In this document: piece by piece, positions 1 through 63,902 of the stretch
How the letters are laid out: each line of letters begins with the position of its first letter
How positions within the stretch are numbered: the stretch's first letter is position 1
Source: Lachnospiraceae bacterium
GTDB taxonomy: Bacteria > Bacillota > Clostridia > Lachnospirales > Lachnospiraceae
Reading direction: 5' to 3'
DNA length: 63,902 bases
Assembly: GCA_015057405.1 (NCBI GenBank)
Contig: SVEK01000014.1
Span: 1 to 63,902 of the forward strand
The notes under the pieces: generated by a model
Databases searched by the model: none
Told to the model about the DNA's origin: nothing
What the model saw: the letters and a program-made list of their open reading frames with translations, nothing else
Made by a program: the position numbers and the translations under genes

Positions 1-1
1 A

Positions 2-1246
2 TTTATCGGTTTGGCATTGCATTCAAGTCTCAACAATGCAAAGTATAAATACAAAGAAAAGTTTAATGAATATGTATCGTTTTTAATTACTTTTACCGGA
101 ATATGTACATTTCTCTGGCTGATACTGGCTAATGTTTTTTATGACTGTTACGGAAGCTTTTTCGATTTTAGCAGGCCTGTGGTTAACATAATGATACTGC
201 ATTGTTTTGGAACATCCATGTTCCAGTTTTTCAATGTGTACGTCAGTCTAAATTATCAGGTAAAATCGTTTTTGACTATGACATCGATTAATGCTATTTC
301 CAATATGGTATTATCAATTGCGTTGTTGCTTACGGTATTTTATGATTCAAGACTGCTTGGAAGAATAATTGGTGTTGCCACACCGGAGATTATAATCGGT
401 ATATTTATTGTGTATTATTTTTATAAGAAAAGTAAGCCTGCATTTAAGAAGAATTATTTTTCATACGGGTTACGATACAGTATTCCGATAATACCCCATG
501 GTATTTCTCAGATTGTTTTGTCTTCATTTGACAGAATTATGATTAATGAAATGATTGGTTCTGCACAGGCGGGCTTATACAATTTTTCATATACAGTCAA
601 TTCTCTTGTTAGAGTGGTTGCCAGTTCCCTTGATAATGTGTGGAAACCGTGGCTGTATGAAAAGATGGATAAAAAAGACTATGATTCAATACGTAAGCAG
701 GGAACAAAGTATGCACTTGGAATGGGTTTGTTTACTTCTCTTGTTGTTATTGCAACACCGGAAGTAATTAAGATTCTGGGAGCAAGGGAGTACTGGGATT
801 CGGTGGATTGTACGATACCGGTTATAGTTGGAGGATTCTTTGCATTTATGTACACCCTGCCTGTAATGATAGAATATTATTATGAACGGACGGAGTTGAT
901 TGCAGTTGCCACAATTATGGCTGCAGTACTTAATGTGGTACTTAACTGGTTCTGTATTGCTGAATATGGATATATTGCGGCTGCGTACACTACGCTGATT
1001 ACTTATTTTCTATACTTTTTGTTCCATTTTATCATTGCGGCAAAGATACACGGAAAAAGTCTGTTCTCAATTTTGCAATTGTTTGGAATATGTGCAGGCG
1101 TATTGGTAATTGCTGCTGTTACACTGTTGATACAGGATTATTTTGTGATTCGTCTGATTCTGGGTCTGATACTTGCTGTTATTAGTTTCATTTGGGCGGA
1201 TAGGAGTTTTAACATAGTGGCTGTTATTAAAAAGAAGATGGGGTAG
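2..1246 (+). CDS. Polysaccharide flippase (Wzx/MATE-like), 5' end missing
   Basis: The open frame runs in from the left edge, so the true start lies outside the window; about 414 residues are visible, against roughly 450-500 for the family. The protein is almost entirely hydrophobic segments separated by short basic loops, as in the polysaccharide branch of the MOP flippases that move lipid-linked sugar units across the membrane. The mid-protein stretch with SIPIIPHGISQIVLSSFDRI is typical of Wzx-like proteins at their seventh helix. It abuts the next gene with no gap, which suggests one transcript for a surface polysaccharide locus. Family call is firm; the substrate is unknown. Confidence 0.85.
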   Translation, partial: FIGLALHSSLNNAKYKYKEKFNEYVSFLITFTGICTFLWLILANVFYDCYGSFFDFSRPVVNIMILHCFGTSMFQFFNVYVSLNYQVKSFLTMTSINAISNMVLSIALLLTVFYDSRLLGRIIGVATPEIIIGIFIVYYFYKKSKPAFKKNYFSYGLRYSIPIIPHGISQIVLSSFDRIMINEMIGSAQAGLYNFSYTVNSLVRVVASSLDNVWKPWLYEKMDKKDYDSIRKQGTKYALGMGLFTSLVVIATPEVIKILGAREYWDSVDCTIPVIVGGFFAFMYTLPVMIEYYYERTELIAVATIMAAVLNVVLNWFCIAEYGYIAAAYTTLITYFLYFLFHFIIAAKIHGKSLFSILQLFGICAGVLVIAAVTLLIQDYFVIRLILGLILAVISFIWADRSFNIVAVIKKKMG

Positions 1247-2392
1247 ATGGCTATAATGAATTCAAATGTTCTTAATGATATGACCCAATGCTGCGGTTGC
1301 GGTGTTTGTGAAAATGTATGTAAAACCGGCGCAATAACCATGACGGAGACTAAGGATGGATTTTTATATCCCGTGATAGATTCCGGTAAATGTGTTAATT
1401 GCAAAAGTTGTGTTAATCACTGTCCGGTTGCAATACACGATAAGTTAAAGATTGACACTCATAACGTGGCGTGTTACGCAGGGTACATAACCGATGATGA
1501 AAAATTGTCCGGTTCAGCTTCCGGTGGGGCAGCAACTGCCATAGCAGAGTATATTCTGAGTGAAGGCGGAGTCGTATTTGGTGTGGCATACAGTGATGCG
1601 TATACTAAAGCAGTAACTGTTAAGGTGTCTACCGTAGAAGAACTGAATAATATAAGAGATTCTAAATATATGCAGAGTAATAAAGGGCAAATATATAAGG
1701 AAGTCAAACAGGCGTTAGATGCCGGTCAAAAGGTTTTGTACACCGGAACACCATGCGAGATAGGTGCCGTAAAAGCATTTTTGAATAAATCATATGATAA
1801 CCTGTTCACTTGTGAAATTATATGTCACGGAACCACAACTTACAAAGTTGTCGAGCAGTATATCAGACAGCAGGAGAAAGAACATAACAGCAGATTGGTA
1901 AAAATGTCTGTAAGAAGTAAAGATAATGGCTGGAGGGTACCGCATATTAAGCTTCAATTTGAAAATGGTGATGTGCTGCTGGAAAAGTTTTATGAAACAA
2001 ATTATGGGAAAGCTTTTGCTGTATATTTGAGAGAATCATGTTATAAGTGTTTATATAAGGGTAAGGGAAAAGTAGCCGATATTACTGTTGGAGATTTTTG
2101 GGGTGCTACGAAGAACGATGAATACTGGAATGCGAATGGGATTTCGTCTGTTATGGTTCATTCCGAGAAGGGACAGGAACTTATCGACAATATAAAAGGG
2201 TTGAAGTTGTTTGATGTAGAATATACTACGATTCTCGCAGCTAATAAAACGTTGGAGCATAGTGAACCGAGGGACAAAGTGACCGGTTTATTAAAATTCA
2301 ATTTCTGTCACATGGGATTAAAAAAGGCGATAGGTATTCATAGCGTATATAGGAAAGTTATAGGTGGAATAAAAGGTATGATTCGTAGATAA
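1247..2392 (+). CDS. FrhB/FdhB-family iron-sulfur oxidoreductase of a polysaccharide locus
   Basis: The ATG directly follows the TAG of the flippase gene. Residues 15-25 (C-x2-C-x2-C-x3-C) and 49-59 (CVNCKSCVNHC) form two 4Fe-4S ferredoxin motifs. The rest matches the coenzyme F420 hydrogenase/dehydrogenase beta-subunit family, including SGSASGGAATAIAEYIL and the CEIICHGTT region. In Firmicutes and Bacteroidetes that do not use F420, these proteins commonly sit in capsule or EPS clusters beside pyruvyl- and glycosyltransferases, where their role is not well defined. Its 381 residues are a usual length. An alternative start is Met4 (1256). The specific reaction cannot be read from sequence. 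Confidence 0.85.
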   Translation: MAIMNSNVLNDMTQCCGCGVCENVCKTGAITMTETKDGFLYPVIDSGKCVNCKSCVNHCPVAIHDKLKIDTHNVACYAGYITDDEKLSGSASGGAATAIAEYILSEGGVVFGVAYSDAYTKAVTVKVSTVEELNNIRDSKYMQSNKGQIYKEVKQALDAGQKVLYTGTPCEIGAVKAFLNKSYDNLFTCEIICHGTTTYKVVEQYIRQQEKEHNSRLVKMSVRSKDNGWRVPHIKLQFENGDVLLEKFYETNYGKAFAVYLRESCYKCLYKGKGKVADITVGDFWGATKNDEYWNANGISSVMVHSEKGQELIDNIKGLKLFDVEYTTILAANKTLEHSEPRDKVTGLLKFNFCHMGLKKAIGIHSVYRKVIGGIKGMIRR

Positions 2393-2430
2393 CCGGATGA
2401 AAAAATGTATTTTTGGGAGGTAAATGTTAC

Positions 2431-3603
2431 ATGAGGAACGTAGACAAATATTTGGCAGCCTTAGTAAGGGCAAGTCTAAAAGGAGAGAAAGCTCCTAACT
2501 TACCGGAAGGTGTTTCTGTTGATGAGATTGTGTCTATTGCTGCAAAGAGTCACATGAATTGTATATTGTTGTCTGCACTTGTGAACGTTGATAATATATC
2601 TGATAGTGAAAGAGATAAGTTGAGAGGTATTGTACTTCGTTCTATGTTAAAAGCATCCATGCAGCTTCAGGAAGTAAAAGTACTTGATGCCAAATTTGAG
2701 GAAGAACAGATTGTTAATCAGCCTATGAAAGGGGCAATCTTAAGGTTGATATATCCGTCTCCCGAAATGAGAGAAATGAGCGATTTGGATATTTTGATAG
2801 CAGAGAATGATATGGACAGGGCTGTTACGGTTCTGTTGGATTGCGGATATGTTTTAAAAGAGTCAATAAAGCATCATGACATATATGTTAAAAAGCCGTT
2901 TATGGTTGTTGAGGCTCATCGTGCCATGTACGATAAAACAGTTGATAAGAATCAGAACAGATATTTTGACAATTTTTCAAAGACTCATGTTGCCAAGGGG
3001 CACAAGGTGACTCATGAATTTGGGATAGAGGATTTTTATGTATACATGATGGCTCATATGGCGAAACACTTTTACCAGACAGGTTGCGGAATAAGGCATT
3101 TGGTTGATATCTACGTATATCTTGGTCATTACGGCAGCAGTATTGACAGAGAGTATGTTGACAGAGAACTTGAGGAATGCGGAATTCTCACATTTACACG
3201 CCATATGGAGAAGCTGGCTTTTGATTGGATAGATGGCAAAGATACTGAGTCGTTGTATTCAGAAATATTTTTATATATGATAGATGCGGGAATATATGGA
3301 AAAGATGAGAACGGAATATGGAATAAGTTCGCAGATGAAGAAAAAAACGGTAAGACTCTCAGTAGAGGACGGTTAAAGCGCTGGTATTTCTTTCCGCCAC
3401 TTTATTATATGTCAGAATATTATCCTTATCTGGCAGAAAAACCATGGCTTCTTCCGTGGGCATGGTTTGTAAGAGGAGTGGAAGGAATTCTGAGAAAAAA
3501 AGGAAGTATGAAACGTAAGATGATAGATGAGATTGGTATGGATGACGTTAAGAAGAGACAGCATATTTACAAGGAAATGGGACTGAAGTTCTCGTCTAAA
3601 TAA
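2431..3603 (+). CDS. Lasso-cluster nucleotidyltransferase-family protein (NTP_transf_5)
   Basis: The start chosen is the ATG at 2431, 10 bases after a GGGAGG site (2415-2420); the frame also opens at a TTG at 2413 that lies before this site. The 390-residue protein carries the motif of uncharacterised nucleotidyltransferases, with PMKGAILRLIYP followed by EMSDLDILIAE around residues 107-135, where the two Asp would bind metal. Proteins of this family recur in lasso-peptide clusters of Firmicutes that encode a peptide kinase, and could add or remove a nucleotide or sugar-phosphate group, but their role in those clusters is not established here. It is followed at 80 bp by the B2 gene, which supports cluster membership. 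Confidence 0.8.
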   Translation: MRNVDKYLAALVRASLKGEKAPNLPEGVSVDEIVSIAAKSHMNCILLSALVNVDNISDSERDKLRGIVLRSMLKASMQLQEVKVLDAKFEEEQIVNQPMKGAILRLIYPSPEMREMSDLDILIAENDMDRAVTVLLDCGYVLKESIKHHDIYVKKPFMVVEAHRAMYDKTVDKNQNRYFDNFSKTHVAKGHKVTHEFGIEDFYVYMMAHMAKHFYQTGCGIRHLVDIYVYLGHYGSSIDREYVDRELEECGILTFTRHMEKLAFDWIDGKDTESLYSEIFLYMIDAGIYGKDENGIWNKFADEEKNGKTLSRGRLKRWYFFPPLYYMSEYYPYLAEKPWLLPWAWFVRGVEGILRKKGSMKRKMIDEIGMDDVKKRQHIYKEMGLKFSSK

Positions 3604-3683
3604 GTGACTTGAATATTATTTTACGGTGTTAATCAGATTATTAAAATAATATGGAAGTGACTGACAGGGAGGGAGGTCAGCAT

Positions 3684-4121
3684 ATGAAGTTTATAAAAAG
3701 CATAGTACGCTTTATTCGCTATAATGAATATAAAAGTGTAAGTTTATTATGTTGGTGGTATTCAGCTATATACAGATTTCAGGTTTTACATATGGATACA
3801 AAAAAGCTTCGCAAAAAATGGGGCTTTGAGGGTGAGGAGTCACCGGATGACGAAGCTATGGAGAATTACCGTTATGCAAAGGCGGTTTCTATGTGTGTCA
3901 ATCATGTTTGTAATAAAACCGCATGGGAAAGCAAGTGTCTTGTAAGAGCCCTTACCGCACAGAAGCTCCTTAAAAGGAAAGGTATTCAGTCAACTATGTA
4001 CCTTGGTTGCGGTATGGATGAAGGGAAAATGGTTGCCCATGCATGGCTAAGATGCGGTCGCATGTATGTGACCGGAGGCAATGGGGAAGAGTATGCCGTT
4101 GTGGATAAGTTTAGAGCGTGA
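3684..4121 (+). CDS. Lasso peptide biosynthesis B2 protein (leader peptidase)
   Basis: The start is the ATG at 3684, after a GGGAGG site at 3671-3676; an in-frame ATG at 3651 precedes that site and is less likely. The 145-residue product has the transglutaminase-like cysteine-protease signature of lasso B2 proteins: Cys85 in SKCLVRALTAQKLLKRKGI and His119 in AHAWL. These enzymes cut the leader from the precursor. The Asp normally found a few residues after the His, near a Gly, is not obvious here (LRCGR); the next acids are Glu135/136 and Asp141. The stop codon lies inside the inverted repeat of a palindromic element, so the last residues may have been altered by its insertion. Confidence 0.85.
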   Translation: MKFIKSIVRFIRYNEYKSVSLLCWWYSAIYRFQVLHMDTKKLRKKWGFEGEESPDDEAMENYRYAKAVSMCVNHVCNKTAWESKCLVRALTAQKLLKRKGIQSTMYLGCGMDEGKMVAHAWLRCGRMYVTGGNGEEYAVVDKFRA

Positions 4122-4309
4122 TACCCGCCGCTATTATACCGGCGTGCCATCAGCTTATTCACTTGCATGGCCCGCTTTCGCTGGTTGGCAAGCGTAGCGG
4201 TACATAATCAAGCAAAGAACGCTTGATAAGTACCGACGCAGCCAAAAGCCATGCCATGTGAATAAGCTGACGGCCCACCGGAAGAAATAAAGAATGCGTC
4301 CGGTATCAC
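4118..4309. repeat. MITE-like palindromic element inside the lasso operon
   Basis: The 192-bp segment begins with GTGATACC and ends with the inverse GGTATCAC. Inside, nested inverted repeats follow: TCAGCTTATTCAC near 4150 against GTGAATAAGCTGA near 4260, then TGCATGGC against GCCATGCCA, and a core with GGTAC/GTACC and ATCAAGC/GCTTGAT arms. The core is shared in opposite orientation with the element at 17372-17499. No transposase is encoded and any open frame here is incidental. It separates the B2 and B1 genes and supplies the B2 stop codon. No target duplication is clear at its ends. Confidence 0.8.
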
Positions 4310-4407
4310 TTTTAAGGGAATGGGAGTATATTGTATTATTTTTTTTGTATATTATGCTTTTGCATTTAATATAATAATAAGATTTTTTGTAAAGGAGAAG
4401 GTATAAA

Positions 4408-4677
4408 ATGGACAAGAATAAGGTTGTGAAAATGATTAAGCAGTTGAATGTTACGGAGCTTGCAGGAGAGAAGGTTATGATTGACTTTGACTCCGGAAAG
4501 TATTTCCTTATTAAGGGTGTTGGAAATGATATTTGGGATATGCTTCAGGAAGAGACTACACCGGGAAATATTATTGATAAACTTATGGGGGAATATGAAG
4601 TTTCAATTGAAGAGTGTGAAGAGTCTGTTATGTCATTTTTGAAGAAGATGCAGGAACTTGGTTTTATCTCGGATTGA
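4408..4677 (+). CDS. Lasso peptide B1 protein (PqqD-type RiPP recognition element)
   Basis: An AAAGGAG site at 4391-4397 precedes the ATG. The 89-residue protein is a stand-alone PqqD-like domain: a beta-rich first half (VMIDFDSGKYFLIKGVGNDIWDML) followed by helices (IIDKLMGEYEVSIEECEESVMSFLKKMQELGFI). In split-B lasso systems this part binds the precursor leader and presents it to the B2 protease and the cyclase. It lies between B2 and the exporter gene, separated from B2 by the palindromic element. Domain order and length are normal for the family. Confidence 0.88.
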   Translation: MDKNKVVKMIKQLNVTELAGEKVMIDFDSGKYFLIKGVGNDIWDMLQEETTPGNIIDKLMGEYEVSIEECEESVMSFLKKMQELGFISD

Positions 4678-4719
4678 GAGTGTTGAATAAGTAAGTAATA
4701 GCGGAGAGAATAATTAACG

Positions 4720-6393
4720 ATGGGTAAATTAAAGTCATTATGGAAAGACAGAAGTAATCAGCTCAGTTATCTAAAATGGATGATGGGCTATACTAAGCCA
4801 TATATAGGGCGAATCAGTCTTATGATGCTTGTGAGCGTTTTGCAGACTGTTCTGACGTTGGTTATGGTTCATGTGACGAAAACTATTATTGATAACGCGA
4901 CGGATGGCAAAGAGTTTGTTTCATTTATTGTGGTGTATATTCTGATGGTTATTGTCATGCAGGTGCTGGGTGTGTTTTCAACACTGTTTAGCACTATGTT
5001 AAATGAGCGTTTTTCTTTTGGAATTAGGAAACAAATATACGAGAAGATAATTCATTCTCATTGGATGGACGTTAAAAAATATCATACCGGAGATTTGATG
5101 ACGAGACTTACAAGTGATGCGGGAAGTATTGCGGAAGGTGTTACCGGCACGATTCCGAATATAATTCAGCTTGCAGTGGAGCTTGTACTTGTGTTTTTTA
5201 CGTTATTTTATTACTCACCGCTTTTGGCTGTGTTTGCGTTGCTGGTTGCGCCGGTGGCGGCTGTTGCTTCATTTTTATTCGGAAGGAAGCTTAAGGTTCT
5301 TCAGGTTAAGTTACAGGAATCAGAGGCTGCGTATCGTTCTTTTATGCAGGAAAGTCTTGCGAATCTGTTGATTGTTAAAGCGTTTACCAACGAAGAGTAC
5401 TCCACTAACAGATTGGTTGATCTTCGTGAAAATCGTTTTTTCTGGCTTTTTAAGAGAACTAAAATGAGTGTTGCTACTTCTACCGCAATGTCAATGTCGT
5501 TTCAGCTTGGATATATTGCCGCATTTGCTTACGGAGCAGTTCAAATATCCGTTAATGCCATTACATATGGTACAATGTCAGTGTTTTTAACGCTCGTTAA
5601 TCAGGTTCAGGCACCTGTAATGGGGCTTGCGCAACAGGTTCCTAAGGTGGTATCTGTTCTTGCATCAGCCGGTCGTGTTATGGAATTGCAGAATATGCCC
5701 GATGAAGAATTGCTTCCTGTTGACATGAACAAGGAACATATAGGTGTTAAAGTTGACCATATGTCTTTTGGATATACGGATGAACTGGTGTTAGAAGATG
5801 TATCATTAGATATTAAGCCGGGAGAATTTGTTGCAATTATCGGAGAATCCGGAATAGGAAAAACAACTCTTATACGCGTTATTATGTCATTTATGAGTAA
5901 CATTGAAGGTGGTGTTACATTTTATAACAGTCTGGGAGAAAGCAATAAGGGTAATGCAGGTACAAGGGAGTTTATTTCATATGTGCCGCAGGGAAATACG
6001 TTGTTTAGTGGTACTATTCGTGAAAATATCAGAATGGGTAAACTTGATGCAACTGAGGAGGAACTTATTAATGCGTTGAAGCTTGCTTCGGGATATGATT
6101 TTGTGATGGAATTGCCTAACGGAATTGATACTGTCATCGGAGAGCGCGGTCACGGTCTTTCAGAAGGACAGGCTCAGCGAATTGCTATTGCAAGGGCATT
6201 TATAAGAAATGCGCCGTTTTTAATTCTTGACGAGGCAACATCGGCACTTGATGAGGCTACGGAACTGTCGGTTATCAATGGGCTTAGAAAATTGGAGCCA
6301 AAGCCAACCTGCCTGGTTATAACACATAGGAAGAGTATTCTTAAGTATTGCGACAGAGAGATTAAGATTGAGAATAAGAAAGTGTCTGATTGA
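4720..6393 (+). CDS. ABC transporter, fused permease/ATPase (probable lasso peptide exporter)
   Basis: The 557-residue protein has an N-terminal six-helix exporter domain (about 25-320) and a C-terminal ATPase domain with Walker A GESGIGKTT, signature LSEGQ (LSGGQ variant) and Walker B FLILDEATSALDE, followed by the switch His in VITHR. This is the type-IV exporter plan used by lasso D proteins, which pump out mature peptide and often give self-immunity. It lies 42 bp after the B1 gene, most likely in one transcript with the N, B2 and B1 genes. Substrate is inferred from context; the family itself is certain. Confidence 0.85.
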   Translation: MGKLKSLWKDRSNQLSYLKWMMGYTKPYIGRISLMMLVSVLQTVLTLVMVHVTKTIIDNATDGKEFVSFIVVYILMVIVMQVLGVFSTLFSTMLNERFSFGIRKQIYEKIIHSHWMDVKKYHTGDLMTRLTSDAGSIAEGVTGTIPNIIQLAVELVLVFFTLFYYSPLLAVFALLVAPVAAVASFLFGRKLKVLQVKLQESEAAYRSFMQESLANLLIVKAFTNEEYSTNRLVDLRENRFFWLFKRTKMSVATSTAMSMSFQLGYIAAFAYGAVQISVNAITYGTMSVFLTLVNQVQAPVMGLAQQVPKVVSVLASAGRVMELQNMPDEELLPVDMNKEHIGVKVDHMSFGYTDELVLEDVSLDIKPGEFVAIIGESGIGKTTLIRVIMSFMSNIEGGVTFYNSLGESNKGNAGTREFISYVPQGNTLFSGTIRENIRMGKLDATEEELINALKLASGYDFVMELPNGIDTVIGERGHGLSEGQAQRIAIARAFIRNAPFLILDEATSALDEATELSVINGLRKLEPKPTCLVITHRKSILKYCDREIKIENKKVSD

Positions 6394-6411
6394 TGTACGG
6401 GTTTCTGATAT

Positions 6412-6464
6412 CCTTTATTTTGAACTACTATCCCCAAATGGGAGATAAGTAGCCAAAATAAAGG
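6412..6464. terminator. Long imperfect palindrome after the exporter gene
   Basis: CCTTTATTTTG at 6412-6422 pairs with CAAAATAAAGG at 6454-6464, and the inner parts (ACTACTATCCCC against GGGAGATAAGTAG) pair with small bulges. It sits 18 bp past the exporter stop and could end or protect the 3' end of that mRNA. No T-run follows on the + strand, so a classical intrinsic terminator is not certain. Confidence 0.5.
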
Positions 6465-6528
6465 CGAAACGTCACACACTCTGAAAAAATAATTAACAGA
6501 AAAGATGCGATAACAAGTGATTACAAAG

Positions 6529-6560
6529 AAAAACTGCCAGCAGATAATCTCTACTGGCAG
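6529..6560 (-). terminator. Intrinsic terminator of precursor gene 1
   Basis: Read on the - strand, CTGCCAG (6560-6554) pairs with CTGGCAG (6540-6534), and the hairpin is followed by TTTTT (6533-6529). It is placed 33 bp after the stop of the short precursor gene, as expected for its transcript. Confidence 0.8.
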
Positions 6561-6593
6561 GAAAATTTTATTTTTCAATTTGTAATTTACAAA

Positions 6594-6776
6594 TTAGCTA
6601 AGCTGATTCTCAGGATCTGCTGCTTCGTTTGAACCGTTTTCCGGCTTTTCCCAGCTAAGGTGACCTGATACTTCGCCATCACCGATATATCCACCATCTT
6701 TGTAAATACCGATCCAATTGTGTGCTGTTTCTTCAATGTTTAATTCTTTAATTTCTGGTGTGTTCCATGTTTTCAT
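6594..6776 (-). CDS. Lasso peptide precursor 1 (paeninodin-like)
   Basis: This 60-residue gene has an AAGGGG ribosome site 10-15 bases before its ATG. Residues 1-18 look like a lasso leader, with W-x2-P-x-I and EL spaced as in the B1-binding motif and Thr17 at the conserved -2 position (EETA). The predicted core starts at His19 and has Asp at core position 9 (HNWIGIYKD), which fits a 9-residue macrolactam ring. The tail of 33 residues is long and acidic, and the last residue is Ser, the site phosphorylated in paeninodin-type peptides. It follows the cyclase gene and has its own promoter and terminator. A His at core position 1 is unusual. Confidence 0.8.
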   Translation of the reverse strand: MKTWNTPEIKELNIEETAHNWIGIYKDGGYIGDGEVSGHLSWEKPENGSNEAADPENQLS

Positions 6777-6822
6777 AATTAGTTACCCCTTTTCAATTTT
6801 TTTATTTATTTGCTATGACTAT

Positions 6823-6851
6823 ACTATATACGATAATGATTTATATGTAAA
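6823..6851 (-). promoter_or_regulatory. Sigma-A-type promoter of precursor gene 1
   Basis: On the - strand, TTTACA (6851-6846), a 17-base spacer and TATAGT (6828-6823) lie about 50 bases ahead of the precursor ATG. The same -35 hexamer in the same TTTCTTTACAT or AGATTTCTTTACAT context occurs before the second precursor gene. Confidence 0.65.
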
Positions 6852-6900
6852 GAAATCTAACATGATTGTTACTTTTTTGTTTTTTGGGGATAGATGTCCT

Positions 6901-8874
6901 TTAAATATTTTCATTTTTGTTAGTTTCATTTGTCACAGTGTGAGCACTTTTTGAATGCTCGATGAAGTTATACAGGACACTTCCGAACATAATATACAGT
7001 ATGTCTTTTCCTATGTTTTCAAGTGTTGGTTCCCGGTCTAAGAATTCTTTAACTTTATCTGCATCGTAGTAAGCAGCAAGTTCATCTGACAAAAGCTCTT
7101 TTTTTAATGTTGGTGCAATGGTATCCCAATCGCGTATAAGTCTGGTTTCGCAGTCAGAATTTTGTACTCCGTATCGCATCCAGTTATTGATAAGGGATTG
7201 CGGTAATAAGTCTTTGCAGGAACTTCTGACAAGCCATCGCGGGGTGCCGTTATAGGCAAATAATTTATATGGCAGATGATAGCAGAAACTAAGCATTCGC
7301 ATATCTTTAGTCGGATCCCGAAGAAGTATACCAAAAGCAAGACTTACCTTAGTGTCAAGAGTTCCAAGGTAAGTATATTGTGCGGGAGCGTTCATATACT
7401 TATGGTACAGTCTTGAAGGTGTTGGTAAATATGCAAGGAGAGGTACTTTCCCGAATGCATATCTTTCCTGTAGGTTGTAATTATCCAGAATAGAATCTGA
7501 TAAGAAAGGATTAGTCGGAGTGTATTCAGGCTGTGGCCGTTTGTATTCTTTTGATGCGTGTCTGAAATAATTAAGACATCCTTTTAAAGCCGCTTTACGA
7601 CTTTCCTTAACTGTTTTGCTGTATTTGTTAAGATATTTAAGAAATGTTATGTAATGCTTACTGTCATATAAATCATAAAGAATATTATCTATATAACCGT
7701 TTGAAACTGAAAGGTTGCCCATTTGTCCGCAAAGAACGACTTTACAGGAACTGTTATGGGCATTTTGATATATTTCCATAAGATTAGGGAAATTTGCATA
7801 AGCTTTATAAGGAATTTCCATTACCCTGATACTTTTTGGAAGATCTATACAGCAATTTTTTCCGTTGTTATTAAGAAACTTAGGTACAATGTTAGGATAC
7901 ATTGTAAGTATTTTCTTAACATCTTCAGTTTCGTTGTGTACATTGTTATGATTTTTGTCCGGCGGAGTATCTTCATACGGAACGTACGTATATGAATGGA
8001 GGTTTTTATTATTTTTTTGAAGTTTGGTAGCAGCAATAGCACCTACTGTTGCTGAATCAAGACCGCTGCTCATTGCTATAGCTATTTCTCCATCTGTACG
8101 GATGGCATCTTCGACACATTGTTCATATAATTCTCTGAAATATTTGCTGTATTCATCCGGAGTTTTGCAATTACATACATTTTCTGACATATCCGGTTTC
8201 CAGTAGGAATGTTCGTTTATTTTACCGTCTGTTACGCTTAAATATGTGCCGGGATTAATCAAATATATATCTTCATACGGGGTTGCTGTTGATATAACAT
8301 TTGGCATAAGCCCGGGAGCAGTGAGATAATCTTTTATGTACAAATCGTTTATTTTTATTGAGTTATCGATTATTCGAAGAGGGGTTAACAGGGTGGAAAA
8401 TGATATTCCGTTATCATTCATATTATAATAAAGGCATCTTGCGGCAACAGGGTCGGTGGCAAGATATAATGTATTGCTGTTGGTATCATATATAGCGATG
8501 CTGAATAAACCTCTTAGGTGTTTAACGCATTCTATTCCCCAGCGTTCATAGGAAAGTGCAACCAGCGTACCATCAGGAGCAGCTGCATCATTTATCGATA
8601 AGGTTTCTAACAATTCTTCCCTATTATCAAGTACACAATCGCAAGTCAGATAATATCCTTTAATCTCATTATGATAAGGAAGAACTTCGTTGGGTGATTC
8701 TGCAGTAAAATGTTGTATTCCGCAGCCGAAGAAAAAATGTGGTGTGGTTATCGAATGAAAACGGTCAATTACACAGTTGGTACTGTAGTGAGATAAAATA
8801 TCTTTGTTAAGTTTATCAAGTTCAGCACTGTTATCATTGGTAGAAAATGAAATGTGTCCCCAAATTGCCGACAT
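6901..8874 (-). CDS. Lasso peptide macrolactam synthetase (asparagine-synthetase-like cyclase)
   Basis: The 657-residue protein has the asparagine synthetase B fold: an N-terminal Ntn-like domain and a C-terminal ATP-pyrophosphatase domain with the PP-loop AMSSGLDSATVGA near residue 270. The N terminus reads MSAIWG, so the catalytic Cys2 of glutamine-using asparagine synthetases is absent. That is the hallmark of lasso C proteins, which activate the ring Asp/Glu with ATP and join it to the new N terminus. A GGGAGG site precedes the ATG. It lies between the two precursor genes on the same strand, and the B1, B2 and exporter genes are adjacent. Confidence 0.9.
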   Translation of the reverse strand: MSAIWGHISFSTNDNSAELDKLNKDILSHYSTNCVIDRFHSITTPHFFFGCGIQHFTAESPNEVLPYHNEIKGYYLTCDCVLDNREELLETLSINDAAAPDGTLVALSYERWGIECVKHLRGLFSIAIYDTNSNTLYLATDPVAARCLYYNMNDNGISFSTLLTPLRIIDNSIKINDLYIKDYLTAPGLMPNVISTATPYEDIYLINPGTYLSVTDGKINEHSYWKPDMSENVCNCKTPDEYSKYFRELYEQCVEDAIRTDGEIAIAMSSGLDSATVGAIAATKLQKNNKNLHSYTYVPYEDTPPDKNHNNVHNETEDVKKILTMYPNIVPKFLNNNGKNCCIDLPKSIRVMEIPYKAYANFPNLMEIYQNAHNSSCKVVLCGQMGNLSVSNGYIDNILYDLYDSKHYITFLKYLNKYSKTVKESRKAALKGCLNYFRHASKEYKRPQPEYTPTNPFLSDSILDNYNLQERYAFGKVPLLAYLPTPSRLYHKYMNAPAQYTYLGTLDTKVSLAFGILLRDPTKDMRMLSFCYHLPYKLFAYNGTPRWLVRSSCKDLLPQSLINNWMRYGVQNSDCETRLIRDWDTIAPTLKKELLSDELAAYYDADKVKEFLDREPTLENIGKDILYIMFGSVLYNFIEHSKSAHTVTNETNKNENI

Positions 8875-8949
8875 AGTTATATATCCTCCCCCGGTTAAAT
8901 AAACTGTAAGTCAAGTGTGTCCTTCGCTTGCTGAGATGTTTTTAGAAAC

Positions 8950-8982
8950 AAAAAACATCGTGTACAAAATAGTACACGATGT
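8950..8982 (-). terminator. Strong intrinsic terminator between precursor 2 and the cyclase
   Basis: An 11-bp perfect stem, ACATCGTGTAC at 8955-8965 with GTACACGATGT at 8972-8982, has a 6-base loop and a T-run on the - strand (8954-8950). It would end most transcripts of precursor 2 and let a fraction read through into the cyclase, the usual way to make precursor in excess of enzyme. Confidence 0.85.
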
Positions 8983-9040
8983 AATTATAGATGAAATAAT
9001 ACAAAAAGTAAAATACGTTTCCCAATAACATGAATAAAAA

Positions 9041-9265
9041 TCAGCTCATAGTGTCTACGAAATCACTACCAAATTCATCAAAAAATATATCATTGTTGTT
9101 CTTGTTCTTATTCTTATTGTGTCCGTATCCGTTTCCTTTGCCGGGACCCATTCCGGGACCGTTATCATAACCATGACCAACTCCGTTGCCGATTCCATTA
9201 CCAAATCCATGTGCTGTTTCGGATAAACTCAGTTCAATAATATCTGCTCTGACAAACTTTTTCAT
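9041..9265 (-). CDS. RiPP precursor 2, Gly/Asn-rich, sharing the lasso leader
   Basis: The 74-residue gene has a GGAAGGGG-type ribosome site before the ATG. Its first 18 residues match precursor 1 in layout: aromatic residue at 4, EL at 11-12 and ETA at 16-18, then His19. The remaining 56 residues alternate Gly with Asn, His, Pro and aromatic residues, then turn to a Lys/Asn run and an acidic end (FFDEFGSDFVD), finishing in Ser. Core position 9 is Asn and the first acid is at core position 16, so an ordinary 7-9-residue ring cannot form from His1. It may give a different product of the same enzymes, or have another role. Confidence 0.7.
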   Translation of the reverse strand: MKKFVRADIIELSLSETAHGFGNGIGNGVGHGYDNGPGMGPGKGNGYGHNKNKNKNNNDIFFDEFGSDFVDTMS

Positions 9266-9310
9266 AATTGTAACCCCTTCCGTATTCTAATATTTACACT
9301 TATATTGTAT

Positions 9311-9339
9311 AATATAGTACGAATTAATTGAAATGTAAA
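9311..9339 (-). promoter_or_regulatory. Sigma-A-type promoter of precursor gene 2
   Basis: On the - strand, TTTACA (9339-9334), a 17-base spacer and TATATT (9316-9311) precede the second precursor gene by about 45 bases. Hexamers and spacing match the promoter of precursor 1. The kinase gene on the other strand begins 30 bp away, so its promoter must overlap this region. Confidence 0.65.
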
Positions 9340-9369
9340 GAAATATTACACATTTGATAGGAGTTTGAC

Positions 9370-10305
9370 ATGAATTATTATAAATTATATGACATGATAA
9401 TGGCAACTGATATGGAATTCCCGCAATTGATAGTATATGATGCCGGTTTGGCAGATAATAACGTGACCTGTGATATAGAGATATTTGAGGGTAATATTCC
9501 GTCCGATATTGTTACGAAATCTAAAGAAAAGGCATACGAATTTTTACCGGATAAAAGTTATCTTGTTAATAAAACTTGTTTTTTATATGTTTGTGACGGG
9601 AAAAGAATTACATATAAACTAAAGCCGGAGGGCATTGTCAGATATTTACAAAGCTATATTCTTGGCTTTGGGATGTCGATGATTGCCATGCAACGAAATA
9701 TGCTTGCAATTCATTGCAGCGCGTTAGCATGTAATGGCGAGGCTGTGCTTATAGCCGGTGAAAGCGGTTCGGGAAAGTCAACACTTGCTACTGTATTTTT
9801 AGAAAATGGATACAAACTAATGGCTGACGATATGGCTCTTATCGAAACCTGTGAGAATTCAGCTGATAACGAAAGAAGAGTGATTGCAAAATCTGCATTT
9901 CCATATCAGAAATTATGTCGTAATGTGGTTGAAGAAAAAGGATATAATCCGGATGAACTGATATATATCAATGAATATAAGGATAAGTTTCTTGCGCCAT
10001 GCAGGGAGCTGTTTCAGGAGGAAACGGTGCCTGTTAAGGCATTAATATACTTGTATGTTACTCAGAATGATGAAGTGACGGTTAATGAAGCTGAGGGACT
10101 TGATAAGTTTCATATATGTGCCGGAAATCTATTTTTACGGAAACTTCTTGGGAACGACAGATATGCTCCGCATATTGGTCAGAAATGCTTAGAAGCAGCG
10201 TCGGCAATGCCGGTATACTGTATCGGAAGACCGCAAAATGGTGACACAACAGATGAAGTGGTAAATGCAGCGTTTTCTGTTGTGAAAAAAAGCCGTATTC
10301 ACTAA
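9370..10305 (+). CDS. HprK-like lasso peptide kinase
   Basis: The ATG follows a TAGGAG site. The 311-residue protein has the HPr kinase/phosphorylase-type P-loop AGESGSGKSTLATVF near residue 129 after an N-terminal region of about 110 residues, with a following LMADDMALIE region where the catalytic Asp and metal ligand of this family lie. Kinases of this kind in paeninodin-type clusters phosphorylate the C-terminal Ser of the precursor. Both precursors in this cluster end in Ser. The gene is divergent from precursor 2 and its stop overlaps by 4 bp the stop of the convergent histidine kinase gene. Confidence 0.85.
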   Translation: MNYYKLYDMIMATDMEFPQLIVYDAGLADNNVTCDIEIFEGNIPSDIVTKSKEKAYEFLPDKSYLVNKTCFLYVCDGKRITYKLKPEGIVRYLQSYILGFGMSMIAMQRNMLAIHCSALACNGEAVLIAGESGSGKSTLATVFLENGYKLMADDMALIETCENSADNERRVIAKSAFPYQKLCRNVVEEKGYNPDELIYINEYKDKFLAPCRELFQEETVPVKALIYLYVTQNDEVTVNEAEGLDKFHICAGNLFLRKLLGNDRYAPHIGQKCLEAASAMPVYCIGRPQNGDTTDEVVNAAFSVVKKSRIH

Positions 10306-11117
10306 ATTACAGGCAACTCTATGCAAAATGTGCTTCCTTTTCCTTCGGTGCTTTCACATGTGATTAATCCATCCATGCGTTCTACGATTGCTTTAACGAT
10401 TGAAAGTCCGAGTCCGCTGCCTGTAACGCCTTCAGGAGTGCGGGCATCACACACAGTATAAGTCCTGTTAAAAATGTGGGGCAAAGAATCTTTTGGAATG
10501 CCAATGCCTGTATCTTCAACACATATCAAAAGGCGTTCGTTAGTATTATTTAAGCAGGCTTTAAGTGTAATCATGGCTCCGTCGTTAGAGTATTTGGCGG
10601 CATTTGTAAATAAATTGTCAAGAACACGTATCATTTTTTGGACATCAATTCTGATATTGCATTCAAGAGTATCAGGGATGTCCAGTTCAAGAACTTTGTT
10701 ATCATATTTGCTGTCAGCTAAAGCGTCATAGTAGTATTCTTCTAAAAATGGAAATGCCGGAACAATCTGATAATCAAGCTCTTTAGAATCATCCTCTACG
10801 CAAAACAGATAGTACATATCGTGAATAAGGTTTTCAAGGGTTTTAGTTCTGCGGTCAATAAGTTTAACAAACGAAATATAATCATTAATATCTGTAGTAT
10901 GTCCTGAGTTAAGATAGTCAATAGCATTTCGTATTGCGGTAATAGGGGCTCTCAAATCATGGGAAATATTAGACAACATTTCTTTACGCTCTTTTTGCTC
11001 CATTTGTAAATTGAGATTGGCATCACTTAATTGTTTTGATTTTATCAAAAGTTCAGCAGATAATTCTTCAATTGTTTTGTTTTCAATTACAGGTGTATGA
11101 AACTCATTTTTTTTCAT
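10302..11117 (-). CDS. Cytosolic sensor histidine kinase
   Basis: The start is set at the ATG at 11117, which has an AAAGGGG site upstream; a GTG ten codons earlier is possible. The 271-residue protein has no membrane segment. After a short coiled region it shows the phospho-acceptor His53 (SNISHDLRAPITAIR), an N-box region around NLFTNAAKYS, and ATP-binding boxes DTGIGIP and GSGLGLSIVKAI. It would autophosphorylate and pass the phosphate to the response regulator gene 45 bp upstream. Lack of a sensor domain means that the signal must come from a partner or from inside the cell. Confidence 0.9.
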   Translation of the reverse strand: MKKNEFHTPVIENKTIEELSAELLIKSKQLSDANLNLQMEQKERKEMLSNISHDLRAPITAIRNAIDYLNSGHTTDINDYISFVKLIDRRTKTLENLIHDMYYLFCVEDDSKELDYQIVPAFPFLEEYYYDALADSKYDNKVLELDIPDTLECNIRIDVQKMIRVLDNLFTNAAKYSNDGAMITLKACLNNTNERLLICVEDTGIGIPKDSLPHIFNRTYTVCDARTPEGVTGSGLGLSIVKAIVERMDGLITCESTEGKGSTFCIELPVI

Positions 11118-11162
11118 AGTACATTCGTCCCCTTTGTCAATATACACATCACTTAAAGGTCA

Positions 11163-11849
11163 TTATTTCCCGATAAATTTATACCCTACGGACCATACAG
11201 TCTCAATCATATTTTCAAGTTCGAAATCTATATTCATTTTTTTGCGGAGTCTGCTTACATTAACCATTACCGAGCGTCTGTCAGATTCAAGATATGAACC
11301 AAATAAAGCGGTGCCAAGTTCTTCGAATGTAATTTCTTTTCCCGCATTGGTAGCAAGATACAATAATACTTCATACTCCCTGTTGGCAAGCCCCAAATCT
11401 TCGTCGCGGTAAAAAGCTTTATGAGCCAGTTTGTCGATGGTAAGGTTTCCGTACACAAGCGTATTCGTGACAACCGGTTTTTCTGTTTTTCCTGCTCTTC
11501 GTAAAATTACATCAATTCGTGCCTTCAACTCTCTTAAACTGTAAGGCTTTACAATGTAATCGTCTGCACCTGTAATAAGTCCGTTAATCTTATCATCTTC
11601 AGAACTTTTGCCTGTTAAAAATATAATGGGTGCATCGGAGAATTCTCTGATTTTTTTGCATACATCATAGCCATTCATTTGTGGCATCATAACGTCTAAC
11701 AAGATGCAGTCCGGGTTAATCTTTGCTGCTTTTTTTATTCCGCTAACAGGGTTTGCGTCAGCATAAACAGTGTATCCTTCTGCGGAAAGATATTTTTTGT
11801 TGATTGCCAAAACCTCAATATCGTCATCAATAAGTAGTAAACTAGCCAT
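11163..11849 (-). CDS. OmpR/PhoB-family response regulator
   Basis: The 228-residue protein has an N-terminal receiver (acidic pair Asp8-Asp10, phospho-acceptor Asp52 in CILLDVMMPQMNGYD, conserved Lys in IVKPY) and a C-terminal winged helix of the Trans_reg_C type ending VWSVGYKFIGK. An AGGAGAGG site precedes the ATG. It is the first gene of a two-gene operon with the histidine kinase. Its position next to the lasso kinase suggests, without proof, that it may act on that cluster. Confidence 0.92.
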   Translation of the reverse strand: MASLLLIDDDIEVLAINKKYLSAEGYTVYADANPVSGIKKAAKINPDCILLDVMMPQMNGYDVCKKIREFSDAPIIFLTGKSSEDDKINGLITGADDYIVKPYSLRELKARIDVILRRAGKTEKPVVTNTLVYGNLTIDKLAHKAFYRDEDLGLANREYEVLLYLATNAGKEITFEELGTALFGSYLESDRRSVMVNVSRLRKKMNIDFELENMIETVWSVGYKFIGK

Positions 11850-12225
11850 AGTAATCCTCTCCTATACCCACAATTTATGTACATTTTAACATAAATTAAA
11901 GATGATGTCTTGCTATATTTTATTCAGTTATTGCAAGATTAATATATGATAATGTTAGTTACATCAAAGAATTAAAATTTAGGCAGAAAATTGTAGTAAT
12001 TAATAAGCATGTAAAATCTGAATTTTGTCTAATGAATATAGAATAATATGCCGGTAACTATATTAGGCTACTTATATAGTACGTGAACAAAAATAACCAA
12101 ATAAAATAAAAGCGAATAAAATAAAGTGTCAAAGAAAGTCGCTTTGCATTGATAATTTTAAGTATTTGTTATATAATTGATTAAACCTTACCTTATAAAC
12201 GTAAATTTTGTAAGGAAAGATTAAT
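11850..12225. other. AT-rich divergent intergenic region
   Basis: This 376-bp gap holds no open frame worth calling. It must carry the promoters of the two-component operon (leftward) and of the GH43 gene (rightward). The right end holds a clear promoter, listed separately. No strong hairpin or riboswitch-like fold is evident by eye. Confidence 0.5.
12149..12177 (+). promoter_or_regulatory. Promoter of the GH43 gene
   Basis: TTGATA (12149-12154), a 17-base spacer and a perfect TATAAT (12172-12177) lie about 50 bases before the start codon at 12226. Confidence 0.7.
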
Positions 12226-13218
12226 ATGAAAGGACGAAATATTATGAAACAAAATCAACCTTTAGTAACACATATCTACACAGCAGATCCATCCGCACAT
12301 GTATTTGATGGTAAGATATACATTTATCCTTCACATGACTTAGAGCATGAGTGCGATGATAACGATAACGGTGACCAGTACACAATGGAAGACTACCATG
12401 TTCTTTGTATGGATGATGTTGATTCTGAGTGTGTTGATTGCGGTGAGGTTCTTCACCAGGATGAAGTACCTTGGGTATCTAAGCAAATGTGGGCTCCTGA
12501 TTGTGCATATAAGAATGGTAAGTATTATTTATTCTTCCCTGCACGTGATAAGGACGGAATTTTCAGATTGGGAGTAGCAACAAGTGATACGCCTGCCGGA
12601 AAATTTACTCCGGAACCAAATTATATTGAGGGAAGTTTTAGTATTGACCCTGCTGTTCTTGTTGACGATGATGGACAGGGCTATATCTATTTTGGTGGAC
12701 TTTGGGGAGGCCAGCTTGAAAAGTGGCAGACAGGTGAGTATGTTGATGATCCGTATATTCCTGAAGGAAATGATAAGGCACTTGGACCAAGGGTTGCTAA
12801 GCTTACAGATGATATGCTTCAGTTTAAGGAACCGGCAAAGGAGATTGTTATTCTTGATGAAAATGGAGAACCGATAAAGGCCGGAGATGAAGACAGAAGA
12901 TATTTTGAAGGTCCATGGATGCATAAATATAACGGCAAATACTATCTTTCATACTCAACCGGCACAACATGTTCAATTGTTTACGCAACAAGTGACAGTC
13001 CGGAGGGTCCGTTCACATTCCGTGGAAAGATACTTGAGCCTGTTATCGGATGGACAACTCATCATTCAATTGTTGAAGTTAACGGTAAGTGGTATTTGTT
13101 CTATCATGATTCTTCTTGGTCAAGAGGAGTTAGTAGTATGAGATGTGTGAAGTACACAGAGATTACATACAATGAGGATGGAACAATCCAGACTATTAAT
13201 CCATATGCTAATGACTAA
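12226..13218 (+). CDS. Glycoside hydrolase family 43 (beta-xylosidase/arabinofuranosidase type)
   Basis: The 330-residue enzyme lacks a signal peptide and so probably acts on imported oligosaccharides in the cytoplasm. The five-bladed propeller family is shown by the three catalytic acids in their usual settings: Asp21 in YTADPSAHVF (base), Asp141 in SIDPAVLVDDDG (pKa modulator) and Glu228 in YFEGPWMHKYNGKYYLSYS (acid). Bladed repeats with aromatic pairs recur through the length. An AAGGAA site precedes the ATG at 12226; Met7 (12244) with its own AAAGGA is an alternative. Substrate (xylo- or arabino-oligosaccharide) is inferred from the family and from the nearby xylanase and xylulokinase. 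Confidence 0.88.
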   Translation: MKGRNIMKQNQPLVTHIYTADPSAHVFDGKIYIYPSHDLEHECDDNDNGDQYTMEDYHVLCMDDVDSECVDCGEVLHQDEVPWVSKQMWAPDCAYKNGKYYLFFPARDKDGIFRLGVATSDTPAGKFTPEPNYIEGSFSIDPAVLVDDDGQGYIYFGGLWGGQLEKWQTGEYVDDPYIPEGNDKALGPRVAKLTDDMLQFKEPAKEIVILDENGEPIKAGDEDRRYFEGPWMHKYNGKYYLSYSTGTTCSIVYATSDSPEGPFTFRGKILEPVIGWTTHHSIVEVNGKWYLFYHDSSWSRGVSSMRCVKYTEITYNEDGTIQTINPYAND

Positions 13219-13379
13219 TTTGAAAGTATCGTAATTACTGAAATGTCAGATTTATACTCTGTTGTATGATTGGTTGTGTTGCACATTTTGTAGTGTGCCT
13301 TATGTATATTTTTCATAAATGTACAGATAATACATTAGAGATGATATTTCGGATAAACAGCTTTGAAAGGAGATTTCCC

Positions 13380-13691
13380 ATGGCAGTTATTGAAGTTACA
13401 ATGGAAGATTTCGATGAAAAGGTGTTGCATAGTGTCAAACCTGTGGTTGTTGATTTTTGGGCTCCGTGGTGTGGTCCGTGCAAAATGATGGGTAAGGTAA
13501 TTGACGCTATTGCCGATGAACGCAACGATATAATTGTTGCAAAATTGAATGTAGATGAAGCGCAGGTGCTTGCAGCTTCATATGGAGTATCTGCAATTCC
13601 CAATGTTGCACTATTTAAAGATGGTAAGATTATAGCTAATAGTGTGGGATTTGTTGATAAAGCAACATTGATTTCCAATCTGGGATTATGA
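13380..13691 (+). CDS. trxA: Thioredoxin
   Basis: The ATG at 13380 follows GAAAGGAG; an open frame reaching back to 13266 lacks a ribosome site. The 103-residue product is a single thioredoxin domain with the redox site WCGPCK and the cis-Pro loop SAIPNVALFKDGK. It reduces protein disulfides in the cytoplasm. It stands alone, followed by a terminator and then the convergent beta-galactosidase gene. Confidence 0.95.
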   Translation: MAVIEVTMEDFDEKVLHSVKPVVVDFWAPWCGPCKMMGKVIDAIADERNDIIVAKLNVDEAQVLAASYGVSAIPNVALFKDGKIIANSVGFVDKATLISNLGL

Positions 13692-13723
13692 TATGTTATG
13701 TAATAACATAGTTGGATAACAAT

Positions 13724-13767
13724 AAACCTTCGACGGATTGTTTTAGCAATCTGCCGAAGGTTTTTAT
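13724..13767. terminator. Bidirectional terminator between trxA and the GH2 gene
   Basis: AAACCTTCGACGGATTG (13724-13740) pairs imperfectly with CAATCTGCCGAAGGTTT (13747-13763) around a 6-base loop. T-rich tails on the + strand and an A-rich left side allow termination of trxA and, on the other strand, of the beta-galactosidase gene. Confidence 0.8.
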
Positions 13768-13811
13768 CATTTGATGAATTGTAAAACGGTCTGCATTATC
13801 TGCTGAGAGTG

Positions 13812-16409
13812 TCAAATGATATGAAGGTCTATTTTTGCATCTGACAATCCTTTTGCACTGACTGTGAGAGTTGTATCTTCTGTAATTGTTCCTGAACGGA
13901 TTATGGCCATACATTGACCGCGATAGCTTGTAAAAGAACCTGATGTATAGTTTTCATCTGTAATAGGATTGGCAGAACCAAACCCTGCAAGTGTGGCATG
14001 TCCGTAACCTGTGTTAGTAAGCGAGGCGTGCAAAAGCATATCATTTTCCTGAATCAATAATCCATCGGAATCCACAAGCTCAACCAGAACATAAGACAGA
14101 GATTCTCCGTCAGCATTAATAGTAGTCTTTTCAGGCGTGAGTCTGATGTGTGCGTCTTCTTTTGCTGTATTAAGTTTAGCTGAAGATATTTCATTGCCGT
14201 CATTATCAAGACTTACAGCTGTCAATTCTCCCGGAGTATATTTTACATCAAATATTGTGGTGAAATGATTGGCCAAATCATTTTCTTTGGTGTCAAGGAG
14301 CTTGCCATTAAGATAAAGTGCAACTTTTGGAGCTGAAGAATATACGTAAACGTTTAAATTTTTTCCTTCGTAACCGTAATATGTCCAGTTAGGGTATACG
14401 TAGTTAAATCCCCAAAAGCTAACGACTTCCTCCATATCGTATAGCTCTGGTGAGGAGGTGAAAACATATGTACCTTTGTCTCCCCACACAACTCGTCTGA
14501 AACCACTTTGAGGAAGCAGACAACCATTGATATCAAAGTCTGCGTCTTTTGCCAGTCTCCATGGGTAAGGTGATTCGGAGCTTGCAAGTGCTTTTACGGC
14601 TTGTTTAATTTCTTCCTCATTACCTTTTTGGCAGAAAACGGATTTACCTAATCCGGCTTCTCCGATATAGTCCATACTTGTCCATGTGAAGTCTCCGATA
14701 ACAAATGAATGTTTCATTACATTTGCCCATATTGTATCGTATAATTTCGGAACACTTTCAGTTCCGACAATGACTCTTTCAGGATGAAGTTTGCCGGAAA
14801 GTTCATAGTCATTGTCGAGATAATTATATCCGACTACGTCAAGGTTATTGAGAAATGGTTCGCTTCTTGTAATCATGAACGAAGGATTGGTGTCGCAAGG
14901 GTTATTGCATTGTTCATCATCGCAAAGCCCACTCCATAAGGCACAAAAAGCATTGGTAACAGGTCGTGATGCATCAAGGCTGCGTACATAAGAAGCCAGT
15001 TTGGTGGCAATATCAAAACCGCGTCCCAATCCGGCGCGCTCCCATATTTCGTTACCTGTAGACCATATGATTATACTTGGGTGGTTGCGGTCCCTAGTGA
15101 TAAAGGAATGCATATCTTCTTTCCATAATTTATCGAAAAGCAATCCGTAATCTCCGGGTTGTTTGCATATTTCAAAACTGTCAAAGGCTTCGTCAATAAC
15201 GTAGATTCCAAGTTCGTCACATGCACGAAGAAATTCGCTTGAAGGCGGATTATGAGCCGAACGAACTGCATTGTATCCGTTTTCTTTATGTAAAAGTATT
15301 TTTCGATATTCACTGTCATATAAGGATATGGCACCTAAAATACCGTTATCGTGGTGTACACATCCGCCCTTTAATTTGATAGGGCGATTGTTAATCATAA
15401 GACCATTTGCGGAATCTGTAGTAATCATTCGGATTCCAAACGTCGTTGACAGAGAATCTTTCATAGGCTCCGCGGTCTGTATTAGGCGGGTCGTAAATGA
15501 ACCGATTTCTTCAATATTGACTGTAACATCATACAAATTAGGATTACGGTCATCCCATAAAAGAGGATTATTAATTGAAGTACGAATTCTTGCCACTGTA
15601 GAAGAGTTTGCTTCGATACTTACGGAATCTCTTCTTGTTATTGTATTCAGAACACCGTCACTGTTGGTGATATCTCCAATGTTTGTTTCATTTATGTTAT
15701 CAGCTTCATTTCCCCCGTCGGTGACATTTTCAGTATGAGAAGTGACTGCATTACATTCAGTATCTGATTTTGCACGTGGTGAAAATGCAACGCTGACATC
15801 AACTATTTTGCGTTGTGCAGTATGATTTTCAATAGTTACTTCTGTTACTACATACGCCGTGGATGCTTTATTGTCAGTATAAGTTATTCTGTCGGTATGA
15901 GAAAAAATACCATCATTGGCAATATGAATCTTTGGTCCGTGCATAAGAGAAACTGAACGGTAGATTCCGGCACCGGTATACCATCTTGAAGATGGTTGCA
16001 TTGAAGCGTTAACATTTACCGTGATTTTATTAGTTTTGCCATAATCGACGTATTCTGTTATATCCACTGCAAAAGGAGTGTATCCATAATGATGATGTGT
16101 AACTAAAGAACCGTTTACATCGATGGACGCATATCCCATTACGCCGTCAAAGTTTAGGTATATCTGTTCCCCTTCGTATTCGGAAGGTATAAATAGTTCT
16201 TTTGTATAACTTCCAATGCCGCCTTCATAATATCCCATAGCAGGACCTGCGGAAGCTTCCGGTTTAACGTCTGTTTCGATCATAAAATCATGCGGAAGAA
16301 TAAGTTTTTTGTAACCGGAATCAGTTTTGTCTTTATTTTCCCTGTAATGAAACAAATCGAATTTGCCCGGAAAAAACACCCAGTCCTTATTAATTTTTTC
16401 GATAATCAT
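13812..16409 (-). CDS. GH2 beta-galactosidase/beta-glycosidase
   Basis: The 865-residue protein begins directly with a GH2 sugar-binding domain (about 1-190), then an Ig-like domain, the TIM-barrel catalytic domain (about 320-610), and C-terminal Ig-like domains. The acid/base is Glu near 453 in STGNEIWERAG and the nucleophile is Glu near 550 in VGTESVPKL. There is no signal peptide, so it is cytoplasmic. A Ser/Thr/Asn-rich low-complexity stretch of about 40 residues (near 225-268) interrupts the Ig-like domain. An AAGGAGG site precedes the ATG. Beta-galactosidase is the most likely activity, but other GH2 activities cannot be excluded. Confidence 0.88.
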   Translation of the reverse strand: MIIEKINKDWVFFPGKFDLFHYRENKDKTDSGYKKLILPHDFMIETDVKPEASAGPAMGYYEGGIGSYTKELFIPSEYEGEQIYLNFDGVMGYASIDVNGSLVTHHHYGYTPFAVDITEYVDYGKTNKITVNVNASMQPSSRWYTGAGIYRSVSLMHGPKIHIANDGIFSHTDRITYTDNKASTAYVVTEVTIENHTAQRKIVDVSVAFSPRAKSDTECNAVTSHTENVTDGGNEADNINETNIGDITNSDGVLNTITRRDSVSIEANSSTVARIRTSINNPLLWDDRNPNLYDVTVNIEEIGSFTTRLIQTAEPMKDSLSTTFGIRMITTDSANGLMINNRPIKLKGGCVHHDNGILGAISLYDSEYRKILLHKENGYNAVRSAHNPPSSEFLRACDELGIYVIDEAFDSFEICKQPGDYGLLFDKLWKEDMHSFITRDRNHPSIIIWSTGNEIWERAGLGRGFDIATKLASYVRSLDASRPVTNAFCALWSGLCDDEQCNNPCDTNPSFMITRSEPFLNNLDVVGYNYLDNDYELSGKLHPERVIVGTESVPKLYDTIWANVMKHSFVIGDFTWTSMDYIGEAGLGKSVFCQKGNEEEIKQAVKALASSESPYPWRLAKDADFDINGCLLPQSGFRRVVWGDKGTYVFTSSPELYDMEEVVSFWGFNYVYPNWTYYGYEGKNLNVYVYSSAPKVALYLNGKLLDTKENDLANHFTTIFDVKYTPGELTAVSLDNDGNEISSAKLNTAKEDAHIRLTPEKTTINADGESLSYVLVELVDSDGLLIQENDMLLHASLTNTGYGHATLAGFGSANPITDENYTSGSFTSYRGQCMAIIRSGTITEDTTLTVSAKGLSDAKIDLHII

Positions 16410-16443
16410 TTTTTGCCCTCCTTAATTCAAAATATATAAAACT

Positions 16444-17365
16444 ACTCTACAAAATGTATCCGCCCCACTGCCGCTTGCTACGAAATGTGCATACTCGACC
16501 GCCGCTCGCCATGAAATGCGCGCAACCCACTGCCATTCGCTACGAAACGAGCCCACTCGACCGCCGCTCGCCATGAAATGTGCGCAACCCCACTGCCGCC
16601 TGCTACAAAATGAGCCCTCTCGACCGCCGCTCGCCATGAAATGTGCTCATCCCCACTGCCGCTTGCTACGAAATGAGCCCCCTCGACCGCCACACGCCAT
16701 GAAATGTGTTCATCCCCACTGCCGCTTGCTACGAAATGAGCCCCCTCGACCGCCACACGCCATGATAGGTGCTCATCCCCACTGCCGTTTGCTACGAAAT
16801 GTGCATACTCGACGGCCGCTCGCTATAAAATGTGCCTCCACTGCCGCTCGCTACGAAATGAGCCCACTCGCCTGTCGCTCGCCATGAAATGTGCTCATCC
16901 CGACTGCCGTTTGCTACGAAATGAGCCCACTCGACCGCCACACGCCATGAAATGTGCGCAACCCACTGCCGCCTGCTACGAAATGTGCATACTCGACGGC
17001 CGCTCGCCATGAAATGTGCTCATCCCCACTGCCGCTTGCTACGAAATGTGTCTACTTCGACCGCCACACGCCATGAAATGAGCTCATCCTCACTGCCGCT
17101 TGCTACGAAATGAGCTCACTCGATCGCCACACGCCATGAAATGAGCTCATCCTCACTGCCGCTTGCTACGAAATGTGTCTACTTCGCCTGTCGCTCGCCA
17201 TGAAATGTGCTCATCCCGACTGCCGCCTGCTACGAAATGTGTCTACTTCGCCTGCCGCTCGCCATGAAATGTGCTCATCCCCACTGCCGTTTGCTACGAA
17301 ATGTGTCCACCCCGCTGCCACTCGCTATGAAATGAGCCCCCTCGACCGCCACTCGTCATGATAGG
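16444..17365. repeat. Array of about 15 tandem 62-bp degenerate repeats
   Basis: Two alternating half-units of about 31 bp recur: one with GCCGCTTGCTACGAAATG and one with GACCGCCACACGCCATGAAA, linked by AGCCCCCTC or TGCTCATCCCCACT type spacers. I count about 15 of each. The array is far richer in G+C than its surroundings. Open frames on both strands follow the repeat period and carry no known protein, so I treat it as non-coding. Copies vary at scattered positions, with no unique spacers, so it is not CRISPR. Confidence 0.9.
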
Positions 17366-17371
17366 TGCCGT

Positions 17372-17499
17372 ACCGCTGGCCCTTGCTATGCCAGGACTCT
17401 TTGCCCCGTCGGTACTTAACAAGCGTATTTTGCTTGTTTATGTACCGTTACGAAGGGCAAAAAACGCAAGTGTGTCATGGCATAGCAAGGGTCAGCGGT
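17372..17499. repeat. Second palindromic element of the family found at 4118-4309
   Basis: A 22-bp terminal inverted repeat (starting ACCGCTGGCCCTTGCTATG; one mismatch between the two ends) encloses a core with CGTCGGTACTTAACAAGCG and TTTGCTTGTTTATGTACCG. That core matches the reverse complement of the core at 4118-4309, while the outer arms differ. The hairpin arm reads AACAAGC/GCTTGTT here and ATCAAGC/GCTTGAT there, a paired change that keeps the stem. It directly adjoins the 62-bp array. Confidence 0.8.
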
Positions 17500-17565
17500 G
17501 CGGATATATATTTGCTGAGCGGTGCAGGCATATATTTGCTGAGCGGTGCGGATATATATATGCCG
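17494..17565. repeat. Three tandem copies of a 24-bp repeat
   Basis: Units starting AGCGGTGC at 17494, 17518 and 17542 are each 24 bp long, with an internal ATATATTTGC block. The first overlaps the right end of the palindromic element. From here to 17771 the sequence is AT-rich and holds only the upstream region of the next gene. Confidence 0.8.
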
Positions 17566-17771
17566 TAAGTAGCGCTAAGTAACAATATAGTAACATATGT
17601 AGTGGCAGAGGCAATAATTATATTAACTATTATTATGATAATTGCTAACATTTTGTAGCAATTATTAATATATATTTATAATTCATGTAACAACTTTGTT
17701 ATATATGTGCACTATAGTATAAGGCGTGGTTTAAGGGGGGAAATTCAGATAGTCAATAGGAGGAAAGATTT

Positions 17772-20396
17772 ATGAGAAGGAAGTTAGCCTTAATTATGGC
17801 AGGGATATTGGTAATAGGGATGCTTGCCGGATGCAAAGGCGGAGATAAGAGCGGAGATAATAATGCCGGGTTGAACGGTGAAAGTGAAATAGTGCCGGAG
17901 TTCAAAACCTATGAAATGGAAACGATAGATATGGGTGATGTTATGAATAATAACACATCAATCAGTAATATTGCATATAAAGACGGGACACTGTATTACA
18001 TTTTGAATTCGTATGCTGATTATCCGGATGAATTCTATGAAGAGATAGAAGAACTTGATAAATTAATGTATGGCGATATGGATGCTTCTGATATGGCAAA
18101 AGATAATGAATTGCCTGAGGATGTAGATAAAGATGTTTCTGACAAGGAAGCATCACAAAGTGAAGACGGGGATGGGGATAAACCTGTTTCAAATGATGAA
18201 ATAAGTGATGATGAACTTTTAGGTGATCTTGACGACATTTTTGGTGATGATAGTGGTAATGAAGACGCAGATGATAATAAAGATGAGGAAGATGCGTCAG
18301 ATGATGATTCGCCTATGACAGAAGAAGAATATAATCAGAAGTACGATGAGATTGTTGCAAAATATCCTGAGTGTGAGAACACTTCTTGTTTTGAGAGTTT
18401 TAATTTGGAAACAAAGGAGAGAAAATCCCTTTTGGATTTTGGGCTTGAAAGAGAAGGACTTAACAGTTATGTAATGTTTTCAGATGGTACAATAGCAATT
18501 TTGTATGAAGAGTATGTTTCGGACGATTCAGGAGAAATGGGTGAAACCAAATATACTTTGAAATATTATGACGAAAAATATAACGAAAAAAGCACGGTTG
18601 ATATTAATGAGTTATTAAAACTTAAGTCTGATGCATATCTTGGCTCAATTATGGCAGACAACAATGATAATATTTTATTTAGTATGGGAGAAAAAGAACT
18701 TGCAATTATCGGTAAGGACGGAAGCAATAAGGGAATTATGAAGTTTGACGATTATGTTGGCGGTTATGTGGTACAGCCGGATAACCACCTTATAGTTGCA
18801 TGTTATGGAGAATCCGGAAATTATATTGTAGATGCTGATATTGAAACACTTGAAGTTGGTGACAAGATTCTTGGTGAAGATGCCGCAAACATGTGGTATG
18901 GTTTCATGGACGGTAATGGTGTTTATGATTTCCTTAGCAGGTCACCGCAGTCACTGTATGCATATGACAGTGATAACAAGTCGCTTGTTGAATTGCTTAA
19001 ATGGATGGATTGCGGAATAATTGGAGATAATGTTGAAAGTGTGATTCCGCTTCCTGACGGAAGATTTATATGTCTGGGATACGATGAAGGTGGTAACAGG
19101 ATTCTGTTTTATCTTAAAGAGAAAGATGCAGACAGCTCCTCTTCAAAAAGTACTATAAAGATAATGCTTCCTTACAATGACAGCTCTATCCAGCAGAAGG
19201 TATTGAATTATAACAAAGAAAACCCTGATTGCAAGGTTGAAATAATAACATTTGATGACGAAATAGATGGATTCACGGCCATGATTAGCGAGATAACTAT
19301 GGGGAATACACCTGATATAATTAATGTATCTAATGTTGATATTGAAAATTATATAGCTAAGGGAATTCTTGAAGATTTGAGTCCGTATATTCAAAAGGAT
19401 GAAGAGTATAATGAACAGTATTTTGTTGACGGATTATTGGATGCAACTAAAAAAGACGGAAAACAGTATTATGTTATGGATTCATTTGTGTTGATTACTA
19501 CATCCGGTAAGAAGTCAGAACTTGGTAAGTTCAAAAAGGGATGGACGATGTCTGATCTTATTGAATATTATAATAGCAAACCGGAGGGAACTAAGCTTTC
19601 TGCGTATAACACGAGGGAAGAAGTATTATACACATATGTGTTACATGACTTGAACCAATATATTGACTGGAATACGGGAGAAGTAAAATTTGATACAGAA
19701 GAGTTTAAAAATGTATTGGAGTTCTGTAAAAAGTTCCCGGAAGGCAATAATGTAGATATGGAAATGGAGGATGCAACATATCAGGATATTAAGTCCGGTA
19801 AACTGTTGTTATTGCAAAATACCATAGGTTCAACTGAAGATATTCAGCTAAATAAAAAGTTGTTTAATAACGATGATTTTTATGTAGGTTTTCCGCGTGC
19901 AGAAGGAATAGGAACTTATATTTCGCCTAATACGGCATATGGTATATGCTCAAGTTCGGAAAACAAAGAAAAGGCATGGGATATTATAAAATATCTTCTT
20001 GAGCCGGAGATGGTTCGTGATGAGAATGGTAATGAAACTGATATTGAAGCAGATAGTTACGGAATTCCGGCATCAGCAGAAAGGCTGGAAAAAAGACTTG
20101 AAAAAGAGATGGCTACTAAGAAGTATACAGATGAGAACGGGGAAGAAGTTTATCCAAGAGAGAGTACTTATACGTACGGAGATGTTGAGATAAAACTTGG
20201 CCCTGCTACTGAAGACGAAGTAAGAACTCTCGACGAGCTTATTAAGAACTCATCCGGAATGTTCAATTACAACAATTCTATTACGATGATGCTTCAGGAA
20301 GATATTATTGAATATCTGGATGGCAAAAAGGGTCTTGATGAAACTGTCAAGATAATACAGGATAAAATGAGTAAATATGTTAATGAGAACAAATAA
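17772..20396 (+). CDS. Very large solute-binding lipoprotein of an ABC transporter
   Basis: The 874-residue product starts with a lipoprotein signal (lipobox LAGC, Cys21). An Asp/Glu-rich low-complexity stretch follows around residues 85-190. The region to about 450 has repeating beta-strand motifs like a propeller. From about 455 on, it matches extracellular solute-binding family 1 (TIKIMLPYNDSSIQQKVLNY and the DIINVSN region). Family members are normally about 430 residues, so this is about twice the usual size. The ATG follows AGGAGGAAAG. The two permease genes downstream support an importer role; the ligand is unknown. Confidence 0.82.
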   Translation: MRRKLALIMAGILVIGMLAGCKGGDKSGDNNAGLNGESEIVPEFKTYEMETIDMGDVMNNNTSISNIAYKDGTLYYILNSYADYPDEFYEEIEELDKLMYGDMDASDMAKDNELPEDVDKDVSDKEASQSEDGDGDKPVSNDEISDDELLGDLDDIFGDDSGNEDADDNKDEEDASDDDSPMTEEEYNQKYDEIVAKYPECENTSCFESFNLETKERKSLLDFGLEREGLNSYVMFSDGTIAILYEEYVSDDSGEMGETKYTLKYYDEKYNEKSTVDINELLKLKSDAYLGSIMADNNDNILFSMGEKELAIIGKDGSNKGIMKFDDYVGGYVVQPDNHLIVACYGESGNYIVDADIETLEVGDKILGEDAANMWYGFMDGNGVYDFLSRSPQSLYAYDSDNKSLVELLKWMDCGIIGDNVESVIPLPDGRFICLGYDEGGNRILFYLKEKDADSSSSKSTIKIMLPYNDSSIQQKVLNYNKENPDCKVEIITFDDEIDGFTAMISEITMGNTPDIINVSNVDIENYIAKGILEDLSPYIQKDEEYNEQYFVDGLLDATKKDGKQYYVMDSFVLITTSGKKSELGKFKKGWTMSDLIEYYNSKPEGTKLSAYNTREEVLYTYVLHDLNQYIDWNTGEVKFDTEEFKNVLEFCKKFPEGNNVDMEMEDATYQDIKSGKLLLLQNTIGSTEDIQLNKKLFNNDDFYVGFPRAEGIGTYISPNTAYGICSSSENKEKAWDIIKYLLEPEMVRDENGNETDIEADSYGIPASAERLEKRLEKEMATKKYTDENGEEVYPRESTYTYGDVEIKLGPATEDEVRTLDELIKNSSGMFNYNNSITMMLQEDIIEYLDGKKGLDETVKIIQDKMSKYVNENK

Positions 20397-20416
20397 AAGG
20401 TTCTTAGTTTGATTGT

Positions 20417-21307
20417 GTGGTATACGGTATGAGACAGAAGAAAACCAGAAAAACAGCAGAAAGAATTAAGTCAATATCATTCCTGGCCCCTAGTGGGTTA
20501 GGAGTGCTGACTTTTTTTGTCATTCCCTTTTTTGTGATTATTTATTATAGTTTGTTAGATAATCCGATTAAGAAGAATTATGTGGGAATCGACAATTTTA
20601 TATCGTTGATTAATAATTCGGCATTTCAAACCGCGGCATTTGACACCTTGATTTTTTCGGTAATTGCTGTGCCGGCAGCAGTTGTTTTATCTTTGCTTTT
20701 AGCTCTTTTGCTGGAATGTAAATTGCCGTTTAGAAGTCAGTTTAGGACGATGTTTTTAAGCCCGCTTATGGTGCCGGTTGCATCGGTTATTCTTGTATGG
20801 CAGGTTTTGTTTGATGCCAATGGTGCACTGAATCAGATAACATCATTTTTTGGATGTTCACCCGTTGACTGGCTTGATTCAGAGTATAACCAGTTAATAG
20901 TATTAAGTTTGTTTTTGTGGAAAAATCTAGGCTATAATATGATTCTTTTTATGGCAGGACTTGGGAATATTCCAAAAGATTTGATAGAGGTTGCAAAGCT
21001 TGAGGGAGCCGGTTCGTTTAAGATATTTTGGAAACTTAAGCTAAGATATATATCGCCGACGATATTCTTTGTGGCTATATTATCTTTGATAAATTCTTTT
21101 AAAATATTCCGTGAGGTATATCTTCTTACGGGAGGACACCCATATGGTAACATATATTACATGCAGCATTTTATGAATAATCAGTTTGAAAAATTAGATT
21201 ATCAGAAATTATCTACGGCAGCAGTAATAATGTCCGTTGTAATGGTGGTAATTATAGGACTGTTGTTTATTATTGAGAACAGATTCGGAAGGGAAGTGGA
21301 GGAATAA
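20417..21307 (+). CDS. Sugar ABC transporter permease, MalF/UgpA type
   Basis: The 296-residue protein has six membrane segments and the EAA loop near IEVAKLEGAGSFKIFWKLKL, the contact point for the ATPase subunit. The usual start of this family (SFLAPSGLGVLTFFVIPFFVIIYYS) follows a short basic tail. The start codon is uncertain: GTG at 20417 or ATG at 20429, neither with a strong ribosome site. It lies 20 bp after the solute-binding gene and touches the next permease gene. No ATPase gene is present in the operon, so a shared MsmX-type ATPase elsewhere is likely. Confidence 0.88.
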   Translation: MVYGMRQKKTRKTAERIKSISFLAPSGLGVLTFFVIPFFVIIYYSLLDNPIKKNYVGIDNFISLINNSAFQTAAFDTLIFSVIAVPAAVVLSLLLALLLECKLPFRSQFRTMFLSPLMVPVASVILVWQVLFDANGALNQITSFFGCSPVDWLDSEYNQLIVLSLFLWKNLGYNMILFMAGLGNIPKDLIEVAKLEGAGSFKIFWKLKLRYISPTIFFVAILSLINSFKIFREVYLLTGGHPYGNIYYMQHFMNNQFEKLDYQKLSTAAVIMSVVMVVIIGLLFIIENRFGREVEE

Positions 21308-22219
21308 ATGCGTCGTAAGAAGAAAGTGTTCAGATTTTTCGGAACTATTCTTGCGCTTATATGCGGATTAATATTCATATATCCAACGATTGTCACATTG
21401 GCTGATTCATTTATGTCATCCACGGAAATCAATGCTCATTACGGTAAAGTGTTTGAATCGAATTCAGATAGCGGTGACTGGTGGGATATGCCTGTAAAGG
21501 ACACCACATATAAGAACGAAAAAGTCTTTATTAAAATAAAACCTAACCGGGTAACGCTGTCGCAATATGCAGATGTTTTATTCAAAAGTCCGGAGTATTT
21601 GTTTAAGTTTTGGAATTCTGTAAAATTAACAGTTCCAATATTGGTATTTCAGATACTGGTGGCATTGGGGGCTTCGTACAGTTTTGCGAGGTTTACGGGA
21701 AGACTTAAGGAAATAATGTTTTTTGTATATATTATTCTTATGCTCATGCCATATCAGGTTACGCTGGTACCAAACTTTATTGTTGCACAGACGATGGGCA
21801 CGATAGAAACATACTGGTCGATAATTCTGCCGGGTATTTTTTCGCCATTTAGTGTTTTTATTTTGACAAAATATATGAGAAGAATACCTTCGTCGTATAC
21901 TGAGGCGGCCAAGATTGATGGTGCAGGTGAGTGGCAGATATTTACCAAAATTTACGTACCTTTATGCAAGGGAACAATTGTGTCGGTGGCACTTCTTATT
22001 TTCATAGATTATTGGAATATGGTAGAGCAACCGCTCATAATGCTTTCAGATAAGGATAAACATCCTCTTAGTGTGTTTTTGGCACAGATTAATCAGGGTG
22101 AGGTTGGCCTGGCATTTGCGGTAGCGTCGGTATATATGATTCCGTGCATTTTGTTATTTTTGTATTGTGAGGAATACTTGGTTGAAGGTATAGCATATTC
22201 AGGTGGATTAAAAGGATAA
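21308..22219 (+). CDS. Sugar ABC transporter permease, MalG/UgpE type
   Basis: The ATG lies directly after the preceding stop, with GGAGGA upstream inside the end of that gene. Six membrane segments and the EAA loop YTEAAKIDGAGEWQIFTKIYVPL identify a MalG-type partner permease. Between the first and second membrane segments there is an extra hydrophilic stretch of about 60 residues (around 45-100), longer than in typical family members, probably outside the membrane. It may contact the enlarged binding protein or the adaptor encoded next. Confidence 0.88.
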   Translation: MRRKKKVFRFFGTILALICGLIFIYPTIVTLADSFMSSTEINAHYGKVFESNSDSGDWWDMPVKDTTYKNEKVFIKIKPNRVTLSQYADVLFKSPEYLFKFWNSVKLTVPILVFQILVALGASYSFARFTGRLKEIMFFVYIILMLMPYQVTLVPNFIVAQTMGTIETYWSIILPGIFSPFSVFILTKYMRRIPSSYTEAAKIDGAGEWQIFTKIYVPLCKGTIVSVALLIFIDYWNMVEQPLIMLSDKDKHPLSVFLAQINQGEVGLAFAVASVYMIPCILLFLYCEEYLVEGIAYSGGLKG

Positions 22220-22231
22220 CGGGAGGTCAAA

Positions 22232-23935
22232 ATGGATAAGAATAAACGTAAAGATTGGATAAAAAATGCAATAATTATATTTTTGGTAGTCATGCTCATA
22301 CTAACATTTTGCTCTGACTCAATTATGAACATGTACTTACCGGAAGTTTCGACAGAAGCGGCAACTCAGGGCAAAATAAAGGAAACTGTAAGAGGTACCG
22401 GTGTTGCAGAGCTTAACCAGGCATGTCAGCTTATGGTAGATGGCAGTCGTACTGTTAAGATGATTAATGTTAAGGTTGGACAGGAAGTCAAGGAGGGTGA
22501 TGTTATTATTACTCTTGAAGAAGGTGACAGTACGGAACTTGAAGCAGCAAAAACTGCTTATCTTGATATGCAGACAGAATATCAGAAAAAGCTTATCGGA
22601 ACAGATAATAATTATGACAAGGATAAGCTGGCGATTTCTGCTGCTAAGGAAGATTATGAAAAAGCATTGAAAAATTATAATAGCATTGATTCGAAAAATA
22701 AGAAATTGCGTTCAATGCAAAATAAGTTAGAAAAGTATAATACTAAAATTTTAGAATATGATAATAAAATTGCAGAACTTGATGCAAAAATAACTGAATT
22801 GTCTGCAAAAACCGATGCAGATACGTATAATGCGGAGCTTACAACAAAGCAACGTGCACTTGTAGGGCTGAATAATGAGAAATCTGACCTTGAGGCGGAT
22901 TTGACAACCTTAAAAAACGCCGGTGCTCCTGCGGAAGAGATAACACAAAAAGAAAGAGATATACGAAATAAAGGTGTAGAAATAGCCAATACGGAGGCTG
23001 ATATTAGGATATTGGAGGCTGCAATTACAGATGTAAGTAATAATGTTAAAAGACTTAATAACGCAGTAAAGGAAAAAAATGATACCGTAAACAGTCAAAA
23101 TGATGCAAAAACAAAACAGGCTAATCTGTCTGCGGATATAGAAACACTTAAGGCATCTATACCGACAAAAGAAGAAGCCCTTAATATAGTTGATGAAAAA
23201 GAAAATACGTGGAATAATCTTGTAGCTGACTATGAACTAAAGAAAAGTGAAGATGATAAGTTGGCAGAGAGTGATAAAATCGACCTTAAAGCGCTCAGGC
23301 AGAAACTTATAGCACAGAAGGAACTTGTGGAAGAACTCATGGAGAATTCAACAGGTGCCGAGGTTAAGGCAGTTATTGACGGAAAAGTAACATCGATTAA
23401 TGTGGCAGTAGGAGATGTTACCCAGCCTAATATGCCGGTTGCATCCCTTTCATCGGGAAAAGACGGATATAGTGTGTCGATATCAGTAACTAAAGAACAG
23501 GCTTCAAAGGTAAAGCCGGGACAAAAAGCAGAGGTGGAAAACTATTGGTATGATGATATAACTGCAGTGCTTGCTACTGTTGTTGCCGATACGGAAACAC
23601 CGGGCAATTATAAACTTACATTTGCTGTTGACGGAGAGAATATTGTGCCGGGAGACAGTCTTACAATATCAGCAGGCGGAGAGAATAAGACTTATGACGT
23701 AGTTGTTCCGAAAAGTAGCGTGTATGAGGATAATAACGGTAAATTTGTACTGACGCTTGATAGTAAGAACACCCCGTTAGGTAACAGATATATCGCAACC
23801 CGTCACAATGTTACAGTGCTGGCAGAGGATGATATTAATGCTGCCATATCCGGAGATTTGCTTGGGTATGAATACGTAATCGTTACTTCTTCGGAGGCAC
23901 TTACATCCGGAGAACAGGTAAAGCTTAAGGAATAA
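22232..23935 (+). CDS. HlyD/MacA-type membrane fusion (adaptor) protein
   Basis: A GGGAGG site precedes the ATG. The 567-residue product has an N-terminal membrane anchor (about 12-32), a first half-lipoyl segment (INVKVGQEVKEGDVIITLEEGD), a long Lys/Glu/Asp-rich coiled-coil hairpin (about 100-370), a second half-lipoyl segment (AVIDGKVTSINVAVGDVTQ) and a beta-barrel region. This is the plan of periplasmic adaptors; in Gram-positive bacteria such proteins work with MacB-like exporters. It is unusual to find it 12 bp behind a sugar importer permease. Confidence 0.85.
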   Translation: MDKNKRKDWIKNAIIIFLVVMLILTFCSDSIMNMYLPEVSTEAATQGKIKETVRGTGVAELNQACQLMVDGSRTVKMINVKVGQEVKEGDVIITLEEGDSTELEAAKTAYLDMQTEYQKKLIGTDNNYDKDKLAISAAKEDYEKALKNYNSIDSKNKKLRSMQNKLEKYNTKILEYDNKIAELDAKITELSAKTDADTYNAELTTKQRALVGLNNEKSDLEADLTTLKNAGAPAEEITQKERDIRNKGVEIANTEADIRILEAAITDVSNNVKRLNNAVKEKNDTVNSQNDAKTKQANLSADIETLKASIPTKEEALNIVDEKENTWNNLVADYELKKSEDDKLAESDKIDLKALRQKLIAQKELVEELMENSTGAEVKAVIDGKVTSINVAVGDVTQPNMPVASLSSGKDGYSVSISVTKEQASKVKPGQKAEVENYWYDDITAVLATVVADTETPGNYKLTFAVDGENIVPGDSLTISAGGENKTYDVVVPKSSVYEDNNGKFVLTLDSKNTPLGNRYIATRHNVTVLAEDDINAAISGDLLGYEYVIVTSSEALTSGEQVKLKE

Positions 23936-23956
23936 TCGGAAAGGCAGGTAAAGCCC

Positions 23957-25021
23957 TTGCTAAAGAAGGTATTAAAATGTAAAAAAATAATATCAGTAAT
24001 AATAAGTCTTTTAATTATATTTGCAGGGAATTCAATGAGAGATAAACTCGCTGACTCGTTATCTACCGAATATCCTGAGCTGAGATGGTCAGCAGACGGT
24101 ACTTCTTGCGGATATGTGGCGGCATACTATCCTGTTAATGAGGGAGTAACTCAGGCTGATGTGCACGGATACAGAGAAACGCTAAAGAAAATTTTAACTG
24201 AATCGTCTATAGAAGAAAAAGATAATGCACGGGTTTTTCTTGATTCATACAGTACTTTTGGAACGGCAAATATTTCAGGGACAAGAAATACGAGCACTAC
24301 AACCGTTAATGTAACTGCAATTGGCGGTGATTATTTCTTTATTCATCCTGATGAATTGTTGACCGGTGGATATATATCTGAAAATGATTTGATGCCGGAC
24401 AGGGTAGTTATTGATGAACAAACTGCATGGAGTTTGTACGGAAGTACGGATGTAACAGGGAAGTATCTTATGATAGGGACAGAACCTTATTATATAGCGG
24501 GAGTGATACGCCCGCATGACAGTGAAGCGTCTGTGAAAACATACGGAAACCGTAGCAGAATTTACATGTTGTTTGATGCATATAAAAAAATAAATGAAAC
24601 GGCAGCCATTACCTGTTACGAGATAGTATATCCTGATATGATAACTAATTATGCGTATAATAAGCTTAATGAAACACTGGGTGTAATGAATGACAACCCT
24701 GTTCTTGAGGAAGAAGAATCCACTGCAGATAATCCCAATATTCATGTGATAAATATGAGTACCAGGTTCAAGGTATCCTCGTTGTGGAAAGTTATTACAA
24801 GCTACGGAGAACGTTCGTCGCAAACAGACGGAATCATATATCCTAATTGGGAAAATGAGTACAGAAGGACTGAAGACTTTGCGGCAGTAATATTATTGAC
24901 AGAATTTATAGCTTGGACGGTTGTTTTTATTCTTTCTGTAATCGGCGGTTTTACCTGCTACAAACGATATAAGCCTATGGTGACAGAAAAGATTAAAAAA
25001 CTAAAGAGCATATTTGACTAA
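23957..25021 (+). CDS. Orphan MacB-like extracellular domain protein with two membrane anchors
   Basis: A TTG start at 23957 fits an AAGGCAGG site 8 bases upstream. The 354-residue protein has one N-terminal membrane segment (about 10-25), an extracytoplasmic domain of about 280 residues resembling the MacB periplasmic core (IGGDYFFIHPDELLTGGYI, then DRVVIDEQTAWSLYG, then AGVIRP), and one C-terminal membrane segment near 313-335. A normal MacB or FtsX-type permease has four segments, so the two final ones are missing here, and there is no ATPase domain. It may form a complex with the adaptor encoded just upstream. Confidence 0.7.
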   Translation: MLKKVLKCKKIISVIISLLIIFAGNSMRDKLADSLSTEYPELRWSADGTSCGYVAAYYPVNEGVTQADVHGYRETLKKILTESSIEEKDNARVFLDSYSTFGTANISGTRNTSTTTVNVTAIGGDYFFIHPDELLTGGYISENDLMPDRVVIDEQTAWSLYGSTDVTGKYLMIGTEPYYIAGVIRPHDSEASVKTYGNRSRIYMLFDAYKKINETAAITCYEIVYPDMITNYAYNKLNETLGVMNDNPVLEEEESTADNPNIHVINMSTRFKVSSLWKVITSYGERSSQTDGIIYPNWENEYRRTEDFAAVILLTEFIAWTVVFILSVIGGFTCYKRYKPMVTEKIKKLKSIFD

Positions 25022-25081
25022 TTGTTTCCGAAGATGTATAATTTAACCACTAGTCTGTGGGGTGCAGGGGGGTAGTCATTT

Positions 25082-26476
25082 ATGAATAAAAGCAACACCG
25101 GAGCCAATTCGGATACAACGTACGTTATTATTGATGTTTTTACTATTTTGTTGGGTTTTTTGCTTACTACTTTAAGGTTTTGGGATGATTTGTCAGTTGA
25201 TAATACGAGAGAATTTACGATACTCGCATTTGTCTTTTTGATAATCTTTTTATTGAACAATAAAAAAGAATATATTTATAATGTTACGATGTTTTTCTAC
25301 CTTGACAGGATATATAGGAAAATAACAAAATCATTTTTAACCGGTGCGGGAATTACTATTGCGATTATTTATTTTACTTCATCTGTGGAATTGGATAGTA
25401 ACGTATTTTTGTTTTTTATAATAATAACATACATTCTTGTCTGTTGTAATACATTGTTGTTTCGCAACCGTTTTGTCAGAATAATCAGTAAAAGGATTCT
25501 GCCGAGAACCGCATTTGTCGGCAAGAAGGAGTCTCTTAATAAGTTTCTGTATTTCTTTAATAAAACCAGTATATGTATTAAAAATATGGGATACATATGT
25601 ATGAATGATGAAGATTGTTCTGATGAATATCTGGGTTCAATCAGTAATCTTGAGAGTATTATCCGTGAACACAATTTAGATCAGATATATATTATCCAAA
25701 AAAGGGAACACGACCTTGATGTGATACAAAAATATATTGATATGTGTATTGAAATGGGAGTAACCTGCAGGGTAATAGTTGATTATTATAAACGTCGTAA
25801 AGCGAGCAGTTATGTTAGTTCCATTGGAACATATCCGGTCATTACGTATCATACGATTTCACTTAACAGTTATGAAAGAATAATAAAACGTTTGACTGAT
25901 ATTATTTCAGGCTTTATTGGTATTGTTATGTCATCTCCGATTATGCTTATTACAGCTATTGCAATCAAACTGGATTCACCGGGGCCTGTTTTTTTCAAAC
26001 AGACAAGAGTGGGGCAGAACGGAAGATTATTTAAGATATACAAGTTTAGGAGTATGTATATTGATGCAGAAGAACGCAAGAAGGAGCTCATGGCTCAAAA
26101 TGAAATAGAGGGCGGAATTATGTTTAAGATGAAAGACGACCCTCGTATTACAAGAGTTGGCAAAATAATACGAAAACTGAGTGTAGATGAATTGCCGCAG
26201 TTTTTTAATGTGTTTGGAGGCTCAATGAGTCTTGTGGGAACAAGACCGCCGACAGTGGATGAAGTTGAAAAGTACGAACGTAATCAGTGGAGAAGAATCA
26301 GTATCAAGCCGGGGCTGACAGGAATGTGGCAGGTTAACGGAAGAAGCAATGTGTCAAGTTTTGAAGATATTGTTCGAATGGATACTGAATATATCGATAA
26401 TTGGAATTTATGGCTTGATTTGAAGATTATATTAAAAACAGTTGCAGTTGTGTTGAAGCATGAGGGCTCATATTGA
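25082..26476 (+). CDS. Polyprenyl-phosphate sugar-1-phosphate transferase (WbaP/CpsE type)
   Basis: The ATG follows GGGGGG. Four or five membrane segments in the first 120 residues, a soluble middle region and a C-terminal bacterial sugar transferase domain (about 270-464) are seen. The C-terminal domain shows its usual motifs: a re-entrant helix followed by KLDSPGPVFFKQTRVGQNG, then FKIYKFRSM, then LSVDELPQFFNVFGG and SLVGTRPP. The enzyme loads the first sugar phosphate onto the lipid carrier for a surface polysaccharide. It comes 60 bp after the MacB-like gene, which links that module to polysaccharide or cell-surface work. Confidence 0.9.
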   Translation: MNKSNTGANSDTTYVIIDVFTILLGFLLTTLRFWDDLSVDNTREFTILAFVFLIIFLLNNKKEYIYNVTMFFYLDRIYRKITKSFLTGAGITIAIIYFTSSVELDSNVFLFFIIITYILVCCNTLLFRNRFVRIISKRILPRTAFVGKKESLNKFLYFFNKTSICIKNMGYICMNDEDCSDEYLGSISNLESIIREHNLDQIYIIQKREHDLDVIQKYIDMCIEMGVTCRVIVDYYKRRKASSYVSSIGTYPVITYHTISLNSYERIIKRLTDIISGFIGIVMSSPIMLITAIAIKLDSPGPVFFKQTRVGQNGRLFKIYKFRSMYIDAEERKKELMAQNEIEGGIMFKMKDDPRITRVGKIIRKLSVDELPQFFNVFGGSMSLVGTRPPTVDEVEKYERNQWRRISIKPGLTGMWQVNGRSNVSSFEDIVRMDTEYIDNWNLWLDLKIILKTVAVVLKHEGSY

Positions 26477-26570
26477 GATAACAATAGTATACTTTGTTAT
26501 GAATATTGAATAGTTGTATAAAGTGTTTATTATCATCTTAATAATATTTTATTACAATTAGTGTATACAA

Positions 26571-26599
26571 TTGACTTGTGCGGAAATATATGACATACT
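26571..26599 (+). promoter_or_regulatory. Promoter ahead of the broken BIG2 gene
   Basis: TTGACT (26571-26576), a 17-base spacer and CATACT (26594-26599) lie about 40 bases before the putative start. The survival of a reasonable promoter suggests that the gene was lost recently. Confidence 0.5.
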
Positions 26600-26637
26600 A
26601 GCTTTGTTTTTATATTATTAATGGGAGGAAAGTTAAG

Positions 26638-27618
26638 CTGAAAAAGATGCGTAAAGTAGTAATTGCATTGCTTGTTATGGCTATGGTTCTCGGAACTGTA
26701 CCTGTAGCTCAAAAGAATGCAGAGGCAAAGGTAACAAAGCGTACAATGTATGTAGGGAACTAGTTAAGGATTTATGTTTTTGGTGCGTCATTAAAAAAGG
26801 TTAAATTTAAGTCATCAAACAAAAAGGTTGCGTCTGTTAGTAAGAAAGGTATTATTAAGGCAAAGAAACCGGGAAAAACTACAATTACAGTTAAAATGGG
26901 CAAGAAGTCGGATAAGTACAAGATTACTGTTAAGAAAAAAGCAACAACCAAAAAGCCTAAAGTAACAAAAACTCCGGTTATTAACAATAATGTGGTGAAT
27001 AATCCGTCAACATATGTGTCTCCGACACCTACTATAGATCCTGCAATTATCAACAATCAGCTTGCTGCAAATATACTTGTAACAGCTACACCGATGGCAA
27101 GTGGTAAGGTTCTTTATGCTATAACTAATAACAACACTGTTAAGGTGTACAAAGTAGCTCTTTCTTTGGCATTTTACAATGCTACCGGAGCAGTGGTAGG
27201 AACCAATGATAATACACAGTATCATATGGATGCAGGTGAAACAAGATATGCGATTATTAGTCCTAAAGAAGGTGCAGATTTTGCAAAGACCGCTACAAGT
27301 ATAGCATGTACACAGTATGATAAATATACAGCAGTTAGGGAAAAAGCTGCGATAACACTTACCGATGCTCCAAAAGCAGATCCGGCAGACGGCGTTGTTC
27401 TTACTATTGTTAACGGAAACGCTAATAAAGTAACTGTTGATGGTGTTGTTGTATATAAAGATGCAACAGGAGCTATTCTTGATGCAAAATGGTTGTATGT
27501 TAGTTTAGAAGCAGGTCAGACTGTATTTGAAGATGTTTATGGACCTTATGACGCAGATTATCGTGACATACCATATACAACCTACGAAGTATACTATTAC
27601 GGTTTGAGCAGTTATTAA
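26638..27618 (+). pseudogene. Secreted BIG2-domain protein interrupted by an in-frame TAG
   Basis: A GGGAGG site at 26623-26628 lies 9 bases before a CTG codon at 26638, where one would expect ATG (frame reads L/M-K-K-M-R-K-V-V). A signal peptide follows, then a TAG at 26761-26763, after which the same frame continues through a BIG2 repeat (LKKVKFKSSNKKVASVSKKG) and about 240 further residues to 27618. The stop falls in the first strand of the BIG2 domain, where a sense codon is expected. An internal start at 26896 would lack the signal peptide. Nonsense loss is the simplest reading; readthrough is not excluded. Confidence 0.8.
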
Positions 27619-27660
27619 TAATACTCTTCTGATAACGAAGAATTATATGATGTAAACAGT

Positions 27661-27708
27661 GAGTCATTCGAAGAACTTTAAGCTACAGTTCGACGAATGA
27701 CTCTTTTT
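27661..27708 (+). terminator. Intrinsic terminator after the BIG2 pseudogene
   Basis: GAGTCATTCG (27661-27670) pairs perfectly with CGAATGACTC (27694-27703), followed by TTTTT. Confidence 0.85.
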
Positions 27709-27746
27709 GCTTACTAGGAAATTTCTTTGAAATTGTCCTGGTAAGC
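27709..27746. repeat. Palindrome adjoining the terminator
   Basis: GCTTACTAGGAAATTTC pairs with GAAATTGTCCTGGTAAGC, with one mismatch and a one-base bulge, around a 3-base loop. No T-run follows on either strand. From here to 27975 there is no gene; the stretch also holds the GC-rich repeat at 27766-27815 and the upstream region of the next gene. Confidence 0.6.
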
Positions 27747-27765
27747 AAAAGCGCTCCGCGGGAAC

Positions 27766-27815
27766 GCACTGCGGCGGAGAGGAAAATGTTGCTAACGCAA
27801 CCAGGCGCAGGCGGA
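27766..27815. repeat. Dispersed GC-rich repeat, family 2, copy A
   Basis: The 50-bp segment starts GCACTGCGGC and ends CGCAGGCGGA, with ATGTTG inside. The same ends at the same spacing occur at 36011-36061. The bases just beyond contain GTTGC/GCAAC and ATGTTGC/GCGACAT pairings. It is more GC-rich than its surroundings and carries no open frame. Confidence 0.6.
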
Positions 27816-27975
27816 GAATATCGCAAGCGACATTCTTTGTTCTTTAAAAAATAAGTAGATTCTTACAATTATGTCAGATTTATTGACGATATCACTAAGG
27901 TTACGTATAATTACTATGGGTGGAGTTTGTGTATGATTTTTCTGTTAAAATACAATTATACGAGGGGATATTGTA

Positions 27976-28956
27976 ATGAAAGAATTTCTTGATTTTTTGG
28001 AATTATTAAAAGGGAAAAAATTATATGTTCAAACACACAATTTTCCGGATCCGGATGCTATTGCATCAGCGTTTGGATTAAAAGAATTACTATCTCATTT
28101 TGGAATAACATCGACTATGTGTTATGTTGGAAGAATTGACAAATTAAGCACAAAGAAAATGACGATGTTATTTAACATAGATTTATGTCCTTATGAAGAA
28201 TTGAAAAATGAAATGACGGACGAGTCTTTGGTGATATGTGTTGACTCACAGAAGCAGGGCGGTAATATTCTTGATACAATTTGTCAGGAAGTTGCAGCTA
28301 TAGATCACCATCCTACATTTGTTCCTGTTGAATATCAGTACTCCGATATACGTATGACAGGTAGTTGTGCGACGTTGATAGCTGAATATTATAAAAAACT
28401 TAATGTACCTATGTCATCTGATGTTGCCACTGCTTTGTTATACGGAATGAAAATGGATACGTTAAACTTTACCAGAGGAGTGACTGAATTAGATATTGAA
28501 ATGTTTGCATTTCTGCATCCGATTATTAACGAAGATAAAATGGCCTGCCTTGAGAGGAATACGATGGAGATGAAAGACCTTAAGGCATATGGTGCTGCAA
28601 TAGAGAATATTGAACTGTTTGGAACAACCGGTTTTGCAAGGATTCCTTTTGCTTGTCCTGATGCCATGATTGCAATGGTATCGGATTTTATTTGTGCGGT
28701 TGAAGAGGTAGATACGGTTGTAATATATTCTTACCGTGAGGACGGAATAAAGTTTTCCGTTCGCTCAATTAACTCTGAAATAAACGTAGGAGAATTAACC
28801 AATAAAGCTCTTGAAAAGGTTGGTAATGGCGGAGGACACGATTCCATGGCAGGAGGATTTATTCCGGTTGCCAACAAAGAATTGTTAGGTAATAGTCCTG
28901 ACAGGTCTATCAGACAGTATTTCTTTAAAGCATGGGATGAATTATATGCCATGTAA
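27976..28956 (+). CDS. DHH-family phosphoesterase (NrnA-like)
   Basis: A GAGGGG site precedes the ATG. The 326-residue protein has the DHH-domain motifs: NFPDPDAIASAFGL near residue 20, a central VDSQ, IDHHPTF near 95, and the C-terminal DHHA1 motif GNGGGHDSMAGGF. The family includes nanoRNase/pAp phosphatase and small cyclic-dinucleotide phosphodiesterases, and sequence alone does not choose between them. The first motif has Asn where His is usual, a change that could affect metal binding. It stands alone between two non-coding stretches. Confidence 0.82.
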   Translation: MKEFLDFLELLKGKKLYVQTHNFPDPDAIASAFGLKELLSHFGITSTMCYVGRIDKLSTKKMTMLFNIDLCPYEELKNEMTDESLVICVDSQKQGGNILDTICQEVAAIDHHPTFVPVEYQYSDIRMTGSCATLIAEYYKKLNVPMSSDVATALLYGMKMDTLNFTRGVTELDIEMFAFLHPIINEDKMACLERNTMEMKDLKAYGAAIENIELFGTTGFARIPFACPDAMIAMVSDFICAVEEVDTVVIYSYREDGIKFSVRSINSEINVGELTNKALEKVGNGGGHDSMAGGFIPVANKELLGNSPDRSIRQYFFKAWDELYAM

Positions 28957-29112
28957 CAAGTGTTATTAAAGACCATACTGAATGTCTCTGTATTGAAGGA
29001 GCATATTCAAAGTGCCGGATGAAAATGCCGGATGTTTAGAGCGTGCGAGGAAGGTTTGTGTTGATATGGGTGGTGAGTAATAATTTAATAATGTTATATT
29101 GGGGAGAGAATA

Positions 29113-31218
29113 ATGATGATATATAACAGATTAAGAAAAATGATTACAAAATTGGTTGCTTTATCGATTGCAATGACTTTGTTTATTAGCTGTTTTGGCA
29201 CAGGGAAGGAAGTTGTTGCAAATGAGGAGCAGCCTTTATTTACGTTGGCATGTCTTTCAGACCTTCATAATCAGGGGCCGATAATAACGGAAGATAATCA
29301 TGCAATTCGCGGAACGATAGATGCAACTGTCGATAAAATGCTTGAAGAAGAAAAGGTAGATGCAGTTGTTATTGGCGGTGATGTATCGAGTGACCATACG
29401 ACAACAAGTGATAAGTTGTATAGAATTCTTGATATGGTTCAGGAAAGAATGCTTGAACTTACGAATAAGACATTGTGGATTGTAGGTAATCATGATTATA
29501 ACGCAGGCGGTTCTTTGTATAATTCGGCTGATTACTATAACCGATATGTTGAGCCGTCTATGGGAAGTGTGAAAGAATCTTCGGATATATATATTGAGAA
29601 TTATAACGGAATAGATTATGTGTGCGGATATCATTATGAAATAAATGGTTTCGATGTAATATGTCTTTCAAGCTCTTATGAGATATTAGAAGGAGAGAAG
29701 CAGCACAGTAATTATGCATATTCGGAGGGGACATTTGACTGGCTTGATGATACCTTGTATCGTCTCGATGAAAATAAACTGGTATTTGTTATCGGACATT
29801 TCCCGCTTGGAGGTTCCAATAATCTTTCTGCCCCTAACAAAGCGATGATTGGAAGTTCTGATACAAGAATGAAGGAAACTCTGGGGGCATACAACAATGT
29901 ATTTTACCTGTATGGACATGACCATGCCAAGGATACTGCTTACATCAGAACAGATACAAGTGAAAGAGTGACAGAATATGATAGCAAAGGTAATGTGCTC
30001 AATCCACACAGACATGAGGAAAATTTAGGAGCTGAAGAATCTGATGAATTAGTTATGCCTGAATCTGTTTTGTGGAAGTTTGAAAGCTCGGATGAGGGTT
30101 ATATAATTAAAAATGTCAATAACAATAAGTATCTTAATGTCGGAACCAATCTGACAACTTCTGATGAAGCAGCTCTTTGGAATGTAAAAGAAGAAAACGG
30201 TTCATTTGCAATAACAAAAGCGGATAGTTCTGAGGGCAACGGAGTGTATTACAGTACAAACTCAGGAACATATTCTTATGGTGCCGGTGGTAATCATTCT
30301 CTGATTAAACTGTACCGAAAAACAATGGTTGACGGTGTCGCTAATTATTTGCTTGCAGATGGCGGAATGGAGGATATAGATTCTGAATCAGAGTACATTC
30401 TTGTTGCAAATGATAATAAAGCGTTGTCTCATAAGAACATTGATTATCAGTCTGCCAATGACAGAATGCTGGCTGTTGAGGTTTCAAAAACTCAGATTAA
30501 TGGTAGTGAAGCTATAGAATTGCCGGAGAATATTATTTCCGATAATGAGAACTCTGATGATACGCCTGATGAAGTTGTTCCAACAGGGGAGCGTAAGTTT
30601 TCTACGGTATTCATGGGGTCCATGAGATATTATGATAATAGTATTGACGGATGGGTTCATGAAAATGACTCTAAGGTAGTTCAGGCTCTTATGGTGTATG
30701 TATATAAAGACCGTGTGGAATTTCACATGAAAAATTACGGTGTTGAAAATGCAGGTGAAGAGATTCTTAAGCCATATGTCGTTCCTATGAGTATTGTTCC
30801 GGAAACTACAGGAACTCCATCACCGGGTAATTCACAGGTGAATTTGCCTAATCAAGGGAATAGTGAGGCTGTCAAAGATAACATCGTCAATAATGTGGTG
30901 CAGGATACTAACGCGTCGGACAGCAGTAATTTTGTAAAAACAAAAATAAAGAAGGCTATAATTAAGAGTGTTTCACGAAAGAAGAATAAGGCAGTAGTAA
31001 AGATAAAAAAACAGAATAAAGTTTCAGGTTACAAACTTTTGTTATCAGTGAACAAAAAGTTCCGCAAGAAGGATACTAAAACCATATACTCTAAAAAACC
31101 GTCATTTATAATTAAGAAGTTAAAAAAAGGGAAAAAATACTACATAAAAATATGCGCATATAAAAAAGTTGGCGGTAAAAAGGTGTACGGTACATTCTCA
31201 AAAATTAAGAAAATATAA
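29113..31218 (+). CDS. Secreted calcineurin-like metallophosphoesterase with surface-binding tail
   Basis: GGGGAGAG precedes the ATG (29113, or 29116). An N-terminal signal sequence (about 1-36) leads to a metallophosphatase domain (about 42-290) with CLSDLH, GGDVSSDH, VGNHDY and the metal ligand pair in YGHDH. A region near 325-415 has repeated WKFE...YLNVG patterns resembling a ricin-type trefoil. The last 75 residues are extremely Lys-rich (KKAIIKSVSRKKNKAVVKIK) and look FN3-like, as in wall-bound proteins of related bacteria. It probably acts on extracellular phosphoesters at the cell surface; the substrate is unknown. Confidence 0.82.
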   Translation: MMIYNRLRKMITKLVALSIAMTLFISCFGTGKEVVANEEQPLFTLACLSDLHNQGPIITEDNHAIRGTIDATVDKMLEEEKVDAVVIGGDVSSDHTTTSDKLYRILDMVQERMLELTNKTLWIVGNHDYNAGGSLYNSADYYNRYVEPSMGSVKESSDIYIENYNGIDYVCGYHYEINGFDVICLSSSYEILEGEKQHSNYAYSEGTFDWLDDTLYRLDENKLVFVIGHFPLGGSNNLSAPNKAMIGSSDTRMKETLGAYNNVFYLYGHDHAKDTAYIRTDTSERVTEYDSKGNVLNPHRHEENLGAEESDELVMPESVLWKFESSDEGYIIKNVNNNKYLNVGTNLTTSDEAALWNVKEENGSFAITKADSSEGNGVYYSTNSGTYSYGAGGNHSLIKLYRKTMVDGVANYLLADGGMEDIDSESEYILVANDNKALSHKNIDYQSANDRMLAVEVSKTQINGSEAIELPENIISDNENSDDTPDEVVPTGERKFSTVFMGSMRYYDNSIDGWVHENDSKVVQALMVYVYKDRVEFHMKNYGVENAGEEILKPYVVPMSIVPETTGTPSPGNSQVNLPNQGNSEAVKDNIVNNVVQDTNASDSSNFVKTKIKKAIIKSVSRKKNKAVVKIKKQNKVSGYKLLLSVNKKFRKKDTKTIYSKKPSFIIKKLKKGKKYYIKICAYKKVGGKKVYGTFSKIKKI

Positions 31219-31329
31219 TGAATATTATTCTTGCATCTTTTTTGATAATGATATATAGTAGTTAGTACTGTAATACAGTCATTGTCAATGTGAATTTGAA
31301 AATGTAATATTGTACACGAGGTGAATGAA

Positions 31330-32565
31330 ATGAAACTGAATCTTTTAAAAAAAACAGCATATTTTGTTGCAATTGCTATTACCGTGACAGCACTTGCGGC
31401 ATGCGGAGGAGATAAAGCTAAGGATAAGGAACAGAACACTGAGGTTACAACAGAGGAAGAGTCTTCAGGAGGCGGTAAGATTAATCCAAATGTTACACCG
31501 ATGGTTTCTAAGGCTCCGGAAGCAGCTGATGCAGATAATCTCAAGGATGTTTTTGCGGAACGTTTTTCAATGGGCGTGGCAGTTAACAGCTGGCAGCTTG
31601 CGGATTCAAATACACTTGATTTTATTACGAAACATTATACAAGTATCACTATGGAAAATGAGATGAAGCCTGATTACATTCTTGATCAGGAGGCATCTGC
31701 TTCAGCAGAAGACGGAATGCCGGTACTTAAACTGGATGCAGTTGATAATATTATGAAAATGGCTGAAGATGCAGGACTTAAGATGCGTGGACATACACTC
31801 ATATGGCATAGTCAGACTCCCGGATGGCTGTTCCGTGTTGATTATGATGAAGACGGAGATTATGTTGACAGAGAAACTATGCTTGCGCGTATGGAAAGTT
31901 ACATCAAGAAGGTTCTTACTTTCTGTAATGAAGAGCATCCGGGTTTGGTTTATGCATGGGATGTATGTAACGAAACAATGAATGACTCACAGTATAGCGG
32001 ACATCGTACGGATAGTCCGTGGTATATAACCATTGGTGAGGATTATATTGAGAAAGCATTTGAGTTTGCAAGAAAGTATGCGGATAAGGACACAAAACTT
32101 TTCCTTAATGACTATGGAATTACATATGGCGAAAAATGTAAAGCTATATACGAGGTTGCTACCGGTTTGTATGAAAAAGGACTTCTTGACGGTATTGGAA
32201 TGCAGTCGCACCATGACATGGAAAACTTTAACCCGGATAATCTTGAAGCAGCAATTTATAAGTATGCACAGCTTGACGGACTTGAGATTCAGTTGACAGA
32301 GCTTGATCTTCACAATAATGATAATTCTTCTGACAGTATGCAGAAACAGGCAGAACTCTACAAACAGCTTTTTGATGTTATTGTTAAGCTGGATGCAGAA
32401 GAAATGGCTAATGTTACTAATGTAACTTTCTGGGGACTTAATGATTCAACCACATGGCTTACAGGATTTAGAAAAGAGACAAGCTATCCTCTTTTATTTG
32501 ATGCAGGAAATAATCCTAAGCCATGCTACTACAGTGTAATAGAATCAGTTAAGGAATATCAGTAA
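31330..32565 (+). CDS. GH10 endo-beta-1,4-xylanase, lipoprotein
   Basis: The start is the ATG at 31330 after GAGGTGA; a GTG three codons earlier lies within that site. A lipoprotein signal ends at Cys25 (LAAC), followed by a Glu/Thr-rich linker. The catalytic domain (about 75-410) is GH10: acid/base Glu215 in WDVCNETMND and nucleophile Glu324 in QLTELDLHN, with HTLIWHSQTPGW before them. It would cut xylan at the outer face of the membrane and feed xylo-oligosaccharides to uptake and to enzymes such as the GH43 and xylulokinase encoded in this window. Confidence 0.93.
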   Translation: MKLNLLKKTAYFVAIAITVTALAACGGDKAKDKEQNTEVTTEEESSGGGKINPNVTPMVSKAPEAADADNLKDVFAERFSMGVAVNSWQLADSNTLDFITKHYTSITMENEMKPDYILDQEASASAEDGMPVLKLDAVDNIMKMAEDAGLKMRGHTLIWHSQTPGWLFRVDYDEDGDYVDRETMLARMESYIKKVLTFCNEEHPGLVYAWDVCNETMNDSQYSGHRTDSPWYITIGEDYIEKAFEFARKYADKDTKLFLNDYGITYGEKCKAIYEVATGLYEKGLLDGIGMQSHHDMENFNPDNLEAAIYKYAQLDGLEIQLTELDLHNNDNSSDSMQKQAELYKQLFDVIVKLDAEEMANVTNVTFWGLNDSTTWLTGFRKETSYPLLFDAGNNPKPCYYSVIESVKEYQ

Positions 32566-32637
32566 TATTCCGGGTTATTAATACAAAATATTTTTAGGAT
32601 AAGTGAACTTAAATTAAGGACTAAAAGGAGATATATT

Positions 32638-34113
32638 ATGAAAATAAGAACAAGGTATGCGCCAAGTCCTACCGGAAAGATGCATGTAGGTAATCTTAGG
32701 ACTGCGCTTTATGAATTCCTTATTGCAAAACATGAGGGTGGAGACTTTTTATTCAGAATAGAGGACACTGATACAGAGAGATATGTTGAAGGTGCCATTG
32801 ATATTATTAATCATACGATGGAGCTTGCCGGTCTTACTTATGATGAAGGTCCGGGAAAAGAAGGCGGATATGGTCCTTACGTACAGAGTGAAAGAGTTAA
32901 ATCAGGATTATATCTTGAATATGCTAAGCAGCTTGTAGAAAAAGGTGAAGCATACTATTGTTTCTGTTCTAAAGAAAGACTTGATGCGCTTCGCGCAGAG
33001 TCTGCAGATGAATATGGTAAGGAAACTGCAAAGTATGACAAGCATTGTCTTAATCTGACAAAAGAAGAGGTTGAGGCAAAACTTGCTGCCGGTGAACCTT
33101 ATGTAATTCGCCAGAACAACCCTATGGAAGGGCAGACTGTTTTTTCAGATATAATATATGGAGACATAACCGTTGATAACAGTGAGCTTGATGACATGAT
33201 TCTTATTAAGTCAGACGGATATCCGACATATAATTTTGCGAATGTAGTAGATGATCATCTTATGAAGATTACACACGTTGTTCGTGGTAATGAGTATCTT
33301 TCGTCTGCGCCAAAGTACAATCGTTTGTATGAAGCATTCGGATGGGAAGTTCCTGTATATATTCATTGTCCGACAATCACGGATGAGGAACATAAAAAGT
33401 TATCTAAGAGACGCGGAGATGCTTCTTTTGAGGATTTGATGGAGCTTGGCTTCCTTCCGGAGGCAGTTGTCAATTATGTGGCTTTACTTGGATGGAGTCC
33501 GTCAGACAACCAGGAGATATTTACCTTGCAGGAGCTTATTGATGTATTTGATTATTCAAGAATAAGTAAGTCGCCTGCGGTATTTGATATTCAGAAGCTT
33601 AAATGGATGAATGGTGAATATATCAAGGCAATGGAAGATGACAGATATTTTGAGTATGCGCTTCCTGTTGTTGATAAAGTAGTTACAAAGGATGTTGATA
33701 AGAAAAAAATTGCAATGCTTTGCAAGAGCCGTATAGAGACATTCCCTGATATAGCGGAGAAGATTGATTTCTTTGAGGCGCTGCCTGAGTATGATATTGC
33801 AATGTATACCCATAAAAAAATGAAAACTAACTCGGAGAATTCGTTAGAGGTTTTGAAAGAGATGTTGCCATTATATGAAGCACTTGACGATTATTCGATA
33901 GAGGGAACACAAAAGGTTGCGATGGATTATGTTGCTGCTAAGGAGTGTAAGAATGGTCTTGCATTGTGGCCGCTTCGTACCGCAGTTTCAGGTAAACAAA
34001 TGACACCGGGTGGTGCATTTGAAATAATGGAGATTCTTGGTAAGGAGGAATCCATAGCAAGAATAAAAGTTGGAATTAGTATGCTTGAGGAGGTTGTTAA
34101 TGCAGCTGAATGA
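32638..34113 (+). CDS. gltX: Glutamyl-tRNA synthetase
   Basis: AAAGGAG precedes the ATG. The 491-residue protein shows the class I signature in [17 protein letters not shown] (HIGH motif variant) and KLSKRRGD (KMSKS variant), with the Glu-binding IEDTD segment between. It charges tRNA-Glu, and perhaps tRNA-Gln in organisms that use the amidotransferase route. The last 14 bases overlap the start of the helicase gene, so the two are co-translated. Confidence 0.95.
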
Positions 34114-35920
34114 AGCACAAAATAAAGCGGTTTGTCACGTCACCGGCCCTATGCTGGTGACGGCGGGCCCGGGTTCCGGAAAAACAAGAGTAATTGTGGA
34201 GCGAATAAAGCATCTGACCATGCACAAGGGTATTGCTCCAACCGGAATACTTGTTGTTACATTTACCAGAGCGGCAGCTCTTGAAATGAGACAGCGTTAT
34301 GAAAAAAGTGGCGGAAAGCCCGGCGTGGTATTTGGTACATTTCACAGCATATTCTTTATGATTCTTAAGAACGCGTATAAGTTCACTTCCTCTGACATTC
34401 TAAAAGAGGATGAAACTCGTCAGTTTATCAAAAAATTATTACCTTCCCTGCAATGGCAGACGGATAACGAAAAAGATACCATTAATGATATTATTGCAGA
34501 GATAAGTCGTGTTAAATCAGAGGCATACAATATTGAAAGTTATTATCCGATGACTTGTCCGGCAGAATCGTTTAGGAAATTATTCCTTGAATATGATAAT
34601 TGGCTCAAACGAAGCCGAAAAATTGATTTTGATGATATGTTATTATATACATATGAGCTTTTTAAGGCTAGAAAAGATATTTTGGCTTTATGGCAAAATC
34701 ATTTTGGATATATTCTTGTGGACGAATTTCAGGACATAAACAGAATTCAGTATGAGGTTTTGAAATTCCTTGCCGCTCCGCGTAATAATTTGTTTATCGT
34801 AGGAGATGATGACCAGTCGATATATGGTTTCAGAGGTTCAAAACCGGAATATATGATTAATTTTGATAAGGATTATCCTGATGCAGAACACATTATTCTT
34901 AATGTTAATTACAGAAGTTCGGGAAAGATTGTTGAAGCGGCAGGAAATCTTATCAAATGTAATAAAACAAGAATCAGTAAACGTATTGTACCGGCTCAGG
35001 ATGCAGGAAAACCTGTGACAATTAATTGTTTTGAATCCCTGAATGAACAGAATCGATATATTGTTGAAATAATTCAGAAATACCATGACATGGGTGTAGA
35101 GTACCGGGATATGGCAATATTATACAGAACTAATTCTCAGGCTCAATCACTGGTTCATACACTTATGGAATATGATATCCCTCTAAAAATTAAGGAGAGC
35201 ATTCCTAACATTTATTCTCATTGGATAGCCGGAGATATTATTGCATATATCAAGCTTGCGTTAGGTATTAATACGAAGGATGTATTTATGCGTATTATGA
35301 ACAGGCCTAACAGATATATATCAAGAGGTGCTGTTCCTAACGGAGATATTGATATGGATGAACTTGCTGCAATATATGAGGACAAACCGTGGATGTGTGA
35401 CCGAATTTATCAGTTTGACGCAGATATAAAAGCTATAAGCAGAATGGCGCCATCAAGGGGAATAAGATATATTGACAGAGTTATAGGATATGGTGATTTT
35501 TTAATTGAATATGCAGAGGAACGTGGCATTGATATAGAATCATTGCGGGATAAACTTGAAGAACTTATAGAGCTTGCCGGTCCTTTTAAAAAGTATGGTG
35601 ACTGGTTGGATTATATAGATGAATACGAGGAACTTCTTAAAGAAAACCAAACTGTAGGAGATAACAGTGATGCGGTTAATTGCATGACTATGCATGGTTC
35701 TAAAGGTTTGGAGTACAAATATGTAATAATTCCCGATGTTAACGAAGGAATAATACCTCACAAATTATCAACCGCTGATGAACAGATAGAAGAAGAACGG
35801 CGCATGTTGTATGTTGCCATGACCAGAGCAAAAGAGTCTTTATTTATGTTTTATACAAAGCACAGATATAATCATGATAATGAGCCGTCGCGCTTTATTG
35901 CTGAGATTTTGAGTAAATGA
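34100..35920 (+). CDS. UvrD/PcrA-family superfamily 1 DNA helicase
   Basis: The ATG at 34100 lies within the end of gltX and uses a GAGGAGG site there. The 606-residue protein carries the SF1A motifs: Walker [66 protein letters not shown] and [11 protein letters not shown]. It is about 120 residues shorter than PcrA, mainly at the C terminus, so its exact subgroup is open. It unwinds DNA in repair or replication restart. Confidence 0.92.
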
Positions 35921-35969
35921 AATAGCGTTAATAAGTTTGTTGATGTAATATGATTGGGTATAATTTAAG

Positions 35970-36005
35970 GGAAAGACGTTTTGAAAAGGAAAGACGTTTT
36001 GAAAA
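35970..36005. repeat. Two tandem copies of an 18-bp repeat
   Basis: GGAAAGACGTTTTGAAAA occurs at 35970-35987 and again at 35988-36005, just after the helicase gene and just before family 2 repeat copy B. Confidence 0.8.
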
Positions 36006-36010
36006 GAATT

Positions 36011-36061
36011 GCACTGCGGCAAAAAGCTTGAATGTTGTTAAAGCAGTTTGCCGCAGGCGGA
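36011..36061. repeat. Dispersed GC-rich repeat, family 2, copy B
   Basis: The 51-bp segment starts GCACTGCGGC and ends CGCAGGCGGA, as at 27766-27815. Here the ends also form a stem: CTGCGGCAAA (36014-36023) pairs with TTTGCCGCAG (36047-36056). It may act as a 3'-end hairpin for the helicase transcript, but no T-run follows. Confidence 0.6.
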
Positions 36062-36131
36062 TAACCCTTATAGAAATCTCTCGGAAGAGATTCTGTTTGA
36101 TTTGGATTTGTGAAAATCTACAAGTTGAAAA

Positions 36132-36449
36132 TTAGTAATTGCCGTCAATTAAATCTTCAATTTCCTGTTCCTGCATGATGTCATCAAATGTATCGCAGAC
36201 GTCCTGATATTCTTTTTCGTCAGTGATCTCTTCAAGTTCCATATCTTCACCGCCATCGTAGCGACATCTCATGAGATAAATTTCGTCCGGTTCACCGGAA
36301 GTAGGATACAACGCAACATAATCCTGTCCGGCAAGTTCAAATATTACGACTACGTCGCATTCAAGTTCTGTGCCATCTTCTAACGGAAGTGTAACTACTA
36401 AATCTTCTTCTTCAACTTCGTAATCATCTTCGAAATCGTAATCTTTCAT
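36132..36449 (-). CDS. DUF1292 family protein (YrzB-like)
   Basis: AAAGGAG precedes the ATG. The 105-residue protein is strongly acidic and matches the DUF1292 pattern: a short acidic lead, then VVTLPLEDGTELECDVVVIFELAGQDYVALYP, and an acidic helical end. Homologues are widespread in Firmicutes and of unknown function. It stands alone, divergent from the cyclophilin gene. Confidence 0.85.
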   Translation of the reverse strand: MKDYDFEDDYEVEEEDLVVTLPLEDGTELECDVVVIFELAGQDYVALYPTSGEPDEIYLMRCRYDGGEDMELEEITDEKEYQDVCDTFDDIMQEQEIEDLIDGNY

Positions 36450-36624
36450 ATTGGAAGCTCCTTTCGTATAATAAATTCTCTATATAATGTACCAAATTCA
36501 GGCGCGATTTGCAATTATAACTTTTTTATTGTAAAATGGTGAAAAATGAGCCTGAAAATTATGGTTTAGCTTTAGTAGTAAGCATATAATTAAGGGCGGA
36601 GTCGATGAGAGGAGCATTAATACA

Positions 36625-37254
36625 ATGAAAAAGATTAGCAGATTATTGATTGCAGTTATGTTGGTTGGAGTTCTGGTACTTACAGGTTGCCAAAAAGGTG
36701 ACGGCGGTTCGACGGATAAGTCATCGGATAAAGGTGGTGCCGAGAACGTAAGAGGTAATATTGTAAAGGCAGAGATTAATATTATTGATTATGGTGTGAT
36801 AGAACTTGAACTAGACGGAAAAACAGCCCCGATAACAGTTGAAAATTTTGTTAAACTTGCGGAATCGGGATTTTATGACGGACTTACTTTTCATAGAATT
36901 ATATCTGATTTTATGATTCAGGGTGGTGACCCGGAAGGAAACGGACAAGGCGGTTCTAAAGAGTCGATAAAAGGTGAGTTTGCGGCTAACGGTGTTGAAA
37001 ATAACATATCCCATGTACGTGGTGTGATTTCAATGGCAAGAGCTTCGAATGATATGGACAGTGCATCTTCACAGTTTTTTATTGTTCATAAAGATTCTAC
37101 ATTCCTTGATGGTCAATATGCCGCATTTGGTAAAGTAACTAAAGGAATCGAGATAGTTGATAAGATCTGTGCGGACACCCAGGTTGAAGATGACAACGGA
37201 ACAGTTCTTGCTGAGAATCAGCCGGTTATTGATTCAATAAAAATCATAAGATAG
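36625..37254 (+). CDS. Cyclophilin-type peptidyl-prolyl isomerase, lipoprotein
   Basis: A lipoprotein signal ends at Cys22 (LTGC), then a Gly/Ser/Asp linker. The cyclophilin domain (about 50-209) contains FHRIISDFMIQGGDPEGNGQGG, SMARASNDMDSASSQFFI and LDGQYAAFGKV, including the catalytic Arg and the FIIQGGD-like core. It would assist folding of exported proteins at the outer face of the membrane. An upstream GAGAGGAG site supports the start. Confidence 0.93.
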   Translation: MKKISRLLIAVMLVGVLVLTGCQKGDGGSTDKSSDKGGAENVRGNIVKAEINIIDYGVIELELDGKTAPITVENFVKLAESGFYDGLTFHRIISDFMIQGGDPEGNGQGGSKESIKGEFAANGVENNISHVRGVISMARASNDMDSASSQFFIVHKDSTFLDGQYAAFGKVTKGIEIVDKICADTQVEDDNGTVLAENQPVIDSIKIIR

Positions 37255-37347
37255 TACAGAATAAAGAGTATACCAATAACATGTATACCAATAACATGTG
37301 CAAGAATAAATTGTACAAAATATAGCGTTATATCAGGTAAGATGCGT

Positions 37348-38073
37348 TTATTGTTTTGAACTATTATTAGGATGTTTGTTATGGCGTAGTATATATACGA
37401 TGATTACAACAAAGATAATCGCAATAATTGACGCAAGTGCGATGAAAATATAAAAAACAGATGAAGTGTTGGCAGGTGGTGCGTGAGTGATAAGGCTATC
37501 ATTTACAGTAAAACCTGCCTTTACTATATTTATATCTTCTCCTAAGAGACCATCAGGTTTTGTCGAGTAAAACACAAGCTTGTACACATAATTAACTGTT
37601 GTGATAATATAATGCTCGATGTATAGGCTGTTTTCACCTTCGCCATCTTCATATTTTATGTATAACGCAGGATAGCCGCTATTTGAAAATGAAATAATTG
37701 AATGACCGGCAGAACGCACATTTTCTCCGGCTTTGACGTCAAGAGAACCTATGGTTTCCTCAATTATTTGATTGATTTTTTCTTCCGTATAAAGTGTAAC
37801 ATCTTCAGCTGTTGTGTTATTTTCTACACGGATGCCCATAGTTGTGTCGTCATTATATATTGAAATGTAGTTTTCTATTGATTCAGTGTCAGTTCTGTAT
37901 CCGTTAGGAATTGCAACGGAGAAAGCATCGCAGTTGTATGAATTCTCCACATTTTTTTTTGCACTTTTGGTTGTTGACGCACTACCGGTTTCAAAACATG
38001 AACTAAAACCAAGTATAAGTATTAGTGTTGCCAGCACTGTTAATCTAATTTGTCTTAAATGACTTGCTTTCAT
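37348..38073 (-). CDS. Membrane-bound extracellular protein of unknown function
   Basis: The 241-residue product has an N-terminal hydrophobic signal ending FSSC (Cys26; a weak lipobox), an extracytoplasmic domain of about 150 residues (CDAFSVAIPNGYRTDTESIENYISIYNDD and after), and a C-terminal membrane segment near 207-230 with a short basic tail. I do not recognise the domain. Its start overlaps the stop of the acetyltransferase gene by 4 bases (ATGA), so the two are translationally coupled. Between its stop and the cyclophilin gene lies a 15-bp direct repeat (GTATACCAATAACAT, twice, from 37269). Confidence 0.65.
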   Translation of the reverse strand: MKASHLRQIRLTVLATLILILGFSSCFETGSASTTKSAKKNVENSYNCDAFSVAIPNGYRTDTESIENYISIYNDDTTMGIRVENNTTAEDVTLYTEEKINQIIEETIGSLDVKAGENVRSAGHSIISFSNSGYPALYIKYEDGEGENSLYIEHYIITTVNYVYKLVFYSTKPDGLLGEDINIVKAGFTVNDSLITHAPPANTSSVFYIFIALASIIAIIFVVIIVYILRHNKHPNNSSKQ

Positions 38074-38897
38074 AATATATCAAACTCCTTTGATCTAAAC
38101 CAATAGCTATAATGATAGTTATATCCCAGAGATTCGTACAAGTTAATGGCAGGGGCGTTGCCTTTAACTACCTGAAGGTATGTATAGCGGGCGCCCAGTC
38201 GCATTCCCTGAGTAATCAGATTATTACATATGTAACTTGCATAATGACGTCTTCTGTAATCAGGATCTATGTATATAGCGTAGATTCCAAGGTCGTCGCG
38301 GTCGAGTATTCCCAATCCGGAAGCAACCATTTTATCTTTGTCTCTGATGCTTGTTACAATGGTTGTTTTTGGTATGGCTTTGAACATTGACGGAACAATT
38401 CTAAGATGAGTCGGATTGGTTGTGTGATTAAGTGAAAATAATTCGCCAATCCATCTGTCTGTAATTGTATCCTCAACATTAATAATAACATTATTGTCAT
38501 AATGTACTCTCATTGGAAGGTTGGAGTTAATCCCTTGCGGTGCAAACTCTTCACCAAGATTAGGCAGAGGTCTGTAACCTTCAAGAGACATTGACATAAC
38601 TTCTGTTTCATGCTTAACCAGATATCCTTTATCTGCCAACATTTTGTCAAAATCTTTATTTACAATGGGACTGATTTTGAAATTACAAGGTGTATTATAT
38701 TTTTTGTATACATCTTGACAATACCTGATTTTTTCTTCAAGCGAAAGACTGGAAGCACCAATTTGTTCAACACAGTTGGTTCTGTATGTGTATTGGTGGG
38801 AAAATCGCAGTAACCATTTATCGTAGATTTCGATCTTGTATGATGGCCATGCATTAATGGACAATTCTTCAATTTTTTGAATAGATTTTGAAACCAT
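38070..38897 (-). CDS. GNAT-family N-acetyltransferase
   Basis: The start is placed at the ATG at 38897, nine bases after GAGG; an ATG at 38906 is too close to that site. The C-terminal half (about 170-275) is a GNAT domain with AIYIDPDYRRRHYASYICNN for acetyl-CoA binding and GNAPAINLYESLGYNYHYSYW near the end. The first half (SINAWPSYKIEIYDKWLLRFS and following) matches the N-terminal part of two-domain GNATs. The acceptor is unknown. It is coupled to the membrane protein gene downstream. Confidence 0.85.
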   Translation of the reverse strand: MVSKSIQKIEELSINAWPSYKIEIYDKWLLRFSHQYTYRTNCVEQIGASSLSLEEKIRYCQDVYKKYNTPCNFKISPIVNKDFDKMLADKGYLVKHETEVMSMSLEGYRPLPNLGEEFAPQGINSNLPMRVHYDNNVIINVEDTITDRWIGELFSLNHTTNPTHLRIVPSMFKAIPKTTIVTSIRDKDKMVASGLGILDRDDLGIYAIYIDPDYRRRHYASYICNNLITQGMRLGARYTYLQVVKGNAPAINLYESLGYNYHYSYWFRSKEFDIL

Positions 38898-39202
38898 ATA
38901 TTGCATCCTCGTTTATAATGATGATGGTACATAATAAGTATTGTAGCATAAATAACTTAATCCTACAATTGAAAATGCTTGATACAATGGTGTGCATAAA
39001 AGTATAATAGATTCAGTGCGGATTATGTGATTTGAAAAAAGTTTTGTAAATGTTGCTAAGCAGAAAACAGCATGGATAATAATACAAAACATGAAAAACT
39101 AAGATGAAAACAGCATGGATAATAATGCAAAACAGGAAAAAATAAGCAGATAATAACCTGAATAATAATCAAGAAAAAGAGATATACGAGGGGGATAAAT
39201 AG
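38898..39202. other. Intergenic stretch with a 36-bp direct repeat
   Basis: This 305-bp gap lies between divergent genes. A 36-bp unit starting GAAAACAGCATGGATAATAA occurs at 39063-39098 and 39106-39141, with two differences, so the period is 43 bp. No gene or clear hairpin is seen; the right end holds a GAGGGGG ribosome site for the next gene. Confidence 0.6.
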
Positions 39203-41413
39203 ATGAGGAGTTCAACTAAGATAAAAAGAATTATTTCGGGAATGATGGTTGCAATTTTATTAGCGGGTAACAGTGCGTCTGTGGCGGCTTCACATACATT
39301 TGAAGCAGAGACTGTTAAAAAGTCCGGCGTGGCAGAAACTTTGGCTACTGATGATTTTAATGCGGCCGAAACTCAGGTTTCTTCCGAAATGGTTAAGGCA
39401 ACAGAAACTTCGGTTGCAGTTAAAATGACAGAGTCAACAGGAATGCTGAACGTTACCGATGGCCCTGAGTCAACAGGAACTCCGACCGCTACCGATGGCC
39501 CTGAGTCAACAGAAACTCCGACCGCTACCGATGACCCTGAGGTAACAGGGACTCCGACTGCTACTGATAGCCCTGAGGCAACGAAGTCTCCGAGTTCGAC
39601 AACTACTCCTCAGTCGCAAAATATTTTGAATTCAAGGGTTTTGAATTTGCGGACGATTTCACGAACAGGAACTGAGTTAGTTATAGGATGGGATAAAGTA
39701 ACAGGAGCTGATGGTTATCAGATTTGGGAGTTCAATAAAAAAACCAACGGTTATGATGTATATGATGAGACTGACAAATGCGAATATAAGTTATCAAATG
39801 TAACGTCAGGTAAATCTATGACATTTTTAATAAGGGCTTTTGTTGAAGAAAAGGGAACAAAAGTGTATGGTGGTTTTTCAGATAAACATGAAACTGCTAC
39901 GGTACCGGATGATGTAACAGAACTTCAGGCTGTAAGTAGTAGTTCAGCGTTGGTCGTTCTTAGTTGGAAACCTGTTTCGGAGGATGCGTCATACCTTGTG
40001 TACAGATGTGCAGAAGGGAAGACAGAATTCTCCCAGATTGCCAATATTACCGGCTGTGTATATAATGATAGTTCGGTTAAGGCCGGTACAGGATATACTT
40101 ATAAGGTCGTTGCATATGTTGGTGATGTTTCCATAAAGAGTTTGCATGAAACCCTTGTAATGATAGCGACATGCCCCAAGGCTACAAGTATAACGTCCCA
40201 TAAGGGTGGTGATGGAAAAGCCAGACTAAAATGGAAAAAGGTAAAAGCCTCCGATGGATATATAGTATATATGTGTGATTCAACAGGTGTATATAACGAG
40301 ATTGTAAGGTTTAATGATATTGCAACTCTTGAGTATGTTAAAGAGGGGCTGGTAAATGGTGCAAATTATTCCTTTATGGTTAAAACATATAAAATATTCA
40401 ATGGCATAGAGTATACTTCTGACATGTCTAATATAGTCGGTGTTACTCCGTTATATGTTAAGCCTACGGTAGTTAAAGCAGCGTTGTATAATAACTATTC
40501 TAAGGTTAAAAAATCAAGAACTTATCGTACTTATAAAGATTTTGCGAAAGCCCTCGTGTTGAAAAAATCCATCGTTGTACCCGGAATTAAACATACAAAT
40601 ATTAATGGGTTTGGTACAGAGACAATGGTAATTCAGGCAATAGTGGATGCCGGTAATTACATGCTTGTTAGTGCATATGATTCAAAAGAAGAAGAAAACT
40701 CGGTTATTTACGTAATTAACCGCAAAACGCGTAAGTTTGTTACGCTTCTTGTGCTTCCCGGAAAATCTCATGTTGGGGGTATGGCATATGATGGCAGTAA
40801 TATATGGCTTTCAAATAATAAAAAAGTAAGTGCATTCAAATTTGCAAAGGTTAAGGAGGCTGTTAGTTCCGGGCAAAGCAGTTACAATATATCCTTCTTA
40901 ACGGAGTGTTCTATAGCAACAAAATCATCTTTTATCACATACAATGATGGATATTTGTGGATAGGAGAGCATATTGAAACTAAGAACGGCAAAATGTGTG
41001 GATATAAGATAAAAAATAAAAAGAAGACGCCTTTGCTAACAAACACATATTCAATGACAGTACCGTCAAGAACACAAGATGTATTGTTTATGAAAGACGG
41101 AAGTATTATTTTTTCAAGATCCAATCAAATTAGTAAGGCAGTAAGCAAGTATTATATATCAGGATTGTACAAGTATAAGCCGACCTGGAAAAAAAAGCAA
41201 AACGGAAAAAAAGTTAAGATTAAGTCCGGTACAATTAAACTTGGTAAACGGGTAGGGTATATAAATATGCCGTCAATGATGGAGGGTATTAGCTTTAAGA
41301 ATAAGCACTTGTATGTGTCATTTGAATCTGCCAGTAAGGTAGTTTCATCCTGCCCATATAAAATGGACAGGATATGTGCCCTTAAGTTGTCTAAGATAAA
41401 GTGGAAAAAATAG
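39203..41413 (+). CDS. Secreted FN3-domain surface protein with Pro/Thr-rich repeats
   Basis: A signal peptide (about 1-30, SASVAAS) is followed by a Thr-rich linker in which residues 85-132 are four tandem 12-residue units (TDGPESTGTPTA type), also seen as 36-bp DNA repeats. Three FN3-like domains (about 150-420) carry repeated W-D/K-V and YTYKV motifs. The C-terminal 300 residues have strand-rich repeats (GGMAYDGSNIWLSNNKKVSAF) like a propeller and a Lys-rich end. It is probably a surface or adhesion protein. The linker could be glycosylated. It converges with the dehydrogenase gene, 7 bp apart. Confidence 0.75.
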   Translation: MRSSTKIKRIISGMMVAILLAGNSASVAASHTFEAETVKKSGVAETLATDDFNAAETQVSSEMVKATETSVAVKMTESTGMLNVTDGPESTGTPTATDGPESTETPTATDDPEVTGTPTATDSPEATKSPSSTTTPQSQNILNSRVLNLRTISRTGTELVIGWDKVTGADGYQIWEFNKKTNGYDVYDETDKCEYKLSNVTSGKSMTFLIRAFVEEKGTKVYGGFSDKHETATVPDDVTELQAVSSSSALVVLSWKPVSEDASYLVYRCAEGKTEFSQIANITGCVYNDSSVKAGTGYTYKVVAYVGDVSIKSLHETLVMIATCPKATSITSHKGGDGKARLKWKKVKASDGYIVYMCDSTGVYNEIVRFNDIATLEYVKEGLVNGANYSFMVKTYKIFNGIEYTSDMSNIVGVTPLYVKPTVVKAALYNNYSKVKKSRTYRTYKDFAKALVLKKSIVVPGIKHTNINGFGTETMVIQAIVDAGNYMLVSAYDSKEEENSVIYVINRKTRKFVTLLVLPGKSHVGGMAYDGSNIWLSNNKKVSAFKFAKVKEAVSSGQSSYNISFLTECSIATKSSFITYNDGYLWIGEHIETKNGKMCGYKIKNKKKTPLLTNTYSMTVPSRTQDVLFMKDGSIIFSRSNQISKAVSKYYISGLYKYKPTWKKKQNGKKVKIKSGTIKLGKRVGYINMPSMMEGISFKNKHLYVSFESASKVVSSCPYKMDRICALKLSKIKWKK

Positions 41414-41420
41414 CATTAAT

Positions 41421-42383
41421 TTATTCCCCTGTTACGACATTGCGCGGTGTTCCGTTAAGAAATGCTTCAATGTTTTTATAGACTTCGTTTGTGCAACGTT
41501 TACGAGCTTCTATAGTCCCCCATGCCATATGCGGGGTTATTAGAAGCTTGTTTTTATTTTTGAGCTTTAGAAGCGGATTATCTGCTTCAATAGGTTCTAC
41601 GCATAAGACGTCAAGTCCTGCAGCCGCAATTACATCGTTATCTAATGCTGTAGCAAGTTCCTGCTCGTTAATTATAGGACCACGTCCGAGATTCAGTAAG
41701 ATGGCTGTGGATTTCATTTTGTCAAATGCATCTTTATTCATGAGCTCTTTTGTAGCACTGTTAAGAGGACAGTGAATAGATATTATATCTGAAAGGGATA
41801 ATAGTTCTTCAAATTCAACTCGTTTATAATCATCTGTATTGTTGAGTCCGCTTGTGGAATAATATATAACATTACAACCAAATGCTTTTGCAATATTGGC
41901 AACGCCGCGCCCTATTGTGCCCAATCCGATTATTCCCCAGGTTTTGCCGGATAATTCATTAAAATACGGAGTAAAGCAGGAGAACATGTTGTAGTTGCTG
42001 TAATCACCGCATTTAACAAAATTATCGTATTGGTTAAGGTGTTCATACAGATAGAATAGCATTGCAAAGGTATGTTGTACAACGGAGTCTGTTGAATAAC
42101 CTTTTGCGTTTGAGACGACAATTCCACGCTTGTTAACATAGTTAAAGTCGATATTGTTGGTTCCGGTTGCGGATGCGGCAATCAGTTTTAGGTTAGAAGC
42201 ATTTTTTAGTAATTCCTCGTTGACGGGGATTTTATTTACAACGAGTATATCTGAGTCCCCTATTCTTGCAGCATTTTCAGAAGGAGAAGAGCATTCGTAT
42301 TTGACAACTTCACCCAGGTTGTCAAAATATGAAAGATCCACATCTTCGCCTAAAGTTGAGGTTTCTAAAAATGTTATTTTCAT
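41421..42383 (-). CDS. D-isomer-specific 2-hydroxyacid dehydrogenase
   Basis: AAAGGA precedes the ATG. The 320-residue protein has a Rossmann motif GLGTIGRGVANIAKAFG and the catalytic set: Arg in LNLGRGPII, Glu in VLCVEPIE and His in TPHMAWGTIEAR. It uses NAD(P)H to interconvert a 2-oxoacid and a D-2-hydroxyacid; glycerate/hydroxypyruvate is possible, but the substrate cannot be set from sequence. It stands alone. Confidence 0.92.
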   Translation of the reverse strand: MKITFLETSTLGEDVDLSYFDNLGEVVKYECSSPSENAARIGDSDILVVNKIPVNEELLKNASNLKLIAASATGTNNIDFNYVNKRGIVVSNAKGYSTDSVVQHTFAMLFYLYEHLNQYDNFVKCGDYSNYNMFSCFTPYFNELSGKTWGIIGLGTIGRGVANIAKAFGCNVIYYSTSGLNNTDDYKRVEFEELLSLSDIISIHCPLNSATKELMNKDAFDKMKSTAILLNLGRGPIINEQELATALDNDVIAAAGLDVLCVEPIEADNPLLKLKNKNKLLITPHMAWGTIEARKRCTNEVYKNIEAFLNGTPRNVVTGE

Positions 42384-42404
42384 TTATTTCATCCTTTCCG
42401 ATTT

Positions 42405-42439
42405 CAAAAAGAGGCCTTTGCAAAAATGCAAAAGCCTCT
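42405..42439 (-). terminator. Intrinsic terminator of the BIG2 protein gene
   Basis: On the - strand, AGAGGCTTTTGCA (42439-42427) pairs with TGCAAAGGCCTCT (42422-42410), with one mismatch, followed by TTTTT (42410-42406). It lies 39 bp after the stop of the gene ending at 42478. Confidence 0.85.
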
Positions 42440-42477
42440 GAAATTTAAAACTTTAACAACAACCTGTGAAATTCAAA

Positions 42478-43797
42478 TTACTTCTTAATAGCGAAGTTCT
42501 TGAAGTGGAATGTGTTGTCACTAGTGTAGAGAAGTGCTCCGTCAGGCTGGTTAGGGAAGTAGAGGTAAATACCGTAGCTCTTACCACTATCATCTGTATC
42601 ACCATTCTTAGCATCCTTAGGAATTGTGAATGAGATATCTAAATCATGCCATTCGCCTGCAGCAGCTTCTTCTGACTTTGTCTTACCGTTGTTCTTAACC
42701 TTGTTAAGAGTTCCGTCTGAGTCTTTTCCGTTTGTGTTGTTAGCACCCTTCTCCCATTTCCAAAGAATTGGATAATCTGCCGGTGAAGTATAGTTAATCT
42801 GGAAAAGAACTGTCTTCTTTGTCTTACCATCGTACTTGAACTGACCTTCGATGCTAAGCTCTTTACCCTTGTAATCATCAAGAGCAGGTCCGTAGATACC
42901 TTCATTGTACTTATCCTCGTTAGTTGAGAACTCATTATCAAAGAAACCTACCATCCAAATAGCGAATGAGTTTACTGAATATCCGTCATGAGCATGACCA
43001 TTCTCTGACTGAGCTGCAGTAGCATTCTTATACCATCTTGTTACTTCCTTAGAACGCTGCTCATATACGAAACCAGGACGATATGTAGGCTTTGGTGTTG
43101 GAGTAGCCTTTTTAGCAGGTGTAGTAGCTTTTGGCTTATCTGTTTCCTTGCTTGGCTGTTGGCTGCCTGAACCCTTAACTTCGATTGTACATGTAGCTGT
43201 CTTTCCGTCAGCTTTTACTGTAATAACAGCTGTACCGTTAGTTAATCCTGTAACTGTAGCCTGATTAACATTCTTCTTAGCAACCTTAGCAACCTTAGTG
43301 TTGCTTGATGTCCATTTAACAGTCTGGTTAGTTGTGCTTCCTGATGCGTTGTTATTGATAGCACCCTTAACTACAATCTTTTCACCAGGCTTAATTGTAA
43401 GCTTTGTTGCTGCTTTGCTTGCTGAATCCTGAATTGCAAGTGATGTAATCTTCTGACGAACTTTAATTGTAAGTCCGCTTACAGTTGACTTTTTCTTGCC
43501 TTTCTTAACAACGCAGGTAATCTTAGCTGTACCTGCAGCCACACCTTTGATAGTAGCCTTGTTCTTCTTAGCTGTTACCTTAGCAACCTTTGAATTACTT
43601 GACTTCCATGTGAACTTAGAACCTTTTTTAGCGCCCTTAACAGTAATCTTCTTGTTCTGTCCTACAGTAAGTTTAGCACTTTTAGCACTAAATTTTGCAG
43701 CAGAAGCAGTTGTACCTGGAACAACTGTCATAGGAGCAACCATTGCCATAACTAATGTTGCAGAAGCTATGGACTTGAATAACTTACTTGTTTTCAT
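42478..43797 (-). CDS. Secreted BIG2 (Ig-like) protein with a C-terminal sugar-binding-like domain
   Basis: The start is the ATG at 43797, after AGGAGGAG; a start six codons earlier lies before this site. A signal peptide (about 1-33) leads to two BIG2 domains (about 35-112 and 115-212; e.g. FTWKSSNSKVAKVTAKKNKA), a Pro/Thr/Lys linker and a 200-residue C-terminal domain with jelly-roll-like strands (LSIEGQFKYDGKTKK, GIYLYFPNQPDG) that resembles carbohydrate-binding modules. Codon use is strongly biased, with few rare codons, which suggests high expression. Ligand is unknown. Confidence 0.82.
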   Translation of the reverse strand: MKTSKLFKSIASATLVMAMVAPMTVVPGTTASAAKFSAKSAKLTVGQNKKITVKGAKKGSKFTWKSSNSKVAKVTAKKNKATIKGVAAGTAKITCVVKKGKKKSTVSGLTIKVRQKITSLAIQDSASKAATKLTIKPGEKIVVKGAINNNASGSTTNQTVKWTSSNTKVAKVAKKNVNQATVTGLTNGTAVITVKADGKTATCTIEVKGSGSQQPSKETDKPKATTPAKKATPTPKPTYRPGFVYEQRSKEVTRWYKNATAAQSENGHAHDGYSVNSFAIWMVGFFDNEFSTNEDKYNEGIYGPALDDYKGKELSIEGQFKYDGKTKKTVLFQINYTSPADYPILWKWEKGANNTNGKDSDGTLNKVKNNGKTKSEEAAAGEWHDLDISFTIPKDAKNGDTDDSGKSYGIYLYFPNQPDGALLYTSDNTFHFKNFAIKK

Positions 43798-43910
43798 TTT
43801 TTCTCCTCCTCGCATATAAATAGGTAAATTGTAATTCAGATGTTATATGCATTATTCACCCGAATACATATCGCCATTATAACATTGTTGCAATTTCTTT
43901 GCAATAATTA

Positions 43911-44564
43911 TTACTTATTTTTTCGCTTAAAAAAATGTTTTTTCTTTCTATTATTTTCCAGTGTCGCAGCGACGTTCAGCCCTTGTGAGTTGCCGGATTT
44001 TAGTCGCACTCCGGCAGCGGCTTCTATAGCGGCCTCAAGTTGCATAATGCGAGTGTTTTCATCGTCATCAAGAGTCCTGAAAAGATAATTCATTTCCTTA
44101 ATGATTCTTTCAGATGTGTTTTCACATATCATTTCGGAGAGTTGCTTGTTGTTGTTTGATATCGCCTGACTAATAATTGAATCCATAATCTCTTTGAACT
44201 GTGTCAGCTTGTCCTCTTGTTTTAACGAATTATTATCTGTTTTTTTTCGCGAAATATCGCTGTTTGCGGGAACAAGGGCAGCTGAATTTAAACGGGATTT
44301 GAACAATTGAATGGTCTCTTTGTCCAGTTTTTTTCGTTTGATAAGTTCGGGAAGTGTTGTTTTGATGTCATGCAACGAAAAGCCTTCGTCTTTAAGGACG
44401 CGAATATGCTGAAATAATAGAATGTCCTTTTCAGAGTAGCATCTGTGACCTAATTCATTTCGCTGAATGTTAAGTTCAAGTTCTTCTTCCCAGTACCGAA
44501 GTACATGTGCTTCAACGTTAAGGTGTTTTGATGCATCTGATATTGTGTAACCTGTATGTTTCAT
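43911..44564 (-). CDS. MerR-type DNA-binding protein with coiled-coil tail
   Basis: The ATG at 44564 follows GGAGG; the frame extends upstream without a ribosome site. The first 75 residues form a MerR winged helix (YTISDASKHLNVEAHVLRYWEEEL, then GHRCYSEKDILLFQHIRVLKDEGFSLHDI). The rest has a helical region with LFRTLDDDENTRIMQLEAAIEAAAG and a basic end (NNRKKKHFFKRKNK). There is no metal-binding Cys set. It may be a regulator or, given its long helical tail, a nucleoid- or membrane-associated MerR relative such as RacA; function is open. Confidence 0.8.
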   Translation of the reverse strand: MKHTGYTISDASKHLNVEAHVLRYWEEELELNIQRNELGHRCYSEKDILLFQHIRVLKDEGFSLHDIKTTLPELIKRKKLDKETIQLFKSRLNSAALVPANSDISRKKTDNNSLKQEDKLTQFKEIMDSIISQAISNNNKQLSEMICENTSERIIKEMNYLFRTLDDDENTRIMQLEAAIEAAAGVRLKSGNSQGLNVAATLENNRKKKHFFKRKNK

Positions 44565-44688
44565 ATTATATACCTCCAAATAATAGTATTTACCATTTAT
44601 TGGTAAGTATAGCATACGTAATAGTATATGCAATAAGTTGCAAAATTATATGTGCAAAATCGGTTGACAATATCGGATTGCAGAAGAC

Positions 44689-44718
44689 AAAAAAGACGCA
44701 TTATTTTCAAAATGCGTC
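44689..44718 (-). terminator. Intrinsic terminator after dnaB
   Basis: On the - strand, GACGCATT (44718-44711) pairs with AATGCGTC (44702-44695), followed by TTTTTT (44694-44689). It lies 104 bp past the dnaB stop. Confidence 0.85.
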
Positions 44719-44821
44719 AATATAGAACCATAATTTGTCGTGTAAAATCGCCACCGGAAAAAATCTAAAATGCGTTGCATAAATTGCCGCCCAAAATAAA
44801 TATCCTGAAATGCGACAGAAT

Positions 44822-46198
44822 TTATTCCTGAGTGTTTGTGTCCTTATTATGCTGGGCACCGGAGTACTGGGCATTAGCATACCGTGTGTATTGTCCTATC
44901 CATGCAAGATTAACGGTTCCGATTTCACCGTTACGGTGTTTGCCGATTATCAGCTCTGCTTTACCCTTGTTATCAGGGTCGTTAGGAAAATATACTTCGT
45001 CACGATAAAGAAACATAACAATATCGGCGTCCTGCTCGATGGCTCCGGATTCACGAAGGTCTGACAGCTTAGGTCTTTTATCTTCTCTGGACTCAACGCC
45101 ACGGTTTAGCTGAGAGAGTGCTATTATTGGTATGTTAAGTTCTCTTGCAAGTGACTTTAGTGTTCTTGAAATACCGGCAATTTCCTGTTGCCTTGATTCA
45201 GAACGGCCATTACCCTCAATAAGCTGAAGGTAGTCAATAATTACAAGTCCAAGATCCCGTTCTATTTTTAATTTGCGGCATTTGGAGCAGATATCGTTGA
45301 TCGTAAGTCCTGACAGATTGTCTACGAGTATGAGTTCTGAGTTGCCGATATTTTGTACGCTTTCTACGAGAGATTCCCATTCCTCACCGGTCAAATCACC
45401 TGTGGTAATGGCGTGCAGGTCAATAGAAGCATCCATTGCCATAATACGTTTTAGAAGCTGTTCGTCCGACATCTCGAGACTGAATATGGCTGTTGGGATT
45501 TTTGATTTAACGGCTACATATTCTGCCATGCTAAGTGCAAATGCAGTTTTTCCCATGGCAGGACGCGCTGCTATAAGTATAAGGTCTGATTTCTGGAGAC
45601 CGGCAGTACGATAGTCAAGATCCGTAAAACCGGTTCTGATTCCGGTAACGTTTCCTTTTGATTTGGATGCGTTGTGTATACTGTTAAATGTTCTCATTGT
45701 GGCGTCTGATATGGAAACGAAGTCACCTGCGCGACGTGATTCCTGTGATATCTTAAATATTTTTTTCTCGGCATCATCCATTATTTCGTCAATAGGTTCG
45801 CTGTCCTGATAGCATCTGGTTGCAATGTCTTCGGCTGCTTTGATTGTTTTGCGAAGTATTGATTTATCTCTGACAATTTCAGCATAAGCCTGTATGTTTC
45901 CGGAACTTGGAACTGATGTAAGGATGTTACTTATAAACTCTATGCTGCAAAATTCAGGAGATACGTTACTTTCTTGCAGTTTGTTCATAAGAGTTACGGC
46001 ATCTATGGCCTGGTTTGAGTCGTACAGTGAAATAATGGCATCAAAAATAACACCGTGCTGCGGCTGGTAAAAGTCTTCTGAGGTTATCAAATCCTTTGCA
46101 ACTTGTACAGCATCACGACTTATTAACATAGAGCCTATAACAGATTGTTCAGCAGAAGAACTGAATGGCAGGGTTCTTTTTATAACTGCTTCATCCAT
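44822..46198 (-). CDS. dnaB: Replicative DNA helicase
   Basis: AAAGGA precedes the ATG. The 458-residue protein has the DnaB N-terminal domain (LPFSSSAEQSVIGSMLIS) and a RecA-like C-terminal domain with Walker A AARPAMGKTAFAL near 212, Walker B LVIIDYLQLI, and the SDLRESGAIEQDADIVMFL motif. It is the ring helicase at the replication fork. It follows rplI by 7 bp, in the gdpP-rplI-dnaB order common in Firmicutes. Confidence 0.96.
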   Translation of the reverse strand: MDEAVIKRTLPFSSSAEQSVIGSMLISRDAVQVAKDLITSEDFYQPQHGVIFDAIISLYDSNQAIDAVTLMNKLQESNVSPEFCSIEFISNILTSVPSSGNIQAYAEIVRDKSILRKTIKAAEDIATRCYQDSEPIDEIMDDAEKKIFKISQESRRAGDFVSISDATMRTFNSIHNASKSKGNVTGIRTGFTDLDYRTAGLQKSDLILIAARPAMGKTAFALSMAEYVAVKSKIPTAIFSLEMSDEQLLKRIMAMDASIDLHAITTGDLTGEEWESLVESVQNIGNSELILVDNLSGLTINDICSKCRKLKIERDLGLVIIDYLQLIEGNGRSESRQQEIAGISRTLKSLARELNIPIIALSQLNRGVESREDKRPKLSDLRESGAIEQDADIVMFLYRDEVYFPNDPDNKGKAELIIGKHRNGEIGTVNLAWIGQYTRYANAQYSGAQHNKDTNTQE

Positions 46199-46205
46199 GT
46201 TATAA

Positions 46206-46655
46206 TCAATCCTTTCCTTCTACAACAACTTTCAATTCAACGGATACTTTTGGGTGTAATTTTATTGTAACGTGATATGAACCTTCTGATTTAATTGGGT
46301 TATTGAGTGTCATCTTTTTTTTGTCGATATCATACCCGAGCTGGGCCTTAATCTCTGATGCGATTTCTTTTGTTGAAACCGAACCAAATGCTTTGCCGTT
46401 GCCCCCGGTTTTGATAGACATTGTTACGGACTTGTCTTTTAAATTATTTGCAAGTTCTTTTGCCTGTTCATATATTTCCTGTCTTTGTTTTTCTTCGTTG
46501 GCATTTTTTAATTTTAAATCATTAAGATTCTTTGGTGTTGCTTCTACCCCGAGCCCTTTTTTCAAGAGAAAATTGCGTGCGTAGCCATCGCTGGCTTCGA
46601 CAAGGTCACCTTTTTTTCCTAAAGATTTAACATCACTTAATAAGATTACTTTCAT
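46206..46655 (-). CDS. rplI: 50S ribosomal protein L9
   Basis: The 149-residue protein is a full-length L9: N-terminal domain [31 protein letters not shown], long connecting helix, and a C-terminal domain with [10 protein letters not shown]. The ATG overlaps the gdpP stop (ATGA), with a GGAGGG site inside gdpP. Confidence 0.97.
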
Positions 46656-48730
46656 TTAAAATCGCCCTCCTCAATCATCGTATCTAATACTGTCTGTAAT
46701 TGTTTTTCTGCCTCGTCAAGAGTACAGTCTAACTGGGTGGCTGCAACAGAAAGATGTCCGCCGCCTCCTAATTTTTCCATGATAACCTGTACATTAACTT
46801 CGTCAATGGAACGAGCGTTAATGTATATGCGTGATTTGTATTCTGAAAGAACAAAAGACGCTTTTATATTGTTCATTTCCAATAGTGAGTTTGCAACTTT
46901 TGCGCCAATAACGGTAGGGTTGTCAGTCACTTTATCTGTAGGAATAGTTGTAATTGCAAATGATTCACGGTAAATCTTAGCAGTGCTGATTGCCTGTGCA
47001 CGTAGCAGGTATTCAGATGGATTGCTTCTGAACATTTTTCGTATTCTGGTAATATCCGCACCATTTCTCTTTAGGTAAGCAACCGCTTCAAATGTACGGA
47101 CGTTTGCCTGTACTGAGAAGTTGTTAGTATCAACCATTATTCCTGAGTAGAGTGTGTCGGCTTCTAACGGACGTGGTCGTATGCCGTCAGAGATATACTG
47201 GAAAAACTCAGTGACCATTTCGCATGTTGAAGATGCGAATGGTTCAATATAGGACAGTGTTTGATTGTCTATTCGCTCGTCGGTCTGTCTGTGGTGGTCT
47301 ATAACAACTATATGTTTTGTCAGTTTAAGGAGCTCCGGACACTGTGTAAGGTTTGCTCTGTTAACATCCACGATAATTAATAGTGTGTTTGGAGTTATCT
47401 TATCAATAGCTTCGTTGCAGGAGATGATAAAGTCGTCGTAATATGATGATGACGTATATCTTTCAAGCATATCGTTAATCGAAGTCGTATCGTCAGAATC
47501 AAGAACTATACAGGCTTTACGCTCCAGTGTTTTTGCAATTCGGTATATTCCGACGGAAGCTCCAAAGGAGTCAATGTCGCAGTTAGTATGTCCCATTATA
47601 AATATCTGTTCTGCAGCCAGCATTAATTCGTTCAATGCCTGTGCCTTTATACGGGCACGAACTCTGGTGTTGCTGTCTTTTTGGATGCTTTTGCCGCCGT
47701 AGTAGGAGATGTTTTCGCCATCTTTGATAACAGCTTGGTCTCCACCGCGGCCAAGAGCAAGGTCAATAGCTGTTCTGGCATAATCGTATCTTTTTGTGTA
47801 AGAGTCAGCGTGAACACCAAGCCCTATACTTATAGATACGTTAGTGTCGTCACTTCCTACGGTAACATTTCTTACGTCGTCCAGTATTGCAAATTTGTTG
47901 TTTTTCAACACATCAAGATACTTTTTCTGGAATATAATAAAGTATCTGTCTTTTTCCATTTTTCGGTAGATGCCATCGATTTGCTGGATGTGCTTTGAAA
48001 TCTGACGTTCAACAAGTGCCATGAGTATTGTCTGTTGGATTTCGTCAGTATCGCCAAGAGCATCCTCGTAATTATCGATGTATAAAAGTCCGACAACGAG
48101 ATCCTGTTCTTCCAAGCATGTCATGTAATTAATCAAGTCGGTTTCGTCATACAGATACAGTGAATATATCGTGTCGCTTCCTGCAAATAAAGAAAGGTGT
48201 GTTTCGTCTTCAGAAAAATCAAATTCATGAAGGGAATATTTTTTTATCACAACCCTAAGGAAACTATCGGAATACTGTATATGCATTTCGGATTCGGACA
48301 GATTGCCGGAATCAGTATTATCGCAGGATAGAAGAGTATCATTATTGATTTCCGGAAAAACTGATGAAATGTGTTTGCCGGACTCTGCGTTGTCGGTTTT
48401 TGTAATTGCAATAAACAGTTCATTTCCCCAAATAATATGCCCATCTTTGTCCAAATGGGCATAAGGGATGTCCATCGTATCTAACAGATGTTGTTGAGCA
48501 AGATTGAAACTTTGAGCAAAATTAATTATGTTGTTCATGATTGTTGCTTTATTAAAATTGTAAAGTAACAATGCAATAACAATATAGACTGCCAGATATA
48601 TAGAACCGATTATTCCTGCATACATGTTTACAGTAAATAATTGAATTGTCATGATTAAAAGGAATGGTATAAGTATAATTGGCCAAATAACGTAAGTTCT
48701 AAGAGCCCCTGATATTTTTTTATTGTTCAT
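46652..48730 (-). CDS. gdpP: Cyclic-di-AMP phosphodiesterase GdpP
   Basis: The ATG at 48730 follows GGAAGGA; upstream frame lacks a site. The 692-residue protein has two N-terminal membrane helices (about 12-52), a PAS-like region, a degenerate GGDEF domain ([13 protein letters not shown] in place of the active loop), then DHH and DHHA1 domains ([43 protein letters not shown]). It hydrolyses c-di-AMP, affecting osmotic balance and wall stress. Note Asn-Cys-Asp where Asn-Pro-Asp is usual in the first motif. Confidence 0.94.
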
Positions 48731-48909
48731 ATCATATTCCTTCCCTAAAATAATAATATTATCGCTCATTATAACATGGAACAGGGAATATTTCAAATTT
48801 ATTCGACTGTCACAAGTTGGTTGTTTCGGTTGTTATGTGTTGGATGTTTCGATTGATATACGGTTTTTTTGTCGGTACATATGTCGAATGTTTTCTGAAA
48901 TGATTTGCG

Positions 48910-48940
48910 AAAAAAAGGACCACACGAAACTGTGTGATCC
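48910..48940 (-). terminator. Intrinsic terminator after rpsR
   Basis: On the - strand, GGATCACAC (48940-48932) pairs with GTGTGGTCC (48925-48917), one wobble, followed by seven T (48916-48910). It ends the rpsF-ssb-rpsR transcript 35 bp after the last stop. Confidence 0.88.
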
Positions 48941-48974
48941 TAAAGTTTAAATTTAATCCGATATTAGTTTAAAA

Positions 48975-49250
48975 TTAATCAACTGTATAAGGAAGAAGCG
49001 CGATGTGACGTGCTCTCTTAATTGCTACAGTTAAAGCTCTCTGATGCTTAGCACAGTTTCCTGTAATTCTTCTTGGAAGAATCTTGCCACGCTCTGAGAT
49101 AAATCTTTTTAACTTGTTAACGTCCTTATAATCGATATCTTTATGCTCTTTATCTACGCAGAAAGCACAAACCTTTCTTCTTCTACGGTTTGGGCGTCTC
49201 TTCATAGGTGCATCAGCTCTATCGCCTTTTTCAGTCTTATTAAAAGCCAT
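48975..49250 (-). CDS. rpsR: 30S ribosomal protein S18
   Basis: AGGAGG precedes the ATG. The 91-residue protein is a full S18: basic start [16 protein letters not shown], then [23 protein letters not shown] and [20 protein letters not shown]. The Cys pair in VCAFC is of the zinc-type S18. It is last in the rpsF-ssb-rpsR operon. Confidence 0.97.
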
Positions 49251-49274
49251 GAAACAAACCTCCTGTTCTTACAA

Positions 49275-49715
49275 TTAGTTAGTGGTATTAAACGGTAATT
49301 CTTCCTCTATTCCGTTAGGGATATTAAGGAATCCATCATCTGCAGCCTGTATTGGATCAGGACTCATTGGCTGGAAACCACCGCCGCCCTGAGCATTTTT
49401 ACTTTCTGCAAATTCTATCTCCTCAGCTATAATTCTTACACTGTAAACTTTTTCACCATTTTTGTTGGTGTAATTATCATTCTGGACACGTCCTGTAAGA
49501 ACAATCTTAGTACCCTGCTTAAGGTATTTCTCAACAAACTCACCTTGTCTGCCAAAAGCAGTACAGTTGAAGAAATCAGCATCAGGTTCGCCCTGACGTT
49601 TGAATCTTCTGTCTACGGCAATTGAGAATCTTGCAACTGCTGTTGCATTTTCACCTTGTGAGTAACGTGTCTCCGGGTCTCTTGTGAGACGACCCATAAG
49701 TATTATTTTATTCAT
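49275..49715 (-). CDS. ssb: Single-stranded DNA-binding protein
   Basis: GGAGGT precedes the ATG. The 146-residue protein has the OB-fold motifs of SSB (MNKIILMGRLTRDPETRYSQ, then ARFSIAVDRRF, then GTKIVLTGRVQNDNYTNKNG). The tail is acidic, EEELPF, but is followed by four more residues (NTTN) instead of ending at the usual Phe. It sits between rpsF and rpsR as in most Firmicutes. Confidence 0.96.
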   Translation of the reverse strand: MNKIILMGRLTRDPETRYSQGENATAVARFSIAVDRRFKRQGEPDADFFNCTAFGRQGEFVEKYLKQGTKIVLTGRVQNDNYTNKNGEKVYSVRIIAEEIEFAESKNAQGGGGFQPMSPDPIQAADDGFLNIPNGIEEELPFNTTN

Positions 49716-49733
49716 ATCAGAAACCTCCGTTTC

Positions 49734-50021
49734 TTATGCTTCCTGTCTAACGCATAAGTATCTGAGGACATTATCCATAATACGAAGTCTTTGCTCGAGT
49801 TCTGCCGGGCTTTCCGGAACAGCGTCGAACTGAATGAAATAGTAGAAACCTTCACGCATTTTCTGAATCTCATATGCGAGACGCTTCTTTCCTACTTCGT
49901 CGATGTTGGTAATAGTACCGCCGAAAGCTTCAATGTATCCTTTAACTTTCTCTACGGTAGCATTTCTAACTTCGTCCTCGATCTTTGCATTAACAACTAA
50001 GGCTAATTCATATTTATTCAT
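49734..50021 (-). CDS. rpsF: 30S ribosomal protein S6
   Basis: The ATG at 50021 lies 11 bases after AGGAGG; a GTG four codons earlier would be too close to this site. The 95-residue protein is a full S6 (MNKYELALVVNAK, GKKRLAYEIQKMREGFYYFIQF). It is first in the rpsF-ssb-rpsR operon. The leader of about 75 bases has a small CTTTCC/GGAAAG hairpin; I could not confirm the known S6:S18 leader motif. Confidence 0.96.
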   Translation of the reverse strand: MNKYELALVVNAKIEDEVRNATVEKVKGYIEAFGGTITNIDEVGKKRLAYEIQKMREGFYYFIQFDAVPESPAELEQRLRIMDNVLRYLCVRQEA

Positions 50022-50099
50022 AGTTGCATGCACCTCCTTTTGGTCTTTGGCTCTTCCCTTTCTGGAAAGAACAAGGAAAAATATACACCACGAGTTGTT

Positions 50100-50128
50100 A
50101 TTGTAGCATATATTTTCAAGTAATGCAA
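50100..50128 (-). promoter_or_regulatory. Promoter of the rpsF operon
   Basis: On the - strand, TTGCAT (50128-50123), a 17-base spacer and TACAAT (50105-50100) precede rpsF with a leader of about 70 bases. Confidence 0.6.
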
Positions 50129-50241
50129 GTATTATTTTTGATTGAACGATATGTTGTCTGACTCAGTTTTGACTGAAGGATATATTTCTGAATCGGTTTT
50201 TGGTTAAGCGATATGCTTTATTTAATCTGAAACACTTGTTT

Positions 50242-50439
50242 TTACAAAATGTTTTGTGTGTCTTTTGTTTCAACTGAGCGAATTCTTTTTTCTATTTGTG
50301 TACGCGGAAGCATTATTTGTCTGCCACATGTCAGACATTTTATTCTTATATCCATTCCGACACGAAGAAGTTCCCATTTATTGCCGCCACAGGGATGATT
50401 TTTTCGGGTCGTTATTATATCTCCAACATTAAGGTTCAT
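50242..50439 (-). CDS. DUF951 family protein
   Basis: The 65-residue protein is a typical DUF951 member: VGDIITTRKNHPCGGNKWELL, then DIRIKCLTCGRQIMLPR. The Cys/His positions suggest a small metal or nucleic-acid binding fold. GGAGCC is the ribosome site. It commonly lies near rpsF in Firmicutes, as here. Function is unknown. Confidence 0.9.
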   Translation of the reverse strand: MNLNVGDIITTRKNHPCGGNKWELLRVGMDIRIKCLTCGRQIMLPRTQIEKRIRSVETKDTQNIL

Positions 50440-50472
50440 GACAGGCTCCTTACTTGTATTTTGTGGTTGAAA

Positions 50473-50673
50473 TTACATAAGTGCAACAATCAGCCAGAAT
50501 ATCCAGAACCCCCAGAATCCGATTGACAATACAATCTTGGTGATGCTGTCTCCGAATTTGATTTTATTGGATATTTCTGCTTTTCGGTCGGGCAAATCTT
50601 CCTGCATAATTTCATGAATTGTATTGTTTTCAATATTAGTATCTGTTTCGTTATTGTGGGGTGTGTCATTCAT
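50473..50673 (-). CDS. Small single-pass membrane protein
   Basis: The ATG at 50673 follows AGGAGGT; the frame opens further upstream without a site. The 66-residue protein has an acidic soluble N-terminal part and one C-terminal membrane segment (IVLSIGFWGFWIFWLIVALM). I do not recognise the family. It lies 33 bp upstream of the DUF951 gene, in the same direction. Confidence 0.6.
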   Translation of the reverse strand: MNDTPHNNETDTNIENNTIHEIMQEDLPDRKAEISNKIKFGDSITKIVLSIGFWGFWIFWLIVALM

Positions 50674-50734
50674 AGCAGTACCTCCTAAAACAATATAGGT
50701 GAAGAGTAGCACGATATATTTTGAATGTCAATAA

Positions 50735-50779
50735 AAACCCACCATTTTGCCCGAAAGTAATGGATAAAATGGTGGGTTT
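50735..50779. terminator. Bidirectional terminator beyond xylulokinase
   Basis: AAACCCACCATTTT (50735-50748) pairs perfectly with AAAATGGTGGGTTT (50766-50779). On the - strand a TTTTTATT run follows, ending the isomerase-xylulokinase transcript. Confidence 0.88.
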
Positions 50780-50866
50780 ACAAATGTACTTCACAGATAA
50801 TGATTAACGATAATAACCATAGGTCTGTAGCTATTAATTAACGCCGGCAACTAAATATTAGTTTTA

Positions 50867-52390
50867 TTAAATTGAAGCAAGCTCTTTGTACTGGTCTTTA
50901 AGACTGTCATAGAGTGCTTTGTATATCTTATGATATTTGTTATATGCTTCTGTGTTGTCTGCAATTGGAGCACATTCTTTATCAGTGTGAATCATCTTGT
51001 CACAAGCTTCTTCAACACTGTTGTATATTCCTGCACCAACACCGGCAAGTATTGCAACACCAAGAGCAGGACCTTCTGTAGCAGATACTGTCATAACGTT
51101 GCAATCGTACATATCAGCGAGCATCTGACGCCATATAGGACTCTTGCCACCGCCGCCGCATGCCATCATTGCGTCAACTTTTGTTCCCATTTCAACAAGG
51201 ATATCATTACAATCTTTAAGTGAATAAGAAACACCTTCCATAACAGCGCGAAGTGTATCAGCTTTGGTGTGCATACTTGAGAGACCGAAGAATACACCAC
51301 GGCAGTCCGGATCAAGATGAGGTGTTCTTTCACCGTTAAGATATGGAAGATATATTACTTTGTTGCTTCCGACAGGTACGTTGTTGATATCGTCATTTAT
51401 GAGGTCGTATGGATCACAGCCAAGTTCTTCTGCTTTGGCAATATAATCCTGGCAGAAGTTATCTCTGAACCACTTAAGAGAGTGGCCGGCAGCCTGTGTA
51501 ACACCCATAATATGCCATGCGCCGGGAACTGCACAACAGAATGTATGAACACGTCCCTTAGGATCAATTGATATGTTACTTGTATGAGCAAATACAACAC
51601 CACTGGTACCGATTGTTGTGAATGCTTTACCATCTTTAACAACGCCTGTACCAACTGCAGCAGCTGCATTGTCGCCGGCACCACCTACTACGCAGGTTGT
51701 TGTTGAAAGACCGGTCTTAGCAGCCATTTCTTCAGTAATATAACCTGTGATTTCAGGTGATTCATAAACTTTTGCAAGCATGTTTTTGTCAATATCGAGC
51801 TTTTCAAGAACTTCGTCTGACCAGCAACGATTAGGAACATCGAGAAGCTGCATACCTGATGCATCTGAAACTTCTGTAGCAAATTCGCCGGTAAGGATGT
51901 AACGTACATAATCCTTTGGAAGGAGGATGTGTTTACATTTTGCGTAATTCTCAGGTTCGTTGTTACGTACCCAGAGAATTTTAGATGCTGTAAATCCTGT
52001 AAGTGCCGGATTGGCAGTAATTTCGATAAGTCTTTCCGCACCAACCTTGGCAGTGATTTCATCACATTCTTTAGCAGTACGCTGGTCGCACCATATAATA
52101 GAAGGACGAATAACTTCGCCTGCTTCGTCAAGCATTACGAGTCCGTGCATCTGGCCTGATATACCAAGTCCCTTGATATCTGCAGCATCTACACCTGATT
52201 CTTTTACTACCTTTGAGATAGTTTCAATTGCGGCATCGCGCCAATCTTCAGGCTTCTGCTCTGCCCATCCGTTCTGAGGGGTGTAGAGAGGATATTCTTT
52301 TGAAGCTGAAGCTACAACTGTTCCGTTTTCATCAAAAAGAACTGTTTTGGTAGCGGATGTTCCAAGATCAATACCTATTAAATAATTCAT
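50867..52390 (-). CDS. xylB: Xylulokinase
   Basis: GGAAG precedes the ATG. The 507-residue protein is an FGGY-family kinase: phosphate-binding MNYLIGIDLGTSATKTVLFD, sugar region GISGQMHGLVMLDEAGEVI with the catalytic Asp in IIWCDQR, and the C-terminal GVSYSLKDC and ACGGGGKSPIWRQMLAD. The GQMHGLV motif is of the xylulokinase type. It makes D-xylulose-5-phosphate for the pentose phosphate path and lies 121 bp after the isomerase gene. Confidence 0.93.
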   Translation of the reverse strand: MNYLIGIDLGTSATKTVLFDENGTVVASASKEYPLYTPQNGWAEQKPEDWRDAAIETISKVVKESGVDAADIKGLGISGQMHGLVMLDEAGEVIRPSIIWCDQRTAKECDEITAKVGAERLIEITANPALTGFTASKILWVRNNEPENYAKCKHILLPKDYVRYILTGEFATEVSDASGMQLLDVPNRCWSDEVLEKLDIDKNMLAKVYESPEITGYITEEMAAKTGLSTTTCVVGGAGDNAAAAVGTGVVKDGKAFTTIGTSGVVFAHTSNISIDPKGRVHTFCCAVPGAWHIMGVTQAAGHSLKWFRDNFCQDYIAKAEELGCDPYDLINDDINNVPVGSNKVIYLPYLNGERTPHLDPDCRGVFFGLSSMHTKADTLRAVMEGVSYSLKDCNDILVEMGTKVDAMMACGGGGKSPIWRQMLADMYDCNVMTVSATEGPALGVAILAGVGAGIYNSVEEACDKMIHTDKECAPIADNTEAYNKYHKIYKALYDSLKDQYKELASI

Positions 52391-52431
52391 TGAAATTAGC
52401 TTCCTTTCTGATTAATAGTGTTAATATTTAA

Positions 52432-52471
52432 GTACTCCCAGAAGAACTGTCGTAAGAACTCCTGAGAGTAC
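52432..52471 (-). terminator. Hairpin between the isomerase and xylulokinase genes
   Basis: On the - strand, GTACTCTCAG pairs with CTGGGAGTAC (one wobble) around a 20-base loop, followed only by TTAAATATT. It may reduce read-through or stabilise the upstream message. Confidence 0.45.
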
Positions 52472-52511
52472 ATGTTTAATAATGTTATGTTGTATTAAGT
52501 TTTAGCTTAAA

Positions 52512-54002
52512 TTAAGCAAATGGGTTCTCACCCTTGTAGAGCATTCCCTTAGGCTGATTGAAGCCAATCTCCTCAACCTCTACACCGATGTACTTGAATA
52601 CTTCGTAAAGAGCCTTTCCGAAGTGACCAAATGCAACAGCACCATGATGTGGGTAGTTGCCTTCGATAAGTACGTGACGGTAGAAACGTCCCATTTCGTT
52701 AATAGCGAAGATACCGATACCACCGAATGAACGTGTCTTAACAGGAAGAACTTCACCCTGTGCAATATATGCACGAAGCTTAGTATCTGCTGTACTCTGG
52801 AGACGGAAGAATGTGATGTCGCCAGGAATGATATCTCCCTCTAATGTACCGTTTGTTACTTCCTGTGGAAGATTTCTTGCCATAATCATCTGATACTTCA
52901 TCTCGCAGAATGAAAGCTTGCCTGCTGCAGTGTTTCCGCAATGGAATCCCATGAATGTATCTTCAAGAGTATAATCATATTTGCCCTTGATGTCTTCGTC
53001 GAAGATATCCTGAGGTACAGTGTTGTTAATATCAAGAAGTGTAACTGTGTCTTCACTTACAACAGTTCCGATGAACTCGCTGAGACATCCGTAAATATCA
53101 ACCTCGCATGATACAGGAATGCCTTTAGCTGTAAGACGGCTGTTAACATAGCAAGGAACGAATCCGAACTGTGTCTGGAATGCCGGCCAGCATTTACCTG
53201 CGATTGCAACGTATTTTCTGTAACCTTTATGTTCTTCAACCCAGTCAAGAAGAGTGAGCTCATACTGAGCAAGCTTTTCAAGAATCTCAGGTTTCTTGTT
53301 ACCTGCACCGAGTTCTTCGGCCATTTCTGCAACGATAGCAGGTATTCTCTCGTCACCTGCATGCTTGTTGAATGATTCGAAGAGGTCAAGCTCTGAGTTC
53401 TCTTCAATTTCAACTCCGAGATTATAAAGTGGTTTGATAGGAGCATTACAAGCAAGGAAGTTAAGTGGACGAGGTCCAAAGCTTATTATCTTAAGATCCT
53501 TAAGTGCAACTACTGCGCGAGCAATAGGAACAAATTCCTTAATCATGTCAGCACATTTATCTGCTGTTCCTACAGGGTACTCCGGTATATAAGCCTTAAC
53601 GTTACGAAGCTTTAAGTTATAGCTTGCGTTAAGCATACCACAGTAAGCATCTCCACGACCCTGAATAAGTCCGCCATCCTTTGATGACTCTTCTGCTGCT
53701 GCACAGAACATAACAGGTCCGTCAAAGTGTTTTGCAAGTAATGTTTCTGAAATTTCCGGTCCGAAGTTTCCGAGATATACGCAAAGTGCATTACAGCCTG
53801 CTTTCTTAATATCTTCAAGAGCCTGAACCATATGAATTTCGCTCTCAACGATGCAGATTGGACATTCGTAAATATCATCTGCACCATATTTTTCTGTGTA
53901 CGCCTTAACAAGCGCCTTTCTTCTGTCAACAGAAAGTGACTCTGGGAAACAGTCACGGCTTACTGCGACAATACCAATCTTAGCTACTGGTGAGTTACTC
54001 AT
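52512..54002 (-). CDS. L-fucose/L-arabinose isomerase family protein
   Basis: The ATG at 54002 follows GGAAGG; the frame reaches back 7 codons without a better site. The 496-residue protein has the three-domain layout of FucI/AraA-type aldose-ketose isomerases, with CNALCVYLGNFGPEISETLLAKHF in the N-terminal part, EVDIYGCLSEFIGT with metal-ligand-like acids, and GFHCGNTAAGKL and YPHHGAVAFGHFGKALYEV with His residues near the C terminus. It lies upstream of xylulokinase in the same direction, so its product is likely to be a pentulose. True substrate could be L-arabinose, D-arabinose, L-fucose or D-xylose; sequence alone does not decide. Confidence 0.8.
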   Translation of the reverse strand: MSNSPVAKIGIVAVSRDCFPESLSVDRRKALVKAYTEKYGADDIYECPICIVESEIHMVQALEDIKKAGCNALCVYLGNFGPEISETLLAKHFDGPVMFCAAAEESSKDGGLIQGRGDAYCGMLNASYNLKLRNVKAYIPEYPVGTADKCADMIKEFVPIARAVVALKDLKIISFGPRPLNFLACNAPIKPLYNLGVEIEENSELDLFESFNKHAGDERIPAIVAEMAEELGAGNKKPEILEKLAQYELTLLDWVEEHKGYRKYVAIAGKCWPAFQTQFGFVPCYVNSRLTAKGIPVSCEVDIYGCLSEFIGTVVSEDTVTLLDINNTVPQDIFDEDIKGKYDYTLEDTFMGFHCGNTAAGKLSFCEMKYQMIMARNLPQEVTNGTLEGDIIPGDITFFRLQSTADTKLRAYIAQGEVLPVKTRSFGGIGIFAINEMGRFYRHVLIEGNYPHHGAVAFGHFGKALYEVFKYIGVEVEEIGFNQPKGMLYKGENPFA

Positions 54003-54177
54003 TGTAAAATACCTTCCTTTCATTATTTAAATATAAAAATGTTCGATAATTGCACGTTTAACATGCATATTCTTATATTAATTCATAAGAGAAAAAAAAG
54101 CAAGGAATCTTGTCTTTTTTTTTGGATATTAATATGTTAGAATAATTTACATCAGAAACACGAAAGGAGACAGACAT

Positions 54178-55251
54178 ATGAAGAGAATTGGTTTTCTTAC
54201 AAGTGGTGGTGACTGCCAGAGTCTCAATGCTACAATGAGAGGTGTTGCCAAAGCGTTATACGAGAAGGTAGAAGATGTTGATATTATAGGTATTATCGAC
54301 GGTTACAAGGGACTTATGTATGGCAATTTTGTAAAAATGTGCCCAAGTGATTTCTCAGGTATATTAACTGAAGGCGGAACTATAATAGGTACGTCAAGGC
54401 AACCATTTAAGCTTATGCGTGAGCCTGATGAAAATGGAATGGATAAAGTTCTTGCGATGAAGAATAACTATGCTAAGTGGAAGCTTGACTGTCTTGTGAT
54501 TCTTGGAGGTAACGGTACTCATAAAACAGCTAATCTTCTTAGAGAAGAAGGGCTTAACGTTATTACCCTTCCAAAAACTATAGATAATGACCTTTACGGT
54601 ACGGATATGACATTTGGTTTCCAAAGTGCCGTTAATATTGCAACTGCTGCAATTGATAATATTCACACTACGGCAGCATCTCACGGAAGAGTATTTATTG
54701 TTGAAGTTATGGGGCATGCAGTTGGCTGGCTTACTCTCCATGCGGGAATAGCCGGTGGTGCTGACATAGTTCTTATACCTGAGATTCCGTATGATATTGA
54801 TAAAGTCGTGGATGCTATTAACAGAAGAACTGCGCAGGGCAAGAAGTTTTCTATTCTTGCTGTTGCAGAAGGTGCTATATCAAAAGAAGATGCTGAATTA
54901 TCTAAGAAAGAACTTAAGAAGAAACTTAAAAATAACAAATATCCGTCTATTTCTTACCAGATAGGTGCCGAGATAGAAGAAAGAACCGGTCAGGAGATTA
55001 GAATTACGGTTCCGGGTCATACCCAGAGAGGCGGAATTCCTTGCCCTTACGACAGAGTAATATCAAGCAGACTTGGTGCAGCGGCCGGAGAGATGATTGT
55101 TAATGAGCAGTATGGTGTAATGGTTGGAATTAAAAATGGTGAAATAGTTCCTGTTCCTCTTGAAGAGGTTGCAGGTAAACTTAAGATGGTAGATCCTGCT
55201 TCTTCTATTATAAGAGAAGCTAAGAATCTTGGAATATGTTTCGGAGATTGA
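54178..55251 (+). CDS. 6-phosphofructokinase, group III type
   Basis: AAAGGAG precedes the ATG. The 357-residue protein has the PFK motifs MKRIGFLTSGGDCQSLNATM, VILGGNGTHK and LPKTIDNDLYGTDMTFGF, catalytic Asp in TIDND, and TVPGHTQRGG. Gly in GGNGT is the ATP-type choice at the donor site, while Lys in PKTIDND is the choice seen in PPi enzymes; this mix is known from group III ATP-dependent PFKs. It commits fructose-6-phosphate to glycolysis. It lies just upstream of dnaX with a 4-bp gap. Confidence 0.9.
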   Translation: MKRIGFLTSGGDCQSLNATMRGVAKALYEKVEDVDIIGIIDGYKGLMYGNFVKMCPSDFSGILTEGGTIIGTSRQPFKLMREPDENGMDKVLAMKNNYAKWKLDCLVILGGNGTHKTANLLREEGLNVITLPKTIDNDLYGTDMTFGFQSAVNIATAAIDNIHTTAASHGRVFIVEVMGHAVGWLTLHAGIAGGADIVLIPEIPYDIDKVVDAINRRTAQGKKFSILAVAEGAISKEDAELSKKELKKKLKNNKYPSISYQIGAEIEERTGQEIRITVPGHTQRGGIPCPYDRVISSRLGAAAGEMIVNEQYGVMVGIKNGEIVPVPLEEVAGKLKMVDPASSIIREAKNLGICFGD

Positions 55252-55255
55252 TGAT

Positions 55256-56848
55256 ATGTCTTATACAGCATTATATAGGAAGTTTCGCCCTGCCAATTTT
55301 GGGGAAGTAAGGGGACAGGAACATATTGTAACAACCCTTAAGAATCAGCTGAAACTCGGCAGAATAGGTCACGCATATCTTTTTACGGGAACCAGAGGAA
55401 CAGGAAAAACGTCTGTTGCGAAGATTATGGCCAAGGCTGTTAATTGTGAGAACCCTGATGAAAACGGACCTTGTGGCGAATGTGGAATGTGCAAAAGCAT
55501 TCAAACTCAGACTTCGATGAATGTTGTGGAGTTAGATGCTGCTTCCAACAACGGTGTAGACAGTATACGTGAAATTGTTGATGCCGTTCAATACTCACCG
55601 GCAGAGGGGAAATATAAGGTATACATTATTGATGAGGTTCACATGTTGTCTACAGGAGCTTTTAATGCGCTCCTGAAGACACTTGAGGAGCCGCCGTCAT
55701 ATGTTATTTTTATACTTGCTACGACAGAAGTTAATAAGATACCTATAACGATATTATCCAGATGCCAGAGGTATGATTTTCATAGAATCGGTATAGATAC
55801 AATAGCAGGTCAGTTGGCAAGTCTTGCCGAAAAGGAAGGTATTGAAGCCGAAGAAAAGGCAATAAGATATATTGCTAAAGTTGCGGACGGTTCCATGCGA
55901 GACGGACTTAGTCTGTTTGACCAATGCATTGCATTTTATCTGGGGGAGAAACTAACTTACGATAAGGTACTTGATGTATTGGGTGCAGTTGATACAGATG
56001 TATTTTTCAGAATACTTGATGCGGTTATTGCCGGTGATGTAAAGGCTGCGCTTAAAGTTATAGAAGAGATAATACTTCTTGGACGTGATTTGTCGTGGTT
56101 TATTAACGAGTGGATATGGTATATGCGAAATCTTCTTTTGCTTAAGTCGACAGAAGACTGTGAAGATATGATAGAGATGTCTGCTGATAATCTCAGCGCC
56201 CTCAGACAACAAGCGGAAACAATCGGTGAAGATATTCTCATAAGATATATACGTGTATTGTCGGAACTTGTGGCTGACATACGATATTCCGGTCAGAAAA
56301 GAGTGCTTACCGAGGTTGCGATAGTAAAATTGTGTAAGCCTGAGATGGGGAGCGAACATGATTTCTTAACAATCAAGGATCGTATCAGACGCCTTGAAGC
56401 GATGATTGAAAATGGAAATTTTGTAGCTGTAACTAAGGAGAACAGCACTGATGGTGCTAATGGTGAAACATCTGCCGCAAAAGAAGCTTCTGTGCAGAAG
56501 GTGGTATATCCGTCGGCACTTCCTGAAGATGTAAAAATTGTGGCAGGAAATTGGAATGAGATAGTTGGCCGACTTGACCCGGCACTCTCAAGTACCGTGA
56601 AGAAAATGACCCTTAGTATATCTTCTGATGGCAATGATTCCCTGTTGCTGGTAAGTTCATATGAGGCACTTGTGAAAGTTGTTAACAGTGAAGAGAATAT
56701 AAAGCTGTTAAAAAATTGTATCAATGAATATGTGAAAAAAGAAGTATCTGTTGATGTGAAATATATTAGCGCTGAGGAAGAACACAGAGGATTATACCCT
56801 GATATAGAACGTCTGATAAGCAGTGGAATACCTGTGGACGTTATTTGA
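55256..56848 (+). CDS. dnaX: DNA polymerase III gamma/tau subunit
   Basis: The ATG at 55256 follows GGAG in the end of the PFK gene. The 530-residue protein starts MSYTALYRKFRPANFGEVRGQEH, with Walker A TGTRGTGKTSVAK, a Cys4 zinc site (CENPDENGPCGECGMC), Walker B VYIIDEVHMLS and the SRC sensor motif ILSRCQR. Domain III and a shorter C-terminal part follow. It is the clamp-loader ATPase. ybaB follows 29 bp later. Confidence 0.95.
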   Translation: MSYTALYRKFRPANFGEVRGQEHIVTTLKNQLKLGRIGHAYLFTGTRGTGKTSVAKIMAKAVNCENPDENGPCGECGMCKSIQTQTSMNVVELDAASNNGVDSIREIVDAVQYSPAEGKYKVYIIDEVHMLSTGAFNALLKTLEEPPSYVIFILATTEVNKIPITILSRCQRYDFHRIGIDTIAGQLASLAEKEGIEAEEKAIRYIAKVADGSMRDGLSLFDQCIAFYLGEKLTYDKVLDVLGAVDTDVFFRILDAVIAGDVKAALKVIEEIILLGRDLSWFINEWIWYMRNLLLLKSTEDCEDMIEMSADNLSALRQQAETIGEDILIRYIRVLSELVADIRYSGQKRVLTEVAIVKLCKPEMGSEHDFLTIKDRIRRLEAMIENGNFVAVTKENSTDGANGETSAAKEASVQKVVYPSALPEDVKIVAGNWNEIVGRLDPALSSTVKKMTLSISSDGNDSLLLVSSYEALVKVVNSEENIKLLKNCINEYVKKEVSVDVKYISAEEEHRGLYPDIERLISSGIPVDVI

Positions 56849-56877
56849 TATAATTATATAAATGGAGGAATTATTAA

Positions 56878-57231
56878 ATGGCAAAAAGAGGTGGATTTCC
56901 GGGCGGTATGCCTGGTAATATGGGTAATTTGATGAAGCAGGCACAGAGAATGCAACGTCAGATGGAAGAAAAAACAAAAGAAATGGAAGAAAAAGAGTGG
57001 GAAGGAACTGCAGGTGGCGGAGCTGTTAAGGTTAAGGTTTCGGGTAAAAAAGAGATTGTTGCGGTTAAACTTTCAGAAGAAATTGTTGACCCTGATGATA
57101 TTGAAATGTTAGAGGATCTTATTGTGGCTGCTACCAATGAAGCTCTCAGACAGATGGAAGAAGAGTCTTCAAAAGTAATGGAATCCCTCACCGGAGGGCT
57201 TGGTGGCCTTGGCGGAGGATTCCCATTTTAA
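56878..57231 (+). CDS. YbaB/EbfC nucleoid-associated protein
   Basis: GGAGGA precedes the ATG. The 117-residue protein has a Gly/Met-rich start ([20 protein letters not shown]), a helix, then [25 protein letters not shown] and a Gly-rich end. It binds DNA as a dimer. The usual partner recR is absent; a convergent acyltransferase gene follows after 27 bp. Confidence 0.95.
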
Positions 57232-57258
57232 GTAGTATTATGTTTGAGCCGGAAGCAA

Positions 57259-58593
57259 TTATCGTTTTTGGACTGAATTCTTAATTTGTTTTTTCGCGGA
57301 GTCAGATGAGGCAGAGTCCTTAGTTCTGGCTCCTATTTTTGTTATTAGGCGGGAAGCCGGTTTTTCCAGTAAAAATGTAGTGGCTATTGCCATGGCGAAT
57401 GAGGCTGCGAAACTTAGTATAAGAAGTTTCCACATCCATGGTTTGTCCCCCAGTTCGTTAGGGAATGTATCACCTTCGTAATATGGAATTCGGTTGTTTT
57501 TGAATGCTGTACATAAAAACTGATGCCATATATACAAGTTAAATGAAATGAGAGATATAAACTTTGCCAGTTTATTTGAAAAGATAAACTTGTACCAATT
57601 GACGGAGTATGCGGTTGCTAAAATGAAAACAAGGAAAAGAATTGAAACATAAAATCTGTTTTCTAACTGCCAGATGTTAAGATTTTCGGCACCGCGTAAT
57701 TGTTTCATAAGATATGAATATACATATATACAACCTAAAGATACGACAGTTGAAATTCCGGCAAATATATTTTTATGGGCAAGTTTATGATAATTTTTTG
57801 CAATCTGCATATAAAGTATTACGCCCAAAAATCCATTGGCATAAACTCCCATATACGATGGGAGCTGATGCAGGAGAAACGGAACATTTGGCTGTTTAAC
57901 TGCAAAACTAATATATATATATGATATGGCATTCATTGTTACGTAGGTAGGTATAGGTTGTTTTTTGAAACAGTATGCTATAAACGGGAATATTATGTAA
58001 AATTGAACTTCAAGGGCAACTGTCCATAATACGCCGTTAAGTAACGTATGTGAAGCCACATCAGGGATAAGGTTATAAGTAAAGGTAAGATGGGATAAAA
58101 TATCTTTAAGCATGAAAGAAGAATCATCTTTAAGAAAGAATCCCGGCGCAGTATATGCGCATGTAAATATATTATATATAAGAACTACACATATGGCAAA
58201 AAGATAAGAAGGTACTATTCTTGCAACTCTTTTTTTATAAAATGTGCCGATTGACGGAATTGTTGTTCCTTCTGTCTGATTTCTTGCATACGGAAGATAA
58301 AGACAAAATCCGCTTAAGAAAATCATCATTGTAACCATCATATATCCTGTTCTCGGAAGCCAGTCAAGGTCTATCAAATTGATGCCGAACCGTTCGAGAA
58401 ACGGAGTGGGAATATTAGGAATAAGCCAGCACTGCTGCCATATATGAAACCAGACAACGATAAGAATGGCCATTGCACGTATACCATCAAGCACGTCAAT
58501 ATGTGAAGTGTTAATTTTGTAATCTGATTTTATTGTATTAGTATCATTATTATTATTATTATTGTGTGAAGTTTTTTTATTATTAACAGCCAT
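57259..58593 (-). CDS. Acyltransferase family 3 membrane protein
   Basis: The ATG at 58593 follows AAAGGA; the frame opens 21 codons earlier without a site. The 444-residue protein begins with an Asn/Lys-rich cytosolic tail that includes a run of Asn (AAT repeats in the DNA), then about ten membrane segments of the Acyl_transf_3 family, with IDVLDGIRAMAILIVVWFHIWQ holding the conserved Arg and His, and FLSGFCLYLPYAR. These enzymes O-acylate surface sugars or lipids. It lies where recR is commonly found. Confidence 0.88.
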   Translation of the reverse strand: MAVNNKKTSHNNNNNNDTNTIKSDYKINTSHIDVLDGIRAMAILIVVWFHIWQQCWLIPNIPTPFLERFGINLIDLDWLPRTGYMMVTMMIFLSGFCLYLPYARNQTEGTTIPSIGTFYKKRVARIVPSYLFAICVVLIYNIFTCAYTAPGFFLKDDSSFMLKDILSHLTFTYNLIPDVASHTLLNGVLWTVALEVQFYIIFPFIAYCFKKQPIPTYVTMNAISYIYISFAVKQPNVPFLLHQLPSYMGVYANGFLGVILYMQIAKNYHKLAHKNIFAGISTVVSLGCIYVYSYLMKQLRGAENLNIWQLENRFYVSILFLVFILATAYSVNWYKFIFSNKLAKFISLISFNLYIWHQFLCTAFKNNRIPYYEGDTFPNELGDKPWMWKLLILSFAASFAMAIATTFLLEKPASRLITKIGARTKDSASSDSAKKQIKNSVQKR

Positions 58594-58696
58594 AATATTG
58601 GTATATCCTTTCGTCAGGAATTTATTATTAGTCGCGGAGTGTTTTACACCGAACACTTATATTATAAATATATTAATAATTATAGTCAAAGAAAAG

Positions 58697-58725
58697 TTTG
58701 CATTTTGGGATAAATAAGTTATAAT
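58697..58725 (+). promoter_or_regulatory. Promoter of the HAAS/DUF1700-like gene
   Basis: TTTGCA (58697-58702), a 17-base spacer and TATAAT (58720-58725) lie about 40 bases ahead of the start codon. Confidence 0.6.
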
Positions 58726-58766
58726 GCAATATATTAACTTGAAACTTAAGAAGGCAGGAGGTTCCT

Positions 58767-59228
58767 ATGAATAAAGCGGAGTATTTAGATGAACTTAGAG
58801 CATGCCTGCAGGGCCGTGTTGACAATGTTGAACTTAACAGACAGATTGAGTATTACAGCACATATATAGATAATGAGATTAACAGAGGTAGAAGTGAACA
58901 GGAAATTCTTGCAGAACTGGGAAGTGCAAGGCTTATTGCAAAAACGATATTACAGACATATCAGCTAAGAGATGACCCGATAAGCAGACAATATGCGGAT
59001 AACAACTACAATCAGGAAGAAACTTCGGAAATGGATACAACCGAGAGTTTCGGAGACAGAATCAGAAGAATTCTTAAAATTGCCATTATTTTGATTTTTG
59101 TTGTTTTGATTTTGGGTGTTATTTTCAAGGTTGTTACTGTCGTTATTCCGGTAATAATTATGATATTGCTTATTACAACAATTTTCAGATTGTTTGGACA
59201 TGGCGGACATGGCGGACGTTGGCGTTAA
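58767..59228 (+). CDS. HAAS/DUF1700-type membrane protein
   Basis: GCAGGAGG precedes the ATG. The 153-residue protein starts with a helical domain of the HAAS/DUF1700 type (NKAEYLDELRACLQGRV, then IEYYSTYIDNEINRGRSEQEILAELGS), a charged linker, and two adjacent membrane segments (LKIAIILIFVVLILGVIFKV and following) with a Gly/His-rich end. Such proteins often pair with PadR regulators; none is adjacent here. Function unknown. Confidence 0.82.
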   Translation: MNKAEYLDELRACLQGRVDNVELNRQIEYYSTYIDNEINRGRSEQEILAELGSARLIAKTILQTYQLRDDPISRQYADNNYNQEETSEMDTTESFGDRIRRILKIAIILIFVVLILGVIFKVVTVVIPVIIMILLITTIFRLFGHGGHGGRWR

Positions 59229-59330
59229 TTAACGTGAAGTATTATTTTGATGTAGTGATGTTAAGGTGAATAGATTTTTGTGTTGGGTGCATACTAAACC
59301 TGTAACAAAATTATATCAGGAGGTAATGTC

Positions 59331-59543
59331 ATGAAAGAGAATAATACTTCAAAAAACAACACAAGTAAATCAACACAGAATAACGCGTCACAGGACAGTT
59401 CAAGAAATGGGGTATCAAAGAATTACAGCAAGGATTCTTCTAAGGACTACTCAAAGGATTCTTCAAGGGATTCTTCAAGGGACTGTACAAAGGACAGTTC
59501 AAGAAATTCATCTCAGAACTCATCACAGAATAATCAGAGATAG
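59331..59543 (+). CDS. Small Ser/Lys/Asn-rich low-complexity protein
   Basis: A strong AGGAGG site precedes the ATG by 6 bases, and an intrinsic terminator follows, which supports a true gene despite the composition. The 70-residue product is made almost only of Ser, Asn, Lys, Asp, Arg, Thr and Gln, with tandem SKDYSKDSSRDSSRD-like units; it would be disordered. It has no hydrophobic segment and a single Cys. I know no family. Confidence 0.65.
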   Translation: MKENNTSKNNTSKSTQNNASQDSSRNGVSKNYSKDSSKDYSKDSSRDSSRDCTKDSSRNSSQNSSQNNQR

Positions 59544-59578
59544 TTTCTGTATCACGTGATTTAAGTTTTGGTTTGTTG

Positions 59579-59616
59579 TGCTGCGCGCCGAAGTTGGTTT
59601 GGCGCGTGGCATTTTT
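59579..59616 (+). terminator. Intrinsic terminator after the low-complexity gene
   Basis: TGCTGCGCGCC (59579-59589) pairs with GGCGCGTGGCA (59601-59611), two wobbles, followed by TTTTT. Confidence 0.88.
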
Positions 59617-59759
59617 GCTTTTTGCAATAATATATGATTGACATTTGTATGTTTGAAGAAATCTTGATAAAATGATTCTACATGTGATTGAAAAGTGGCG
59701 GTAACATTTAGTCGGTGGGTGTATAGATTAATTATAAGAACTGTGAAAAAGGGAAAATT

Positions 59760-60095
59760 ATGAGTAACACATGGAACATTACACCATCGCAACTGGATAA
59801 GAAACAAAATAACGGAGAAAAGATGTATATCGTTGATTTGAGGCGTGATTCTGATTACAGAACGGGGCATATCAAAGGTGCAATAAATGTTTATGTTGAT
59901 GATGAGGATTTGATAATCCCGGAATTTCTTGTCAAAATGATATACCGGCATATGAATAAAAGCATGGTTATTTTATATTGTGAAAATGGAATAACGTCAA
60001 TGAGGTGTGTGGCAAAACTCAGGAAACAGGGTCTTACGGTCTATAATTTATACGGTGGAATAACGGAATACAAGTTGCTTTTTAATGATATATAG
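59760..60095 (+). CDS. Rhodanese-like domain protein
   Basis: The 111-residue protein is a single rhodanese domain: YIVDLRRDSDYRTGHIKGAINV, then the active-site loop Cys in LYCENGITSMR, then LRKQGLTVYNLYGGITEY. It may carry sulfur on that Cys. The ribosome site is weak (AAAGGG). It lies 38 bp upstream of the RNA methyltransferase gene and may share its transcript. Confidence 0.88.
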   Translation: MSNTWNITPSQLDKKQNNGEKMYIVDLRRDSDYRTGHIKGAINVYVDDEDLIIPEFLVKMIYRHMNKSMVILYCENGITSMRCVAKLRKQGLTVYNLYGGITEYKLLFNDI

Positions 60096-60133
60096 TTTAT
60101 ATTAGTAAACATTAATACAGTTTTGGGGGCAAT

Positions 60134-61282
60134 ATGAAAAGTTACGAATGGATTGCGCCATGTCACTTTGGGACAGAGGCAGTTTGTAAAAGAGAAATAA
60201 CTGATTTGGGATATGAGATAAGTCAGGTTGAAGACGGAAAAGTTACATTTAAGGGCGGGCTCGATGCTATGTGTCGTGCCAACATTAATATGCGTACTAC
60301 TGAAAGGATTTTATTGAAGGTGGCATCCTTTAATGCGTATACATTTGATGAACTGTTTGAAAAAACAAAGAAAATACCGTGGGAAGAACTTATTCCAAGG
60401 AATGGCAGGTTCTGGGTGGCGAAAGCCAATTCAATTAAGAGTAAGTTGTTTTCCCCATCAGATATTCAGTCGATTATGAAAAAGGCCATGGTCGAAAGAC
60501 TTAAGGAGCGTTATAAAATCAGCTGGTTTCCGGAAGATGGTGAGGATTATCCTTTAAGAGTAACCATCGTAAAGGATGTTGTAACAATCGGGCTTGATAC
60601 TTCGGGAGAATCCCTTCATAAAAGAGGATACAGAAAATGGACTGCAAAAGCTCCGATAACAGAAACTCTGGCATCTTCTTTGATTATGTTAACCCCGTGG
60701 AATAAGGACAGGCTCCTTATTGATCCGTTTTGCGGTAGTGGTACCATACCTATAGAAGCGGCTATGATGGGAGCACGTATTGCACCGGGAATGAACAGAC
60801 ATTTTATTTCGGAAAAATGGACTTCTCTTGATACAACAGATTTGTATAAAAAAGCATTTGAAGAAGCAAAGAGCATGGTGAATCCGGATGCGGAACTCGC
60901 CATTCAGGGATACGATATAGATGAAGAATGTATCAGAATGTCAATGGCCAATGCAAAACTTGCCGGCGTAGACAAAATGATTCATTTTCAACGAAGGTCT
61001 GTTGAAGAGTTGAGCAGTAACAAAAAGTATGGCTTTATTATTACCAATCCGCCGTATGGTGAACGTTTGGAAGATAAAGCTACAGTTCAAAAGTTGTATT
61101 CTGTTATGGGTAATGTGTTTGATAATCTTGATACGTGGTCAAAGTTTATTATTACGGCTTATGAAGATGCAGAACGTTATCTCGGAAGAAAAGCCGGGAA
61201 GAACAGAAAGTTATACAACGGAATGATGAAGACATATTTTTTACAATACATGGGGCCGAAGCCGCCTCGTAAAAATTCGTAA
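60134..61282 (+). CDS. THUMP-domain class I rRNA methyltransferase (RlmL/YpsC type)
   Basis: GGGGGC precedes the ATG. The 382-residue protein has an N-terminal ferredoxin-like/THUMP part (about 1-160) and a SAM-dependent domain with DPFCGSGTIPIEAAMMGARIAPG and the catalytic IITNPPYGERLED. The family methylates guanine N2 or similar positions in 23S rRNA; the exact site is not set here. Its length fits the Firmicutes YpsC group. Confidence 0.92.
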   Translation: MKSYEWIAPCHFGTEAVCKREITDLGYEISQVEDGKVTFKGGLDAMCRANINMRTTERILLKVASFNAYTFDELFEKTKKIPWEELIPRNGRFWVAKANSIKSKLFSPSDIQSIMKKAMVERLKERYKISWFPEDGEDYPLRVTIVKDVVTIGLDTSGESLHKRGYRKWTAKAPITETLASSLIMLTPWNKDRLLIDPFCGSGTIPIEAAMMGARIAPGMNRHFISEKWTSLDTTDLYKKAFEEAKSMVNPDAELAIQGYDIDEECIRMSMANAKLAGVDKMIHFQRRSVEELSSNKKYGFIITNPPYGERLEDKATVQKLYSVMGNVFDNLDTWSKFIITAYEDAERYLGRKAGKNRKLYNGMMKTYFLQYMGPKPPRKNS

Positions 61283-61295
61283 ATATACAAAAGAA

Positions 61296-62543
61296 ATGAG
61301 GGATGAAGCATTGAAAAATATACAATTGAAGACAATTGCCTTGCTGAGTGTATGTTTTATGATGCTTGTTGTGTTCGTTTCTGTAATTACGGAAGAGAAT
61401 GCTGTGAAAATGGCAAGTGCTACAGACGGTAATGCAGCTGTGAAAGCGATTACATTAGAAATGTACGAGGAAGGATTTGCCAAAATTGCTTCGGACAGAG
61501 AACTTTTAGAGGATGTAGTGGATATTCCTGATTACGATCTTGTGTCAGAAAGTGAACCGTTAGTGGGAAGCACAAGGTGGAAGATTATTTCAGATGAAAT
61601 GTCAGGGAATATGCAGTTGCTTTTTCCTAAATTGCCGGATGATGCAATAATTAGTGTAGAAGATGATTACATGAACAGAACGGCAAGAATTACTATTGAT
61701 AACTGTCAGCCGGAAGAATATTCGCTTGACGAGTTTCATCATGTGACAGGTAATACATATTACATTGACAGTGTGTCATCTTATAGGGAGAAAGATGCAA
61801 TAAAAGCTATCAAAGTAATTAAGGAACCGTCTGACAATTATAACGGGGCTGAACGTATTATAGTTGAAGTAATATTTGATACAGTGTATGTGTATGAAGT
61901 GCATGAATATAATGATATTTGTTGTATTGATGTGCGTAATCCTAAGGATGTTTACAAAAATATAATTGTAGTTGATGCCGGGCATGGCGGAATTGATAAC
62001 GGCTGCAGCACAAGGGATGGATCGAATATAGAAAAGAAGGTTACCCTTAGTATGGTTAAGGAATTAAAAAAGTTGTTGGATAAAACTAATGTTAAAACCT
62101 ACTATACAAGACTGGGTGATGATTCCCTTGCTTTGGCTGAACGAAGTTCGCTGGCCAATGAACTTAAAGCTGATCTGTTTATTAGCATACATTGTAACTA
62201 TTATGAGTATTACTGGATATATGATGTTCACGGAGTGGAAACACTTTTTTCGTCTACGCGCAGGTCTAAGAAGGATGACAGTAAAAAACTGGCGTCCAAT
62301 ATGCTTGACAGTATTGTTAAACATTCAGGAATCTCAAAACGTGAAGTTATTGATACAAAAAAGAAGTTTTATATTTTAAGAAACAGTAAAGTTCCAACGA
62401 CCATAATAGAAACAGGATATATGTCACACTCTAAAGATTTGGCATATTTTACGCACAAGAAAAAATTAAAATCTATTGTAAACGGAATATATGATGGTAT
62501 AATGAAGTCTTACAAAGATATATACGGAATTGATATCGACTAA
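61296..62543 (+). CDS. N-acetylmuramoyl-L-alanine amidase (Amidase_3)
   Basis: The start may be ATG at 61296 (no clear site) or TTG at 61311, which has GAGGG 9 bases upstream; the choice changes five residues. A single N-terminal membrane segment anchors it. A novel-looking region of about 200 residues precedes the C-terminal amidase domain (about 225-405), which has zinc ligands in VVDAGHGGIDNGC, ISIHCNYYE and Glu in TTIIETGYMSH. It would cut the peptide from muramic acid in the cell wall. rdgB follows after 41 bp. Confidence 0.9.
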   Translation: MRDEALKNIQLKTIALLSVCFMMLVVFVSVITEENAVKMASATDGNAAVKAITLEMYEEGFAKIASDRELLEDVVDIPDYDLVSESEPLVGSTRWKIISDEMSGNMQLLFPKLPDDAIISVEDDYMNRTARITIDNCQPEEYSLDEFHHVTGNTYYIDSVSSYREKDAIKAIKVIKEPSDNYNGAERIIVEVIFDTVYVYEVHEYNDICCIDVRNPKDVYKNIIVVDAGHGGIDNGCSTRDGSNIEKKVTLSMVKELKKLLDKTNVKTYYTRLGDDSLALAERSSLANELKADLFISIHCNYYEYYWIYDVHGVETLFSSTRRSKKDDSKKLASNMLDSIVKHSGISKREVIDTKKKFYILRNSKVPTTIIETGYMSHSKDLAYFTHKKKLKSIVNGIYDGIMKSYKDIYGIDID

Positions 62544-62584
62544 AAGGAAACGAGAATCATTAATGGATGAGGTGGACAGAAGAA

Positions 62585-63190
62585 ATGGATATAGTTTTTG
62601 CAACGGGCAATCAGGGTAAACTTGACGAAATAAGAGAGATAATGAATGATTTTCTTGTCAGACACAATATCAGGCTCAGGTCATTAAAGGAAGTCGGAAT
62701 AGATGCAGATATTGAAGAAGACGGGGAAACATTTGAAGAAAATGCATTGATAAAAGCCAGAGAGATTGCAAAATTAACTGATTGTATTGTTTTGGCAGAT
62801 GATTCCGGGCTGGAGGTTGATTACCTTGACAAAGCACCGGGAATATATTCAGCGCGGTATTTGGGAGTTGATACTTCCTATACGGTGAAGAATAATCATA
62901 TAATTGATTTGTTGAAGGATGTGGAAGGCGAGGAAAGAAGCGCAAGGTTTGTGTGTGTTATTGCATGTGTAACGCCTGATTCAAAAGAGATTATTGTAAG
63001 GGGAACTGTAGAAGGACGGATTGCTCATGAAATTATGGGCGAGCATGGTTTTGGATACGATCCGATATTTTATTTGCCGGAAAGAGGTTGTACTACGGCT
63101 GAACTTGACCCGGCAGAAAAAAATAAAATAAGCCACAGAGGTCGTGCGCTCATGGGTATGATGGAAAAACTTGAAGAATTATTGGCATAG
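62585..63190 (+). CDS. rdgB: XTP/dITP pyrophosphatase
   Basis: The ATG at 62585 lies 10 bases after GAGGTG; an in-frame ATG at 62567 overlaps that site. The 201-residue protein has the HAM1/RdgB motifs FATGNQGKLDEIREIM, ADDSGLEVDYLDKAPGIYSARY, GEHGFGYDPIFYLPE and ISHRGRALM. It removes deaminated purine nucleotides from the pool. Confidence 0.95.
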   Translation: MDIVFATGNQGKLDEIREIMNDFLVRHNIRLRSLKEVGIDADIEEDGETFEENALIKAREIAKLTDCIVLADDSGLEVDYLDKAPGIYSARYLGVDTSYTVKNNHIIDLLKDVEGEERSARFVCVIACVTPDSKEIIVRGTVEGRIAHEIMGEHGFGYDPIFYLPERGCTTAELDPAEKNKISHRGRALMGMMEKLEELLA

Positions 63191-63272
63191 ATTGATTGTA
63201 TTTACAATGTTATTACATTGTTGCAGTGAAAATATATTATGCAGGAATATTATTTTGTGAAAGGAAATTATC

Positions 63273-63752
63273 ATGTTAAAACATTATTTTATTATATTTT
63301 TTATTTCAATGGTTCCGTTAATTGAACTTAGAGGTGCTATTCCTTATGCGGTGGCATTTGATTTGCCGATGGGTATTTCTTATGCCATATGTATAATCGG
63401 GAATATGATTCCTGTCCCGTTTATATTTTTCTTCGCAAGAAAAGTGTTGGAGTGGGGTGCTGATAAGAAAATAATAGGGCCTTTCTTTACATTTTGTCTG
63501 AAAAAGGGACATAAGGGCGGAAAAAAACTTGAGGAAAAAGCAGGAAAGGGTCTGTTTATTGCATTGCTTTTGTTTGTTGGAATTCCGCTTCCGGGAACAG
63601 GAGCATGGACCGGAACATTGGCAGCAAGTATACTTGATATGGATTTTAAAACCAGCGTTATTGCGGTAGTGCTTGGTGTGGTTCTTGCAGGTGTTATTAT
63701 GGGGCTTGCGAGTGCCGGCTTATTTGGCAGTCTTGGTGCAGTAATAGGATAA
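63273..63752 (+). CDS. COG2426-type small multidrug export family membrane protein
   Basis: AAAGGA precedes the ATG. The 159-residue protein has four membrane segments and family motifs VPLIELRGAIPYAVAF, GNMIPVPFIFFFARKVL and GIPLPGTGAWTG. The family is annotated as putative small multidrug export protein, but no transport has been shown for most members. Confidence 0.88.
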   Translation: MLKHYFIIFFISMVPLIELRGAIPYAVAFDLPMGISYAICIIGNMIPVPFIFFFARKVLEWGADKKIIGPFFTFCLKKGHKGGKKLEEKAGKGLFIALLLFVGIPLPGTGAWTGTLAASILDMDFKTSVIAVVLGVVLAGVIMGLASAGLFGSLGAVIG

Positions 63753-63820
63753 ATTCCGGACCGGTAAGATTTTGGTGTGATAATTGTTTTGTGACAAACT
63801 CACAGATGTGGAGGAATTAC

Positions 63821-63902
63821 ATGAAGAACAAGGACAACAAGGATAAGATGATTGGTGACAAAAAAATGTACATGAAAATAATGGTTAATTATTTGCTGTT
63901 TG
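63821..63902 (+). CDS. Start of a further gene, cut by the window edge
   Basis: GGAGG lies 6 bases before an ATG at 63821. The 27 visible residues are a Lys/Asp-rich tail (MKNKDNKDKMIGDKKM) followed by the beginning of a hydrophobic segment (IMVNYLLF), so it is probably a membrane protein with a cytosolic N terminus. The family cannot be told. Confidence 0.6.
   Translation, partial: MKNKDNKDKMIGDKKMYMKIMVNYLLF

Follow-up and report, generated by a model that had tools for sequence, protein, structure and literature searches.

The minus-strand open reading frame at positions 9041 to 9265 of the window, i.e., the whole 63,902-nt stretch of DNA analyzed here, which is an entire Lachnospiraceae contig, encodes a 74-residue peptide, A2, in which a leader and a tail of the lasso precursor type flank a glycine-rich core that lacks an acid at the ring positions. 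Sequence comparison makes A2 a paralogue of A1, the lasso precursor encoded in the same cluster, and we consider the chances about even that A2 is secreted as the second product of a lasso cluster with two outputs, linear, handled by B1, B2, a kinase, and an exporter shared with A1, and tagged on Ser74. More tentatively, a single lasso line may turn A1 into a threaded lasso and A2 into a different kind of product, a linear Xaa-Gly phosphopeptide, A2 having a non-lasso head and having kept the control element, the leader, and the kinase tail; leader and tail would then be a general address for export and phosphate tagging, with the ring optional.

A second precursor gene in a paeninodin-type lasso cluster

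The cluster, which starts about 2.4 kb from the start of the contig, is of the paeninodin lasso type, with a kinase and a nucleotidyltransferase. Its first four genes lie on the plus strand and encode a PF14907 nucleotidyltransferase-like protein (compare PsmN; positions 2413 to 3603; PF14907 1.3e-44, over the cut-off), the leader peptidase B2 with a transglutaminase-like fold (3651 to 4121; NF033537 and PF13471 above cut-off), the discrete RRE (PqqD-like) leader-binding protein B1 (4408 to 4677; PF05402 above cut-off; NF033536 3.6e-21, 75.1 bits against a cut-off of 80), and an MsbA-like ABC exporter (4720 to 6393; PF00664 and PF00005 above cut-off). On the minus strand follow A1, an ordinary lasso-type precursor of 60 residues with known relatives, an acid at core position 9, and a terminal Ser (6594 to 6776); the lasso macrolactam synthetase C of the asparagine synthetase type, i.e., the cyclase (6901 to 8874; PF00733 above cut-off; NF033535 3e-59, with a score of 201 below the cut-off of 525); and A2, located between the cyclase gene and the divergent gene of an HprK-like peptide kinase (9370 to 10305, plus strand), whose best matches, TIGR04352 (44.6 against a cut-off of 200) and PF07475 (31.4 against 33.3), are both below cut-off. 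The family scan further placed on the minus strand a sensor histidine kinase of 281 residues (10302 to 11147) and an OmpR/PhoB-type response regulator (11163 to 11849), the latter with 68 to 76% identity to its counterparts at five related loci (L048, L056, L083, L086, and L109). Because the lasso-specific B1 and C models and both kinase models scored below their cut-offs, these proteins were named from best match, residues, and context. A search of NCBIfam and Pfam revealed no extra modifying enzyme or additional maturase among the 10 cluster proteins of positions 2413 to 11849. Before the cluster, the reading frame at positions 11 to 1246 presumably encodes a flippase, which it resembles by eye.

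Like the known paeninodin-type lassos (PadeA, and PsmA of pseudomycoidin), this cluster combines a discrete B1 and B2, a cyclase, an MsbA-like exporter, an HprK-like kinase, and a PF14907 protein with precursors that end in Ser and have leaders ending in T-x. Unlike those precursors, A2 has no ring acid, Phe and Ala instead of Trp and Pro in its leader, and an Xaa-Gly repeat as its core.

A2 has a leader similar to those of lasso precursors

An earlier note, made from the sequence alone, had described A2 as a second precursor with a lasso leader, and the frame proved to be real as described. The start codon ATG is preceded by the ribosome site AAGGGG, the stop codon is TGA, and the translation reads MKKFVRADIIELSLSETA followed by HGFGNGIGNGVGHGYDNGPGMGPGKGNGYGHNKNKNKNNNDIFFDEFGSDFVDTMS, i.e., a leader (residues 1 to 18), an Xaa-Gly repeat (residues 19 to 48), a His/Asn/Lys run (residues 49 to 58), and an acidic tail ending in VDTMS (residues 59 to 74). 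No family in NCBIfam or Pfam matched A2 above its curated cut-off, and the lasso precursor model NF033524 gave no A2 match, a weak test in that A1 itself reached just 12.7 bits against a cut-off of 27. The likeness in leader layout that the note had seen between the two precursors is also present, as both leaders are 18 residues long, end in ETA, and are followed by His, with 8 of the 18 residues identical.

We scored the 1473 open reading frame starts of the window with a leader profile of 15 columns from 48 relatives' leaders, which were picked by eye, include none from the window, and are fewer than the 59 distinct related precursors counted later. A1 scored 41.2 and A2 ranked second with 19.8, the next frame reaching 8.8; with two Phe-type leaders removed from the profile, A2 scored 16.7 compared to 11.7 for the next frame, and none of 100,000 shuffles of the A2 leader reached 16.7. 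The leader rank and the shuffles, together with the upstream element described below, exclude A2 as a chance open reading frame.

Paeninodin-type leaders are characterized by W/YxxP, aliphatic residues, and Thr at −2/−3. Of these features, the A2 leader keeps Thr17, Ile9, and Leu12, while two RRE anchors are changed, Trp4 to Phe and Pro7 to Ala; among the profile leaders, the Trp anchor is present in 46 of 48, and the second anchor is Pro in 38 and Ala in 8 of 46. Binding of A2 to B1 may thus be poor, which counts against a processed and secreted A2 peptide. The same Phe and Ala anchors are shared by precursors of loci L106 and L107 that keep the ring acid (e.g., MKKFVNADI..ETAFG), so that a weak yet real binding of A2 by B1 appears plausible by comparison of these leaders.

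A1 and A2 share a candidate control element

Alignment of the regions upstream of A1 and A2 showed that ATTTCTTTACAT and AAGGGGT.AC.AATTATG are common to both. The upstream regions of relatives yielded a 27-nt consensus, CTAACAATTTTGTTAGAATTCTTTACA, in which we see direct repeats of 11 nt that run into the −35 box. Such an arrangement is expected of an OmpR/PhoB-type regulator site, and the response regulator of the cluster is a candidate binder. With a profile of nine relatives' sites chosen by eye, the best score in the window was obtained upstream of A1 (positions 6846 to 6872, minus strand; 32.7; 69 nt before the start codon) and the second best upstream of A2 (positions 9334 to 9360, minus strand; 24.1; 68 nt before the start codon; direct repeats assigned by eye), compared to a top score of 17.5 in 20 random sequences. 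Counting against the element, a third place in the window (positions 27862 to 27888) scored 23.9, barely below A2, and precedes no precursor; the gene that follows it at position 27976 we take by eye to encode a DHH phosphoesterase.

At the relatives' loci, 38 places scored at least 19, and 35 of them sit 52 to 93 nt upstream of a lasso-type precursor, 23 of which remain after removal of 9 training sites and 3 repeat copies; the other three are L057:5291, L104:4855, and L108:1909. These 35 sites, from loci L047 to L130, correspond to 32 distinct precursors, i.e., 32 of the 59 related precursors, and at the threshold of 19 the element is absent in 27 of 59, e.g., those of L091, L096 (its acid-less precursor included), and L099. 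When the genome of the window was searched with the element as a pattern, A1 and A2 were found at zero mismatches, the place at 27862 at one, and six places at three (one for the reversed control), a search that gives no independent support because the pattern had been widened to admit the bases of A2.

Both genes have similar promoter-like sites, TTTACA-17-TATAGT for A1 (positions 6823 to 6851, minus strand) and TTTACA-17-TATATT for A2 (positions 9311 to 9339, minus strand), and each is followed by an intrinsic-terminator-like hairpin on the minus strand, at positions 6534 to 6560 after A1 and at positions 8955 to 8982 between A2 and the cyclase gene, the latter with 11 pairs and then a T run. 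Overall, the scan gave 48 promoters compared to 39.9 in shuffles and 5 terminators compared to 6.1; as it finds no more terminators than the shuffles, position and likeness to A1 carry the weight here. Among the openly licensed papers listed by literature searches on such lasso systems, no title or abstract opening describes the 27-nt element or an acid-less or Xaa-Gly lasso precursor. The element may offer a leader-independent route to hidden precursors.

A2 ends in a serine beside an HprK-like kinase

In relatives of the A1 type, the leader is followed by a lasso head and in many cases by a linker of low complexity, with Asn/Ser, Pro-Thr, or Gly/Ser runs, before C-terminal ends such as IDTLS, EDTLS, NQLS, and GFTS. 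In A2, the end NKNKNKNNND...VDTMS corresponds to a linker and an end that are kept, with the head replaced, and its terminal Ser, Ser74, is found in the same cluster as an HprK-type kinase. PadeK and PsmK are reported to phosphorylate the C-terminal Ser of their precursors, with (poly)phosphorylation and hexose addition described for pseudomycoidin, and an H-K-D-D motif is reported for kinases of this type (PMC9266682). The corresponding residues of the window kinase, H115, K136, D153, and D154, are invariant in eight aligned kinases.

A terminal Ser is present in 25 of the 59 related precursors, and that 34 end otherwise counts against a tagged A2 peptide. When each precursor was assigned a kinase by distance only, whereby L055:1720 and L087:11998 received the nearer, less similar of two kinases, all six distinct precursors whose nearest kinase reached at least 250 bits against the window kinase ended in Ser, compared to 15 of 48 others (Fisher P = 0.002), two of the six being near-identical (L086 and L111). 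The proportions were 9 of 14 and 12 of 40 at a cut-off of 200 bits (P = 0.03), and 14 of 28 and 7 of 26 at 150 bits (P = 0.10); the association of Ser and kinase is dependent on the bit cut-off. Four rows (three distinct precursors) with no kinase in the locus, as well as L120 to L123 and L130, were left out of this comparison.

An Xaa-Gly repeat stands in place of the lasso head

The earlier note's account of a core with Gly at every second residue, a Lys/Asn run, and an acidic end is borne out by the translation, in which the tail after the Lys/Asn run reads DIFFDEFGSDFVDTMS. All even core positions from 2 to 30 are Gly with the sole exception of Asp at 16, which amounts to 15 Xaa-Gly units, 14 with Gly, and the partners are, in order, H, F, N, I, N, V, H, Y, N, P, M, P, K, N, and Y. 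Between the second codons of the units, pairwise identity is 1.0 at base 1, 0.87 at base 2, and 0.35 at the wobble base. That Gly is kept in 14 of 15 units while the wobble base varies freely points to a constraint on the protein, and from this codon pattern we take the repeat to be old or selected; fresh DNA slippage was rejected on the observed wobble identity of 0.35. The note had also found the core unlike any lasso core known to it, and such a repeat occurs in none of the 59 distinct related precursors, in which Xaa-Gly runs extend to 3 units at most (7 in A2) and Gly makes up no more than 0.33 of core residues 1 to 30 (0.47 in A2). A pediocin-like bacteriocin, suggested by the GNG strings of A2, was rejected.

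Distribution of the cluster among relatives

Five aligned cyclases, used to scan one genome from each of 84,980 species, identified 34 loci. The closest, L083 from a Roseburia metagenome-assembled genome, matches the window in the order of response regulator, histidine kinase, kinase, C, and A1, with 58% identity for C and 57% for the kinase, and no precursor-like frame was found in the 243 nt between its kinase and C; the same gap is 61 nt in L087 and 85 nt in L108. Conservation of the frame in relatives, on which the earlier note had let its reading hang, is thus half there: a precursor between kinase and cyclase is absent in these three loci, whereas L096 has one, with an acid at position 10, and the leader and tail of A2 are those of the family. 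Given the three loci without it, A2 was either gained in the lineage of the window or lost in theirs. A homologue search of 299 family genomes with A2 gave weak matches in 34 besides its own; the 14 loci examined, out of 29 others obtained, were all low-complexity or unrelated frames, and among viral contigs 12 stretches matched, none of them a relative. No A2 orthologue was found in the relatives examined, which counts against a functional peptide. Of 10 genomes of the genus, only the window's own had the cyclase at 1e-20, the other nine being without it. At the family level it was detected in 11 of 397 genomes at 1e-30, and at the order level in 2 of 392 at 1e-90, both counts including the own genome; plasmid records gave only matches below 60% identity, the best among the matches listed having 32%.

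The missing orthologue, together with the loss of the leader anchors W and P, is what one would expect if A2 had arisen by duplication of a lasso precursor and were now decaying or newly diverged, with its head overwritten by the Gly repeat and its product gone. We regard such decay as unlikely, since the upstream element, promoter-like site, ribosome site, terminator-like hairpin, frame, and terminal Ser are all in place, Gly is retained across units with varying wobble bases, and the Phe..Ala leaders of L106 and L107 belong to precursors that keep their acid.

It is quite unlikely that A2 acts as a decoy or regulator, its leader or tail occupying B1 or the kinase and so tuning the A1 lasso, or its released peptide being sensed by the two-component system. 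The leader type, tail, and control element common to A1 and A2 would suit this role, and the terminator-like hairpin of A2 would permit separate dosage; a weaker leader should nevertheless be a poor competitor, and the only matches of the sensor kinase above cut-off are HisKA and HATPase.

A core with no acid at the ring positions

As the earlier note had read it, core positions 7 to 9 of A2 are Ile, Gly, and Asn and the first acid is D16; an Asp or Glu acceptor is absent at positions 7 to 10 in either register. Among the 59 distinct related precursors, 22 have no acid at positions 7 to 9 counted from TA|X, and because 18 of these have one at position 10, the cut may fall one residue later, leaving Thr at −3, an assignment also made in PMC7533575. 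Four of the 59 have no acid at positions 7 to 10, so that, as judged from these precursors, an acid-less A2 is rare and not alone. Three of the four, those of L093 (with an identical copy, L094, on the same contig), L097, and L100, have a conserved C-terminal part in common. The fourth, L096:12126-12314 of [Eubacterium] cellulosolvens, has a low-complexity Pro/Thr/Arg-rich core and a terminal Ser and lies downstream of the cyclase, on whose upstream side is the precursor with an acid at 10; as a further cluster in which a normal precursor is accompanied by an acid-less one ending in Ser, this locus counts in favor of a linear A2 product. The acid-less precursor of L096 differs from the E. cellulosolvens precursor given in Table 3 of PMC7533575.

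As a separate observation, a related C-terminal part (C.N.YW.GN..., in most NP(Y/F)W..(S/A/F)WG) was seen in L092:12054-12305, L093:12037-12240, L095:12058-12315, L097:7741-7935, L099:12156-12395, L100:5341-5535, and L116:12058-12315, and the cyclase of L100, whose precursor is without a ring acid, appears as two frames.

If D16 served as the acceptor, A2 would form a ring of 15 to 16 residues, or a later cut would give GNGVGHGYD with a ring from Gly1 to Asp9. D16 is the one residue that breaks the repeat, and a Gly-rich precursor at L056:3556-3792 has GPGYD ending at ring position 9. We hold such an enlarged or shifted ring to be improbable, as we know of no precedent for lasso rings above nine residues, a cut before GNGVGHGYD would be without the Thr at −2/−3 of the family, and one base change in a Gly codon would suffice to give D16 (GAT, among GGT, GGA, and GGC). 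Other chemistry, spontaneous or by enzymes encoded outside the cluster (e.g., succinimide formation at the four Asn-Gly steps of the core, or cross-linking), is very improbable, with no additional maturase among the 10 scanned proteins.

Proposed handling of A2 and comparison with known systems

A pathway for a linear, Ser-tagged A2 peptide can be proposed from these features. The two-component system would switch on A1 and A2 together, and B1 would bind the A2 leader through its RRE; the divergently encoded HprK-like kinase would phosphorylate, perhaps polyphosphorylate, Ser74, and the nucleotidyltransferase-like protein possibly acts after it. B2 would cut at or just after ETA, the exporter would release the peptide in linear form, rich in Xaa-Gly and with phosphate on its acidic tail, and the cyclase would act on A1 only, making the A2 product the linear counterpart of the cluster's lasso peptide, its linear state predicted because the ring acid is missing. 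The earlier note had raised the possibility of a new RiPP type handled by the same B1, B2, and kinase. Shared handling is the best reading of the leader type, element, promoter layout, and terminal Ser that A2 has in common with A1 beside an H-K-D-D kinase; for the new chemistry, the 10 cluster proteins provided no extra modifying enzyme.

Linear polyphosphorylated peptides (LPPs), as described in PMC13381572 (2026), are linear, kinase-modified products of a set of RRE, kinase, NTP transferase, and exporter that often stands beside paeninodin-type clusters; they have their own RRE, an SpI-like peptidase, the leader motif YxxPxVLxHQxIxFETxxS, and phosphate on core Ser3, and which RRE is chosen depends on whether the first leader anchor is Tyr or Trp (PMC13381572). 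A2 is similar in its predicted linear product; in the RRE, HprK kinase (named by below-cut-off matches), NTP transferase, and MsbA-like exporter encoded around it; and in its location next to a lasso cluster of the paeninodin type, with polysaccharide genes possibly nearby. It differs in that its leader, MKKFVRADIIELSLSETA, misses the LPP motif, and in the single B1, B2, W/FxxP/A leader type, and C-terminal Ser found here; a macrolactam cyclase is also present (6901 to 8874), which may serve A1 only. For the SpI-like peptidase (PF10502), the own genome gave four hits above cut-off on contig 53, one weak hit on contig 8, and none on the contig of the window. With neither the LPP leader motif in A2 nor an SpI-like peptidase encoded in the window, A2 was rejected as an LPP member.

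The second lasso precursors of rumen Lachnospiraceae (Table 3 of PMC7533575, selected there for Gly at position 1 and Asp at 8 or 9; also L105, L106, and L107) resemble the present case in having two precursors per cluster with the same leader type, and A2 differs from them by lacking Asp at 8 or 9. If the linear reading of A2 is true, a precursor in a lasso cluster need not be made into a ring, and mining of genomes by a rule such as that of PMC7533575, which requires Asp at 8 or 9, overlooks genuine products. It may then be the tail with its phosphate, and not the knot, that accounts for the role of LPPs and kinase-tagged lassos.

Double lasso clusters at L055, L056, L057, L104, L108, and L109 have two cyclases and/or two kinases and separate precursors, with apparently common B1, B2, and exporter, and the genome of the window itself has a second lasso cluster on contig 51 (L047:8973-12190), with a precursor of the QGKNISSNYDEIR type and its own kinase and cyclase. 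Elsewhere in the window, several frames at positions 16422 to 17422 read repeated peptides by eye (e.g., MKCAHPHCRLLRNE), after a gene at positions 13812 to 16409 that, also by eye, we assume to encode a beta-galactosidase.
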